The position numbers and the translations under genes are program-made. The notes beneath the pieces were generated by a model. It was not told where the DNA came from. It saw only the letters and a list, made by a program, of their open reading frames with translations, and searched no databases. A DNA stretch of 42,450 nucleotides from Clostridia bacterium (lineage in GTDB: Bacteria; Bacillota; Clostridia; Christensenellales; Aristaeellaceae): NCBI GenBank assembly GCA_017448975.1, contig JAFSKN010000053.1:1-42450 (forward strand), in the 5' to 3' direction. This document shows positions 1 through 42,450 of this stretch, piece after piece; within the stretch, counting starts at the first letter, position 1; every line of letters starts with the position of its first letter.

Positions 1-157
1 ATGACCGCCTGCGGCGGGAATTTCATCGGCGGTGAGATCAGCCGAAAGGGAGCAATCTCCCCATGAAGGGGAGTTGCGACCATTGAGGCTGCGGATACGC
101 GGGGGGTATGCAATACCCGCCCGCGTGTTACTACGAAGCCGTAGGCTGAGTAGTAAC
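1..157 (+). repeat. Structured repeat family A, copy A1 (cut by window edge)
   Basis: This non-coding element contains the family core (around 37-81) with the hairpin CTCCCC-loop-GGGGAG, flanked on the left by the remains of the GCCGATGA/TCATCGGC stem, whose 5' half lies outside the window. On the right are a hairpin around GGGTATGCAATACCC (104-118) and a terminal hairpin GTTACTAC (127-134) pairing with GTAGTAAC (150-157). Copies A2-A5 are at 27627, 33371, 37309 and 42302. Open frames through the copies share a SAEREQSPHEGELR-like peptide, which is just translated repeat. Confidence 0.85.
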
Positions 158-185
158 GATCATTGTTTTTTGATTGTTCATCCCC

Positions 186-214
186 TTGACAAAAACTTGA
201 AGTTCCCGTACAAT
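186..214 (+). promoter_or_regulatory. Sigma-A-type promoter of the amt-PII gene
   Basis: TTGACA at 186-191 and TACAAT at 209-214 are separated by exactly 17 bp. Transcription would start near 221, immediately before the leader hairpin. Confidence 0.75.
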
Positions 215-222
215 GCCCTCAT

Positions 223-276
223 TCCAGCAAGGCGCAAGGGTGTGCTTGATAGCACCCGGCGCCTTTTTTGTTGGAA
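223..276 (+). promoter_or_regulatory. Attenuator-like hairpin in the amt leader
   Basis: AAGGCGC (229-235) pairs with GCGCCTT (259-265), an inner GGGTG/CACCC stem lies inside, and T residues follow to 269. The outer CCAGCAA (224-230) can also pair with TTGTTGG (268-274). It looks like an intrinsic terminator placed between the promoter and the start codon at 302, so amt expression may depend on antitermination or on opening this stem. I saw no T-box or known riboswitch core, and no room for a dual ANTAR hairpin upstream. Confidence 0.55.
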
Positions 277-301
277 ATTTTACGAAACGGAAGTGAGAAA
301 G

Positions 302-2011
302 ATGACGTATTCTCCTGCCAACACGATCTGGGTGCTGCTGGGCGCGGCGCTGGTTTTCTTCATGCAGGCGGGCTTTGCCATGTGCGAGGCGGGCTTTACC
401 CGGGCCAAGAACACCGGCAATATTTTGATGAAGAACCTGATGGACTTCTGCATCGGCACGCCCCTGTACTGGCTGTTCGGTTACGGCATCATGTTCGGCG
501 CGGGCACGGCGCTGTTCGGCTGGATCGACCCCTTCATCATGAAGGATTACAGCCACGTGCTCCCCGCCGGGGTGCCGCTGTGGGCCTACGCCATTTTCCA
601 GACGGTGTTCTGCGCCACCTCCGCCACCATCGTTTCCGGTGCCATGGCGGAGCGCACCAAGTTCTCCGCTTACTGCATCTATTCCGCCGCCATTTCCCTG
701 TTCATTTACCCGGTGTCCGGCCACTGGATCTGGGGCGGCGGCTGGCTGGCCGAGATGGGCTTCCATGATTTCGCCGGTTCCACCGCCGTGCATATGGTGG
801 GCGGCGTGTGCGCCCTGATCGGCGCCAAGATACTGGGACCCCGCGTGGGCAAGTACGGCAAAGACGGAAAGCCCCGGGCCATCCTGGGCCATAACCTGTC
901 CATCGCCGCTTTGGGCGTGTTCATCCTGTGGTTCTGCTGGTTCGGCTTCAACGGCGCTTCCACCGTGGGCATGGACAGCGACAGCCTGATGGCATCCGCC
1001 GGTCTGGTGTTCTTCAACACCAACCTGGCCGCCGCCGTGGCTACTTTGGCCACCATGCTGTTCACCTGGGCCCGCTACGGCAAGCCCGACGTATCCATGA
1101 CCTTCAACGCCGCCCTGGCCGGTCTGGTCGGCATCACGGCGGGCTGCGACGCGGTGAACCCCTTCGGGGCCGCCCTGATCGGCCTGGTCTGCGGCTTCGC
1201 GGTGGTGCTGAGCGTAGAATTGTTTGATAAAGTCATCAAGATCGACGACCCGGTGGGCGCGATTTCCGTCCACGGCGTGTGCGGCGCCCTGGGCACTATT
1301 CTCACCGGCTTCTTCGCCACCGGCGTTTCCACCATGAAGGGCGTGTTTTACGGCGGCGGGTTCAAGTTCTTAGGCGTCCAGTGCTTGGGCGTGCTTTCCA
1401 CCATCGCCTGGACGGCTGTGGTGATCACCGTGGTGTTCACCCTCATTAAGAAAACCATCGGCCTGCGCGCCGACGCCGCCGACGAGATCATGGGTCTGGA
1501 CCGCTCCGAACACGGCCTGCCCACCGCCTACGCCGGATACGCCATGATCCCCGACGGCACGCTGACAGAAGACGTGGCGATGCCTATGCCCGCCGAAGCG
1601 CCCGCCGCCGCCGCGGCGACTCCCCGCAAGGCCAAGGAAAAGGCCCCGGACGAACCGGTTTATACCCGCGTACAGATCATCTGCCGTCCGGCCAGCCTGG
1701 AAAGCCTGAAGACCGCCATGAACAAGATCGGCATCACCGGCATGACCGTCACCAACGTAATGGGCTACGGCCTGCAGAAGGGCAAGCCCGAATACTACCG
1801 CGGCACCCCTGTGGAAGTGACCCTGCTGCCCAAGGTGCAGGTGGATATCGTGGTGAGCAAGGTGCCCGTGCGCACGGTGATCGACACCGCCCGCAGCGTC
1901 CTCCATACCGGCCACATCGGCGACGGCAAGATCTTCGTGCAGGATGTGGAAAACGTGGTGCGCGTCCGTACCGGCGAGGAAGGCTACGACGCCCTGCAGG
2001 CGGACGAGTAA
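302..2011 (+). CDS. amt: Ammonium transporter fused to a C-terminal PII signalling domain
   Basis: Predicted 569-residue Amt/Mep/Rh ammonium channel with about 11 membrane segments (residues 1-420). The two pore histidines are visible in STAVHMVGG and ISVHGVCG. An Ala/Pro/Lys-rich linker leads into a complete PII (GlnB/GlnK) domain at about 454-569, recognised by GMTVTNVMGYGLQKGKPEYY, LLPKVQ, TGHIGDGKIFV and the VRVRTGEEG C-loop. PII normally binds ATP/ADP and 2-oxoglutarate and plugs Amt through its T-loop; here the plug is covalently tethered. The T-loop tyrosine modified by uridylylation in proteobacterial GlnB (Tyr51) is replaced (RGTPVEV), so control is presumably by ligand only. The start at ATG 302 gives a normal Amt N-terminus (MTYSPANTIW); in-frame sequence upstream lies in the repeat and leader hairpin. 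Confidence 0.93.
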   Translation: MTYSPANTIWVLLGAALVFFMQAGFAMCEAGFTRAKNTGNILMKNLMDFCIGTPLYWLFGYGIMFGAGTALFGWIDPFIMKDYSHVLPAGVPLWAYAIFQTVFCATSATIVSGAMAERTKFSAYCIYSAAISLFIYPVSGHWIWGGGWLAEMGFHDFAGSTAVHMVGGVCALIGAKILGPRVGKYGKDGKPRAILGHNLSIAALGVFILWFCWFGFNGASTVGMDSDSLMASAGLVFFNTNLAAAVATLATMLFTWARYGKPDVSMTFNAALAGLVGITAGCDAVNPFGAALIGLVCGFAVVLSVELFDKVIKIDDPVGAISVHGVCGALGTILTGFFATGVSTMKGVFYGGGFKFLGVQCLGVLSTIAWTAVVITVVFTLIKKTIGLRADAADEIMGLDRSEHGLPTAYAGYAMIPDGTLTEDVAMPMPAEAPAAAAATPRKAKEKAPDEPVYTRVQIICRPASLESLKTAMNKIGITGMTVTNVMGYGLQKGKPEYYRGTPVEVTLLPKVQVDIVVSKVPVRTVIDTARSVLHTGHIGDGKIFVQDVENVVRVRTGEEGYDALQADE

Positions 2012-2036
2012 TCAACAGCTTAAAAGAAACCTGTCG

Positions 2037-2072
2037 GAACCGTTCGACTTTCACGCCGGGCGGTTCTTTTTT
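2037..2072 (+). terminator. Intrinsic terminator after amt
   Basis: GAACCG (2037-2042) pairs with CGGTTC (2061-2066) and is followed directly by six T residues. It lies 25 bp after the amt stop codon. Confidence 0.75.
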
Positions 2073-2180
2073 GGGGATCGAAAATATTTTTTCAAATCAA
2101 GCATTTTTTTCGATTTCTGATCCGTATAAATATCAAACGGTGCAAAACCCGCGCTGTATCTCATGAAAGAAGGATGGAAG

Positions 2181-3212
2181 ATGATGAAAAAGCTGGCTGT
2201 GTTCTATGCGCTTGTTCTCCTGGCGCTGACTGTTTTTACGGCGAACGCCGAAACCGTTGCGGAAACGCGGGACGCGGGTTTCGTGGATGAGCAAACCCCG
2301 CGGCGGGAAGGCGCTTACTGCCGTTCCTTCCGGCGGGCGGACGGCTCCGTTCTCGATATAGTGGTTACCGATACCGGCAAACGCAACGCCCCGGAAGCGC
2401 GCTGGGAAAACGTGCTTTCCGTTTCCGTGACTTCCCGGGACGGCAGCCTGAACCAGCAGTTTGAATACGACAGCGCTGAAACGCCCCTGGCGGAGATAGA
2501 AATCGACATGGCCTGGCTGGACGATATGAACTTTGACGGCTGTTCCGATCTGGTGCTCTGCAGCGCCATGGGCGCGTACAACGAATTTTCCGTGTTCTGC
2601 CTGTGGAGCCCGGAAACAAATTGTTTTGACCCCGTCACCGCCTGCCATGCTTTCGACATGGAAAACCGTACGCTGGCCGACGAGCCCGCGCCCCTGGAGC
2701 TGGTGAATTACGGGCTGGACGGCACCCACAGGCAGCTCATTTCCTACGGAAAAAACGGCTATGCCGCCCACATCGACGAGTTTTTCGCCTGGGACGACGC
2801 CGGAAAAACGCTCCGCCTCCTGGCCGTGTACGACGTGTATGACGCGGAAGACGGCAAAATGGGCGAACGCTTCTATGATTTCAGCGGCCAGGGCGAATTG
2901 CTGTGGGACGCCCTGTACCCCGTGGATTGGTACTACGGCGATACCGAGCCTTTCGCCGATCACGCCGAGGTTGCCGCCGCCTGGATCGACGGCCAGCGCC
3001 TGACCCGGCAGGTCGCCAACACCAACTGGGTCAACCTGCGGGCGCGGGACACCAAGGCGTCCGAATCTCTGGCCCAGCTGAACGCGGGCACCGAAGTGCA
3101 GGTGCTCAAAGAAAACTGCGCCGGCGGCTGGGCCCTGGTGCTGTCCGATTCCGGCGAAGCCCAGGAAAGCAAGTACCAGATCGGCTATATCTGGAACGAG
3201 TATTTAAAGTGA
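2181..3212 (+). CDS. Secreted protein with C-terminal bacterial SH3 domain
   Basis: 343 residues. The N-terminus MMKKLAVFYALVLLALTVFT followed by ANA-E is a typical Sec signal peptide with no lipobox cysteine, so the product is probably exported to the cell surface or medium. The middle contains a stretch with acidic Asn/Asp-rich motifs (LDDMNFDGCSDLVL) resembling FG-GAP/XAC2610-like calcium-binding folds. The last ~65 residues (NTNWVNLRARDTKASE, then ending GYIWNEYLK) look like an SH3_3 domain that usually binds peptidoglycan. The start at 2181 is preceded by AAGGA at 2170-2174; an in-frame ATG at 2163 has no ribosome binding site. Function is not known; a cell-wall-associated role is inference from the SH3 domain. 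Confidence 0.75.
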   Translation: MMKKLAVFYALVLLALTVFTANAETVAETRDAGFVDEQTPRREGAYCRSFRRADGSVLDIVVTDTGKRNAPEARWENVLSVSVTSRDGSLNQQFEYDSAETPLAEIEIDMAWLDDMNFDGCSDLVLCSAMGAYNEFSVFCLWSPETNCFDPVTACHAFDMENRTLADEPAPLELVNYGLDGTHRQLISYGKNGYAAHIDEFFAWDDAGKTLRLLAVYDVYDAEDGKMGERFYDFSGQGELLWDALYPVDWYYGDTEPFADHAEVAAAWIDGQRLTRQVANTNWVNLRARDTKASESLAQLNAGTEVQVLKENCAGGWALVLSDSGEAQESKYQIGYIWNEYLK

Positions 3213-3221
3213 GGGAGACCC

Positions 3222-3279
3222 TTGGGGGCTTCTTCAGCCCCCAAACCCCCGAACCAGGGCCCGCCTGGGCCCTGGACCC
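3222..3279 (+). repeat. Two-hairpin repeat family D, copy D1
   Basis: Starting 10 bp after the stop codon of the secreted SH3 gene: hairpin 1 is GGGGGCT-loop-AGCCCCC (3224-3241), then a C-rich spacer, then hairpin 2 CAGGGCCC-loop-GGGCCCTG (about 3255-3274) and GACCC. The same order occurs at 3484-3543 (reverse), 28926-28979 and 36973-37027, with different stem sequences that still pair. Confidence 0.7.
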
Positions 3280-3348
3280 AAACTCAGGACGCCAATCATC
3301 GCTCCTGGGCGGGCGGCTTTGCCGCCCATAGTGCGCGAAGCGCACTTG

Positions 3349-3408
3349 AAAAACGAGGCATATGGCCAGGAAAAAGCTTGTTTTTTCCCTGGCATATACC
3401 TCGTTTTT
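3349..3408. terminator. Long bidirectional terminator between convergent genes
   Basis: A ~24-bp imperfect stem: AAAACGAGG (3350-3358) pairs with CCTCGTTTT (3399-3407), with ATATG/CATAT and CCAGG/CCTGG inside. T runs follow on both strands, suiting the convergent arrangement of the SH3-protein gene and glf. Two smaller perfect hairpins precede it: GGGCGGC/GCCGCCC near 3311-3327 and GTGCGC/GCGCAC at 3331-3345. Confidence 0.7.
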
Positions 3409-3483
3409 CTTTGCCCAGGAGCTTGCTATATAACTTTTCCAAGCAGGCGCGTATTGTTTATTTTCAGCGTTTGTCAATCGCCG

Positions 3484-3543
3484 GGTGGGGTGCAGGGGAT
3501 GCGTCCCCTGCTGCGGGGGCCCGGGGGCCGCAGAGGCCCCCGA
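3484..3543 (-). repeat. Two-hairpin repeat family D, copy D5
   Basis: Read on the minus strand just after the glf stop codon: hairpin CGGGGGCC-loop-GGCCCCCG (near 3522-3542) followed by GCAGGGGA-loop-TCCCCTGC (near 3491-3511). It has the same two-hairpin order as the other family D copies and may contribute to transcript ending. Confidence 0.6.
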
Positions 3544-3552
3544 GAGTCCCTG

Positions 3553-4677
3553 TCATCCGTTCAGCTCCTGTTCCGCCTTGTCCAGGGCAGCGACGATGAC
3601 CTGATCCATGTCGTAATACTTGTATTCGCCCAAACGGCCGCCGAAAATGACGTTCGTTTCCTGTTCCGCCAGGGCCTTGTACGCCGCGTGGAGGGCGGCG
3701 TTTTTTGCGTCGTTCACGGGGTAATAGGGTTCGCCGCCGGGCTGCCATTCGCTGGAATATTCCCGGCTGATGATGGTTTTGGGCAGGTCGTTTCCGGCAT
3801 CGTCCTTGCCGAACTGGAACCATTTGTGCTCGATGATGCGGGTATAGGGCGTTTCCCGGTCGGTATAATTGACCACGGCGTTGCCCTGGTAATTGGGCAT
3901 GTCCAGCGTTTCCGTTTCAAAGCGGATGGAGCGGTATTGCAGCGCGCCCAGCTTGAAATCGAAGTAGGCGTCGATGGGGCCGGTGAACACCACCTTGTCC
4001 GCCAGGGCGTTCCAATCCGCCCGGTTTTTGATATAATCCTCGTTCAGCCGCACTTCGATGCCTTCCAGCATGCGGCCTGCCATGGCGGTGTAGCCGCCCA
4101 TGGGAATGCCCTGCCAGAGGGCGTTGAAATAGTTGTTGTCGAAGGTCAGGCGCACGGGCAGGCGGCGGATGATGAAGGCGGGCAGGTCCCGGCAGTCGCG
4201 TCCCCACTGCTTTTCCGTGTAGCCCTTCACCAGCTTTTCAAAGATGTCCCGTCCCACCAGGCTGACGGCCTGTTCTTCCAGGTTTTTCGGTTCCGTGATC
4301 CCGGCTGCCTGCCGCTGCTCCTCGATCTTGGCCGCGGCCTCCGCCGGAGTGACCACGCCCCACATTTTGTTGAAGGTGTACATGTTGAAGGGCAGACTGT
4401 ACAGTTCCCCGTGATAATTGGCCACCGGGGAATTGGTGTAGCGGTTGAAGGCGGCGAAGCGGTTCACCCAGTCCCAGGCCCGGCGATCATTGGTGTGAAA
4501 AATGTGCGCGCCGTAGGTATGCACGTGAATGCCTTCCACGGTTTCGGTGTAAATATTTCCGGCGATATGGGGCCGCTTTTCGATCACCAGCACCCGCTTG
4601 CCCCGATCCGCCGCCTGCCGGGCGAACACCGCCCCGTACAGCCCCGCGCCGACGATCAGATAATCATACTGCTTCAT
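3553..4677 (-). CDS. glf: UDP-galactopyranose mutase
   Basis: 374 residues, normal length for the family. The flavoenzyme converts UDP-galactopyranose to UDP-galactofuranose, the donor for galactofuranose in cell-surface glycans. The N-terminus MKQYDYLIVGAGLYGAVFAR is the FAD-binding Rossmann motif; YGAHIFHTNDRRAWDWVNRF, FNMYTFNKMWGV and QGIPMGGYTAM are characteristic UGM motifs. The start at 4677 has AGGAGG eight bases upstream; an in-frame start further up would run back into the preceding gene. It follows the EAL-domain gene by only 14 bp on the same strand, suggesting one transcript that links c-di-GMP turnover to envelope polysaccharide synthesis (inference). The distant phosphoglucomutase at 40450-42162 would feed the same sugar-nucleotide pool. 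Confidence 0.95.
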   Translation of the reverse strand: MKQYDYLIVGAGLYGAVFARQAADRGKRVLVIEKRPHIAGNIYTETVEGIHVHTYGAHIFHTNDRRAWDWVNRFAAFNRYTNSPVANYHGELYSLPFNMYTFNKMWGVVTPAEAAAKIEEQRQAAGITEPKNLEEQAVSLVGRDIFEKLVKGYTEKQWGRDCRDLPAFIIRRLPVRLTFDNNYFNALWQGIPMGGYTAMAGRMLEGIEVRLNEDYIKNRADWNALADKVVFTGPIDAYFDFKLGALQYRSIRFETETLDMPNYQGNAVVNYTDRETPYTRIIEHKWFQFGKDDAGNDLPKTIISREYSSEWQPGGEPYYPVNDAKNAALHAAYKALAEQETNVIFGGRLGEYKYYDMDQVIVAALDKAEQELNG

Positions 4678-4691
4678 TCGCGCATCCTCCT

Positions 4692-7667
4692 TTATTTCCT
4701 GATCCTCCACGCGCGCACGCCCATGACCAGCTTTTCCTCCATCCCTTCCTTGATGGGGGCGATTTTCAGGGTAACGGGCCTCTCTTCACCCTGAATGATG
4801 AGCTTGTAATTCATCTTGAACAGGCCGTTTTCCTGAATGCCCTTCATGATGTTTTCTTTTGTGAAGTTCTGCCTGAACATCTCCCGGTCATCGGCGCAGA
4901 TGACCTTTTCCGCGTTGATCTGGCACTGGCGGAAGAAGTTTTCTCCCTCCACGGCCAGGCCTAAGCTCTTGTATTCATCGGTGGCGTTGTACTCGACGTA
5001 GCGGTCCGTTTCCGGGTTCACCATGTACAGGGTGAGGTAGTCCTCCGAAAGGGCCATCACCCGAGCCAGGGTGTCCCGCTCCTTTTGGATGCGCTCCATT
5101 TCCTCCTTCTGCTTCATCTGGGAATCGATGGTGCTGATGCCGATGATGATGTGCTTTCTGCCCGGCTGCATGCGCGTGATTTTCATGTTCACGTACATGG
5201 GCCTGCCGGAATCCATCAGCCGGTAAGTGCTGGTGAACACGCCCTGCTGATCCAGCTCCCGGATGATATTTTCCTTATTGAAGCTGGCCATAAACATGGC
5301 CCGGTCCTCCTCGTAAATGCGGGTCAGGGAATCCCGCATGCTGGACTCGAAAAAGTGCTCCCCATGCCGTTCCATGGCCAGCTCTTCCCCGCCCACCGGG
5401 GAGGAATACTCGATGAACTTATCCGTTTCCAGATCCACGTAGTAAATATTGTAATAGTCCGCCGCCAGGGCCCGGGCGATGCCGGCGTAGGTCGTGCCCT
5501 CGTCCGGCTGGGAAATGGACAAAACGGCGATAGCGGCGGCGGCCGAGCCGGTGATCGGATTTAAGGCGATGCGCCGCACAAAGCAATGCACAACGGAGCC
5601 GTCCGGCATCTGTTCGTCAAAGAACGCGCGGCCGCCCCTTTCGCAGCACTGCCGCACCAGCTTCATAAAGGAGGAACCCGTGCCGGAGGGCGTCTCGGTA
5701 TAATCCTCCTCCTGATCGGTCAGCTCCATGCCGAAGAAACGCTTGATAAAATCCCGGTAGGATTGATTGGTGCGCGCGAAGCGCGCCTTTCCGTCCTTGA
5801 TTTCCACAATGCCCATGGGCAGGGTATTGAAGAAATTCTGGAAAGCGTTTTCTTCCTCGTTGGCGATCACCGCCAGATCGAACAGGTTCACGCGGCCGAT
5901 GGCCTCGTAATAATCGGCTTCCGCTTCGTTTTCAAAGCCGATGGCCGTGCCGTTTTGATACCGTTCCAGGATCTTTTCATAGGGAATGGGTTTGCAGAAA
6001 TAATAGCCCTGCAGCTTGGAGCAGCCGATTTCCCGCAGGAAGCGCACCTGCGCTTCCGTTTCCACGCCCTCGCAGATGGTATCCACGCCCAGGGCGCTGG
6101 CCATTTTCATCAGCTCGGTCAGGATGATTTTGCCGCTGTCCCCTTCGTCCAGCTTCTGCATGAAGCTCATATCGAATTTGAGCAGGTTGAAGCGGATGCT
6201 CTGCAGCACGTCCAGAGAAGAATAGCCGCTGCCGAAATCGTCCATCCATACGGGGAAGCCCAGTTCCTGGAACCGCTCCACCTGGGCCTTCATAAACTCG
6301 AAATCGCTGCCGATCACGCTTTCCGTGATCTCCACGGTGATCTTATTCCGGCTCACCCCCGCCGCGTCCACCCGCTGCCGCAGCTCCTCCACCATATCGC
6401 ACATGTCGAAATCGGACCGGGACAGATTGATGGACTGGGACACGGTCCGCAGCCCGGCCTTTTCCTGCCGCTTGAGTTTTTCCAGCACCTGATCCAGCAC
6501 GCAAAGGTCCAGCTTGTAGATGAGCCCCGCTTCCTCCAAATAGGGAATGAACTCGGCGGGCGATAAGAGGCCCTTCGCCGGATCGATCCACCGGGCCAGG
6601 GCTTCTTCGTCGCACACCCTGCCGTTCATCGCCCGCACGATGGGCTGATAGTAGACCTGAATCCATCCCTCCCGGATGGCCCGGTCGATGTTTTCGGTGA
6701 CGTAGCGCTTGTTCACCGCGTCGTTTCTCAAATCGGCGCTGTAATAGGCAAATTCGGATTCATAAGCGCCCTTCAGCGTGTCGCAGGCCAGCTTGGCCCG
6801 GTCGCAGGCGGTGCTGACGTGCACGTCCTCCATCTGCGTGGTATAAACGCCCACCTGCACCGGCAGGGATTTGCCGCCGTTGATTTCCCGGCAATCCTGG
6901 AAAAACCGGCGCAGCAAGTCCTCCAGCCCGGCGAGCTCCGTGAAAGCGGCAAAATGATCGGCCCCGATATGGCAGCAGCATTCGATGCCGAAGGTGTGGG
7001 TCAGCAGGGCGGCGAAGGCCTTGAGCAACTCGTCCCCTTCGGAAAAGCCGTGGGAGTGGTTGAAAAACTTCATGCCGTTCAGGTTCATGTACAGCAGCAC
7101 GCCGTGGCCGCCCCGCTGCTGGATATCCTTCCTGGCGGTTTCGGCAAGGTCGAAGAACCAGTTCATGCGGGGCAAGCCGGTGAGCGCGTCGTAACGGCTG
7201 GCCTTCAGGATGCTTTCCTCGTGCAGGGCGTTGATCAGGGCCTTGTTCAGCCCCGTTCTGTCCTCCTTGGTTTCCTCCGAATAGGGCCCCTCGTCAGCGT
7301 ACCACAAATAGCCTACGCGCACTCCCGTTTCAGTAAGCACATGGCGGCCATAGGCGTGAATAATATGGTATTCCGCGCTGCCCTTGGGCTTTCCGCGATA
7401 AATCACGTCCAGCTTTTCGTCCTCCCGGACGAAACGGGCGGCGGTGCCCGCCAGCCGCGCGGCGTCATCCGGATGCACCTCCCGGTACATGTCGAAATCC
7501 ATATCGTGATATGCCAGCGCCCGGCAGTCGTACCCAAACAGCTCGCAAAAGCCGTCGGAAAGCGCAAGCGCCACCACTCTGCCGTCGATCATCTGATAAA
7601 CGGCAAAGGGAATCTTCATGCTTTCCATCAGGGCGATCTGGTCCGCTGAAAACTGATACTTTTCCAT
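4692..7667 (-). CDS. c-di-GMP phosphodiesterase: PAS - degenerate GGDEF - EAL - tandem sensory domains
   Basis: 991 residues, no membrane segment seen. Order: PAS-like domain (~10-125), GGDEF-like domain (~158-310), EAL domain (~322-570), a PAS-like region (~605-715), then two similar ~120-residue domains (about 737-848 and 876-985) sharing a Y-V/N-ETD-V/IEY motif, GE-FF, a DREMF/DRAMF motif, NF-KENI and a YRL/YKL strand. The GGDEF signature is GADHF (235-239) and the usual DxDxF metal site reads MNLNGMKFF, so cyclase activity is unlikely. The EAL signature (355-357), NLS (414-416), EITES (446-450), DDFGSGYSSL (476-485) and EGVE (533-536) are intact, so the protein probably hydrolyses c-di-GMP. 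The start at 7667 has GGAAGG close upstream. Probably co-transcribed with glf. Confidence 0.9.
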   Translation of the reverse strand: MEKYQFSADQIALMESMKIPFAVYQMIDGRVVALALSDGFCELFGYDCRALAYHDMDFDMYREVHPDDAARLAGTAARFVREDEKLDVIYRGKPKGSAEYHIIHAYGRHVLTETGVRVGYLWYADEGPYSEETKEDRTGLNKALINALHEESILKASRYDALTGLPRMNWFFDLAETARKDIQQRGGHGVLLYMNLNGMKFFNHSHGFSEGDELLKAFAALLTHTFGIECCCHIGADHFAAFTELAGLEDLLRRFFQDCREINGGKSLPVQVGVYTTQMEDVHVSTACDRAKLACDTLKGAYESEFAYYSADLRNDAVNKRYVTENIDRAIREGWIQVYYQPIVRAMNGRVCDEEALARWIDPAKGLLSPAEFIPYLEEAGLIYKLDLCVLDQVLEKLKRQEKAGLRTVSQSINLSRSDFDMCDMVEELRQRVDAAGVSRNKITVEITESVIGSDFEFMKAQVERFQELGFPVWMDDFGSGYSSLDVLQSIRFNLLKFDMSFMQKLDEGDSGKIILTELMKMASALGVDTICEGVETEAQVRFLREIGCSKLQGYYFCKPIPYEKILERYQNGTAIGFENEAEADYYEAIGRVNLFDLAVIANEEENAFQNFFNTLPMGIVEIKDGKARFARTNQSYRDFIKRFFGMELTDQEEDYTETPSGTGSSFMKLVRQCCERGGRAFFDEQMPDGSVVHCFVRRIALNPITGSAAAAIAVLSISQPDEGTTYAGIARALAADYYNIYYVDLETDKFIEYSSPVGGEELAMERHGEHFFESSMRDSLTRIYEEDRAMFMASFNKENIIRELDQQGVFTSTYRLMDSGRPMYVNMKITRMQPGRKHIIIGISTIDSQMKQKEEMERIQKERDTLARVMALSEDYLTLYMVNPETDRYVEYNATDEYKSLGLAVEGENFFRQCQINAEKVICADDREMFRQNFTKENIMKGIQENGLFKMNYKLIIQGEERPVTLKIAPIKEGMEEKLVMGVRAWRIRK

Positions 7668-7793
7668 GATTCCTTCCACCTTACGGCATCGCGCCATTCG
7701 TCTTTCCCGGTGGGGTACGCCTGCCGCCGCCATTTTCTCCGGATATTGTCGATGGTTTCCCAAAAACATGGTTTTTTATTGTGCAACGGTTTC

Positions 7794-7809
7794 CCTTTCC
7801 GCGGAAAGG
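7794..7809. promoter_or_regulatory. 16-bp perfect palindrome in the leader of the EAL gene
   Basis: CCTTTCCGCGGAAAGG is its own reverse complement. It sits just downstream of the predicted minus-strand start point, in the position of a roadblock operator. No regulator is known from the window. Confidence 0.35.
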
Positions 7810-7821
7810 ATCGCTGGGCAT

Positions 7822-7850
7822 ATTATACCAGAAAAACCGGCAGGAATCAA
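7822..7850 (-). promoter_or_regulatory. Promoter of the EAL-glf unit
   Basis: On the minus strand TTGATT (7845-7850) and TATAAT (7822-7827) are 17 bp apart, about 155 bp before the start codon at 7667. The 301-bp gap between this gene and the divergent YhhN gene otherwise holds only the palindrome at 7794. Confidence 0.7.
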
Positions 7851-7968
7851 GAACCAATGCAAACCGCAAGAAAAAGAGCGGCGTCCGGCAGGAAAAGCGG
7901 CCTTTGCTCCGAATCATTTCAAAAAGAGAACATTTTTTCACAGTCTTCGGAGAGGAGGGGGACGCGCT

Positions 7969-8601
7969 GTGGCTGATTACGCAATCGCCGCCCTGTGCTT
8001 TGCGATCATGACGGGTCTGTATCTGCGCTACATGGCGGAAAAGTACCGAAAAGACCGGAACAAAAAACGGGAATTGGCCCTCAAGGGCGGCGCCACCCTG
8101 ACGGCGGCGGCGCTGGCGGGTTACGGCTTTGCCATGAACCCGACGGCCTGCCGGGGGATGCTGCTGGCGGGCCTGTGCGTATGCGCGGTGGCGGACGTGG
8201 TGCTGGACCTGCATTTTCTGGCGGGCACGGCTTCCTTCGCGCTGGGGCATCTGTGCTACTGCACGGCGTATTTGCTGGAAAAAACGCCGGGGTGGGGCAG
8301 CTTGGCCGTATTTTTTCTCCTGTGCGGGGTGATCGCTTTCCTGTATCCCCGTCTGAAACGGCACGCCGCCCCGGACAGCGCTCTGCCCTATTTGGGCTAC
8401 GCCCTGCTCATCAGCGCCATGCTGGCCCTGGCCCTGCCCCAGCGTCCCCCGCTTCTGGCCGGGGCGCTGCTGTTCGTCCTGTCGGACGCCATGCTGCTCA
8501 CGCGCATCGTGCGCAAAATCTCTTCCAAAAAATACAATTACCTTTGCTTAGGCACCTATTTCCTGGCCCAGTTCCTGATCGCCGCGTCGGCGGCGCTGTA
8601 A
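7969..8601 (+). CDS. YhhN family membrane protein (lysoplasmalogenase-like)
   Basis: 210 residues and mostly hydrophobic, with about seven to eight predicted membrane segments, matching the length and pattern of the YhhN/TMEM86 family. Characterised members hydrolyse the vinyl-ether bond of lysoplasmalogen. The acidic motif VADVVLDL in a membrane segment and LFVLSDAMLL near the C-terminus match the family's conserved Asp positions. I chose the GTG at 7969 because AGGAGGGG lies just upstream (7953-7960) and translation then starts at the first membrane helix; the frame is open further 5' but has no ribosome binding site and would overlap the divergent promoter. Plasmalogen lipids are known in many anaerobic Clostridia, which fits. 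It is followed by a family B inverted repeat. Confidence 0.8.
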   Translation: MADYAIAALCFAIMTGLYLRYMAEKYRKDRNKKRELALKGGATLTAAALAGYGFAMNPTACRGMLLAGLCVCAVADVVLDLHFLAGTASFALGHLCYCTAYLLEKTPGWGSLAVFFLLCGVIAFLYPRLKRHAAPDSALPYLGYALLISAMLALALPQRPPLLAGALLFVLSDAMLLTRIVRKISSKKYNYLCLGTYFLAQFLIAASAAL

Positions 8602-8603
8602 AC

Positions 8604-8705
8604 AGAGTGGAGAGTGAAGAGTGGAGAGTTGAGATTTATATAGCCGATCAATAGGATTCTCTTTTGATCATCATGATTGAATCTCCACTCTTCACTCTCC
8701 ACTCT
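8604..8705. repeat. Inverted repeat family B, copy B1
   Basis: A 24-bp arm (8604-8627) built from AGAGTGGAGAGTGAAGAGTG is exactly complementary to 8682-8705, with a 54-bp AT-rich loop. It lies 40 bp before the thrE start codon. Related copies are at 18790, 22874 and 34481. Confidence 0.85.
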
Positions 8706-8745
8706 GCTCTAAATCCTATTCAAAAGAACAACGGAGGCTTTGTGG

Positions 8746-9510
8746 ATGGACACCTTATCCACGACCCTGGACGCCGTGTGCTTAGCGTCCCAGATGATAT
8801 TGGAAAGCGGCGGCGAAACCTACCGCGCGGAAGAAACCGTGGAGCGCATGTGCCAGGGGCTTGGCATCCCCAAGGTGGACGTGCTGGCCCTGCCCACGGG
8901 CCTGATGCTGACCGTGACCCTGGAGGACGACAGCGCCCTGAGCCGCATCGTGCGGGTGCGCAGCCGCAGCACCGACTTGGGGCGCATCGATCAATGCAAC
9001 GATATTTCCCGGAAGGTAGCTTCCGGCCGCATGAGCGCGGAGGAAGCGCTGCGCGCGCTGCGGGCCATCAAGCACCTTTCGCCCCAGCGCCGTTGGCTGC
9101 TGGTGGGGGCCAGCGCCCTGTCCGCCGCCAGCTTCACGGTGATGCTCGGGGGAAGCTGGGTGGATTTCGGCGTGTCCTTTTTCTGCGGGGGGCTGGTGCA
9201 GCTTGTGCTGCCCCCGCTGGCAAAGATGCGGGTGCCCGTGCTGATTTCCAGCATGATCGCCGGGGCCCTGACCACCCTGCTGGCCCTGGTGAGCACCCTC
9301 TTTTTTTCGGGTGTTGTCATCGAACCGGTGATCAGCGGGGCCATCATGCCCCTGCTGCCCGGCTTAGCCGTGACCAACGCCATGCGGGACACCATCCGGG
9401 GCGATTTGGTGTCCGGCGGGGCGCGGGTGGTGGAGGCCCTTTTATCGGTGATGATGCTGGCGGCAGGCATTGGCCTGATGCTGAGCCTGTGGGGAGGGAT
9501 CAGGGCATGA
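8746..9510 (+). CDS. Threonine/serine exporter, ThrE N-terminal half
   Basis: 254 residues. In Corynebacterium ThrE the exporter is one ~490-residue protein; in many Clostridia it is split into a ~250-residue part (DUF1212) and a ~140-residue part (DUF3815), as here. The soluble N-terminus has the family motif LESGGETYRAEETVERMC, followed by about five membrane segments from residue ~115 (LLVGASALSAASFTVML onward). It would export threonine, serine or related metabolites using the proton gradient. The ATG at 8746 is preceded by GGAGG (8733-8737); a TTG six bases earlier is too close to this site. The stop overlaps the next start (ATGA), so the two halves are translationally coupled. Confidence 0.88.
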   Translation: MDTLSTTLDAVCLASQMILESGGETYRAEETVERMCQGLGIPKVDVLALPTGLMLTVTLEDDSALSRIVRVRSRSTDLGRIDQCNDISRKVASGRMSAEEALRALRAIKHLSPQRRWLLVGASALSAASFTVMLGGSWVDFGVSFFCGGLVQLVLPPLAKMRVPVLISSMIAGALTTLLALVSTLFFSGVVIEPVISGAIMPLLPGLAVTNAMRDTIRGDLVSGGARVVEALLSVMMLAAGIGLMLSLWGGIRA

Positions 9511-9938
9511 GCTGGGTTTTGCAATTGCTCGCCTGCGCCGTGGCCGCGGCCAGCTTTTCCGTGCTGCTGCACCAGCCCCCGCGCACCATTCCGGTCAGCA
9601 CCCTGATCGCTATGGCGGGGTACGCGATATTTCTGCTGCTGGGCAAAACCACCCTGGCCTATTTCGGGGCCACCCTGGTGATCGGCATTTGCTGCGAAAT
9701 CTGTGCCCGGATCATGAAGCGCACCGCCACCCTGTTCGTCACCGCCGCCATCATCCCCCTGGTGCCCGGCATCGGCCTGTACAACACCATGCTGTTCATG
9801 GTGGAGGGGAATTACGGCAAGGCCGTGCAGACCGGCGCCGCCACGGTGCTGGCGCTGTGCGGCATCGCCCTGGCCATCACCATGTCCTCGGTGCTGGTGG
9901 GCGCTTTTCACCTCCGAAAGAAGGAAAAATCATGCTGA
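9507..9938 (+). CDS. Threonine/serine exporter, ThrE C-terminal half
   Basis: 143 residues with about five membrane helices, corresponding to the DUF3815/ThrE2 half of the exporter. The segment TAAIIPLVPGIGLYNTML is the typical conserved core of this family. It starts within the stop codon of the preceding half (ATGA at 9507-9510) and its own stop overlaps the start of the Spo0A-like gene (ATG at 9932), making a tight three-gene transcriptional unit. Confidence 0.88.
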   Translation: MSWVLQLLACAVAAASFSVLLHQPPRTIPVSTLIAMAGYAIFLLLGKTTLAYFGATLVIGICCEICARIMKRTATLFVTAAIIPLVPGIGLYNTMLFMVEGNYGKAVQTGAATVLALCGIALAITMSSVLVGAFHLRKKEKSC

Positions 9939-10669
9939 CCCCGTGGCGGCTGTATATCGCCTCCCCGGACGCGGCCCGGCTGGAAAGGGCATTATCCCGC
10001 GACAGCCGGTTTTTGATCGTTGGCAGCGGCCAGGACAGGCAGGCCGTCCTGGAAGCGCTGCGCCTGTGCCCCGATCTGCTGATCCTGGACGCCGTGCTTT
10101 CCGGCATGGACGGCGGGGAGGCCCTTTCCCTGCTGGCACGCCTGCCCGCGCCGCCCCGAGCGGTTTATTTGGCGCGCACGGTCTTTTCCCCTGCCGAGCC
10201 CGCACCGGACGAAATCTGCCCCTATCCCTGTGAAGACTGGGTTTTGTTGGAAACCATATTGAAAGCGGCGGAACGTCCCCTGCCCGCCCTGGCCCTGCCT
10301 TGGGCGGAGCAGCGGCTTGCCCTTGCCGGAACGCTGCTGGAAAGGCTTTCCGTGCCGCCGCGCCTGAAAGGACGGAAGTATATGGGCGTCGCCGCCGCCG
10401 CCCTGGCCTGCTCCCCCGCCTTGGGAGCTTCCTACCGGGAAAGGCTTTATCCGTATGTGGCCGCGCAATGCGGAGCCACGCCCCAGGCTGTGGAAAAGGC
10501 CATCCGCACCGCCGTGGAAAGCGCCTGGCTCCAGGGCAGCCTGGAGGGTATCCAAGCCCTGTTCGGCCTGTCCGTGGACGCGGAGAGAGGCAAACCCACC
10601 AACGCGGAGTTTTTATCCATGCTGGCCCAGCATATCCGGGAGGAATTAGCCCGGCGGAAGCGGGATTGA
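9932..10669 (+). CDS. Spo0A-like response regulator with degenerate receiver
   Basis: 245 residues. The C-terminal half (~128-240) is a clear Spo0A DNA-binding domain: LSVPPRLKGRKYM, VEKAIRTAVESAW, SLEGIQALFGLSV and KPTNAEFLSML align with the recognition-helix region and C-terminus of Spo0A. The N-terminal ~115 residues resemble a receiver and keep the phospho-acceptor region (PDLLILDAVLSGMDG, Asp53). However, the acidic pocket is ASPD instead of ADDN, the switch Thr is Ala (VYLAR) and the Lys-Pro pair is Tyr-Pro (CPYPCED). Phosphorylation by the usual relay therefore seems doubtful. True spo0A normally follows spoIVB; here it overlaps the thrE pair. It is probably a paralogue that binds 0A-box-like DNA independently of phosphorylation, but a sole, diverged Spo0A of a non-sporulating lineage cannot be excluded. 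Confidence 0.85.
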   Translation: MLTPWRLYIASPDAARLERALSRDSRFLIVGSGQDRQAVLEALRLCPDLLILDAVLSGMDGGEALSLLARLPAPPRAVYLARTVFSPAEPAPDEICPYPCEDWVLLETILKAAERPLPALALPWAEQRLALAGTLLERLSVPPRLKGRKYMGVAAAALACSPALGASYRERLYPYVAAQCGATPQAVEKAIRTAVESAWLQGSLEGIQALFGLSVDAERGKPTNAEFLSMLAQHIREELARRKRD

Positions 10670-10723
10670 CGGGCGTATGGGTGCCGCGCTTCGCGGGATG
10701 CGCCCTTTCCCTGCGCGGCATGC

Positions 10724-10752
10724 AAAAAGAGGACTCCGCAAAGGAGTCCTCT
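10724..10752 (-). terminator. Intrinsic terminator of the candidate RNA (minus strand)
   Basis: AGAGGACTCC (10728-10737) and GGAGTCCTCT (10743-10752) form a perfect 10-bp stem with a 5-nt loop. On the minus strand it is followed by a run of five T (plus-strand A at 10724-10728). Plus-strand sequence after the stem is not T-rich, so it mainly ends minus-strand transcription, although it also lies 55 bp after the Spo0A-like gene. Confidence 0.75.
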
Positions 10753-11099
10753 GAAAATCTATCTTAAACCCGTGGATGGGGATCATTTTCAAAACGGAAC
10801 GGGACGATGGAGAGGGTCAACCGGTAAACAAGTGTTGGTATCAAATGTTCGTCCCGTTCCCTGAAATCCAATCAAATCTTTCGTCTCTGTCCTCATTGTT
10901 TGAATTGCAGCTGATCCATGATCCTTGGGCGGCGGTGGGAGACAGGGTTTTGATGTTTCGCGGCTTTTTCTTTTCTTTCTCTCGGTAATCCGTTCTTCTT
11001 GCCGCTTTTTGTTTCCTGCTTTTCTTCGCGATAATTCGTTCGCTCGTTGCTTATGTTCTGAGATTCAATTCTTCAGTCAAGCCCTTTTTCTTTGCAGGA

Positions 11100-11180
11100 T
11101 CACATTTCTCTTTTCCTGTCATATTCAATTGTCAGTAAGGATTGCGTTTCGTCTCCCACCGCATACGGCGCGTGATCCAT
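11100..11180 (-). CDS. Possible 26-residue small ORF inside the candidate RNA
   Basis: ATG at 11180 (minus strand) is preceded by AAGGAGG with 8 nt spacing and encodes MDHAPYAVGDETQSLLTIEY plus DRKREM before a TGA. The same frame is open back to an ATG at 11228, giving 42 residues. No family is recognised. Either the AGGAGG is coincidental within an A/G-rich structured RNA, or this is a real small protein or leader peptide. Confidence 0.3.
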   Translation of the reverse strand: MDHAPYAVGDETQSLLTIEYDRKREM

Positions 11181-11292
11181 GGGACTCTCCTCCTTCCCGG
11201 AACTGTCCGGTCGTTTTCTATCCGGCATGTTGACGGGTCTGCTGTTGACGGGTTCCTGCCGGTCGTTTCATTTCTTCTCTCGTTGCACCTAT

Positions 11293-11321
11293 ATATTAGC
11301 AGATCGTTTCGGGTTTGTCAA
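11293..11321 (-). promoter_or_regulatory. Strong promoter of the candidate RNA
   Basis: On the minus strand TTGACA (11316-11321) and TAATAT (11293-11298) are 17 bp apart, with A/T-rich sequence upstream like an UP element. It lies downstream of the terminator of the ATP-grasp gene, so it drives a separate transcript starting near 11286. Confidence 0.75.
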
Positions 11322-11381
11322 CCTGTTTTTTTATTTTTTGGTAAATTTTTTTCCAGAAAGTCCTTGCGGCATTCCGGCGAC

Positions 11382-11421
11382 AAAAAAGCGCGCGGTGTCC
11401 GGTGGGGACGCATCGCGCGCT
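11382..11421 (-). terminator. Intrinsic terminator of the ATP-grasp gene
   Basis: AGCGCGCG (11387-11394) pairs with CGCGCGCT (11414-11421 region), and minus-strand transcripts then enter a six-T run (11382-11387). It sits 12 bp after the stop codon of the gene at 11433. Confidence 0.8.
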
Positions 11422-11432
11422 TCGCCTTTCAA

Positions 11433-12623
11433 TCACCAGCAGCGCACCGCGTCGGCGTAGAAGGCGTTCATTTCTTCTTCCGTGGGGAACACAGCCACAT
11501 ACATCTGATTGCCCATGGCGCCGGAGAGGGCGTCCGGGATGCGCTCCATCATGCGCATGTTGCCCGCGTATTTGGCGGCCAGCTCCTCGTGGCTCATCTG
11601 GAAGGGCTTGCCGTCCCGCCGCCCGGCGAAGGCGCAGAAGGAATGCTGGCCCTGGGGCTTGGTGGAGCAATTGAAAGCGATCATGTCCGCCCAGATCTTG
11701 TACACGTCGGTGGAGTTGGCGTAGTTCATCATATCGGGAGAGAAGCCGCCGCAGGGGCGCATGTTCACCTCCAGGGCCACCACGTCGCCCTTTTTGCCCA
11801 TGTGCTGATCCTGGGTGAGGCGGAAAAACTCGAAATGCACGAACCGGCTCTTGACCCCGAAGCTCTTTACCGTGGCCCGGCCCGCGGCGCGCACGTCCTC
11901 CGCCAGATCCTTGACGATATAATAGATGGAATTATCGTTGTTGTTCACGATGTCCATGATGGACATGGGCGTTACGTTGCCGGTTTCAAACACGGGATTG
12001 CCGTTGCTGTCGATGATGGCGTCGTAGCTGTTCACTTCGGCGGCCACGAATTCTTCCATGATGAAGCGGACGTTCTGGTCCCGCTCGTTCAGGAACGCCC
12101 ACAGCTCCCCGTCGTTATCCAGCTTGTAGGTATGCGAGGCGCCCACGCCGTTGTCCGGCTTCACGATCACGGGATAATGCACCTGATCGATGAACGCCTT
12201 GCAGCCGTCGAAATTGTCCACGATGTGGTAGCGGGCGGTGCGCACCCCGGCGGCCTGGTAGTATTCCTTCATACCGCTCTTAAATTTTATCCGCCCCAAA
12301 TCCGAAACCTGCCAGCCGCTTTGGATGTTGAAATCCGTGCGCAGCATGGCGTCCCGTTCCAGCCAGTATTCGTTGTTGCTTTCCAGCCAGTCGATGCGGC
12401 CGTACTTGCTGATGAACCAGGCCACGGCGCGGTACACTTCATCGTAGTTTTCCAGGGAGGATACCTTATAGTATTCATCCAGACTGTTCACCAATTCGCT
12501 CATGAGATCGCCGTAGGGCTGATCGCCGATGCCCAGCACCCGCAGGCCGTTGTTTTTCAGCTCCCGGCAGAATTTCCAGTAGTTGGTGGGGAAGTTGGGG
12601 GAGATAAAAATGAAATTTTGCAT
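11433..12623 (-). CDS. ATP-grasp domain enzyme of unknown substrate
   Basis: 396 residues. The N-terminal ~100 residues (MQNFIFISPNFPTNYWKFCR) form a pre-ATP-grasp Rossmann-like region. The ATP-grasp fold (~105-310) shows YPVIVKPDNGVGASHTYKL (nucleotide-binding loop), FIMEEFV and the metal site VALEVNMRPCGGF. Such enzymes join a carboxylate to an amine or thiol through an acyl-phosphate; closest by eye are carbamoyl-phosphate-synthase-like and dipeptide-ligase-like proteins, but the substrate cannot be told. The start is supported by AAAGGAA eight bases upstream. Genes upstream on the same strand are a C_GCAxxG_C_C protein (131 bp away) and a cyclase-family hydrolase; whether they form one operon is uncertain. 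Confidence 0.8.
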   Translation of the reverse strand: MQNFIFISPNFPTNYWKFCRELKNNGLRVLGIGDQPYGDLMSELVNSLDEYYKVSSLENYDEVYRAVAWFISKYGRIDWLESNNEYWLERDAMLRTDFNIQSGWQVSDLGRIKFKSGMKEYYQAAGVRTARYHIVDNFDGCKAFIDQVHYPVIVKPDNGVGASHTYKLDNDGELWAFLNERDQNVRFIMEEFVAAEVNSYDAIIDSNGNPVFETGNVTPMSIMDIVNNNDNSIYYIVKDLAEDVRAAGRATVKSFGVKSRFVHFEFFRLTQDQHMGKKGDVVALEVNMRPCGGFSPDMMNYANSTDVYKIWADMIAFNCSTKPQGQHSFCAFAGRRDGKPFQMSHEELAAKYAGNMRMMERIPDALSGAMGNQMYVAVFPTEEEMNAFYADAVRCW

Positions 12624-12754
12624 GATGATATTCCTTTCGCTTCTGAATGTCCGGAGAGGGGAAGGATGAGCGTTGAGCGTTTATTTGGAAAGTGCAGATT
12701 TATATCGTCGGCCAATTACAGGTTTCTTTTGCGTTCTTTATTTCATCTATCCTT

Positions 12755-13210
12755 TTAGCGCGCCTGCGTTTCCGCCAGGATTTCATCCAGGATCGCCGCC
12801 GCTTCTCCCACCAGCCGCAGGCAGGGGCGGCGGGCGTAAAAGTCCGGCGTTCTTTCTTCCGGCGTGCCGCCGGGGGCGACGGGCACGTTTTTCAACAGCT
12901 CCCGGCAAATGATGGTTTCGTTCTTTTCCCGGAAGCGCCGGGCAAATTCCCGCACCAGGGCGTAATGGGCTTTTTTCTGTTCCGGGTCCTTGGGATCGTC
13001 GTAGCCCCGCAGCATGCCCAAAGCCAGCAGCGCGCCGCTGACCGTGCCGCACACCTCCCGCAGCCTGCCCATGCCGCCGCCGAAGGAGGAAGAAAGCCGC
13101 GCCGCCGCGTTCAGCTCCATCCCGGTCAGATCCCGGAATGCGCAGAACACCGCCTGGGCGCAGTTATACCCTTCCAGAAACAGCCGTTCCGCTTCCTTTG
13201 CATGTTCCAT
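12755..13210 (-). CDS. C_GCAxxG_C_C family putative redox protein
   Basis: 151 residues. The name pattern is visible: a first cysteine in EGYNCAQAVF, the GCAxxG-like stretch SFGGGMGRLREVCGTVSGAL, then later cysteines in TIICRELL and RRPCLRLV. Members are small soluble proteins of anaerobes suspected to carry a metal or redox-active cysteine set; no reaction is established. The normal family length is 130-160 residues, so this is complete. The start at 13210 has AAGGAGAA upstream. It lies between the cyclase-family gene and the ATP-grasp gene, all on the minus strand. Confidence 0.85.
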   Translation of the reverse strand: MEHAKEAERLFLEGYNCAQAVFCAFRDLTGMELNAAARLSSSFGGGMGRLREVCGTVSGALLALGMLRGYDDPKDPEQKKAHYALVREFARRFREKNETIICRELLKNVPVAPGGTPEERTPDFYARRPCLRLVGEAAAILDEILAETQAR

Positions 13211-13321
13211 GGCCTTGTTCTCCTTCTACATAATACGCCCAGCCCGCTTCCGATTCCTTTCGGCACGTCGGCACCGGGGAGAAACAGAATGAAGCGCTTG
13301 CTCTCAGCGGTAAACTGTAAT

Positions 13322-13921
13322 TTATCTCTCGTCAGCGATTAAAAAAGCTCTGCACGGAGAACCATCCGCGCCGGATAGATTCAACGGCGCTGCGCTTAAA
13401 AAATATCGGCCTTCCTCAACCTCTGCCAAACGGATGCCTTCAAGCAATACAACGCCAGCGTCCAGCAAGATCAGATGTACTTCCATCGGCGCGTCCTCCG
13501 GGCCGACAGTCTGCGATTCATTCCCCAGCAGCAGGATTCCTTTGGAGGCAAAGACCTTTGCCGCTTCCGCGGAAACCACAGCGTCGCCCTTGATCAGAAT
13601 TCGTCTTGCCGCTTCCGGGTCACGATTTCTCGATTTTTCAAATATCTCCATTGCGTCACAGCCGGAGACGATCCCGTGATGCTCCGTAACGGAAGCCGGC
13701 CCAACAAAGGCTTCCAGGCTTATGGCATCAATTGTTTTTCCGCCTTTGAGAAAATGAAACGGCGCATCCACATGTGTGCCGTTGTGCGCACACATATAAA
13801 AAGCTGTCAGATTGTACAGGTCGCCTTTTTCCATGGAAGAAAGCGCCTTTCTTTCCGGCGCTGGGTCGCCGGGATATACCTGGCAGCTGAAAACTTCCTG
13901 TGAGATATCGTAGATCGTCAT
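13322..13921 (-). CDS. Cyclase family protein (kynurenine formamidase-like metal hydrolase)
   Basis: 199 residues. It contains HNGTHVDAPFHF (residues ~46-57), the metal-binding HxGTHxDxPxH signature of the cyclase/kynurenine formamidase family (PF04199), plus an early ISQ(E) motif and YPGDP. Members hydrolyse amide or ester bonds such as N-formylkynurenine, isatin or cyclic amides with Mn/Zn. The specific substrate is unknown here: no tryptophan degradation genes are nearby. The start at 13921 has GAGGAG upstream. Base composition is slightly AT-richer than its neighbours, which may reflect acquisition. The 111-bp gap to the next gene shows no clear element. Confidence 0.85.
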   Translation of the reverse strand: MTIYDISQEVFSCQVYPGDPAPERKALSSMEKGDLYNLTAFYMCAHNGTHVDAPFHFLKGGKTIDAISLEAFVGPASVTEHHGIVSGCDAMEIFEKSRNRDPEAARRILIKGDAVVSAEAAKVFASKGILLLGNESQTVGPEDAPMEVHLILLDAGVVLLEGIRLAEVEEGRYFLSAAPLNLSGADGSPCRAFLIADER

Positions 13922-13987
13922 TGCATTTCTCCTCTGCAAATTCTGAATTTGCAGCGCCTGCCCGGCCTTCCGTGAAAGCAAATGTGC

Positions 13988-14023
13988 GGAAAGGCCCCCG
14001 AAGATTCCTCCGGGAGCCTTTCC
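13988..14023 (-). terminator. Terminator-like hairpin after the GGGtGRT gene
   Basis: GGAAAGGC (13988-13995) pairs with GCCTTTCC (14016-14023), with CCCG/CGGG inside. There is only a weak T stretch after it on the minus strand, so it may be a 3'-end stabiliser rather than a strong terminator. Confidence 0.5.
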
Positions 14024-14034
14024 AAATGGGAATA

Positions 14035-15054
14035 TTACTTGTTCATGGCCTGCTGCACAGCCACGGCCACGGCCACGGTCATGCCCACCATGGGGTTGTT
14101 GCCCGCGCCTAAGAAGCCCATCATTTCCACGTGGGCAGGCACGGAGGAAGAGCCTGCGAACTGCGCGTCGGAATGCATGCGGCCCATGGTGTCGGTCATG
14201 CCGTAGGAGGCGGGGCCGGCGGCCATGTTGTCGGGATGCAGGGTGCGGCCGGTGCCGCCGCCGGAAGCCACGGAGAAGTACTTCTTGCCGGCTTCCCAGC
14301 GTTCCTTCTTATAGGTGCCCGCCACGGGATGCTGGAAGCGGGTGGGGTTGGTGGAGTTGCCGGTGATGGAGATGTCCGCGCCTTCGTGCCACATGATGGC
14401 CACGCCCTCGCGCACGTCGTCCGCGCCGTAGCAGTTCACCTTCGCCCGGGGGCCGTCGGAGTAAGCGGTCTTGCTCACGATGGTCAGGGCGTGGTCTTCC
14501 TTCACATCGGCGGAGAGGTAATCGTACTTGGTCTGCACGTAGGTGAAGCCGTTGATGCGGCTGATGATCATGGCGGCGTCCTTGCCCAGGCCGTTCAGGA
14601 TGACGCGGAGGGGCTTTTTGCGCACCTTGTTGGCGTTCAGGGCGATCTTAATGGCGCCCTCGGCGGCGGCGAAGGATTCATGGCCGGCCAGGAAAGCGAA
14701 GCATTCGGTTTCCTCGTCCAGCAGCATGGCGCCTAAGTTGCCATGGCCGATGCCCACCTGGCGCTGGTCCGCCACGGAGCCGGGGATGCAGAAAGCCTGC
14801 AGGGCGGTGCCGATCCACTTGGCGGCCTCGGCGGCGTTCTTTGCGCCTTCCTTCATGGCGATGGCAGCGCCCAGTTCGTAGGCCCACTTCACATTTTCAA
14901 AGCAGATGGGCTGGGTGCTTTCCACGATGGAGTACGCGTCCACGCCCTTGCCGTTGGTGAAAGCCTTTACCTCGTCAAAGTTTTTGAAGCCGTATTTGTC
15001 CAGGACGGGCTGCAGCTGCGGCATGCGTCCTTCGTAATTTTCAAACAGAGCCAT
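14035..15054 (-). CDS. GGGtGRT family protein
   Basis: 339 residues. The family-defining signature is present as ASGGGTGRTLHPDNMAAGPA (residues ~268-287); other conserved blocks include ALQAFCIPGSVADQRQVGIG, HGNLGAMLLDEETECFAF and GNSTNPTRFQHP. The family (PF14057) is found in anaerobic bacteria and has no established function. It is 15 bp downstream of a NifU/IscU-like scaffold gene on the same strand, and the two are almost certainly co-transcribed, suggesting a role in iron-sulfur or another cofactor assembly (inference). The start has GAGGAGG upstream. No membrane segment or signal peptide is seen. Confidence 0.9.
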   Translation of the reverse strand: MALFENYEGRMPQLQPVLDKYGFKNFDEVKAFTNGKGVDAYSIVESTQPICFENVKWAYELGAAIAMKEGAKNAAEAAKWIGTALQAFCIPGSVADQRQVGIGHGNLGAMLLDEETECFAFLAGHESFAAAEGAIKIALNANKVRKKPLRVILNGLGKDAAMIISRINGFTYVQTKYDYLSADVKEDHALTIVSKTAYSDGPRAKVNCYGADDVREGVAIMWHEGADISITGNSTNPTRFQHPVAGTYKKERWEAGKKYFSVASGGGTGRTLHPDNMAAGPASYGMTDTMGRMHSDAQFAGSSSVPAHVEMMGFLGAGNNPMVGMTVAVAVAVQQAMNK

Positions 15055-15069
15055 TTGCTGCGCCTCCTC

Positions 15070-15771
15070 TTATTCTTTCCGCGGGTCGATCCACTTGACC
15101 GCGCCGTCTTCCGCCTTAAAGCGTCCATAGGTGCCCAGGTTCTTTTCGTAGGCTTCCGCCGCGGGCACGCCCTTCTTGATGGCGTCCATCATCTTGCCCA
15201 CGCTCAGGAACTGATAGCCGCACACCTGATCGTCTTTATCGAGGGCCATCTTGACCACGTAGCCTTCGGTCATTTCCAGGTAGCGGGTGCCCTTGGCCTT
15301 GGTGCCGTACATGGTGCCCACCATGGAGCGCAGGCCCTTGCCTAAGTCTTCCAGACCGGCGCCCACGCGCAGGCCGTCGTCAGAGAAAGCGGACTGGGTG
15401 CGGCCGTACACGATCTGCAGGAACAGTTCCCGCATGGCGGTGTTGATGGCGTCGCACACCAGGTCGGTATTCAGGGCTTCTAAGATGGTTTTGCCGGGCA
15501 GGATCTCGCTGGCCATAGCGGCGGAGTGGGTCATGCCGGAGCAGCCGATGGTTTCCACCAGCGCTTCTTCGATCACGCCGTTCTTCACGTTCAGGCTCAG
15601 CTTGCAGGCGCCCTGCTGGGGAGCGCACCAGCCGATGCCGTGGGTATAACCGGAGATGTCCTTGATTTCCTTGGCCTGAATCCATTTTCCTTCTTCAGGG
15701 ATCGGAGCGGGGCCATGGTTCGGGCCTTTTGCAACACAAACCATGTCTTCAACTTCCTTCGTGTATTGCAT
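15070..15771 (-). CDS. NifU/IscU-like iron-sulfur cluster assembly scaffold
   Basis: 233 residues, longer than IscU (~130). Conserved scaffold features are present: WCAPQQGACKLSLNVKNGVI, then ETIGCSGMTHSAAMASEILPG, and GKTILEALN, with cysteines at the ligand positions. It has a C-terminal extension of ~80 residues (YLEMTEGYVVKMALDKDDQV onward) not found in IscU. It probably builds or carries a cluster for transfer to an apo-protein, perhaps with the GGGtGRT partner encoded next. The start at 15771 follows AGGAGGAGAA. Its promoter faces away from rubrerythrin, so the two cofactor-related genes share a 222-bp divergent region. Confidence 0.85.
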   Translation of the reverse strand: MQYTKEVEDMVCVAKGPNHGPAPIPEEGKWIQAKEIKDISGYTHGIGWCAPQQGACKLSLNVKNGVIEEALVETIGCSGMTHSAAMASEILPGKTILEALNTDLVCDAINTAMRELFLQIVYGRTQSAFSDDGLRVGAGLEDLGKGLRSMVGTMYGTKAKGTRYLEMTEGYVVKMALDKDDQVCGYQFLSVGKMMDAIKKGVPAAEAYEKNLGTYGRFKAEDGAVKWIDPRKE

Positions 15772-15817
15772 GTGACTGTTCTCCTCCTGTTCAGTTCATA
15801 TTCTTGAAAACCAATTC

Positions 15818-15847
15818 AGTATACCATATCCGGGCGGTAATCCGCAA
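15818..15847 (-). promoter_or_regulatory. Promoter of the scaffold-GGGtGRT unit
   Basis: On the minus strand TTGCGG (15842-15847) and TATACT (15818-15823) are 18 bp apart, 47 bp before the start codon at 15771. I could not find a convincing plus-strand promoter for rubrerythrin in the same gap. Confidence 0.6.
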
Positions 15848-15993
15848 CTGTTTTTTTAACCCACTTGCCTCTGAAAAAAGCATAAAAACCTTCATTTTCG
15901 CGGAATTTAAAAAGGGAAAACGCGCTTGTCCATCGAATGATACATCTATCCGGCGGCCGCGGAAGACAGCGGCGAAGAAAAGGAGGAGCCATC

Positions 15994-16527
15994 ATGGAAT
16001 TGAAAGGCAGCAAAACCGAACAGAACCTGCGCGACGCGTTCGCGGGGGAGAGCCAGGCCCGCAACAAGTACACCTATTTCGCCTCCAAGGCCAAGAAGGA
16101 AGGCTATGTGCAGATTTCCAACCTGTTCCTGGAAACGGCGGACAACGAAAAGGAACACGCCAAAATCTGGTTCAAGCTCTTAGGCGGCATCGGCACCACG
16201 GCGGAAAACCTGCTGGCGGCGGCGGAGGGCGAAAATTTTGAGTGGACCGATATGTACGCCCGGTTTGCCAAGGAAGCCCGGGAAGAGGGCTTTGAGGATA
16301 TCGCCAAGCTGTTCGATGGCGTCGGGGCCATCGAAAAAGAGCATGAGGAACGCTACCGCAAACTCCTTGCCAACGTGCAGGGCGGCCTGGTGTTCTCCAA
16401 GGACGGGGATATGATCTGGCAGTGCGCCAACTGCGGCCACATCGTGGTGGGCAAGCAGGCTCCCGAGGTGTGCCCCGTATGCGCGCATCCCCAGGCGTAT
16501 TTCCAGGTGAAAGCGGAAAACTACTGA
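15994..16527 (+). CDS. rbr: Rubrerythrin
   Basis: 177 residues. The N-terminal ferritin-like four-helix domain carries the di-iron ligands in [30 protein letters not shown] and [10 protein letters not shown]. The C-terminal rubredoxin-like domain has the Fe-Cys4 site CANCGH and CPVCAHPQ. Rubrerythrin reduces hydrogen peroxide with electrons from NADH via rubredoxin-type partners and is a main peroxide defence of anaerobes. The start at ATG 15994 has AGGAGG upstream (15981-15986). It lies divergent to the iron-sulfur scaffold gene, consistent with shared oxidative-stress or iron context, although no PerR box was recognised. Confidence 0.96.
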
Positions 16528-16574
16528 GACCGTTTTCGCCCGGTCATTTCGGGTGCTGGCGACAGCCTCCAATT

Positions 16575-16606
16575 CCCCTGCGATTTTACAAGCAGGGGTT
16601 TTTTAT
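16575..16606 (+). terminator. Intrinsic terminator after rubrerythrin
   Basis: CCCCTGC (16575-16581) pairs with GCAGGGG (16592-16598), followed by TTTTTTATT. Confidence 0.85.
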
Positions 16607-16644
16607 TGCCGGAATTGACGAATTGTAAAATGTTTCCCGTCCTC

Positions 16645-16673
16645 TTGTTCCGCTTCGGCTGCGCGGGTATAAT
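16645..16673 (+). promoter_or_regulatory. Promoter of the secreted protein gene at 16725
   Basis: TTGTTC (16645-16650) and a perfect TATAAT (16668-16673) are separated by 17 bp. Confidence 0.7.
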
Positions 16674-16724
16674 GGAAATGGATTGCCACAGCTTGCAGAA
16701 TCACCCAGAAGGAGGATGCCGCAA

Positions 16725-18479
16725 ATGAAAAAAGTTTTATGTCTTTTGCTGTGCCTGATGCTGGCGCTGGCCGCGCCCCTTTCCGCCCTTTCGGAATCCC
16801 AATCCTGGCTGCTGCCCTTCATCAAGCGTGGGGACGCCGTGCAATCGGGCGAAGCCGTCGTGACCCTTCATATGGACCCGGAAGCGGTGCGGGCCGTCAT
16901 CGACTGGTATTACAGCATGCAGTTGGAATCCTACGAGGAATTGGCGAAGTCCTGGGCCGCGTACTATGAGGAACAAGGGGAGGCGACCGGGGAAGCAGAT
17001 TATTATGATTCCTTCATAAAATCCGCGAAACAATCCCTGAACACCACCCGAGCCACAATCAAAGCCTATCTCCCCGGCGCCGCCGCCCTGGCGGACGCTT
17101 CGGAGATCCTGGTTCATTCAGGAGAAAACCTTTCCGCCTGGGAATACCGGGTGGACGGCAAACCCTGGTTCACCCTGAACCTGATCGTCCGGCCCGAGGA
17201 AGGGGACGTGCTGCTGACCAGCGATCTGTTCCCTTCCTGCGTCCTGAGCCTCCCTCAGAGCGGCGCGACGGCCGAAGCTTCCGGTCAATCGGTTCAGAAG
17301 CTGCTGGCGCTCTGGCAGGAGCTGATGGCCACCCTGCCCGATTACGAGGGCTTCGATCTTCTGGGCCAGGTTTATGAAGCGGAGGTTCAAGCCCTGCGTC
17401 TGCTGGAAGCGGAAGGGCTGGCCCATTGGGAAGGGGACGCCCTGGTGTATGAACGCACCGTTTCCCTGCCCGGCGCGTATGATTCCATCCCGGACGAAGC
17501 GGAGGATGCCCTGTATGAGCGCCGGGCTCTGGACGTGGACGAACGGGTGTACACGCTTTACGACCTGACCGCGCCGCTGCGGACACCCGCTTCATTGTCT
17601 GTGACTTACGATTTTTGGGAGCAGGAAGCAGCGTCGAACGCCCTGTTCATGCTCGGGGAGAACGCTACGGATGAAGAATACCGGAACGCCTACAACGAGT
17701 ACATGCGCCTGATATACAAAAACCGCACGGAGACCACCACCCAAACCCGGCGCGTCACGCTGGAAAACGGCGAAATCACCAACGAAACCACCGTCACGGT
17801 TTCCACCCATTATGAACCCCTCATCGACGAAACGGGCACACTGGAAAAGCTGAAGGAAATGTACAAGGAGCGTTACGGCTATTCTCTTTCCGGCTTTACC
17901 GACTATGAAACCACAAACAGTTTCGTTTCGCGGCACACCCCCACCGCCTATGAATATCACCGCGCGCCCACCGATTTTATGGAGGAAACCTTCCGCCTGG
18001 ATACCGGCGCGGAAAACGTGATCGTGTTCACTTATGAAACGATCTACCACAATTCCGGCGTCGAGGATGAGGTAATCACAGCGGAAGTGCGTTTGACCCG
18101 CACGGATGAAGGCCAGCAATGGACGGTGACCGCTCCCGTGCAAATGACGGCGGACGCGGAGCCGCTTCGCGTGACCCTGTCCCTGGATAACGACGTGACC
18201 CGGATGGACATGACCTTGTCCATGCTGGGCAAGGAATTGGGCAGCATCCGCGCGGAATACGCCTATTCGGAAGCATCCGCCGCCCTCCCGGACGTATCCG
18301 GCCTGACCGTGATTCCTTATGACGACACGGAAGCCATGAAGGCCCTGTACGCCGAGCTGCGCACAGTGGCCGTGCCCAAACTGACCAAACTGATTACCAC
18401 CGGCCTGCCCAAAGGGGCCAAGGGCCTGATCGTGCCCCTGCTGGCAGCGGTCGCTTCCCTGGGGCAGATCGGGAAATAA
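16725..18479 (+). CDS. Large secreted protein of unknown function
   Basis: 584 residues. The N-terminus MKKVLCLLLCLMLALAAPLS followed by ALSES is a Sec signal peptide; the cysteines within it are not in a lipobox, so the mature protein is probably soluble or wall-associated. The body is rich in acidic residues, with repeated Tyr/Glu-rich helical stretches and many T-T-x-T strands in the centre (EITNETTVTVSTHYE); I recognise no catalytic motif or known domain. The C-terminus (GLIVPLLAAVASLGQIGK) is mildly hydrophobic. GGAGG at 16710-16714 supports the ATG at 16725 over an ATG nine bases earlier. It has its own promoter and no close downstream partner. Confidence 0.7.
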   Translation: MKKVLCLLLCLMLALAAPLSALSESQSWLLPFIKRGDAVQSGEAVVTLHMDPEAVRAVIDWYYSMQLESYEELAKSWAAYYEEQGEATGEADYYDSFIKSAKQSLNTTRATIKAYLPGAAALADASEILVHSGENLSAWEYRVDGKPWFTLNLIVRPEEGDVLLTSDLFPSCVLSLPQSGATAEASGQSVQKLLALWQELMATLPDYEGFDLLGQVYEAEVQALRLLEAEGLAHWEGDALVYERTVSLPGAYDSIPDEAEDALYERRALDVDERVYTLYDLTAPLRTPASLSVTYDFWEQEAASNALFMLGENATDEEYRNAYNEYMRLIYKNRTETTTQTRRVTLENGEITNETTVTVSTHYEPLIDETGTLEKLKEMYKERYGYSLSGFTDYETTNSFVSRHTPTAYEYHRAPTDFMEETFRLDTGAENVIVFTYETIYHNSGVEDEVITAEVRLTRTDEGQQWTVTAPVQMTADAEPLRVTLSLDNDVTRMDMTLSMLGKELGSIRAEYAYSEASAALPDVSGLTVIPYDDTEAMKALYAELRTVAVPKLTKLITTGLPKGAKGLIVPLLAAVASLGQIGK

Positions 18480-18491
18480 TCAAATTATGTC

Positions 18492-18521
18492 TTGACATTC
18501 TCCGGCCTTTTCCTATATAAT
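18492..18521 (+). promoter_or_regulatory. Promoter of the tyrosine T-box unit
   Basis: TTGACA (18492-18497) and TATAAT (18516-18521), spacing 18 bp, precede the T-box leader. Confidence 0.8.
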
Positions 18522-18529
18522 GCCCCTAT

Positions 18530-18772
18530 GGCGATGACAGGATTCAGTAACCCGATCCAGGCGCGTTTTCAGAGAGCTTCCGGCCGGTGCAAGGAAGCAG
18601 CGCGGATCAGGCGAATTACCTCCCCGAGCCTCGGCCCTGAAAGATTTTTCCGCGTAGGGGCCGCCGGCGCGCCGGTTACAGCGCAAGCGAGGGCAGGGGT
18701 TTCTTTCCCTGCCGAACGGAAGTGGTACAGCGATCATCCGCCTTCCCCCTAATCAGGGTGGAGGCGGGTTTT
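18530..18772 (+). promoter_or_regulatory. T-box leader, predicted tyrosine-specific
   Basis: The Stem I distal motif AGAGAGCTTCC...GGAAG (about 18572-18598) is followed by a specifier region with TAC at 18617-18619 and the conserved CCGAGCC (18624-18630). The T-box sequence AAGTGGTACAGCG is at 18720-18732, with the tRNA acceptor-pairing TGGT. The terminator stem is CCGCCT (18738-18743) with AGGCGG (18762-18767) plus four T. Uncharged tRNA-Tyr would stabilise the antiterminator and turn on the aminotransferase and tyrS. The codon reading is supported by tyrS downstream and by alignment to the second T-box at 34125. The usual ACCGCG is ACAGCG here. Confidence 0.88.
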
Positions 18773-18789
18773 CAGTTTGCCTTGCAAAC

Positions 18790-18910
18790 AGTGTGGAGTG
18801 TGAAGTGCGGAGATTGGAGTGACAAAATGATTTCCGCTTTGCATATTTCAATTGGCTGGTTGTTTTTTCACTTGATAGAACTCCACACTCTGCTCTCCAC
18901 ACTCCACACT
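18790..18910. repeat. Inverted repeat family B, copy B2
   Basis: The left arm (18790-18822) begins AGTGTGGAGTGTG and pairs imperfectly with the right arm (18881-18910). It lies between the T-box terminator and the aminotransferase start (34 bp downstream), so it is part of the read-through mRNA leader. Confidence 0.75.
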
Positions 18911-18944
18911 TTGGTTTTATCGTTCTCAAAAAGGAGGTAAAAGC

Positions 18945-20135
18945 ATGGATATCCAGAATCTAAAGTTCGCCAGCCGTTTCGACGGCATTTCCGGCAGCGC
19001 CATCCGGGAAATTTTCAAGCTGCTGGCCGTGCCGGGCATGATTTCCTTCGCCGGGGGCAATCCTTCCTTAAGCGCCCTGCCGGACGAACAGTGCGCCGAG
19101 CTGGCAAAAGAATTGCTGCTGGACAAGGGCAAGGTTTTGCTGCAATACGGGGCCACGGAGGGCTACGCGCCCCTCAGGGAAAGCCTGGTGCCCTATTTGA
19201 AGGACCGGTTCTCCTTTGAATGCAAGGCGGATGAAATTCTGCCCGTTACCGGCTCCACCCAGGCCATGGACCTGCTCTGCAAGGCCCTGATCGACCCCGG
19301 CGACAAGGTGGTGGTGGAGAACCCCACCTTCCTGGGCAACATGCAGGCCATCCGCCTGTATCAGGCGCAGCTGGTGCCTGTGGACAGCGACGACGACGGC
19401 ATCAGGGTGGACGACCTGGAGGAAGTGTTCAAAAAGGAACACCCCAAGATGCTCTACATCATCCCCACCTTCCAGAATCCCACGGGCCGCACCCTCTCCC
19501 TGGAACGCCGGAAGAAAATCGCCGCCCTGGCCTCCCAATACGGCGTGGTGGTGGCGGAGGACGACCCCTACCGCGACCTGCGCTACACCGGGCAGGAGCT
19601 TCCCTCCATCAAGTCCTTTGATACGGAAGGCTGGGTGGCCTTCATGGGCAGCTTCTCCAAGGTCATTTCTCCCGGCCTGCGCGTGGGCTTCTTAGCCGCC
19701 AACCCGGCCCTGCTTCGCAAGTGCGTCATCGGCAAGCAGAGCAGCGATGTGCACACCGCCAACCTAAGCCAGGCCATCGTGGACGCCTACCTGCGCCGGA
19801 ACCTGCTCATGCCCCACGTGGAAGAAATCTGCAAGGGCTATGCCCGGCAGATGAACACCATGCTGGGTCTGCTCGCCAAGTGCGGGGGGGTGGCCCGATA
19901 TACCAAGCCCGAAGGGGGCCTGTTCATCTTTGCGGAATTGAAAGACGGCATGGACGCCCTGAAGCTGCTCATGAAGTGCGTGGACAAGGGCGTGGCCTAC
20001 GTGCCCGGCACCCACTTCTATCCGGGCGGCGGCCATGAAAACACCTTCCGCCTGAACTTTTCCATGTGCACCGTGGAGCAGATCGAGAAGGGCATGGGGC
20101 TGATGAACGAAGTATTTTCGGAAAACGAAAAATGA
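18945..20135 (+). CDS. PLP-dependent aminotransferase (class I/II), probably aromatic
   Basis: 396 residues, fold type I aminotransferase of the LysN/2-aminoadipate group related to MocR C-terminal domains. Visible: GNPSLSALP at the substrate site, [28 protein letters not shown], the DDPY motif (residues ~207-210) and the PLP lysine in [14 protein letters not shown]. Because it sits behind a tyrosine T-box and 17 bp before tyrS, its likely job is the last step of tyrosine/phenylalanine synthesis (hydroxyphenylpyruvate to tyrosine) or salvage; that substrate is inferred from context, not residues. The start has AAGGAGG close upstream. Its stop overlaps an ATG at 20132, but tyrS more likely starts at 20153. 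Confidence 0.88.
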
Positions 20136-20152
20136 GTGTGGAGGATACAATT

Positions 20153-21376
20153 ATGCAGAATGTTCTTGACACCCTGCGCGAGCGGGGATTCTTAGCCCAG
20201 ATCACCTTTGAGGACGAACTCTACAAGCAGCTGGAAAAAGAGCCCACCGTGTTTTACGTGGGCTTTGACCCCACCGCCACTTCCCTGCACTTCGGGCACT
20301 TCATCCCCATCATCGCCATGGCCCACATGCAGCGGGCGGGCCACATCCCGATCGCTTTGGTGGGCGGCGGCACCGCCATGATCGGCGACCCCAGCGGCAA
20401 AACCGACATGCGCAAGATGATGACCGTGGAAACCATCGACCAGAACGTGGCCTGCATCAAAAAGCAGATGGAGCGCTTCATCGAGTTCGGCACGGGCAAG
20501 GCCATGATCGTCAACAACGCCGACTGGATCCGCACGCTCGGCTACATGGATTTCCTGCGCGACGTGGGCGCGCTCTTCTCCGTCAACCGCATGCTCACCG
20601 CCGAATGCTACAAGCAGCGCTTGGAGCGGGGTCTCACCTTCCTGGAATTCAACTACATGCTCATGCAAAGCTACGATTTCCTGCAATTGTTCAAAAAATA
20701 CAATTGCCGTTTGCAGATGGGCGGCGACGACCAGTGGAGCAACATGCTGGCCGGGGCCGACCTGATCCGCCGCAAGGAACGGGAAGCCGCCTTCGCCTGC
20801 ACCTTCAAGCTCCTTATGAATCACGAGGGCAAGAAGATGGGCAAGACGGAAAAGGGCGCGCTGTGGCTGGACGCCAATCTCTGCTCCCCCTACGACTTCT
20901 ACCAGTACTGGCGGAACGTGGACGATTCCGACGTGGAAAAGTGCCTGAGCCTCCTCACCTTCCTGCCCATGGACGAGGTGAAGCGCCTCTCCGCCTTAGA
21001 GGGCAGCGCCATCAACGAAGCCAAGAAGGTGCTGGCCTTCGAGGCTACCCGGCTGGTTCACGGCGAGGAAGAAGCCCAGAAAGCCCAGCTGGCCGCGGCT
21101 GCATTGTTCGGCGGCGGCGCGGCGGCGGATGTGCCCACCTATGAGTGGACCCAGGCCCAAATGGCCGAGGACAACCGCCTCACCACCCTCCTGAACCTCT
21201 GCGGCCTGTGCACCTCCAAGGGCGACGCCCGCAAACAGGTGCAGCAGAACGCCGTCGCCATCAACGACAGCAAGGTCACCGACGTGGACATGGTCATTAC
21301 CCCCGACATGATCCCTACCGACGGCATCCTGCTCCGCAAGGGCAAGAAGAACTACTGCCGCGTGGTATTGAAGTAA
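20153..21376 (+). CDS. tyrS: Tyrosyl-tRNA synthetase
   Basis: 407 residues, normal for bacterial TyrRS. The class I HIGH motif appears as HFGHF in [13 protein letters not shown], the tyrosine-binding motif as [20 protein letters not shown], and the KMSKS loop as [14 protein letters not shown]. The C-terminal S4-like RNA-binding domain (~345-407) includes [15 protein letters not shown]. The enzyme charges tRNA-Tyr in the cytosol. GGAGG at 20140-20144 selects the ATG at 20153; an ATG at 20132 overlapping the previous stop has no ribosome binding site. Expression depends on the T-box at 18530. A hairpin with GGGACTG/CAGTCCC follows at about 21392-21427, without a T run. Confidence 0.96.
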
Positions 21377-21469
21377 TGATTCTAAGCGAGAGGGACTGTT
21401 GCGGAAGGATAAAATCTGCAGCAGTCCCTTCGCCGTACCCTCCCGTAGGTTATTCGCCGAAAAAAACTC

Positions 21470-21498
21470 TTTACTTTTGATAATTTATGTGTTATCAT
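21470..21498 (+). promoter_or_regulatory. HigBA promoter with overlapping operator palindrome
   Basis: TTTACT (21470-21475) and TATCAT (21493-21498) are 17 bp apart. The inverted repeat TGATAA (21478-21483) and TTATCA (21492-21497) overlaps the -10, the expected place for autorepression by the HTH antitoxin. Confidence 0.6.
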
Positions 21499-21523
21499 TG
21501 GGACGTACAGAAGAGGCTGAACG

Positions 21524-21883
21524 ATGCATCAAATTATTTTCTATGTTGACCGTCAAGGCAGATCGCCGCTTCTTGATTATTTTGCGGAATTGGAGACAAG
21601 CAAGAGCAAGGACAGCCGAATCAAGCTGAACAAAATCCGCGAATATGTGAAAGCGCTGGCTATCAACGGAACCTATCTTCCGGAAAAGTATGCGAAACAC
21701 CTGGACGGGGAAATATGGGAATTAAGGCCCATTCATGATCGCATTCTGTTTGCGGGATGGACAAACGGTGCATTCGTTCTTCTCCATAGCTTTGTGAAAA
21801 AGACGCAAAAAACCCCAAAACGAGAGATAGAGCAGGCAAAACGCGAATTGTTGGATTTCAAGGCAAGGGAGGGAAAGACATGA
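21524..21883 (+). CDS. HigB/RelE-type toxin (Gp49-like family)
   Basis: 119 residues. Features of the phage-derived Gp49-like/HigB RelE superfamily: an N-terminal strand MHQIIFYVDRQGRSPLLDYF, then GEIWELRPIHDRILFAGW (the ELR and R residues typical of ribosome-dependent mRNases) and LLHSFVKKTQKTPKREIEQA. It would cleave mRNA on the ribosome when freed from its antitoxin. Toxin-first order and a 4-bp overlap with the HTH gene (ATGA) are typical of HigBA. AT-richer than surrounding genes, suggesting acquisition. Confidence 0.88.
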   Translation: MHQIIFYVDRQGRSPLLDYFAELETSKSKDSRIKLNKIREYVKALAINGTYLPEKYAKHLDGEIWELRPIHDRILFAGWTNGAFVLLHSFVKKTQKTPKREIEQAKRELLDFKAREGKT

Positions 21884-22170
21884 ACTATACCAAGGGAGGC
21901 TTCCCCATTTGGGATGATGACTTTGACCGTGAGCACTTCACCCCTGAAGAAATCGCGGAGAGCGATCTTCACGCCGCGCTGATTACCGCCCTTATTCACG
22001 CAAGGCAGGAACAGGGGCTCAGCCAACGGCAGCTCGAAGAAATCAGCGGTGTGAAGCAGCCCCAGATTGCAAGGATGGAAAAGGGAAACGCCAACCCTCA
22101 GCTTGACACCCTCTTGAAGGTGCTTGCGGCCATGGGAAAAACACTTGCGATCGTCCCTATTAAGGGATAA
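21880..22170 (+). CDS. HigA-type HTH antitoxin
   Basis: 96 residues. A ~30-residue acidic N-terminus (WDDDFDREHFTPEEIAESDL) probably contacts the toxin; an XRE helix-turn-helix follows (ARQEQGLSQRQLEEISGVKQ, then QIARMEKGNANPQLDTLLKV). It neutralises the toxin and represses the shared promoter, where the TGATAA/TTATCA palindrome lies. It overlaps the toxin gene by 4 bp. Confidence 0.88.
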   Translation: MNYTKGGFPIWDDDFDREHFTPEEIAESDLHAALITALIHARQEQGLSQRQLEEISGVKQPQIARMEKGNANPQLDTLLKVLAAMGKTLAIVPIKG

Positions 22171-22198
22171 AAGATTGAATATTTCGGGGAGCATTTTC

Positions 22199-22837
22199 AT
22201 GCCCGGCGATTACAAAACATTAAAGCAATCCGCCCACGATGAATTCATCGTGAACAAAAGCCGCTTCATCGGCTACGCCGCCCCCTGCCAAAGCGAGGAG
22301 GAGGCGCTTGCCTTTTTAAAGACCATCCGGGAAAAGCACCGGGACGCCACCCACAACTGCTACGCCTACGTGATCGGGGAAAACGCGGGCGTCATGCGGT
22401 ATTCCGACGATGGTGAGCCGGGCGGCACCGCGGGCCTGCCCATGATGGAAGTGCTCAAAAGCCGGGGCGTGGTGAACTGCTGCGCGGTCGTTACCCGCTA
22501 CTTCGGCGGGGTGCTCTTGGGCGCGGGGGGCCTGGTGCGGGCCTATACGAAGGGCTGCGCCATCGCTCTGGACGCCGCCCAGGTGGTCGTCATGCAGCTT
22601 TCCCAAAAGCTGCTGCTGGACGTGCCCTATCCCCTCTGGGACCGCGTGAGCCACACCATGAAAAGCCTGCCGGTTTTGATCGAGGAAACCCGGTTCGGCG
22701 CCTCCGTGGAAGCCACGGTGCTGGTGCGCGTTAAGGATTTGGAAGACGTGACCCAGAAGCTCACCGCCCTCACCGACGCCAAAGCCGAATGGCTGGCCCT
22801 GGACGAGCTGCATTACCCCTGGCCGGAGGAAGGCTGA
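22199..22837 (+). CDS. YigZ/IMPACT family protein
   Basis: 212 residues, the usual length for the YigZ (UPF0029) family. The N-terminal IMPACT domain contains the signature DATHNCYAYVIG, then RYSDDGEPGGTAGLPMMEVL and VVTRYFGGVLLGAGGLVRAY; the C-terminal ~70 residues form the EF-G-like ferredoxin fold domain (DUF1949). The biochemical role is unsettled; homology to eukaryotic IMPACT suggests a translation or nucleic-acid link. ATG at 22199 is preceded by GGGGAG. It follows the antitoxin by 28 bp and may share its transcript by read-through. Confidence 0.9.
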   Translation: MPGDYKTLKQSAHDEFIVNKSRFIGYAAPCQSEEEALAFLKTIREKHRDATHNCYAYVIGENAGVMRYSDDGEPGGTAGLPMMEVLKSRGVVNCCAVVTRYFGGVLLGAGGLVRAYTKGCAIALDAAQVVVMQLSQKLLLDVPYPLWDRVSHTMKSLPVLIEETRFGASVEATVLVRVKDLEDVTQKLTALTDAKAEWLALDELHYPWPEEG

Positions 22838-22873
22838 TTGCCAAGAAGCTCCCTGGCCCGGACACCCAGGAAC

Positions 22874-22968
22874 AGAGTGGAGAGTTGAGATACCGTTTGC
22901 CTGATATACGATCTCAACGTTGTCATCACCATATAAATCTCAACGCTCAACTCTGCGCTCTCAACGCT
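22874..22968. repeat. Inverted repeat family B, copy B3
   Basis: The left arm AGAGTGGAGAGTTGAGAT (22874-22891) pairs imperfectly with 22937-22968. It ends 26 bp before the start codon of the CapA-like gene. Confidence 0.8.
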
Positions 22969-22994
22969 GAATAATTGATACAGGAGAATGTCTC

Positions 22995-24119
22995 ATGCTC
23001 AAAATCGTTTCCTTTTTCCTTGCGCTGGCGCTGCTGTGCGCCGCTCTGCCCGCCCTGGGCGAAACCATGACCGTCCCCGACGGGACCGCCACGCAGATCG
23101 TGATCACCTTCACCGGCGACTGCACCCTGGGCTGCGATCCCACCCAGCGGGGCCGGGACACGGGCTTTGAAGCCTATATTCAAAAGTACGGCTACGGCTA
23201 TCCCTTTGAAAAGGTGAAGCAGTATTTTGAGCAGGACGATCTCACCGTCATCAACCTGGAGGGCACCTTTTACAATTACGACGCGGACCTGAAACCCAAT
23301 TCCACCTATCATTTCCGCGGCCCCACGGACTATGTGAACATCCTGACCGAAGCCAGCATCGAAGCCTGCTCCCTGGGCAACAACCACATGATGGACTACG
23401 GCATTTCCGGCCTCCAGTCCACCATCCAGACCTTAGAGGACGCCGGCGTTCACTGGTTCGGCACCATCAACGAGGGTGTGGCGGAGCCCTACACCTTTGA
23501 GAAAGACGGCGTGAAAATCGGCTTTGTGTCCATTTACATTTCCGATTGGTGGGTGCCCGGCATGCCCACCGTCATCAAGGATCAGATTCAGGCCCTGAAA
23601 GACGGGGGCTGCAGCCTGGTCATCGCCTGCATGCACGGCGGCGTGGAATACGACACGCGCCATGACAAGAACCAGGAAAGAATGGCCGATCAGCTGATCC
23701 GTTACGGCGCGGAAATCGTGGTGGGCAACCATCCCCACTCCATTCAGGGCGTCCGGGACGTGAACGGAATTTGCACCCTGTGGAGCTTGGGCAATTTCTC
23801 CTTCGGCGGCAATTCCAGCGTGATCATCTCCCGGAAAAAAAGCCCCAATTACGGCAACATCAATCTCAATACCTTCCTGGCGCAGTTTACCCTTTCCTTT
23901 GACCAGAATGGGCGTTACCTGGGCCATCAATTGAACATTATCCCCTGCCATGTATCCGGTACGGCGGACTGCAACAATTATCAGCCCGTGCCCGTCACCG
24001 GCGCGGAAGCGGATCGGGTGATCAAAGCCATTCGGGACGATTCCTACCTCCGCAAGCTGAACCCCTTCGTGGAGGGCGTGGGCGCGGTGCAGGATTTCAT
24101 GCCCGCCGCGCAGCAATAA
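22995..24119 (+). CDS. Secreted CapA/PgsA-like metallophosphoesterase-fold protein
   Basis: 374 residues. The signal peptide MLKIVSFFLALALLCAALPA is followed by LGE. The rest is a complete CapA domain (PF09587, poly-gamma-glutamate capsule family): FTGDCTLGCD, TVINLEGTFYN, ACSLGNNHMMDYG, IACMHGGVEYDT, VVGNHPHSIQG and SLGNFSFGG, with metal-ligand Asp, Asn and His residues at the expected places. Some relatives take part in poly-gamma-glutamate export; most secreted clostridial members are uncharacterised. No pgsB/C genes are nearby, so a capsule role is not supported. The start has AGGAG upstream, and a family B inverted repeat occupies its leader. Confidence 0.88.
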   Translation: MLKIVSFFLALALLCAALPALGETMTVPDGTATQIVITFTGDCTLGCDPTQRGRDTGFEAYIQKYGYGYPFEKVKQYFEQDDLTVINLEGTFYNYDADLKPNSTYHFRGPTDYVNILTEASIEACSLGNNHMMDYGISGLQSTIQTLEDAGVHWFGTINEGVAEPYTFEKDGVKIGFVSIYISDWWVPGMPTVIKDQIQALKDGGCSLVIACMHGGVEYDTRHDKNQERMADQLIRYGAEIVVGNHPHSIQGVRDVNGICTLWSLGNFSFGGNSSVIISRKKSPNYGNINLNTFLAQFTLSFDQNGRYLGHQLNIIPCHVSGTADCNNYQPVPVTGAEADRVIKAIRDDSYLRKLNPFVEGVGAVQDFMPAAQQ

Positions 24120-24131
24120 CCTCGCTGGGGT

Positions 24132-24160
24132 TTGACTTTTTCCGCCCGGAAACGTATAAT
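24132..24160 (+). promoter_or_regulatory. Promoter of hprK-glk
   Basis: TTGACT (24132-24137) and TATAAT (24155-24160) with 17-bp spacing, 37 bp before the hprK start codon. Confidence 0.8.
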
Positions 24161-24196
24161 AAGCAAGGGAAACCTGTAACGGCTGGAGGCTTTTTT

Positions 24197-25123
24197 ATGA
24201 TCAAGGCGAAGGATTTCATCAAGGAGCTGAACCTGCGGGTGCTCAATTCCACCTATCAGGAGGAATGGGACATCCATTCCGCCGAGCTGAACCGGCCGGG
24301 CCTGCAATTCGTGGGCTTTTACGATCATTTCCGGGCGGACTGGCCCCAGGTGGTTGGCCTGACGGAAATGACCTATCTGAAATCCCTGCCCGACGACGTG
24401 CGCAGGGAACGGCTGGACGCCTTTTTTTCGCATAAGATGATCCCCTGCGCCATCATCTGCCGGGGCATGACGCCCCCGGACGATATGCTGGAGCTGGCTA
24501 CCGCCCATCAGGTGCCGCTGCTCAGCACCGAAGAGTACACCACCCGTTTCGTAGCCCTGACCATGAATTACCTGAACCGCTGCCTGGCCCCCCGCGCCAC
24601 CCTCCACGGCGTGCTGGTGGACGTGTACGGCATGGGCGTGCTGATCACCGGCGAAAGCGGCGTGGGCAAAAGCGAAGCGGCTCTGGAACTGGTGCGCCGC
24701 GGCCATCAGCTGGTGGCGGACGACGTGGTGGACGTGTGCCGCGTGACCGAAAACCGCCTGATCGGCGAATCGCCCGAAACGGTGCGCCATTTCATGGAAA
24801 TTCGCGGCATCGGCATCATCGATATCAAAGCCATGTACGGCATCAGCGCCGTGCTGAACAGCAAGACCATCGACATGGTGATCCATCTGGAAGCCTGGAA
24901 GGAAAAGAAAGCCTATGACCGTTTAGGCCTTGCCGAGGATTTTACCACCATCATGGACGTGCGGGTGCCCCAGCTGGTGCTGCCCGTGCGCCCCGGCCGC
25001 AACGTGGCCGTGGTCATCGAGGTGGCGGCCCGGAATCATTCCCTCAAGCAGAACGGTTATTCCGCCGCGCAGGAGCTGGACCGGCGGCTGAACGAAATGA
25101 TGATGAACTCCATGGGCAAATAA
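24197..25123 (+). CDS. hprK: HPr kinase/phosphorylase
   Basis: 308 residues, normal length. The N-terminal DRTGG-like domain (~1-130) contains the catalytic-region segment LAPRATLHGVLVDVYGMGVL. The kinase domain has the Walker A motif GESGVGKS (~155-162), DDVVDV and the family signature MEIRGIGIIDIKAMYG. The enzyme phosphorylates HPr on Ser46 at high glycolytic flux and reverses this with phosphate, controlling catabolite repression with CcpA in Bacillota. Its start is preceded by TGGAGG. It is followed 18 bp later by a glucokinase, so sugar sensing and glucose phosphorylation are encoded together. Confidence 0.95.
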   Translation: MIKAKDFIKELNLRVLNSTYQEEWDIHSAELNRPGLQFVGFYDHFRADWPQVVGLTEMTYLKSLPDDVRRERLDAFFSHKMIPCAIICRGMTPPDDMLELATAHQVPLLSTEEYTTRFVALTMNYLNRCLAPRATLHGVLVDVYGMGVLITGESGVGKSEAALELVRRGHQLVADDVVDVCRVTENRLIGESPETVRHFMEIRGIGIIDIKAMYGISAVLNSKTIDMVIHLEAWKEKKAYDRLGLAEDFTTIMDVRVPQLVLPVRPGRNVAVVIEVAARNHSLKQNGYSAAQELDRRLNEMMMNSMGK

Positions 25124-25141
25124 AAAGGGGAGGTCGCGTCA

Positions 25142-26086
25142 ATGGTATACGTGGGCATCGATTTGGGCGGCACCAACATCGCCGTGGGCGTGGTAAGCGA
25201 AGCGGGCTCCATCCTGGCCGAAACAGGGGCCAAAACCTTGGCGGACAGGCCGTATCAGGCCATCGTCCGCGACATGGCGGAGCTGGTCAAAAGAGCCGTG
25301 GCAAAGGCCCGGCTCACCATGGACGACGTGAAAGCTGTGGGCATCGGTATCCCCGGCGTCGCTTTCGCCGATACCGGCGTGGTCTACAACTGCACCAACC
25401 TGGGCTGGGTGAACGTGCCTCTGCGCGCCGAAATGCAGCAATACATCCACAAGCCCATTTTCATTGATAACGACGCCAACGCGGCGGCCCTTGCCGAGAG
25501 CGTTGCCGGGGCCAGCGCGGGCTGCAAAAGCAGCATCCTGCTCACCCTGGGCACCGGCGTGGGCGGCGGCATCGTCATGGACGGCAAGCCCTGGGCAGGC
25601 GCCCATGGCCGGGCCGGCGAAATGGGCCATATGATCCTGGTCCCCGACGGCGTGCCCTGCACCTGCGGCAAAAGCGGCTGCGTGGAGCGCTATTGCTCCG
25701 GCACCGCCCTCATTCGCGAAGCCAAGCAGGCCTGCCGCAACTTCCCCGAAACCTCCATCCTGCAAAAGGCGGGAGGAAATATAGAAAAAATCAATGCCAA
25801 GCTGGTCATTGACGCCGCGAAGGAAGGTGATGCGCCCGCCCTCCGGGTATTCAATTCCTTCGCCCGATACTTGGCCATGACCATCAATAACTTGATCTGG
25901 GCCTTTGACCCCGAAATCGTCGTCCTGGGCGGGGGCTTAAGCTACGCGGGCGGCTTCCTGCTGGACGCTGTCAACGCCCTCATCCCCCGCCACCAGATGG
26001 GCGAACCCCTGCCCATTGCCCCCGTGGTGCTGGCCCGCCTCGGCAACGAAGCCGGTATCATCGGCGCGGCCATGCTGGGACGATGA
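25142..26086 (+). CDS. ROK-family glucokinase
   Basis: 314 residues. ATP-binding motif GIDLGGTNIAVGVV at the N-terminus; the substrate/catalytic segment FIDNDANAAALAE (Asp base); the phosphate-binding TLGTGVGGGIV; EMGHM; and the ROK zinc site CTCGKSGCVERYCSG. It phosphorylates glucose (perhaps also related sugars) with ATP to start glycolysis. The ROK fold lacks the N-terminal HTH of regulators, so this is the enzyme type. GGGGAGG precedes the start at 25142. Probably co-transcribed with hprK; the next hairpin at 26099 ends the unit. Confidence 0.92.
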   Translation: MVYVGIDLGGTNIAVGVVSEAGSILAETGAKTLADRPYQAIVRDMAELVKRAVAKARLTMDDVKAVGIGIPGVAFADTGVVYNCTNLGWVNVPLRAEMQQYIHKPIFIDNDANAAALAESVAGASAGCKSSILLTLGTGVGGGIVMDGKPWAGAHGRAGEMGHMILVPDGVPCTCGKSGCVERYCSGTALIREAKQACRNFPETSILQKAGGNIEKINAKLVIDAAKEGDAPALRVFNSFARYLAMTINNLIWAFDPEIVVLGGGLSYAGGFLLDAVNALIPRHQMGEPLPIAPVVLARLGNEAGIIGAAMLGR

Positions 26087-26098
26087 CGGAAGGATTTT

Positions 26099-26139
26099 CC
26101 TGGGGGAGGTGCTTTTGAGTCAAAAGCACCTTCCCCAGG
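26099..26139. terminator. Strong hairpin after the glucokinase gene
   Basis: CCTGGGG (26099-26105) and CCCCAGG (26133-26139) close a ~17-bp stem with GGTGCTTTT/AAAAGCACC inside. No T run follows, so it may act as an mRNA end-stabiliser or weak terminator. Composition resembles family D hairpins. Confidence 0.55.
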
Positions 26140-26233
26140 CCCCTACCGAAAACCACCTCTGGATCATTCTATATTTCTTTAAAAAGCTTGATTCCCAGTG
26201 AAAGCATATCATTTATTTAGGAGGAAACCTGCC

Positions 26234-27619
26234 ATGAAATATTCCGTTCGCCAGCTGTTCCGGGAAACGCCCGCCGATCAGGCGGAAGTGACCGTATCCG
26301 GCTGGGTGCGCACGGTGCGCGACAGCAAAGCCTTCGCCTTTATCGCCCTCAACGACGGCACCTTCTTTAAGAGCGTGCAGATCGTGTTGGAGCAGAACCT
26401 GAGCAACTTCGCCGACGTGGTGAAAACCACCCTGGGCAGCGCCATCGAGGTGACCGGCACGCTGGTCCTCACCCCCGGCGCGCAGCAGCCCTTTGAAATC
26501 AAGGCGCAGAAGGTGTCCGTCATCGGCCCCTGCGACCCCAGCTATCCCATGCAGAAGAAGCGCCACACCGTGGAATACCTGCGCACCCAGGCCCACCTGC
26601 GCCCCCGTACCAACCTGTTCAGCGCCGTCTTCCGCATCCGTTCCATCGCCGCCCAGGCCATTCACGCCTTCTTCGCGGAGCGCGCTTTCGTTTACGTCCA
26701 CACCCCCCTCATCACCACCTCCGACGCCGAAGGCGCGGGCGAAATGTTCCGGGTCACCACCCTGGATCTCAACAACCTGCCCCGGGACGAGCAGGGCAAG
26801 GTGAACAACAAGGAGGACTTTTTCGGCAAGCCCGCCAACCTGACCGTGTCCGGCCAGCTCAACGTGGAGTGCTTCGCCCAGGCTTTCCGCAACGTATACA
26901 CCTTCGGCCCCACCTTCCGCGCCGAAAAATCCTATACCCCCCGCCACGCCGCCGAATTCTGGATGATCGAGCCGGAAATCGCTTTCGCCGACCTGGAAGA
27001 CGATATGGAGCTGGCGGAGGACATGCTCAAGTACGTCATCGCCGACGTGCTGGCCAAAGCCCCCGAGGAAATGGAATTCCTGAACGCTTTCGTGGACAAG
27101 GGCCTCATCGAGCGCCTGCAGCACGTGGTCAACAGCAAGTTCGCCCGGTGCAGCTACACCGACGCCATCGACATCCTGCAAAAAGCCGACAAGCAGTTTG
27201 AATATCCCGTCCACTGGGGCATGGACATCCAGACCGAGCACGAGCGCTACCTTGCCGAAGAACACTTCGGCTGCCCCGTGTGCGTCTACAACTACCCCAA
27301 GGAAATCAAAGCCTTCTACATGCGCCAGAACGAGGACGGCAAAACCGTGGCCGCCGTGGATATCCTGGTGCCCGGCATCGGCGAGCTCATCGGCGGCAGT
27401 CAGCGTGAAGAACGCTTAGACGTGCTGGAAGCCCGCATCAAGGAACTGGGCCTGGACATGGATTCCTACTGGTGGTATCTGGAACTGCGCAAGTTCGGCA
27501 CCACCCCCCACGCCGGTTTCGGCTTAGGCTTCGAGCGCCTCATCATGTATTTGACCGGCGTAAGCAACATCCGCGACGTGCTGCCCTTCCCCCGCACCAC
27601 CGGCAGCGCCGAGTTCTAA
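26234..27619 (+). CDS. asnS: Asparaginyl-tRNA synthetase
   Basis: 461 residues, class IIb synthetase. The N-terminal OB anticodon-binding domain (~15-105) starts [19 protein letters not shown]. The catalytic domain has motif 1 around [20 protein letters not shown], motif 2 with [20 protein letters not shown] and motif 3 with [15 protein letters not shown]. The EGAGEMF and RHAAEFWM segments distinguish AsnRS from AspRS. AGGAGGA precedes the start at 26234. Unlike tyrS it has no T-box, and no convincing promoter was seen in the 147 bp upstream apart from the hairpin at 26099. Confidence 0.95.
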
Positions 27620-27626
27620 AGGGACG

Positions 27627-27785
27627 CTGGGCGCTCCGCGCGCCCCAGTTCCGCAGCCTCAATGGTCGCAACTCCCCTTCATGGGGAGATTGCTCCCTTT
27701 CGGCTGATCTCACCTCGGACGGTATTTCCGCCACAGGCGGCCGTCCGAGGTTCGTCCCCCGCCAGGGGGTTGATCCCCCTGGATC
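27627..27785 (-). repeat. Structured repeat family A, copy A2
   Basis: Reverse orientation relative to A1, beginning 8 bp after the asnS stop. Segments: CTGGG/CCCAG hairpin (27627-27648), core with CTCCCC/GGGGAG hairpin (near 27672-27688), then an 11-bp stem 27712-27722 with 27741-27751 enclosing CCGCC-ACA-GGCGG, then a D-type hairpin CAGGGGG/CCCCCTG. The 11-bp stem differs from the other copies at four positions, all compensated on the other arm. The rest of the 295-bp gap (27786-27914) holds a small AT-rich stretch with no clear promoter. Confidence 0.85.
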
Positions 27786-27914
27786 CTCAATAATAAATAT
27801 ATCTTACTCTCTGTTTCATATCAATCGAACGAACAAATACAACGCAGCTACTTCACGGGAGGGAGGCTTTTACTTCAAAAGTCCCCTCTCTCTTTTTTCG
27901 ACAGGAGCAAATCA

Positions 27915-28373
27915 ATGATCGTCATTGTAGATGAATCCAACCTTCCCGAAGCCGCCGCCATTCATTCTGTATCCTGGCAGGATTCCCACCGTTCCTTCTG
28001 TTCCCCGGATTTTATCGCCCTGCACACGCCGGAACATCAGCGGGAATATCTGCGCGGAAAGATGGACAAAGGAAGCAAAGTCTATATGCTGGTAAAGAAT
28101 CGTCCCGTGGGCGTCGTATCCGTCACCGGAAGCCTGATCGAAGACCTGTATATCCTTCCAGAAATGCAAAACAAAGGATATGGCACCGAATTGCTGAAAT
28201 TCGCCGTAAGTCTTTGTCCGGACGTGCCCACGCTCTGGATACTTGAGAATAACGAAAGCGCGGCCAGGCTCTACCGCCGCATGGGCTTCAAAGAGACCGG
28301 GAATGTGAACGCCATCACCGACCGGCTTGCCGAAATCGAATTTTCGCTGGAACGCGAGGAGGAAAATCCATGA
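27915..28373 (+). CDS. GNAT-family N-acetyltransferase
   Basis: 152 residues. The acetyl-CoA-binding motif A is visible as LYILPEMQNKGYGTELLKFA (Q/RxxGxG/A), followed by the C-terminal NNESAARLYRRMGFKETG typical of the fold. It transfers an acetyl group to an unknown amine. AGGAG-type sequence (CAGGAG) is just upstream. The stop overlaps the start of the NUDIX gene (ATGA at 28370), so they are coupled. Somewhat AT-richer at its 5' end than neighbours. Confidence 0.87.
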   Translation: MIVIVDESNLPEAAAIHSVSWQDSHRSFCSPDFIALHTPEHQREYLRGKMDKGSKVYMLVKNRPVGVVSVTGSLIEDLYILPEMQNKGYGTELLKFAVSLCPDVPTLWILENNESAARLYRRMGFKETGNVNAITDRLAEIEFSLEREEENP

Positions 28374-28966
28374 ACATCGAAGACGCCATTCGCGCATACC
28401 GCCCCTGGAACGAGCAGGAGGAACGGGACAAGGCCGTGATGCTGCGTGTGCTGTCCACCATGCCGGACTGCTTCGACCGGTCCAATGAAATCGCCCATTT
28501 CAGCGCCTCCTCCTGGATCGTGAACCGGGCAGGGAACAAGGTGCTCATGGCTTACCACAACCTGTATCATGCCTGGGCCTGGACGGGCGGCCACGCGGAC
28601 GGGGACAGGGATTTGCTTTCCGTTGCTCTGCGGGAAGCCCGGGAGGAAACGGGCATTCACGCCGAGCCCGTGACGGAGGACATTTTTTCCCTGGAGATCC
28701 TCACCGTGGACGGCCACGAAAAGCGGGGCCGCTACGTGCCCAGCCACCTGCACCTGAACGTGACCTATCTGCTCCGGGCGGACGACGCCGCCCCCATCCG
28801 CCCCAAAACCGACGAAAACGCCGCCGTGCAATGGTTCACCCTGGAAGACGCGCTGAAAAAATGCGCCGAACCCTGGATGGTTCGGCGCGTGTATGGCAAG
28901 CTGAATGAAAAGCTGAAAGGGATTGCTGGGGGCTATCCGCCCCCAGACCCCCGACCAGGGGAATGA
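28370..28966 (+). CDS. NUDIX hydrolase with repeat-derived C-terminus
   Basis: 198 residues. The Nudix box runs from GGHADGDRDL to REAREETGI; the catalytic REAREE core is complete, although the position usually Glu (GX5E) is Asp. It would hydrolyse a nucleoside diphosphate linked to another group; the substrate is not determinable, and the longer N-terminal region (~45 residues before the fold) resembles isopentenyl-diphosphate isomerase/MutT-like clostridial proteins of unknown target. The last ~12 residues (GGYPPPDPRPGE) are encoded by a family D repeat that invades the 3' end, so the original stop has probably been lost. Overlaps the GNAT gene by 4 bp. Confidence 0.85.
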   Translation: MNIEDAIRAYRPWNEQEERDKAVMLRVLSTMPDCFDRSNEIAHFSASSWIVNRAGNKVLMAYHNLYHAWAWTGGHADGDRDLLSVALREAREETGIHAEPVTEDIFSLEILTVDGHEKRGRYVPSHLHLNVTYLLRADDAAPIRPKTDENAAVQWFTLEDALKKCAEPWMVRRVYGKLNEKLKGIAGGYPPPDPRPGE

Positions 28967-28979
28967 TTCCCCTGGACCC
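28926..28979 (+). repeat. Two-hairpin repeat family D, copy D2
   Basis: CTGGGGGC-loop-GCCCCCAG (28926-28946), C-rich spacer, then CCAGGGGAAT-loop-ATTCCCCTGG (28955-28975) and GACCC. The first hairpin lies inside the NUDIX coding sequence. Confidence 0.75.
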
Positions 28980-29040
28980 TCTCCTGCGGATATTACTTGA
29001 TAGGGAGAATCGACAATTTCCCGCTGCTACTTTGAAAACA

Positions 29041-29203
29041 GCCAAGCCTGACAATGTTGTGCTTCTGACCCGGCGGCTGAAAGCCGCCAACCCGGATGCA
29101 AAGCATCCGGGGAAAGCCGGGGAATAATCCCTTAGGGGAAAGCTTGCTTTCCCCCTGGGATTTTCCCGGCTTTCTATGGGCCAGAAGCCATCAAACTTTC
29201 GTA
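29041..29203 (-). repeat. Multibranched repeat family C, copy C1
   Basis: An element of ~160 bp that reappears in reverse orientation at 37086-37242 with about 90 % identity by eye. Stems: GCTTCTG (29061-29067) with CAGAAGC (29182-29188) as outer closing helix; GGCGGCT-GAA-AGCCGCC; CGGATGC-AAA-GCATCCG; GAAAGCCGGG with CCCGGCTTTC enclosing a GGGGAAAGC/GCTTTCCCC hairpin. The layout is cloverleaf-like. No tRNA consensus is present. The rest of the 365-bp gap holds D2 and D3. Confidence 0.85.
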
Positions 29204-29285
29204 TCTCCCAGCAACAGGCGAAAGTTGTTTGCTATCCCCAACCAAATCAATTTGCCTATTGGTGTCCAGAGGACGAAGTCCTTTG

Positions 29286-29331
29286 GTTCAGGGGGGGTAG
29301 GGGGGCTGAAGAAGCCCCCCTTTCACATCAT
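29286..29331 (-). repeat. Family D hairpin after the comEA-like gene (copy D3)
   Basis: On the minus strand, directly after the stop of the gene at 29332: GGGGGGCT-loop-AGCCCCCC followed by a C-rich tract, the same first half as copy D1 (identical TTCTTC loop). Probably acts as transcript end. Confidence 0.6.
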
Positions 29332-29754
29332 TTACGGTGATGGCGTGGAGCAATAAAAGAGAGCGCTCAGGGCCTCAAAGCGTTTTTCACCGATGCCGGG
29401 CACGTCCAGGAGCTCCTCCAGGAAGCGGAACCCGCCCCGCGCCTCCCGCATGTCGCATATTCTCTGAGCCAGGCCAGGGCCGACGCCCTCCGCCCGCTGC
29501 AGATCCTCCGCCGTGGCCCGGTTGATGTCGCTTTTTCCTTCCGGCTCCGCCGCTGTGCGGGATACCGGCTGTTCCTGATGCGTCACGCGGGCGAGGATCG
29601 GGGCACGGGTGCGCACGGTATCCACAGCCTGGAATAGAATAATGCCCGCGCAGCAAATACCCAGACACCACAAAAGCAGGCGCGCCGCGAATTGGCGGCG
29701 CGTCTTTCCTTGTTCATCGTTGCTTTGCGGCGATCCGCACCCGTGTACCCGCAT
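29332..29754 (-). CDS. ComEA-like helix-hairpin-helix protein
   Basis: 140 residues. One membrane segment near the N-terminus (FAARLLLWCLGICCAGIILF, ~22-41) and a C-terminal double helix-hairpin-helix DNA-binding domain (~75-136) with DINRATAEDLQRAEGVGPGL and LLDVPGIGEKRFEAL. This is the architecture of ComEA, which binds transforming DNA outside the membrane, although the soluble linker is short. No comEC is present in the window. Its start codon overlaps the stop of the large SdrD-like gene (TAATG), so it is translated from the same mRNA, an unusual pairing. Confidence 0.82.
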   Translation of the reverse strand: MRVHGCGSPQSNDEQGKTRRQFAARLLLWCLGICCAGIILFQAVDTVRTRAPILARVTHQEQPVSRTAAEPEGKSDINRATAEDLQRAEGVGPGLAQRICDMREARGGFRFLEELLDVPGIGEKRFEALSALFYCSTPSP

Positions 29755-32700
29755 TACCGTTCGGAGTAGGGCCGCCAGTCTTTGACGGGAATATCGTCCA
29801 TAGCGGCGGGATACACGTTCTTTTTGCGCAGCTGGAAGCCCAGGTCGCAGTGCAGGTTGGCTCTGCCGCTGGGCACGATCACGCCGGTCACCGTCACGGT
29901 CAGCTCATCGCTTTCGGGCAGGATGCTGCCCACCAGGGGGAATTCGGTCTGATGCACGGTGGCTTTCAGCTCTTTGTGCATGGTCACGCGCATTTCATAT
30001 TCGCCGGGGTACAGGTTATCAATGCCGTACCGTCCGTATGCATCGGTGACCGTGCTGACAACCAATTCGCCGTGCTGGTACAATTCGATCACGATGCCGG
30101 GCATGCTGGGCTCGTCCATATCCTGCATGCCGTTGCCGTTCACGTCCAGCCACGCCCGGTCGCCGATGCGGCCCATGGTGCCCACGCCGATATCGATGCC
30201 GCTCAGGTCGTCGCCCGTGACCACCTGGAAAGGAATAGCGATCACAGTGCCGTCCACCTGGCTTTGAATGAAGCTGTCCCGGGCGGCGGTGTCCTGGGCC
30301 CGGGCAAACAGGTAGCCCTCGGGCAGGGTGGCGGACAGGGCGTAGGTGCCGGGCAGCAGGCGGCCAAATACAAATTCGCCGCTCTCCCCGCTGGCCGCTT
30401 CGGCCAGGACTTCGCCCTCGCTGTTCAGCAGGGACACATTTACGCCGCCCATGCCTTCGCCGCCGCCTAAGCTCCACACCTGACCGGACACGGAGGCGTA
30501 GCGCATCACGGGCAGGGAAAGCCGCGCGTTCTGAAGAACGGCTGCGGGCAGGGCCGCGTCCTCATTGCCCCGGGTCACGTCGGGAACGTCCACCAAATCC
30601 TCGGTTTCGTCCAGGGCAATGCGCAGCTCGTACTGACCAGGGATCAGCCCTTCAAATATAAAACCGCCGTTTTCATCGGTTTCCACGGCCTCGATCTGCT
30701 CCCCGTCCTCCCACAGGGTCAGGGAACGGGATTCAGCGCCGTATTCCTCTTCGTCCATTTCGGCGGAAAGGTTGTCGTCATAATACACCACGCCGGAGAG
30801 GGAAACGGGGGTCACGGCCAAAATGTCGGTGTCCAGCCGTTTTTCTCCGAAGGACAGGGTGATGTCCGCCGACGCCTGCGCGCTGCGGGAACGGGCGATA
30901 ACGGAGCCTTCCTTTTCGCCGAAAGCCAGGCCCTGGGGCAGGGATACGGTGAGGGTATAGGTATCGGGCATCAGGCCGGTAAAGGCAAAGGAGCCGTCGG
31001 GGTTGGCGTGGATCCCGTAAGCAAAGTTTACCGTATGGCCCCGCAGGGAAAGCTGGGCGTTATACAGGCCCACGGCTTCCGGTGTGTCATGCAGGATCGT
31101 ACCGGCAATGGAGGCGGTCAAAATACCCCTGATCTCGGCGGCTTCAAAATGGGAGCCGCTTCCGCTGACGAAGGTTTCACCCACATATCGGGTGCCCTCC
31201 ACGCTGGGCTCGGTGAACACACCGTTGTCGGGCATTTGATAAGCCAGGGAATAGGCGCCGGGCAGGATGCCCTTGATGTAGAAGGAACCGTTTTCATCCG
31301 TTACGCCGTAGCTGTGATCGGAAACGGGCTGCCCGTCCGCGTCCAGCAGCGTCACCGTCACGCCGGCAATGCCGGTGTCTGTATCGGCATACCGGCTATC
31401 CACCAGCACGCGGCCCTCCGCCAGGCCCGCCTGGAACACGCTGCCGTTGAAGCTGGTTTTCTGTTCGCCGGGAGCCAGGACGACCGGACCCGCATCGCCG
31501 TATTCGGGGGTCTGCGCTTGGATGCGGTTGGCGTTATTCTCCTGATCCGCCGCATAGGGAGAAGCCACATAAGCGTCCCGCAGCAGGAAACGCACCGTGT
31601 ACGCGCCCGCGGAGAGGGGGTACAGGGTATACGCGCCGTTTTCGTCCGTGACCGCTTCCGCGGCGATTGACCCGTCCGCGTTCAGGGCCTGCACGGTAAA
31701 GCCGGAAAGGGGAACGCTGTCCTCCCGGTACAGGCCGGTATTGACCGCGTCCTCAAACAGCATGCCGCTGATGGCGGAAGCGGGGATCACCGCCGCTTCG
31801 TACCGGGCGGCGGGCTCCAGACCGTCCAGGGTGATTTCGGCCTGGGCGGCGCTTTGAATCCCGGAAATGGGGAACAGGCCCGCTTCGTCCGCCCGGAACA
31901 GCCAGCCCTCCGGCAGCTCGGCGGTGATTTGGGTTTCGCCGCCCCGCAGCGCGTTGAACACCGCTTCGCCGTTTTCATCCGTTTCGGTCTTTTCCACGGC
32001 TTTGCCGCCCTGGACCGCCGTTACCGCCGCGCCGGGCAGCACAGATTCGCCCTCGTCCCGCACGCCGTTCAGGTTCATATCGGCGTACAGCGTCAGGGTA
32101 AGGCCCGCCGCGGGCATGGCGCCCACAGCGCCCAAATCCGTGGTCACATCCACCGGTACATACACGTTCAGCGTGCCCATGTTCGCCGTATCAGACAGCT
32201 TGGACTGGCCGGGATAGGTAAAAATCATGCCTTCCGGCAGCTGGAACTGCACCAGATAATCGCCGGGCTGCAGGGTTTCAAAAATAAAACTGCCTTTTTC
32301 ATCGGGCTGAACGGTGCGCTTCACTTCAGTTTCAACGGAATGCAGGGTAATTTCCGCGCCCGTCAGGCCGGTTTCCTCGCTGTCCCATTTGCCGTTATAA
32401 TTGGCGTCGAACCAGGCCCTGCCCGCCAGGGAGCCTGTGCGCACCAAGCCCGCGCCCATGCCGATGGATGCCTTGGCCGCAAGGGTGAAGGGCTCGGAGA
32501 GGCCGATATTGTTTTCATCAGCAGCCAGACAGTTATAAAAGGTATTGATCTTCTGGCCCACAGACGCGGCCGTATAGTGCTCTGGGTAGGCGACGCGCAG
32601 CCGGTAGGTGCCCGCGGAAAGATCCCGCATCACGGCCTGGCCTTCCTTATCCGTAACGGCGGAGGCGACGGTGTAGGTTTCTCCCTCGTATTCATACAGC

Positions 32701-33230
32701 AGCTCCACCGGTATGCCGCGCACCAGCGGCTCGCTCTCCATGCGGCCGCCGTTGAGGTTCACATCCTCAAAGGCGATCACGCTCACCAGACACGCGGTTT
32801 TCGTCACGCCCGCGTTGACTTGGCGGCTCTCGTTTTCCCCCAGGGTAAACCAGGGCGTATAGCTCACGTTGCCCTGGGCGGGCAGCGCGGCGCTGTCCAG
32901 GCCGTGGAGGGTAAAGTGGTATTCCTTGGTCGCTTCCACCCGCAGCCGGTATTCCCCGGCCGCCAGCCCGTCAACCTGAAATTCGCCGGATTTGGACGCC
33001 GTGGTATTCTTTGCCACCTGGGCGTTTCCCTCGGCATCCTTCATTTCCAGAGTCACCTTCGCGCCGGACAAGCCGCCTTCGTTGGCCGCCATGACCCCGT
33101 CGGGGGTTTTGTCCACCCATACCACGCCGCTGACCTGACCCCCTTCGGCCATCGCCCCCTGAACGCCTAACACCAGGAGCAGCATTGCGAAAATCAGGAT
33201 CAACCCTACATGCTTTTGTATCGTGCGCAT
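29754..33230 (-). CDS. Large secreted adhesin-like protein with ten SdrD B-type repeats
   Basis: 1158 residues. Signal peptide MRTIQKHVGLILIFAMLLLV followed by a small-residue cleavage region (AMAEGG). The mature protein is a chain of about ten ~105-residue Cna-B/SdrD-B immunoglobulin-like repeats; each begins with a strand such as GRAWFDANYNGKWDSEE or GDRAWLDVNGNGMQDMDE (calcium-binding DxNxNG loop) and ends with a GxYxLR/V strand. These domains form stiff stalks on Gram-positive surfaces. No LPXTG motif, C-terminal membrane helix or S-layer domain was found, so anchoring is unclear; it may be released or held by another factor. GGAGG eight bases upstream fixes the start at 33230. Overlaps the ComEA-like gene by 1 bp. 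Confidence 0.88.
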   Translation of the reverse strand: MRTIQKHVGLILIFAMLLLVLGVQGAMAEGGQVSGVVWVDKTPDGVMAANEGGLSGAKVTLEMKDAEGNAQVAKNTTASKSGEFQVDGLAAGEYRLRVEATKEYHFTLHGLDSAALPAQGNVSYTPWFTLGENESRQVNAGVTKTACLVSVIAFEDVNLNGGRMESEPLVRGIPVELLYEYEGETYTVASAVTDKEGQAVMRDLSAGTYRLRVAYPEHYTAASVGQKINTFYNCLAADENNIGLSEPFTLAAKASIGMGAGLVRTGSLAGRAWFDANYNGKWDSEETGLTGAEITLHSVETEVKRTVQPDEKGSFIFETLQPGDYLVQFQLPEGMIFTYPGQSKLSDTANMGTLNVYVPVDVTTDLGAVGAMPAAGLTLTLYADMNLNGVRDEGESVLPGAAVTAVQGGKAVEKTETDENGEAVFNALRGGETQITAELPEGWLFRADEAGLFPISGIQSAAQAEITLDGLEPAARYEAAVIPASAISGMLFEDAVNTGLYREDSVPLSGFTVQALNADGSIAAEAVTDENGAYTLYPLSAGAYTVRFLLRDAYVASPYAADQENNANRIQAQTPEYGDAGPVVLAPGEQKTSFNGSVFQAGLAEGRVLVDSRYADTDTGIAGVTVTLLDADGQPVSDHSYGVTDENGSFYIKGILPGAYSLAYQMPDNGVFTEPSVEGTRYVGETFVSGSGSHFEAAEIRGILTASIAGTILHDTPEAVGLYNAQLSLRGHTVNFAYGIHANPDGSFAFTGLMPDTYTLTVSLPQGLAFGEKEGSVIARSRSAQASADITLSFGEKRLDTDILAVTPVSLSGVVYYDDNLSAEMDEEEYGAESRSLTLWEDGEQIEAVETDENGGFIFEGLIPGQYELRIALDETEDLVDVPDVTRGNEDAALPAAVLQNARLSLPVMRYASVSGQVWSLGGGEGMGGVNVSLLNSEGEVLAEAASGESGEFVFGRLLPGTYALSATLPEGYLFARAQDTAARDSFIQSQVDGTVIAIPFQVVTGDDLSGIDIGVGTMGRIGDRAWLDVNGNGMQDMDEPSMPGIVIELYQHGELVVSTVTDAYGRYGIDNLYPGEYEMRVTMHKELKATVHQTEFPLVGSILPESDELTVTVTGVIVPSGRANLHCDLGFQLRKKNVYPAAMDDIPVKDWRPYSER

Positions 33231-33302
33231 ACTGAAAGCCTCCGTCAAAACACGGCGCGCGTCTGCGCCGCGCCGCAGAAATTTCATACAATACCATAAT
33301 CC

Positions 33303-33331
33303 ATGATAATGCAAACTGCCGGGATTGTCAA
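33303..33331 (-). promoter_or_regulatory. Promoter of the SdrD-like/ComEA-like unit
   Basis: On the minus strand TTGACA (33326-33331) and TATCAT (33303-33308) are 17 bp apart, about 75 bp before the start codon. Confidence 0.7.
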
Positions 33332-33370
33332 TGAGAGGAAAGGCGGGAAATTGTAAAACATTGCTATAAA

Positions 33371-33546
33371 GGTTACCATTCGCCCTTCGGGTTCATGGTA
33401 ACGCGCGGGCGGGTATTGCATACCCCCCGCGAATCCGCAGCCTCAATGGTCGCAACTCCCCTTCATGGGGAGATTACTCCCTTTCGGCTGATCTCACCGC
33501 CGATGAAATTCCCGCCGCAGGCGGTCATCGGCGGTTCGTCCCCCCG
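33371..33546 (-). repeat. Structured repeat family A, copy A3 (longest copy)
   Basis: Starts with GTTACCAT/ATGGTAAC hairpin (33372-33401), then a GGGTATTGCATACCC hairpin, the core with CTCCCC/GGGGAG, and the 11-bp stem 33496-33506 with 33525-33535 enclosing CCGCC-GCA-GGCGG. The first hairpin corresponds to GTTACTAC/GTAGTAAC in A1, with different bases but preserved pairing. The gap continues with more stems: 33549-33558 with 33584-33593, 33561-33567 with 33571-33577, and 33601-33611 with 33634-33644. Confidence 0.88.
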
Positions 33547-33774
33547 CCCGGTTTTTCCTAAAATCCCTACGGGATTTCCGGGCGGAAAAACCGCAAGGAA
33601 GGAAAATTTCTTTCAGTCGTCTTCGCTCCTTACAGAAATTTTCCGTCCTCCCGACGTACACGCCGCCGGTGCGGATTACAGTCGGGGAATGCCCCCGACG
33701 CCCCCTCCGCTGATATGCCGCTTGACTGTTATCAAGATACATGAATGGCTACCTATAAAATCATTCGGGAAACC

Positions 33775-33803
33775 TTGCGCTGCCTATCCGGGAATGTTAT
33801 AAT
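33775..33803 (+). promoter_or_regulatory. Promoter of the small-protein gene
   Basis: TTGCGC (33775-33780) and perfect TATAAT (33798-33803), spacing 17 bp. Confidence 0.7.
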
Positions 33804-33835
33804 GAAGCCATAAACCCCGGAAGGAGGAAACAGCC

Positions 33836-34054
33836 GTGTCCTTTTTCAAAAAAGCGCAGCATATGCCCGCCTTTGCCTTCGACCCCGCCACCCAGGAACC
33901 CGCCGTGCGCAAAAGCATCTGCACCGGGGAAATGACCGTGGGCTATATCGACAAAGCCACCGGCAAATTTCACGACCTGATGATGGTGGACCGCCAGGGG
34001 CTGGAGGATTTCAAACGCCAGGCAGGGGTTGAAACCCTGCGGGAAATCTATTAG
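33836..34054 (+). CDS. Small uncharacterised protein (72 residues)
   Basis: GTG start at 33836 with AAGGAGG upstream (33820-33827) and its own promoter, so it is very likely real. No signal peptide or membrane segment. It starts MSFFKKAQHMPAFAFDPATQ and contains one compact region (GEMTVGYIDKATGKFHDLMM) that looks like a small beta fold, ending in a short charged helix. I recognise no family and cannot assign a function. The next gene has a separate promoter and T-box, so it is probably monocistronic. Confidence 0.72.
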   Translation: MSFFKKAQHMPAFAFDPATQEPAVRKSICTGEMTVGYIDKATGKFHDLMMVDRQGLEDFKRQAGVETLREIY

Positions 34055-34094
34055 GCGCCGCGTCTGTACTTCCGCTGTTTTTCGCAAATCGCGC

Positions 34095-34123
34095 TTGACA
34101 AACGGGCGAACCGGTGTTAAACT
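34095..34123 (+). promoter_or_regulatory. Promoter of the second T-box unit
   Basis: TTGACA (34095-34100) and TAAACT (34118-34123) with 17-bp spacing. Confidence 0.7.
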
Positions 34124-34127
34124 TGCC

Positions 34128-34447
34128 ATAATTTCATAGCAAAGGCGATGACGAAGACGGCGGGGAAAGGCCGCATCCAGAGAGCCGGGGCAGCTGAAAA
34201 CCGGCGGCGAGCGATTCCCAAACGCCCATCCCTTCCGAGCCGAAGCGGTGAAACCGGCGCCGAACCAAGGGCGGGAAAGCGTTCCTGCTCCTGAACGCGG
34301 CTGGGAGTAATCGTCTTCCGTGAGGCCGCGTAAGCGCACGGGGTTTGGAACACGAACCCGCAGAGGGGCGCGGAAACGCGCAATTTGAGTGGTACCGCGA
34401 GCTGAAATTCAGCCCGTCTCAAAGAATGACTTTGGGGCGGGCTTTTT
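34128..34447 (+). promoter_or_regulatory. T-box leader, predicted isoleucine-specific
   Basis: A large T-box: Stem I distal motif AGAGAGCCGG...CCGG (about 34180-34205), conserved CCGAGCC (34235-34241), T-box GAGTGGTACCGCG (34387-34399), and terminator AGCCCGTC (34411-34418) with GGCGGGCT (34436-34443) plus T residues. Aligning on CCGAGCC to the tyrosine T-box places ATC (34228-34230) where that leader has TAC, so the specifier reads isoleucine. The codon call rests on this one alignment. Between Stem I and the antiterminator there is a long variable region with several hairpins (Stem II/III). Confidence 0.82.
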
Positions 34448-34480
34448 CTTGCCAATACCGAATGGAGAAAGGGGTTTTCA

Positions 34481-34610
34481 GAGAGAGTTGAGAGTTAAGA
34501 GTTGAGAGTTGAGATATTTATAGTGAATATCCATATTTACCGGAAATTCAGGAAACAATCACTAAAAGCAAAATAAATCTTAACTCTCCGCTCTCAACTC
34601 TCCACTCTCC
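34481..34610. repeat. Inverted repeat family B, copy B4
   Basis: The left arm (34481-34515) of GAGAGTTGAGAGTTAAGAG type pairs with the right arm (34577-34610). It lies after the T-box terminator and 72 bp before the start codon of the HTH-cupin-ligase gene, the same position as copy B2 in the other T-box unit. Confidence 0.8.
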
Positions 34611-34682
34611 GAATCCTTATCTTTCATCAGGTTGGCCCAGAAATCCCCTTCCCACGAGAAAAAAGAACGGAGGAACACGACC

Positions 34683-36956
34683 ATGAACGTATCCCAGGCG
34701 CAGCACATCCCCGATCAGGTGCGCGAGGTAGCGGCCCGCATCCGCGAGCTGCGCGAAATCAGCGGCTATACCGTGGCGGAAATGGCCCGGATGACCGACG
34801 TGACGGAAGCCCAATATCTGGATTACGAAAACGCCCGGGCGGACCTGCCCTTTACCTTCCTGCACAAGTGCGCCCTGACCTTCAAGGTGGACATGATCGA
34901 CCTGATGGAGGGCCGCAGCGCGCAGCTTTCTTCCTATACCATTACCCGCAAGGGCGCGGCGGAGCTGACCGCCCAGGAGGAGGGCATCGATATCCGCAAC
35001 CTGGCCCCCATGTTCCGCAAAAAGATTTCGGAGCCCTACTTCGTCCGCTACACCTACGACCCGGACCTGCAGGATAAACCCATCCACACCACCACCCACT
35101 CCGGCCAGGAATTTGACTACATCCTGTCCGGCGCGCTGAAGATCCAGGTGGGCCACAACATCGAGCTGCTCCGCGAGGGCGATTCCATTTACTACGATTC
35201 CTCCACGCCCCACGGCATGGTGGCCGCCGAGGGCGGCGACTGCGTATTCTTAGCCGTGGTGCTGCCCGGTGAAGAAATCGAAGAGCGCCAGGTGATGCAG
35301 ACCATCCGGGCCAGCCAGACGCCCAAGGACGAACACTTCATTTATGAAAAGTTCGCCCATCCCGTGGAGGACGAAACCGGCGCGCTCCAGTCCATTTCCT
35401 TCACCAACCTGGACACCTTCAATTTCGCTTTCGACGTGGTGGACGCCCTGGGCGATACCAAGCCCGACGCCCTGGCCATGCTGCATCTGGACGAAAACAG
35501 GCAGGAGCGGCGCTTTACCTTCCTGGATATGAAGAAGCAGTCCGCCCGCGCCGCCAACTATTTCCGTTCCTTAGGCATCAAGAAGGGCGACAAGGTGCTG
35601 GTGGTGCTGCGCCGCCAGTATCACTTCTGGCTTTCCATGATGGCCCTGTGCAAGATCGGCGCCATCGCCATCCCGGCCACGGATCAGCTGCTGGCCCACG
35701 ATTACGAATACCGCTTCAACAAGGCGGAGGTCAGCGCCGTCCTGTGCACCGCCCACGGCAAGGCTACGGAGCACGTGGAAGAAGCGCTGCCCCTGTGCCC
35801 CACGGTGAAGACCCTGATCCTCTGCGGCGGCAGCCGGGAGGGCTGGCACGATTTCGACGGGGATTTTGAACATTTTTCCTCCCGCTTCCCCCGCGCCAAG
35901 GACACCCCCTGCGGCAAAGACCCCATGGTCATGTTCTTCACCTCCGGCACCACCGGCTATCCCAAGCTGGTGGCCCACGCCCACACCTACCCCATGGGCC
36001 ACTTTATCACCGCCAAATACTGGCACTGCGTGGAGCCGGGCCGGCTGCACCTGACCATTTCGGACACCGGCTGGGGCAAGGCCCTGTGGGGCAAGCTGTA
36101 TGGCCAATGGCTGTGCGAAGCCGCCGTGTTCGCCTATGACTTCGACCGCTTCCACGCGGAAGAGATCCTGCCCCTGTTCAAGCAGTACAATATCACCACC
36201 TTCTGCGCGCCGCCCACCATGCTGCGCATGCTCATCAAGGAAGATTTGAGCAAATACGACCTTTCCTCCATCCACCACGCCACCGTAGCGGGCGAGGCCC
36301 TGAACCCCGAAGTGTTCTACCAGTTCCAGAAAGCCACCGGCCTGTCCCTCATGGAGGGCTTCGGCCAGACCGAAACCACCCTGTCCATCGGCAACCTGGT
36401 GGGCATGACCCCCAAGGTCGGCTCCATGGGCAAGCCCTCGCCGCTCTTCGACGTGGACATCGTGGACCCCCAGGGCAACCCCGTGCCCACCGGCGAAACG
36501 GGCGAAATCGTCATCCGCTTAGGCGACGGAAAGCCCGCCTGCGGTCTGTACTTAGGCTATGTGGGCATTGACGACGACCATCCCGACGGCCTCTACCACA
36601 CCGGCGACACCGCCTGGAAGGACGAGGACGGCTTCTACTGGTATGTGGGCCGTCTGGACGACGTGATCAAATCCTCCGGCTACCGCATCGGGCCCTTCGA
36701 GATCGAAAGCGTTATCATGGAGCTGCCCTACGTGCTGGAGTGCGGCGTTTCCGCCGCTCCCGATCCCGTCCGCGGCCAGGTGGTCAAGGCCAGCATCGTG
36801 CTGGTCAAGGGCAAGGAAGGCACTGAGGAGCTCAAGAAGGAAATCCAGAACTACGTCAAGCAGCGCACCGCGCCCTATAAGTACCCCCGCATCGTGGTCT
36901 TCCGGGACGAGCTGCCCAAGACCATCAGCGGCAAGATCCAGCGGAATTTGCTGTAA
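34683..36956 (+). CDS. HTH - cupin - AMP-forming acyl-CoA synthetase fusion
   Basis: 757 residues with three parts. (1) XRE-type helix-turn-helix, ~13-75 (ISGYTVAEMARMTDVTEAQY). (2) Cupin, ~115-195, with THSGQEFDYILSG and SIYYDSSTPHG, as in HTH-cupin regulators. (3) ANL-superfamily acyl-CoA synthetase, ~235-757: FFTSGTTGYPKLVAHAH (AMP loop), ATVAGEALNPE, EGFGQTETT, YHTGDTAWKDEDGFYWYVGR, SSGYRIGPFEIE and the catalytic lysine in PKTISGKIQR. The ligase is of the medium/branched-chain acyl-CoA (MACS/acetyl-CoA synthetase-like) type. Control by a predicted isoleucine T-box suggests activation of a branched-chain acid linked to isoleucine metabolism, with the HTH-cupin either sensing the acid or autoregulating; this is inference. 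GGAGG upstream fixes the start at 34683. Confidence 0.9.
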   Translation: MNVSQAQHIPDQVREVAARIRELREISGYTVAEMARMTDVTEAQYLDYENARADLPFTFLHKCALTFKVDMIDLMEGRSAQLSSYTITRKGAAELTAQEEGIDIRNLAPMFRKKISEPYFVRYTYDPDLQDKPIHTTTHSGQEFDYILSGALKIQVGHNIELLREGDSIYYDSSTPHGMVAAEGGDCVFLAVVLPGEEIEERQVMQTIRASQTPKDEHFIYEKFAHPVEDETGALQSISFTNLDTFNFAFDVVDALGDTKPDALAMLHLDENRQERRFTFLDMKKQSARAANYFRSLGIKKGDKVLVVLRRQYHFWLSMMALCKIGAIAIPATDQLLAHDYEYRFNKAEVSAVLCTAHGKATEHVEEALPLCPTVKTLILCGGSREGWHDFDGDFEHFSSRFPRAKDTPCGKDPMVMFFTSGTTGYPKLVAHAHTYPMGHFITAKYWHCVEPGRLHLTISDTGWGKALWGKLYGQWLCEAAVFAYDFDRFHAEEILPLFKQYNITTFCAPPTMLRMLIKEDLSKYDLSSIHHATVAGEALNPEVFYQFQKATGLSLMEGFGQTETTLSIGNLVGMTPKVGSMGKPSPLFDVDIVDPQGNPVPTGETGEIVIRLGDGKPACGLYLGYVGIDDDHPDGLYHTGDTAWKDEDGFYWYVGRLDDVIKSSGYRIGPFEIESVIMELPYVLECGVSAAPDPVRGQVVKASIVLVKGKEGTEELKKEIQNYVKQRTAPYKYPRIVVFRDELPKTISGKIQRNLL

Positions 36957-36972
36957 GGACGTGATTACGAGG

Positions 36973-37027
36973 CAGGGGCCTCCGCGGCCCCTGAACCCCG
37001 CGGCAAGGGATTTCATCCCTTGCATCC
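36973..37027 (+). repeat. Two-hairpin repeat family D, copy D4
   Basis: CAGGGGCC-loop-GGCCCCTG (36973-36992), spacer, then CAAGGGA-loop-TCCCTTG (37004-37022). It follows the ligase stop codon by 16 bp. Both stems differ in sequence from D1/D2 but still pair. Confidence 0.7.
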
Positions 37028-37085
37028 CAACTATCGAAATAAATCGCAGGATAGAATAAACAGTTCCCGCCTGCCGCGCCGAATT

Positions 37086-37242
37086 ATACGAAAGTCAGAG
37101 GCTTCTGGCCCATAGAAAGCCGGGATAATCCCAGGGGCAAAGCTTGCTTTTCCCCTGGGATTGTTCCCCGGCTTTCGCCGGATGCTTTGCATCCGGGTTG
37201 GCGGCTTTCAGCCGCCGGGTCAGAAGCACAATGTGGCCAAGC
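37086..37242 (+). repeat. Multibranched repeat family C, copy C2
   Basis: Inverted copy of C1. Outer stem GCTTCTG (37101-37107) with CAGAAGC (37221-37227), the GAAAGCCGGG/CCCCGGCTTTC stem, and hairpins GCCGGATGC/GCATCCGGG and GGCGGCT/AGCCGCC are all preserved. Confidence 0.85.
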
Positions 37243-37308
37243 CGTCGTTTTTGTTGCAGCGGGAACCAAGTCAGTGAAGCAAGTTTTGCAACATCCGCAA
37301 ATGCGGGT

Positions 37309-37418
37309 CCAGGGACGAACCGCCGATGACCGCCTGTGGCGGGAATCTCATCGGCGGTGAGATCAGCCGAAAGGGAGCAATCTCCCCATGAAGGGGAGTT
37401 GCGACCTTTGAGTCTGCG
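37309..37418 (+). repeat. Structured repeat family A, copy A4
   Basis: Same orientation as A1. Stem 37319-37329 with 37348-37358 encloses CCGCC-TGT-GGCGG; the core hairpin CTCCCC/GGGGAG follows (near 37382-37398). The distal hairpins of A1/A3 are missing and replaced by a GCGGGGC-AAA-GCCCCGC hairpin near 37441-37457. Confidence 0.85.
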
Positions 37419-37508
37419 GACTTCACGGCCCTGGTGGGGTGCGGGGCAAAGCCCCGCCGTTCTGCCTGCAATGCAAGCAAACAGAAATATTTAAAACAGG
37501 AGGCTGCC

Positions 37509-37883
37509 ATGAGAACCATCCACACAGAAAACGCTCCCGCCGCCATCGGCCCTTATTCCCAGGCGATCGCGGTGAACGGGCTGGTGTATACCTCCGGCCA
37601 GATCGCCCTGAACCCCCAGATCGGGGCGCTTAAGGGGGACACCATCGAAGCGCAGACCGAGCAGGCCATTCAAAACCTGAAAGCCGTGCTGGAAGCGGCG
37701 GGCAGCGGCCTTCATAACGTGGTAAAAACCACCTGTTTTTTGCAGCGCATGTCCGACTTCGCCGCGTTTAACGCCATCTATGAAAAGCATTTCCCCGGCA
37801 AGCCCGCCCGCAGCTGCGTGGAGGTGGCCGCCCTGCCCAAGGGCGCGCTGGTGGAGATCGAAGCGGTGGCGGTTTGCGATTAA
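37509..37883 (+). CDS. ridA: RidA family enamine/imine deaminase
   Basis: 124 residues, normal for the YjgF/YER057c/UK114 family. Motifs: AIGPYSQAIAVNGLVYTSGQ at the N-terminus and ARSCVEVAALPKGALVEIEA, with the conserved active-site Arg (PARSCVEV) and Glu. RidA hydrolyses reactive 2-aminoacrylate and related enamines released by PLP enzymes such as threonine/serine dehydratase, protecting other PLP enzymes; forms with this motif act on the isoleucine pathway intermediate. AGGAGG precedes ATG 37509. It lies downstream of the isoleucine-T-box ligase but separated by repeats, so probably independently transcribed. Confidence 0.94.
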   Translation: MRTIHTENAPAAIGPYSQAIAVNGLVYTSGQIALNPQIGALKGDTIEAQTEQAIQNLKAVLEAAGSGLHNVVKTTCFLQRMSDFAAFNAIYEKHFPGKPARSCVEVAALPKGALVEIEAVAVCD

Positions 37884-37899
37884 TAATGTAAGTTTCTTT

Positions 37900-37997
37900 C
37901 GTTATTTCGCTTTTTCTTACGTTATTTTAGATTATCTTTTGATAATCCAAAAATAACGTAATTTTTTATAACATTTATGTTGTTATCTTCCGTTATT
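37900..37997. promoter_or_regulatory. Cluster of CGTTATT operator-like heptamers
   Basis: CGTTATT occurs at 37900, 37920 and 37991 and inverted at 37952-37958, with more relaxed GTTAT/ATAAC versions between, in a 110-bp AT-rich island. Two copies are 20 bp apart, on the same helix face, and one lies inside the -35/-10 spacer of the AlbA_2 gene. The likely reader is that gene's own product or another regulator. Confidence 0.5.
37917..37967. terminator. 20-bp palindrome plus T run after ridA
   Basis: 37917-37936 pairs with 37941-37961 (loop TTTT, one bulge) and is followed by TTTTTT, so it can end ridA transcription. It also contains two of the CGTTATT heptamers in inverted orientation and may double as an operator. 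Confidence 0.65.
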
Positions 37998-38008
37998 CGT
38001 GTTACAAT
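37980..38008 (+). promoter_or_regulatory. Promoter of the AlbA_2 regulator gene
   Basis: TTGTTA (37980-37985) and TACAAT (38003-38008), 17-bp spacing, 21 bp before the start codon. Confidence 0.7.
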
Positions 38009-38029
38009 AGTCCTAAGGAGGAGGAGCAT

Positions 38030-39466
38030 ATGCTGATTGATGAATTGATCAAATTAGCAAATGATGTAAGACGGATTAAAACAGAAGGACAAACGCTGGA
38101 AGTAAAAAAGGCACATGACGGCTGTCCGCATACGCTGTATGACACGCTTTCCAGCTTTTCCAATCAGGATTCTGGCGGCGTTCTTCTGTTCGGTCTGGAT
38201 GAAGATGGGGGTTTTGAAATCTGCGGCGTCTACGATGTTCACGATCTGCAAAAGAAGGTAATGGAACAGTGCAATCAAATGGAACCGCCTGTACGGGGTA
38301 TTTTTACCCATGCGGAAATCGAAGGAAAGATGGTTTGCTCCGTTGAAATTCCGGGTATGGACTTATCGGAGCGGCCCTGCTATTATAAGGGCACCGGTCG
38401 GCTTCGTGGCGCATATATTCGCGTGGGCGATGCTGACCTGCGCATGACAGATTACGAGCTATACAGTTGCGAAGCCTTTCGCAAACATTTGTACGATGAT
38501 ATCCGCCCCGTCGAACGCGCCGGGATGAATATGCTGGACGCTGATCAGCTTTCCGCCTACGTACATCTCAAGCGGGCGGAGCGTCCCGGCTTTGCCCGAC
38601 TCTCACCGGAGCAAGCCTACGAAATGCTGAATATCTCCCGGGGAAAAGTTCCTACGCTGGCGGCGCTGATGAATTTCGGTCTCTATCCGCAAGGATATTT
38701 TCCCCAGTTAGCAATCACCGCCGTTGTGGTGCCAGGTACGTCCATCGGAAATACGACCGAGGATCATATCCGTTTCTTGGACAATAAGCGTATTGAAGGC
38801 ACGCTGATAAACATGCTGGATGAAGCCATGGCTTTCTGCCTGCGGAATATGAAAACCCGCACAATCATCGATCCGGCCACCGGCAAACGAGCGGATCAAA
38901 CGGAATATCCGCTCCTGGCTATCCGCGAAGCAGTGCTGAATGCCCTGATTCACCGAGATTACAGCCATTATACGGAAGGAACGCCCATTCAAATCAATTT
39001 CTTTTCGGACCGCTTGGAAATCCACAGTCCCGGCACGCTTTATGGCCGGATGACGGTGGAACAGCTCGGAATCGCCCGACCCGATCTGCGGAATCCCGCG
39101 CTGGCCGTAATGGCTGAAACCCTGCTGAAAGCGGAAAACCGCTATTCCGGCATTCCTACCATTCGCAGTGAAATGGCACAGGCAGGTCTTCCGCCGCCAG
39201 TATTTGAAAACCGAAGGAATGAGTTTGTTGTTACCCTATATAACCGCATGTCAAAGCCATCGATACCTGCCAGATTCTCAAATGACCTGGCCGGCTTCTG
39301 TTCTGTACCGCGGACCCGACAGGAAATTGCCGGTTTTTTGGGTGTACAAGCCAATTCCTATATGATGAATCATTATGTACGTCCCCTATTGGAAAAAGGC
39401 ATTCTGAAAATGACGCTGCCGGATAAACCCAGAAGCCGAAACCAAAAGTATTATGCGCCTCACTGA
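38030..39466 (+). CDS. AlbA_2 (Schlafen-like) ATP-binding transcriptional regulator
   Basis: 478 residues. The N-terminal AlbA_2 domain (~10-130) is recognised by the glutamate at QTLEVKKAHDG, TLYDTLSSFSNQDSGGVLLF and YIRVGDADLRM. The C-terminal half has a GHKL-type ATP-binding core: IREAVLNALIHRDYSHYTEG and DRLEIHSPGTLYGRM, then a winged-helix-like end (TRQEIAGFLGVQANSYMMNH). Such proteins are predicted DNA-binding regulators, often in mobile or defence islands; some Schlafen-like members are nucleases, but I see no nuclease site. AAGGAGGAGGA precedes the start. Base composition is AT-richer than its neighbours, suggesting acquisition. The upstream CGTTATT cluster is a candidate own operator. 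Confidence 0.85.
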   Translation: MLIDELIKLANDVRRIKTEGQTLEVKKAHDGCPHTLYDTLSSFSNQDSGGVLLFGLDEDGGFEICGVYDVHDLQKKVMEQCNQMEPPVRGIFTHAEIEGKMVCSVEIPGMDLSERPCYYKGTGRLRGAYIRVGDADLRMTDYELYSCEAFRKHLYDDIRPVERAGMNMLDADQLSAYVHLKRAERPGFARLSPEQAYEMLNISRGKVPTLAALMNFGLYPQGYFPQLAITAVVVPGTSIGNTTEDHIRFLDNKRIEGTLINMLDEAMAFCLRNMKTRTIIDPATGKRADQTEYPLLAIREAVLNALIHRDYSHYTEGTPIQINFFSDRLEIHSPGTLYGRMTVEQLGIARPDLRNPALAVMAETLLKAENRYSGIPTIRSEMAQAGLPPPVFENRRNEFVVTLYNRMSKPSIPARFSNDLAGFCSVPRTRQEIAGFLGVQANSYMMNHYVRPLLEKGILKMTLPDKPRSRNQKYYAPH

Positions 39467-39488
39467 AAAAAAGAAAGGCAGAATCGCG

Positions 39489-40250
39489 ATGATCACCGAT
39501 ACCTTTGACAATCAATCCCCCGCCATCATTGAGCCGGCCGTCAGCGAAAACACGCCCCGGGTGGACGCCTGCATCCTCACCTTTTCCTGGCAGATCGAAC
39601 AGTTCGTGCTGAAAAACTATCCCTGCGAGCGCATCGGCTCCTTCTGGTTCGCCACCGGGGAAACGCCGGTGTACGCGATCGATTACAAAGGGAAGAAATT
39701 CGGCTTTTTCAAAACCTACGTGGGCGCGCCCGCATGCGTAGGCACGGTGGAGGACAGCCGGGCTGTGCTGCGCACGGACAAATACGTGGTATTCGGCGGG
39801 GCGGGGTGCCTGAACAAAGAAATCGCCCACGGCAAAGTGATGGTGCCAACCGCCGCCTACCGGGACGAGGGCACCAGCTACCACTACGCTCCCGCGTCCG
39901 ACTGGATCACCGTGAAAAACGCGGCAGCGGTGGCCCGGTTCATGGAAGAAAACGGCATCCCTTACGTGCCGGGCAGAACGTGGACGACGGACGCTTTCTA
40001 TCGGGAAACGCGGGCCAATTTTGAAAAGCGCAAGGCAGACGGCTGCGTTTCCGTGGAAATGGAATGCGCCGCTCTGCAAGCCCTGTGCGATTTCCGGAGC
40101 CTGAACCTGTATATGTTCTTTACCTCCGGCGATCTGCTGGACGCGCCTAAGTGGGACGAACGCCGCAAGGAAGGCGAAATCGCGGGCACCCAGCACGACG
40201 CGGGACACTTTGATATCGCCATCGAACTGGCATATGCCGTAACTGAATAA
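39489..40250 (+). CDS. Nucleoside phosphorylase family protein
   Basis: 253 residues. The phosphorylase superfamily fold is shown by VFGGAGCLNKEIAHGKVMVP (phosphate/ribose region), the AYRDEGTSYHY segment and the VSVEMECAAL motif near the C-terminus, where the Met-Glu contact the ribose in uridine/purine phosphorylases. The best reading is a uridine- or purine-nucleoside phosphorylase-like enzyme for salvage; the base specificity is not evident. The start at 39489 (MITDTFDNQSPAII) has an AAAGG 10 bases upstream, 22 bp after the regulator's stop, so read-through from the AlbA_2 gene is possible. Confidence 0.85.
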   Translation: MITDTFDNQSPAIIEPAVSENTPRVDACILTFSWQIEQFVLKNYPCERIGSFWFATGETPVYAIDYKGKKFGFFKTYVGAPACVGTVEDSRAVLRTDKYVVFGGAGCLNKEIAHGKVMVPTAAYRDEGTSYHYAPASDWITVKNAAAVARFMEENGIPYVPGRTWTTDAFYRETRANFEKRKADGCVSVEMECAALQALCDFRSLNLYMFFTSGDLLDAPKWDERRKEGEIAGTQHDAGHFDIAIELAYAVTE

Positions 40251-40267
40251 CGCCCAAAAACGAGAGA

Positions 40268-40309
40268 CCGGAAGGAGCATGATTTGAAGTGCCCCTTCCG
40301 GATGTTTTT
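40268..40309 (+). terminator. Terminator after the phosphorylase gene
   Basis: CCGGAAGG (40268-40275) pairs with CCTTCCGG (40294-40301), followed by ATGTTTTTA. Confidence 0.7.
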
Positions 40310-40395
40310 ATGATGTAGTTAGACTGGCTGGCTTTAACTTAGGACATGTGTATTTGAGGATAACGAGTTGCCTTTATGGCTTTCTCGGAGGGGGC

Positions 40396-40438
40396 CTGGG
40401 GGAACCGCTCTTTGGCCCCCAAAGAGCGGTTCCCCCAG
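40396..40438 (-). terminator. Perfect 20-bp hairpin after phosphoglucomutase
   Basis: 40396-40415 and 40419-40438 are exact reverse complements with a 3-nt loop (CTGGGGGAACCGCTCTTTGG arm). It lies 11 bp after the minus-strand pgm stop. No T run follows, so it may be a 3'-stabiliser or convergent-transcript block. Confidence 0.6.
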
Positions 40439-40449
40439 AATTTTACCCC

Positions 40450-42162
40450 TTATTTCATCCATTCCTGGGCCTCGGCGGCCATCTTGTCGTTCAGGGCGTC
40501 CACGGCGGCCTGGGAATCGGCGCGGGAGGCCACATACAGCTTGATCTTAGGCTCCGTGCCACTGGGCCGGATGCAGAGCCAGTTTCCGTTTTCGATTTCG
40601 TAGTACAGCACGTTGGACTTGGGATAGTCCAGTGCTTCTTCCTTGCCGCCCGCTGTGCGCAGGCCGGTCTTGAAGTCCCGGATGCCCAGCACCTTGAGGC
40701 CCGCCACTTCCTTGGGCGGGTTCTCCCGGATGGCGGACATGATGCCCGCGATCTTGGCAACGCCGTCCTTGCCGGGCAGGGTGACAGAAATGCTCTTTTC
40801 CTTGAAGTAGCCGTACTTCTGGTACAGCTTTTGCAGCGTGTCGTACAGGGTTTCGCCCCGTTCGGCGGCGGCGCACACCGCTTCGCACAGCAGGAGGGAC
40901 GCGTTCACGCCGTCCTTGTCGCGCACCTGGGTGCCGCTCAGGTAGCCGAAGGATTCTTCAAAGCCGAACAGGAAGGTGTGGTCGCCGGTTTCCTGGAACT
41001 GCTGGATCTTTTCGCCGATGAACTTGAAGCCGGTCAGCACTTCATACAGCTTCACGCCGTAATCGTCGCAAATGGCCCGGGCCATTTCGGTGGACACCAC
41101 GGATTTCACCGCCGCGCCGTTCTTGGGCAGGGTGCCGTTTGCCTTCTTGCTGCTCAGGATATGATGCAGCATCAGGCAGGCGATTTGGTTGCCGGTGAGG
41201 GTATGGAACACGCCCTCGCCGTCCTGCACGGCAGCGCCTAAGCGGTCACAGTCCGGGTCGGTGCCGAACACCACGGTGGCGCCCACTTTCTGGGCCAGGG
41301 GGATTGCCAGGGTGAAGGCGTTGGGGTCTTCGGGGTTCGGCGCTTTCACGGTGGGGAAATGCCCGTCGGGCTTTTCCTGCTCGGGCACCACGGTGTAATG
41401 CACGCCCAATTCCTTCAGCAACCGCTGCACGGGCACGTTGCCGGAGCCGTGGAGGGGAGTGTAAACGATGTTCAGATCCTTGCCCCTTGCCGCCAGCAGC
41501 TCGGGCCGCTGGGCCAGGGTCTTGATCATGGCGATATAGTCGTCGTCCACTTCCTTGTTGCCGATGATCTTGAGCAGGCCCCTGTCGAGGGCTTCCTGCT
41601 CGTCCATGGGCAGGCAGTCGGTGTAATTGAGGGCACGGATGTAGCCGGTCACGGCGTCGGCGGCTTCGGGGCCCAGCTGGGCGCCATCGGCGGCGTATAC
41701 CTTATAGCCGTTGTACTGGGGGGGATTGTGGCTGGCGGTGATGACAACGCCCGCCGCGCAGCCCAAATGCCGCACAGTGTAGGAAAGCACGGGCACGGGG
41801 CGCAGGGCGTCGAACAAATAGGCTTTCACACCCGCGGCGGCTAAGGTCAGCGCGGTTTCCTTGGCGAACACGTCGCTCTTGATGCGGCTGTCATAGGCAA
41901 TGGCCACGCCCTGATCCTGCACGCCCTGGGCGATCAGGTACTTCGCCACGCCCATGGTGGCCCGGCGCACGTTGTACACGTTCATCCGGTTGGTGCCCAT
42001 GCCCAGCACGCCGCGCAGACCGGCGGTGCCAAACGCCAGCTCCGTATAAAATCGATCCTCAATTTCCTTTTCGTCGTCCGCGATGCCTTTCAGCTCCGCG
42101 ACCGTTTCCGCGTCGTTTGCGAACATTTCCAGCCAGCGCTGGTATTCTTCTTTGTAGCCCAT
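40450..42162 (-). CDS. pgm: Phosphoglucomutase/phosphomannomutase
   Basis: 570 residues, the long alpha-PGM/PMM type of Bacillota. The phosphoserine loop is VVITASHNPPQYNGYK, the Mg-binding loop GTDPDCDRLG, the sugar-binding loop FGFEESFGYLSG and the phosphate-binding loop RPSGTEPKIKLYV. It interconverts glucose 1- and 6-phosphate (and perhaps mannose phosphates), supplying sugar nucleotides for the envelope, including the UDP-galactose used by glf at 3553. The start at 42162 has AAAGGGG upstream. Own promoter at 42199; the hairpin at 40396 follows. Confidence 0.95.
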   Translation of the reverse strand: MGYKEEYQRWLEMFANDAETVAELKGIADDEKEIEDRFYTELAFGTAGLRGVLGMGTNRMNVYNVRRATMGVAKYLIAQGVQDQGVAIAYDSRIKSDVFAKETALTLAAAGVKAYLFDALRPVPVLSYTVRHLGCAAGVVITASHNPPQYNGYKVYAADGAQLGPEAADAVTGYIRALNYTDCLPMDEQEALDRGLLKIIGNKEVDDDYIAMIKTLAQRPELLAARGKDLNIVYTPLHGSGNVPVQRLLKELGVHYTVVPEQEKPDGHFPTVKAPNPEDPNAFTLAIPLAQKVGATVVFGTDPDCDRLGAAVQDGEGVFHTLTGNQIACLMLHHILSSKKANGTLPKNGAAVKSVVSTEMARAICDDYGVKLYEVLTGFKFIGEKIQQFQETGDHTFLFGFEESFGYLSGTQVRDKDGVNASLLLCEAVCAAAERGETLYDTLQKLYQKYGYFKEKSISVTLPGKDGVAKIAGIMSAIRENPPKEVAGLKVLGIRDFKTGLRTAGGKEEALDYPKSNVLYYEIENGNWLCIRPSGTEPKIKLYVASRADSQAAVDALNDKMAAEAQEWMK

Positions 42163-42198
42163 CTGAATCTACCCCTTTCTCTTACCTCGGATGCATTT

Positions 42199-42227
42199 AT
42201 TATACCTGTTTTTTGCCAGAAACGCAA
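42199..42227 (-). promoter_or_regulatory. Promoter of pgm
   Basis: On the minus strand TTGCGT (42222-42227) and TATAAT (42199-42204), 17-bp spacing, 37 bp before the start codon. Confidence 0.75.
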
Positions 42228-42301
42228 GGCCTTGACGTAAAGCCGCCCGGTATTTATTTTTCTGTATTCCAAAACAGACAAATTGGGATTTGTGGGGATA
42301 C

Positions 42302-42450
42302 GCTGGGCGCTCCGCCCCCAGTTCCGCAGGCTCAATAGTCGCAACTCCCCTTCATGGGGAGATTGCTCCTTTTCGCCTGATCTCACCGCCGATGAGATTC
42401 CCGCCACTGGCGGTCATCGGCGGTTCGTCCCCCGACCAGGGGCGTGACGC
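42302..42450 (-). repeat. Structured repeat family A, copy A5 (cut by window edge)
   Basis: Reverse orientation, like A2: CTGGG/CCCAG hairpin, core with CTCCCC/GGGGAG (near 42344-42361), 10-bp stem CCGCCGATGA with TCATCGGCGG enclosing CCGCC-ACT-GGCGG, and the start of a D-type CCAGGGG hairpin that runs off the window. Confidence 0.82.

Follow-up and report, generated by a model that had tools for sequence, protein, structure and literature searches.

The RNA gene and its boundaries

The window analysed here is a 42,450-nt stretch of DNA from an uncultured Clostridia bacterium (contig JAFSKN010000053.1), and within it the flanking genes leave positions 10670-11432 free. This gap holds an RNA gene on the minus strand, at positions 10728-11286, whose start is placed about 7 nt after the -10 element of a promoter and whose end is that of an intrinsic terminator. 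The promoter (11293-11321, minus strand) came from a promoter scan and is of the sigma-70 type, TTGACA-17-TAATAT with an extended -10 TG; it is the one such site found, against a mean of 0.4 in shuffled sequence, and an equivalent TTGAC(A/T)-17-TAnnnT stands in front of all 21 homologues described below. The terminator (10728-10752, minus strand) is a 10-bp stem followed by a T-run. Because the scan returned 3 terminator-like sites in positions 10500-11500 versus a shuffle mean of 1.7, the terminator scan alone is weak evidence. Among relatives the hairpin is kept and its sequence varies, a clear hairpin with T-run ends 20 of the 21 homologues, and across 15 homologues the cognate terminator arms pair at -15.5 kcal/mol versus -10.4 kcal/mol for swapped arms, a difference that none of 20,000 permutations equalled. 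The exception is L016, where a transposase-like ORF, recognised by eye, lies tens of bases past the end of the RNA (L016:1-120, genome G009), and where it looks as if an insertion sits in place of the usual terminator.

Both boundary signals had been proposed in a preliminary description of the same DNA, and both could be located, as could two further features named there. The upstream ATP-grasp gene was said to end in a terminator of its own, and a terminator-like hairpin is visible by eye at its end (GCGCGC at 11388-11393 with 11415-11420, and a T-run at 11382-11387), with a loop that exceeds the limit of the terminator scan. The transcribed strand was said to be purine-rich, and the minus strand of the region is 59.7% purine. 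Just 5' of the terminator lies a conserved 3' element, GATCCC..GGGTT (10757-10785, minus strand), recognised from invariant alignment columns. The homologues are 444-576 nt long (n=21).

An additional element, GGAAA..TTNCCAAA (11337-11354, minus strand), lies upstream of the promoter. A pattern search of the 29 genomes of the genus gave 11 hits in 10 genomes, 10 of them at the RNA, and the reversed control gave 0; the first base of the element is 39 nt from the end of TTGACA in all 10 RNA-linked hits. Homologues of subgroup B carry a palindrome like TTGATAAWTTTATCAA in its place. The sole other place in the 29 genomes where the pattern precedes TTGACA is L155 (G012:C2:23563-23603), and the ORF behind that copy begins, as judged by eye, like a secreted protein.

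A family of related RNAs

The preliminary description had put forward a new structured RNA, and homologue searches with covariance models now yield a family of 21 members. The RNA is single-copy in its own genome. A DNA search of the 29 genus genomes matched 18 at E <= 0.001; besides the genome's own copy, three genomes align along almost the entire RNA at 86-90% and most others through conserved blocks, while G002, which matched through AT-rich upstream sequence only, was dropped. Two covariance models were built, R1 for the 5' half (alignment A1, 19 of the 21 homologues) and R2 for the 3' half (alignment A3, 15 of the 21, six of subgroups C and D being omitted). At E <= 0.01, R1 had matches in 30 of the 308 genomes of the family, and after the loci had been read 21 homologues were accepted, one match per genome, from 20 of the 29 genus genomes and from G173, which belongs to another genus of the same family. 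R2 matched 16 of the 308, all among the 21 accepted and all adjoining R1 matches. One of these R2 matches is a subgroup-C locus outside its training set, L014 (G019), at E 3.8e-5 and, in a second search, 3.5e-7; R2 also scores L015, L091 and L017 (E 1.1e-4 to 0.0021) and is weak on two homologues, giving L016 an E of 0.45 and leaving L113 unlisted.

The distribution is narrow. Across the order, the only genome with an R1 match at E <= 1e-4 is that of origin (1 of 396), and 9 of the 29 genus genomes, five of them at least 91% complete, lack an accepted member. Nine R1 matches with E values of 1.8e-5 to 0.0085 were dropped (G006, G011, G032, G040, G169, G172, G194, G212 and G284): seven of these loci were read, three proving tuf-like and the rest being without features of the RNA by eye; a profile of the 21 homologues recovered at most the ribosome-site block in L115, L116, L120 and L121 and nothing in the other five; and R2 had no match in any of the nine genomes. 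A search of GTDB contigs with the core pattern extended by four bases returned 16 contigs, labelled Clostridia, Clostridiales or Christensenellaceae bacterium, and the animal, named for seven, is a ruminant in each case; the host genus is found mostly in ruminants. The core pattern occurred in 0 viral contigs, and blastn of the RNA gave no match in phages or plasmids.

As far as comparison of sequences can tell, the RNA of 10728-11286 is an RNA family absent from Rfam 15. No Rfam 15 family, including OLE, ROOL, GOLLD and raiA, matched the window or 17 loci at its gathering score, in line with the earlier failure to recognise a known class, and with the threshold relaxed to E 5, three members hit unrelated families and none of ROOL, GOLLD and OLE. 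Among titles and the opening parts of abstracts, no publication describing the RNA was found, nor any that combines Christensenellales with small RNA; a survey of human-microbiome RNAs lists 3161 candidates of 27-219 bp (PMC8040213).

Several more specific identities were tried and set aside. The core GAGGAGAGTCC resembles the P4 strand of RNase P, but the locus has no RF00010 match, and the genome has a normal RNase P RNA elsewhere, at G000:C42; RF00010 matches 23 of the 29 genus genomes. Nor is the RNA a 6S RNA, since there is no RF00013 match here and 23 of the 29 genus genomes have one elsewhere; the draft genome of origin itself gave no RF00013 match. A CsrA sponge and an Hfq-dependent sRNA were likewise rejected, CsrA being found by profile search in 0 of the 29 genus drafts (a control found it in 3 of 14 known genomes) and Hfq in none of the 29, so that the usual partners of RNA regulation seem to be missing from the genus. 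ROOL and GOLLD genes belong to prophages or phages and often have tRNA islands nearby; no tRNA genes lie within the window.

Covariation and the fold of the RNA

The fold includes a long-range stem, a perfect 12-bp pair between the 5' arm GCGGTGGGAGAC (11151-11162, minus strand) and a 3' arm at 10932-10943, with 207 nt between the arms. A second perfect 12-bp pair forms a hairpin in the 3' domain from GGAACGGGACGA (10849-10860, minus strand) and 10796-10807, with 41 nt between. The preliminary description had noted two such pairs, one local and one long-range, and had judged even one to be rare by chance, which proved correct: outside the terminator at least one was seen in 3 of 1000 dinucleotide shuffles and two in 1 of 1000.

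The absence of covariation in homologues had been named as a finding that would speak against a structured RNA. Covariation is present: the long-range pairing is found in all 21 homologues and carries compensatory changes. It comprises 8-13 contiguous pairs in 20 of the 21 in the register set by script, and 10 bp in L017; at position 5 the pair is UA, CG or GC depending on the homologue. On alignment A5, 86.0% of cells are paired in the long-range stem versus 77.6% in shuffles, 28 cells show two-sided changes versus 12.4, and the covariation score is 0.273 versus 0.143, none of 500 shuffles reaching any of these values; two-sided changes occur in 7 of the 12 pairs, which 6 of 500 shuffles reach. 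These shuffle statistics, like those for the other helices, ignore relatedness among the homologues, and the A5 rows of L017, L091 and L113, which are out of register for the stem, were kept and count against it. When the partner arm is slid by 1-3 columns the score falls to 0.026-0.138. Cognate arms also pair better than swapped ones in 15 of the 19 homologues then known, with 196 of 20,000 permutations as good, a weaker result that is attributed to all arms being GC-rich and alike. The predicted probability of the stem in L114 is 0.07, although its arms pair perfectly.

Within and around the long-range stem are further helices. A small hairpin, CCGGA-CAGT-TCCGG (11197-11210, minus strand), lies just upstream of the ribosome site described below, with 76.2% of cells paired and two-sided change in 2 of 3 pairs. 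The middle domain contains a stem of CCTGC (11094-11098, minus strand) with GCAGG (11015-11019), recognised by the arm-swap test, in which the cognate arms of 15 homologues gave -11.5 versus -8.6 kcal/mol when swapped (0 of 20,000 permutations), and an apical hairpin, GCTT..AAGC (11049-11082, minus strand), with 93.8% of cells paired and two-sided changes in 2 of 4 pairs. The small 5' hairpin and the apical hairpin tested together gave 8 two-sided cells versus 2.0 in shuffles (0 of 500). The 3' hairpin, in which AU is exchanged for GC at two positions, gave 13 on A3 versus 4.9 (0 of 500); the number of its pairs with two-sided change was equalled by 92 of 500 shuffles. Counts of pair types were no better than in shuffles (500 of 500 as good on A3, 334 of 500 on A5). 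In L007 and L008 a unit of about 35 nt around TTCTTTCAGGAACGGAGCGCAAAAAA is repeated in tandem in the 3' domain, by eye in about 3 and 2 copies, and lengthens the 3' hairpin region in both genomes.

Less favourable to the fold, de novo consensus folding gave little for either half, 13 pairs in A1 and 3 in A2, with no covariation term in the A2 result. The minimum free energy of the window RNA has a z of -2.56, which 1 of 100 shuffles equalled or bettered, and energies computed without the last 40 nt are only moderately below those of shuffles, with a mean z of -1.57 in 12 of the 21 homologues, several being near zero. The RNA seems to fold through base pairs that change together in evolution. 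Comparison among the homologues establishes an independent single-copy gene whose predicted fold has a multi-hairpin domain, closed by a stem of 8-13 bp, and a 3' domain that precedes the terminator.

A short ORF of conserved length

The most conserved block of the RNA, AAGGAGGMGAKTCCCATGG, is a Shine-Dalgarno site with a start codon. The Shine-Dalgarno sequence AAGGAGG (11189-11195, minus strand), of which AGGAGG is invariant in all 21 homologues, as is the presence of the core, is followed by an ATG at 11180 that opens a mini-ORF of 26 codons and a TGA stop (11100-11180, minus strand), a feature absent from the preliminary description. An ATG with an open frame of 17-26 codons is found in 21 of 21 homologues, its length having a standard deviation of 2.4 versus 18.8 and 25.8 for the +1 and +2 frames. 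The chance of a first stop within 17-26 codons is 0.11-0.23 for each of 14 representatives of the 21, a range picked after the data had been seen and lineages that are not fully independent. The stop is TGA in 14 homologues, TAA in 7 and never TAG. At 3-16 nt beyond it, 18 of the 21 have a GGC[T/C] that belongs to the middle hairpin region, and in subgroup B the final codons of the mini-ORF overlap with the outer arm of the middle stem.

It is the frame, rather than the product, that is kept. Among all pairs of the four closest ORFs, 9 of 36 changed codons are synonymous versus the 0.20 expected for random changes, and third positions changed 22 times versus 14 and 12 for first and second positions. 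The motif CAATTGAATAT is retained as nucleotides, but the frame in which it is read differs between subgroups A and B. Together with the lack of a clear synonymous excess, this makes the ORF look more conserved than the peptide, constraint on which appears to be weak at most. First residues of the form M[DAGN][QH] are shared by the homologues. Mean hydropathy ranges from -2.02 to 0.19 (n=21) and is negative in 18 of the 21, so that the peptides are mostly hydrophilic; a type I toxin mRNA was rejected, the peptides not being hydrophobic. A conserved protein frame across the region had also been named as speaking against the RNA; none spans it, the only frame being the mini-ORF, 81 nt including its stop, with little or no amino-acid constraint. 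To the earlier reading of a structured RNA it can thus be added that the RNA is probably also translated.

The core block is not peculiar to the RNA. Near-identical start regions precede, by eye, tuf-like and gapA-like ORFs of relatives, which makes the AAGGAGGMGAKTCCCATGG block a strong translation start of the lineage, and when one mismatch is allowed the core pattern occurs in 111 of 308 family genomes (0 of 308 for the reversed control). Throughout the family, AAGGAGGAGATTCCCATGG acts as a strong start of translation typical of the lineage. As a marker of the RNA family the core pattern was therefore rejected as misleading, since it also precedes ordinary genes, those gapA- and tuf-like ORFs included, and searches with the block alone return such genes. 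This is a trap for RNA discovery, in which the most conserved block of a candidate is a translation start of ordinary genes too. Occlusion of the ribosome site was also considered and rejected: it has no conserved pairing partner, and the mean unpaired probability of the Shine-Dalgarno sequence is 0.48 versus 0.49 for the whole RNA. By eye, the core can also pair with CTCTCC in subgroup A, but subgroup B does not retain this pairing. At L086:560-900 (G003:C163) a promoter-like sequence and the same ribosome site precede a 3-codon ORF (MQM) and then an ORF with its own ribosome site, by eye a leader-like arrangement.

Genomic neighbours

Neighbouring genes were compared for 19 of the 21 loci, and on the downstream side for 18, without L083, L113 and L114. 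Upstream of the RNA, subgroup A (four loci) has the ATP-grasp gene and subgroup B (seven loci) another shared region. A DUF2804 gene lies just upstream in L021 and in the subgroup-C loci L014 and L016. L091 has in common with L016 a gene region situated, in the latter, on the far side of DUF2804, so that some loci are related by gain or loss. The idea of an ancestral site downstream of DUF2804 was dropped, as the 21-homologue profile finds nothing at E <= 10 in 20 further genomes, a set in which L129 and L131 offer only 286 and 353 nt before contig ends and L141 has no recognisable DUF2804 end. The C-terminal end of DUF2804 also lies upstream of L090 (L090:1000-2100, G001:C33), where a promoter, a family-like start AAAGCCAGATA and a core AAGGAGGAGATTCCGATGG are followed by a purine-rich stretch, a 5-codon ORF (MVSEC) and a terminator-like end. 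With so short an ORF, only 9.2 bits with R1 and no match to the 21-homologue profile, L090 was left uncounted; it is possibly a highly diverged copy.

Downstream sequence is related only among four subgroup-B loci, in one subgroup-A pair and in a weak 256-nt match between L081 and L082, and no conserved same-strand downstream gene was found among the 18 loci compared. The downstream gene in the window, which encodes a Spo0A_C-domain protein, is convergent, on the other strand. Since downstream sequence is mostly unrelated and the window neighbour is convergent, a role in cis is unlikely.

Elsewhere in the window are a gene for a GGGtGRT protein (14035-15771, minus strand), whose neighbour matches NifU_N slightly below the Pfam cut-off; near it, at 12755-13210, a C_GCAxxG_C_C redox protein; and, at 29754-33314 on the minus strand, a 1186-aa ORF in which SdrD B-like and carboxypeptidase-regulatory-like domains recur, a candidate large surface protein.

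A translation-gated RNA and its alternatives

Comparison of the homologues demonstrates a gene unit, its conservation, covariation within it and constraint on its ORF, and from these we infer transcription, translation, gating of the fold by translation, and action in trans. The reading we prefer, at a probability of about one half, is that of a trans-acting, RNAIII-like structured RNA whose fold would be gated by translation of the mini-ORF. Its starting point is the phase of the long-range stem, the first nucleotide of which is at +19 of the mini-ORF in 15 of the 21 homologues, the window included, at +18 in 4 and at +22 in 2. An initiating bacterial ribosome covers its mRNA to about +15/+16. 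The stem thus begins just ahead of such a ribosome, within codons 7-11, and elongation would have to open it.

An initiating ribosome on the mini-ORF would accordingly end just short of the stem at +18/+19, elongation through codons 7-11 would melt the stem, and the elongating ribosome would come to its stop at the middle hairpin or shortly in front of it. Between ribosomes, or upon failed initiation, the stem could re-form, so that the RNA would alternate between an open, translated fold and a closed, untranslated one, and one of the two might pair with or sequester a target, much as in RNAIII, with its 5' mini-ORF and regulatory body. The act of translation would matter more than the peptide, and action in trans is suggested because the neighbours differ between subgroups.

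The alternative that fares best is a structural non-coding RNA of the OLE or ROOL kind, a scaffold or homo-oligomer in which the ribosome site and mini-ORF would stabilise the RNA or dock a ribosome and no switch would exist. Such an RNA could well show a promoter and terminator of its own, long-range pairs that covary, a narrow distribution and a single match per genome, and the reading is possible, if unlikely; its homologues, however, are largely variable linker, the tested helices hold a minority of positions, and a stop kept at 17-26 codons is unexpected for a docking site alone. A doubtful further idea is that the RNA is a free-standing sensor of translation state, with a meaningless peptide, a start-codon-phased stem opened by ribosome traffic, and an RNA that would then signal, or act upon, the cell's translational state in trans.

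We consider it improbable that the locus is an ordinary mRNA for a fast-evolving peptide of 17-26 residues with a long structured 3' UTR. The strong ribosome site, the ATG and the ORF length kept in 21 of 21 homologues are what an mRNA would have, the shared M[DAGN][QH] start and the slight excess of third-position changes in the closest four ORFs point the same way, but no clear synonymous excess is seen, subgroups A and B read CAATTGAATAT in different frames, most of the peptides are hydrophilic, and some 270-390 nt past the stop are partly conserved and covarying. Very improbable is a cis-acting leader or attenuator, in which mini-ORF translation would control whether transcription reads through into the next gene. 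Attenuators do have this layout, with a mini-ORF, a stem and a terminator in that order, and ilvB-II offers a precedent of a riboswitch candidate with features of a translated leader (PMC10272879); yet the next gene in the window lies on the opposite strand and points towards the RNA, the 18 loci compared have mostly unrelated sequence downstream, the peptides have no single-amino-acid run fit for an attenuator, and some 350 nt separate the stop from the terminator in the window. That the arrangement arose by chance, or that the locus is intergenic sequence in decay, would agree with folding energies that are not extreme, but is scarcely credible given the rarity of a 12-bp pair in shuffles (3 of 1000), the covariation, and a family with members in 20 of the 29 genus genomes and one in a second genus.

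The RNA adds to the large structured RNAs a family from uncultured Clostridia that lies outside Rfam 15. Its conserved ORF with little or no conservation of the peptide, and a stem placed at the ribosome front, would allow control of a fold by translation only to be tested.

Comparison with known systems

Among large bacterial RNAs, ROOL, GOLLD and OLE resemble the present RNA in their extensive covarying folds and poorly understood function, and the env-120 ROOL from cow rumen is of comparable kind at 659 nt (PMC12286853). The RNA described here differs in lacking a match to these families in Rfam and in carrying a translated-looking ORF. A translated leader offers another comparison: ilvB-II, first a riboswitch candidate, was then found to have features of one (PMC10272879), but it lies upstream of ilvB and its peptides are rich in branched-chain residues, whereas the present RNA has neither a conserved downstream gene nor an obvious residue bias.

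The closest likeness is to regulatory RNAs that also carry a short ORF. RNAIII of Staphylococcus aureus is 514 nt long and combines a 26-codon ORF at its 5' side with a longer regulatory body (PMC4683094), and the present RNA shares with it a similar size and the order of mini-ORF and body; in RNAIII the pairing region overlaps the coding sequence (PMC4683094). At the level of sequence, the features of a dual-function RNA of this kind are found here, namely a free-standing unit and a constrained short ORF with a ribosome site; the small amount of amino-acid constraint speaks to some degree against a function of the peptide itself. RNAIII is from another lineage and bears no sequence relation to the present RNA, which has no Rfam match, and it makes a secreted functional hemolysin, whereas the peptide here is little or not conserved and mostly hydrophilic. 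VcdRP, with a short ORF of 29 aa (PMC8672173), and SgrS and SR1, with short ORFs of 43 and 39 aa (PMC4683094), are likewise regulatory RNAs carrying a short ORF. SgrT and SR1P have functions of their own, whereas here it is mainly the start, length and stop of the ORF that are constrained, and what sets the present RNA apart from VcdRP, SgrS and SR1 is a long-range stem phased on the start codon.
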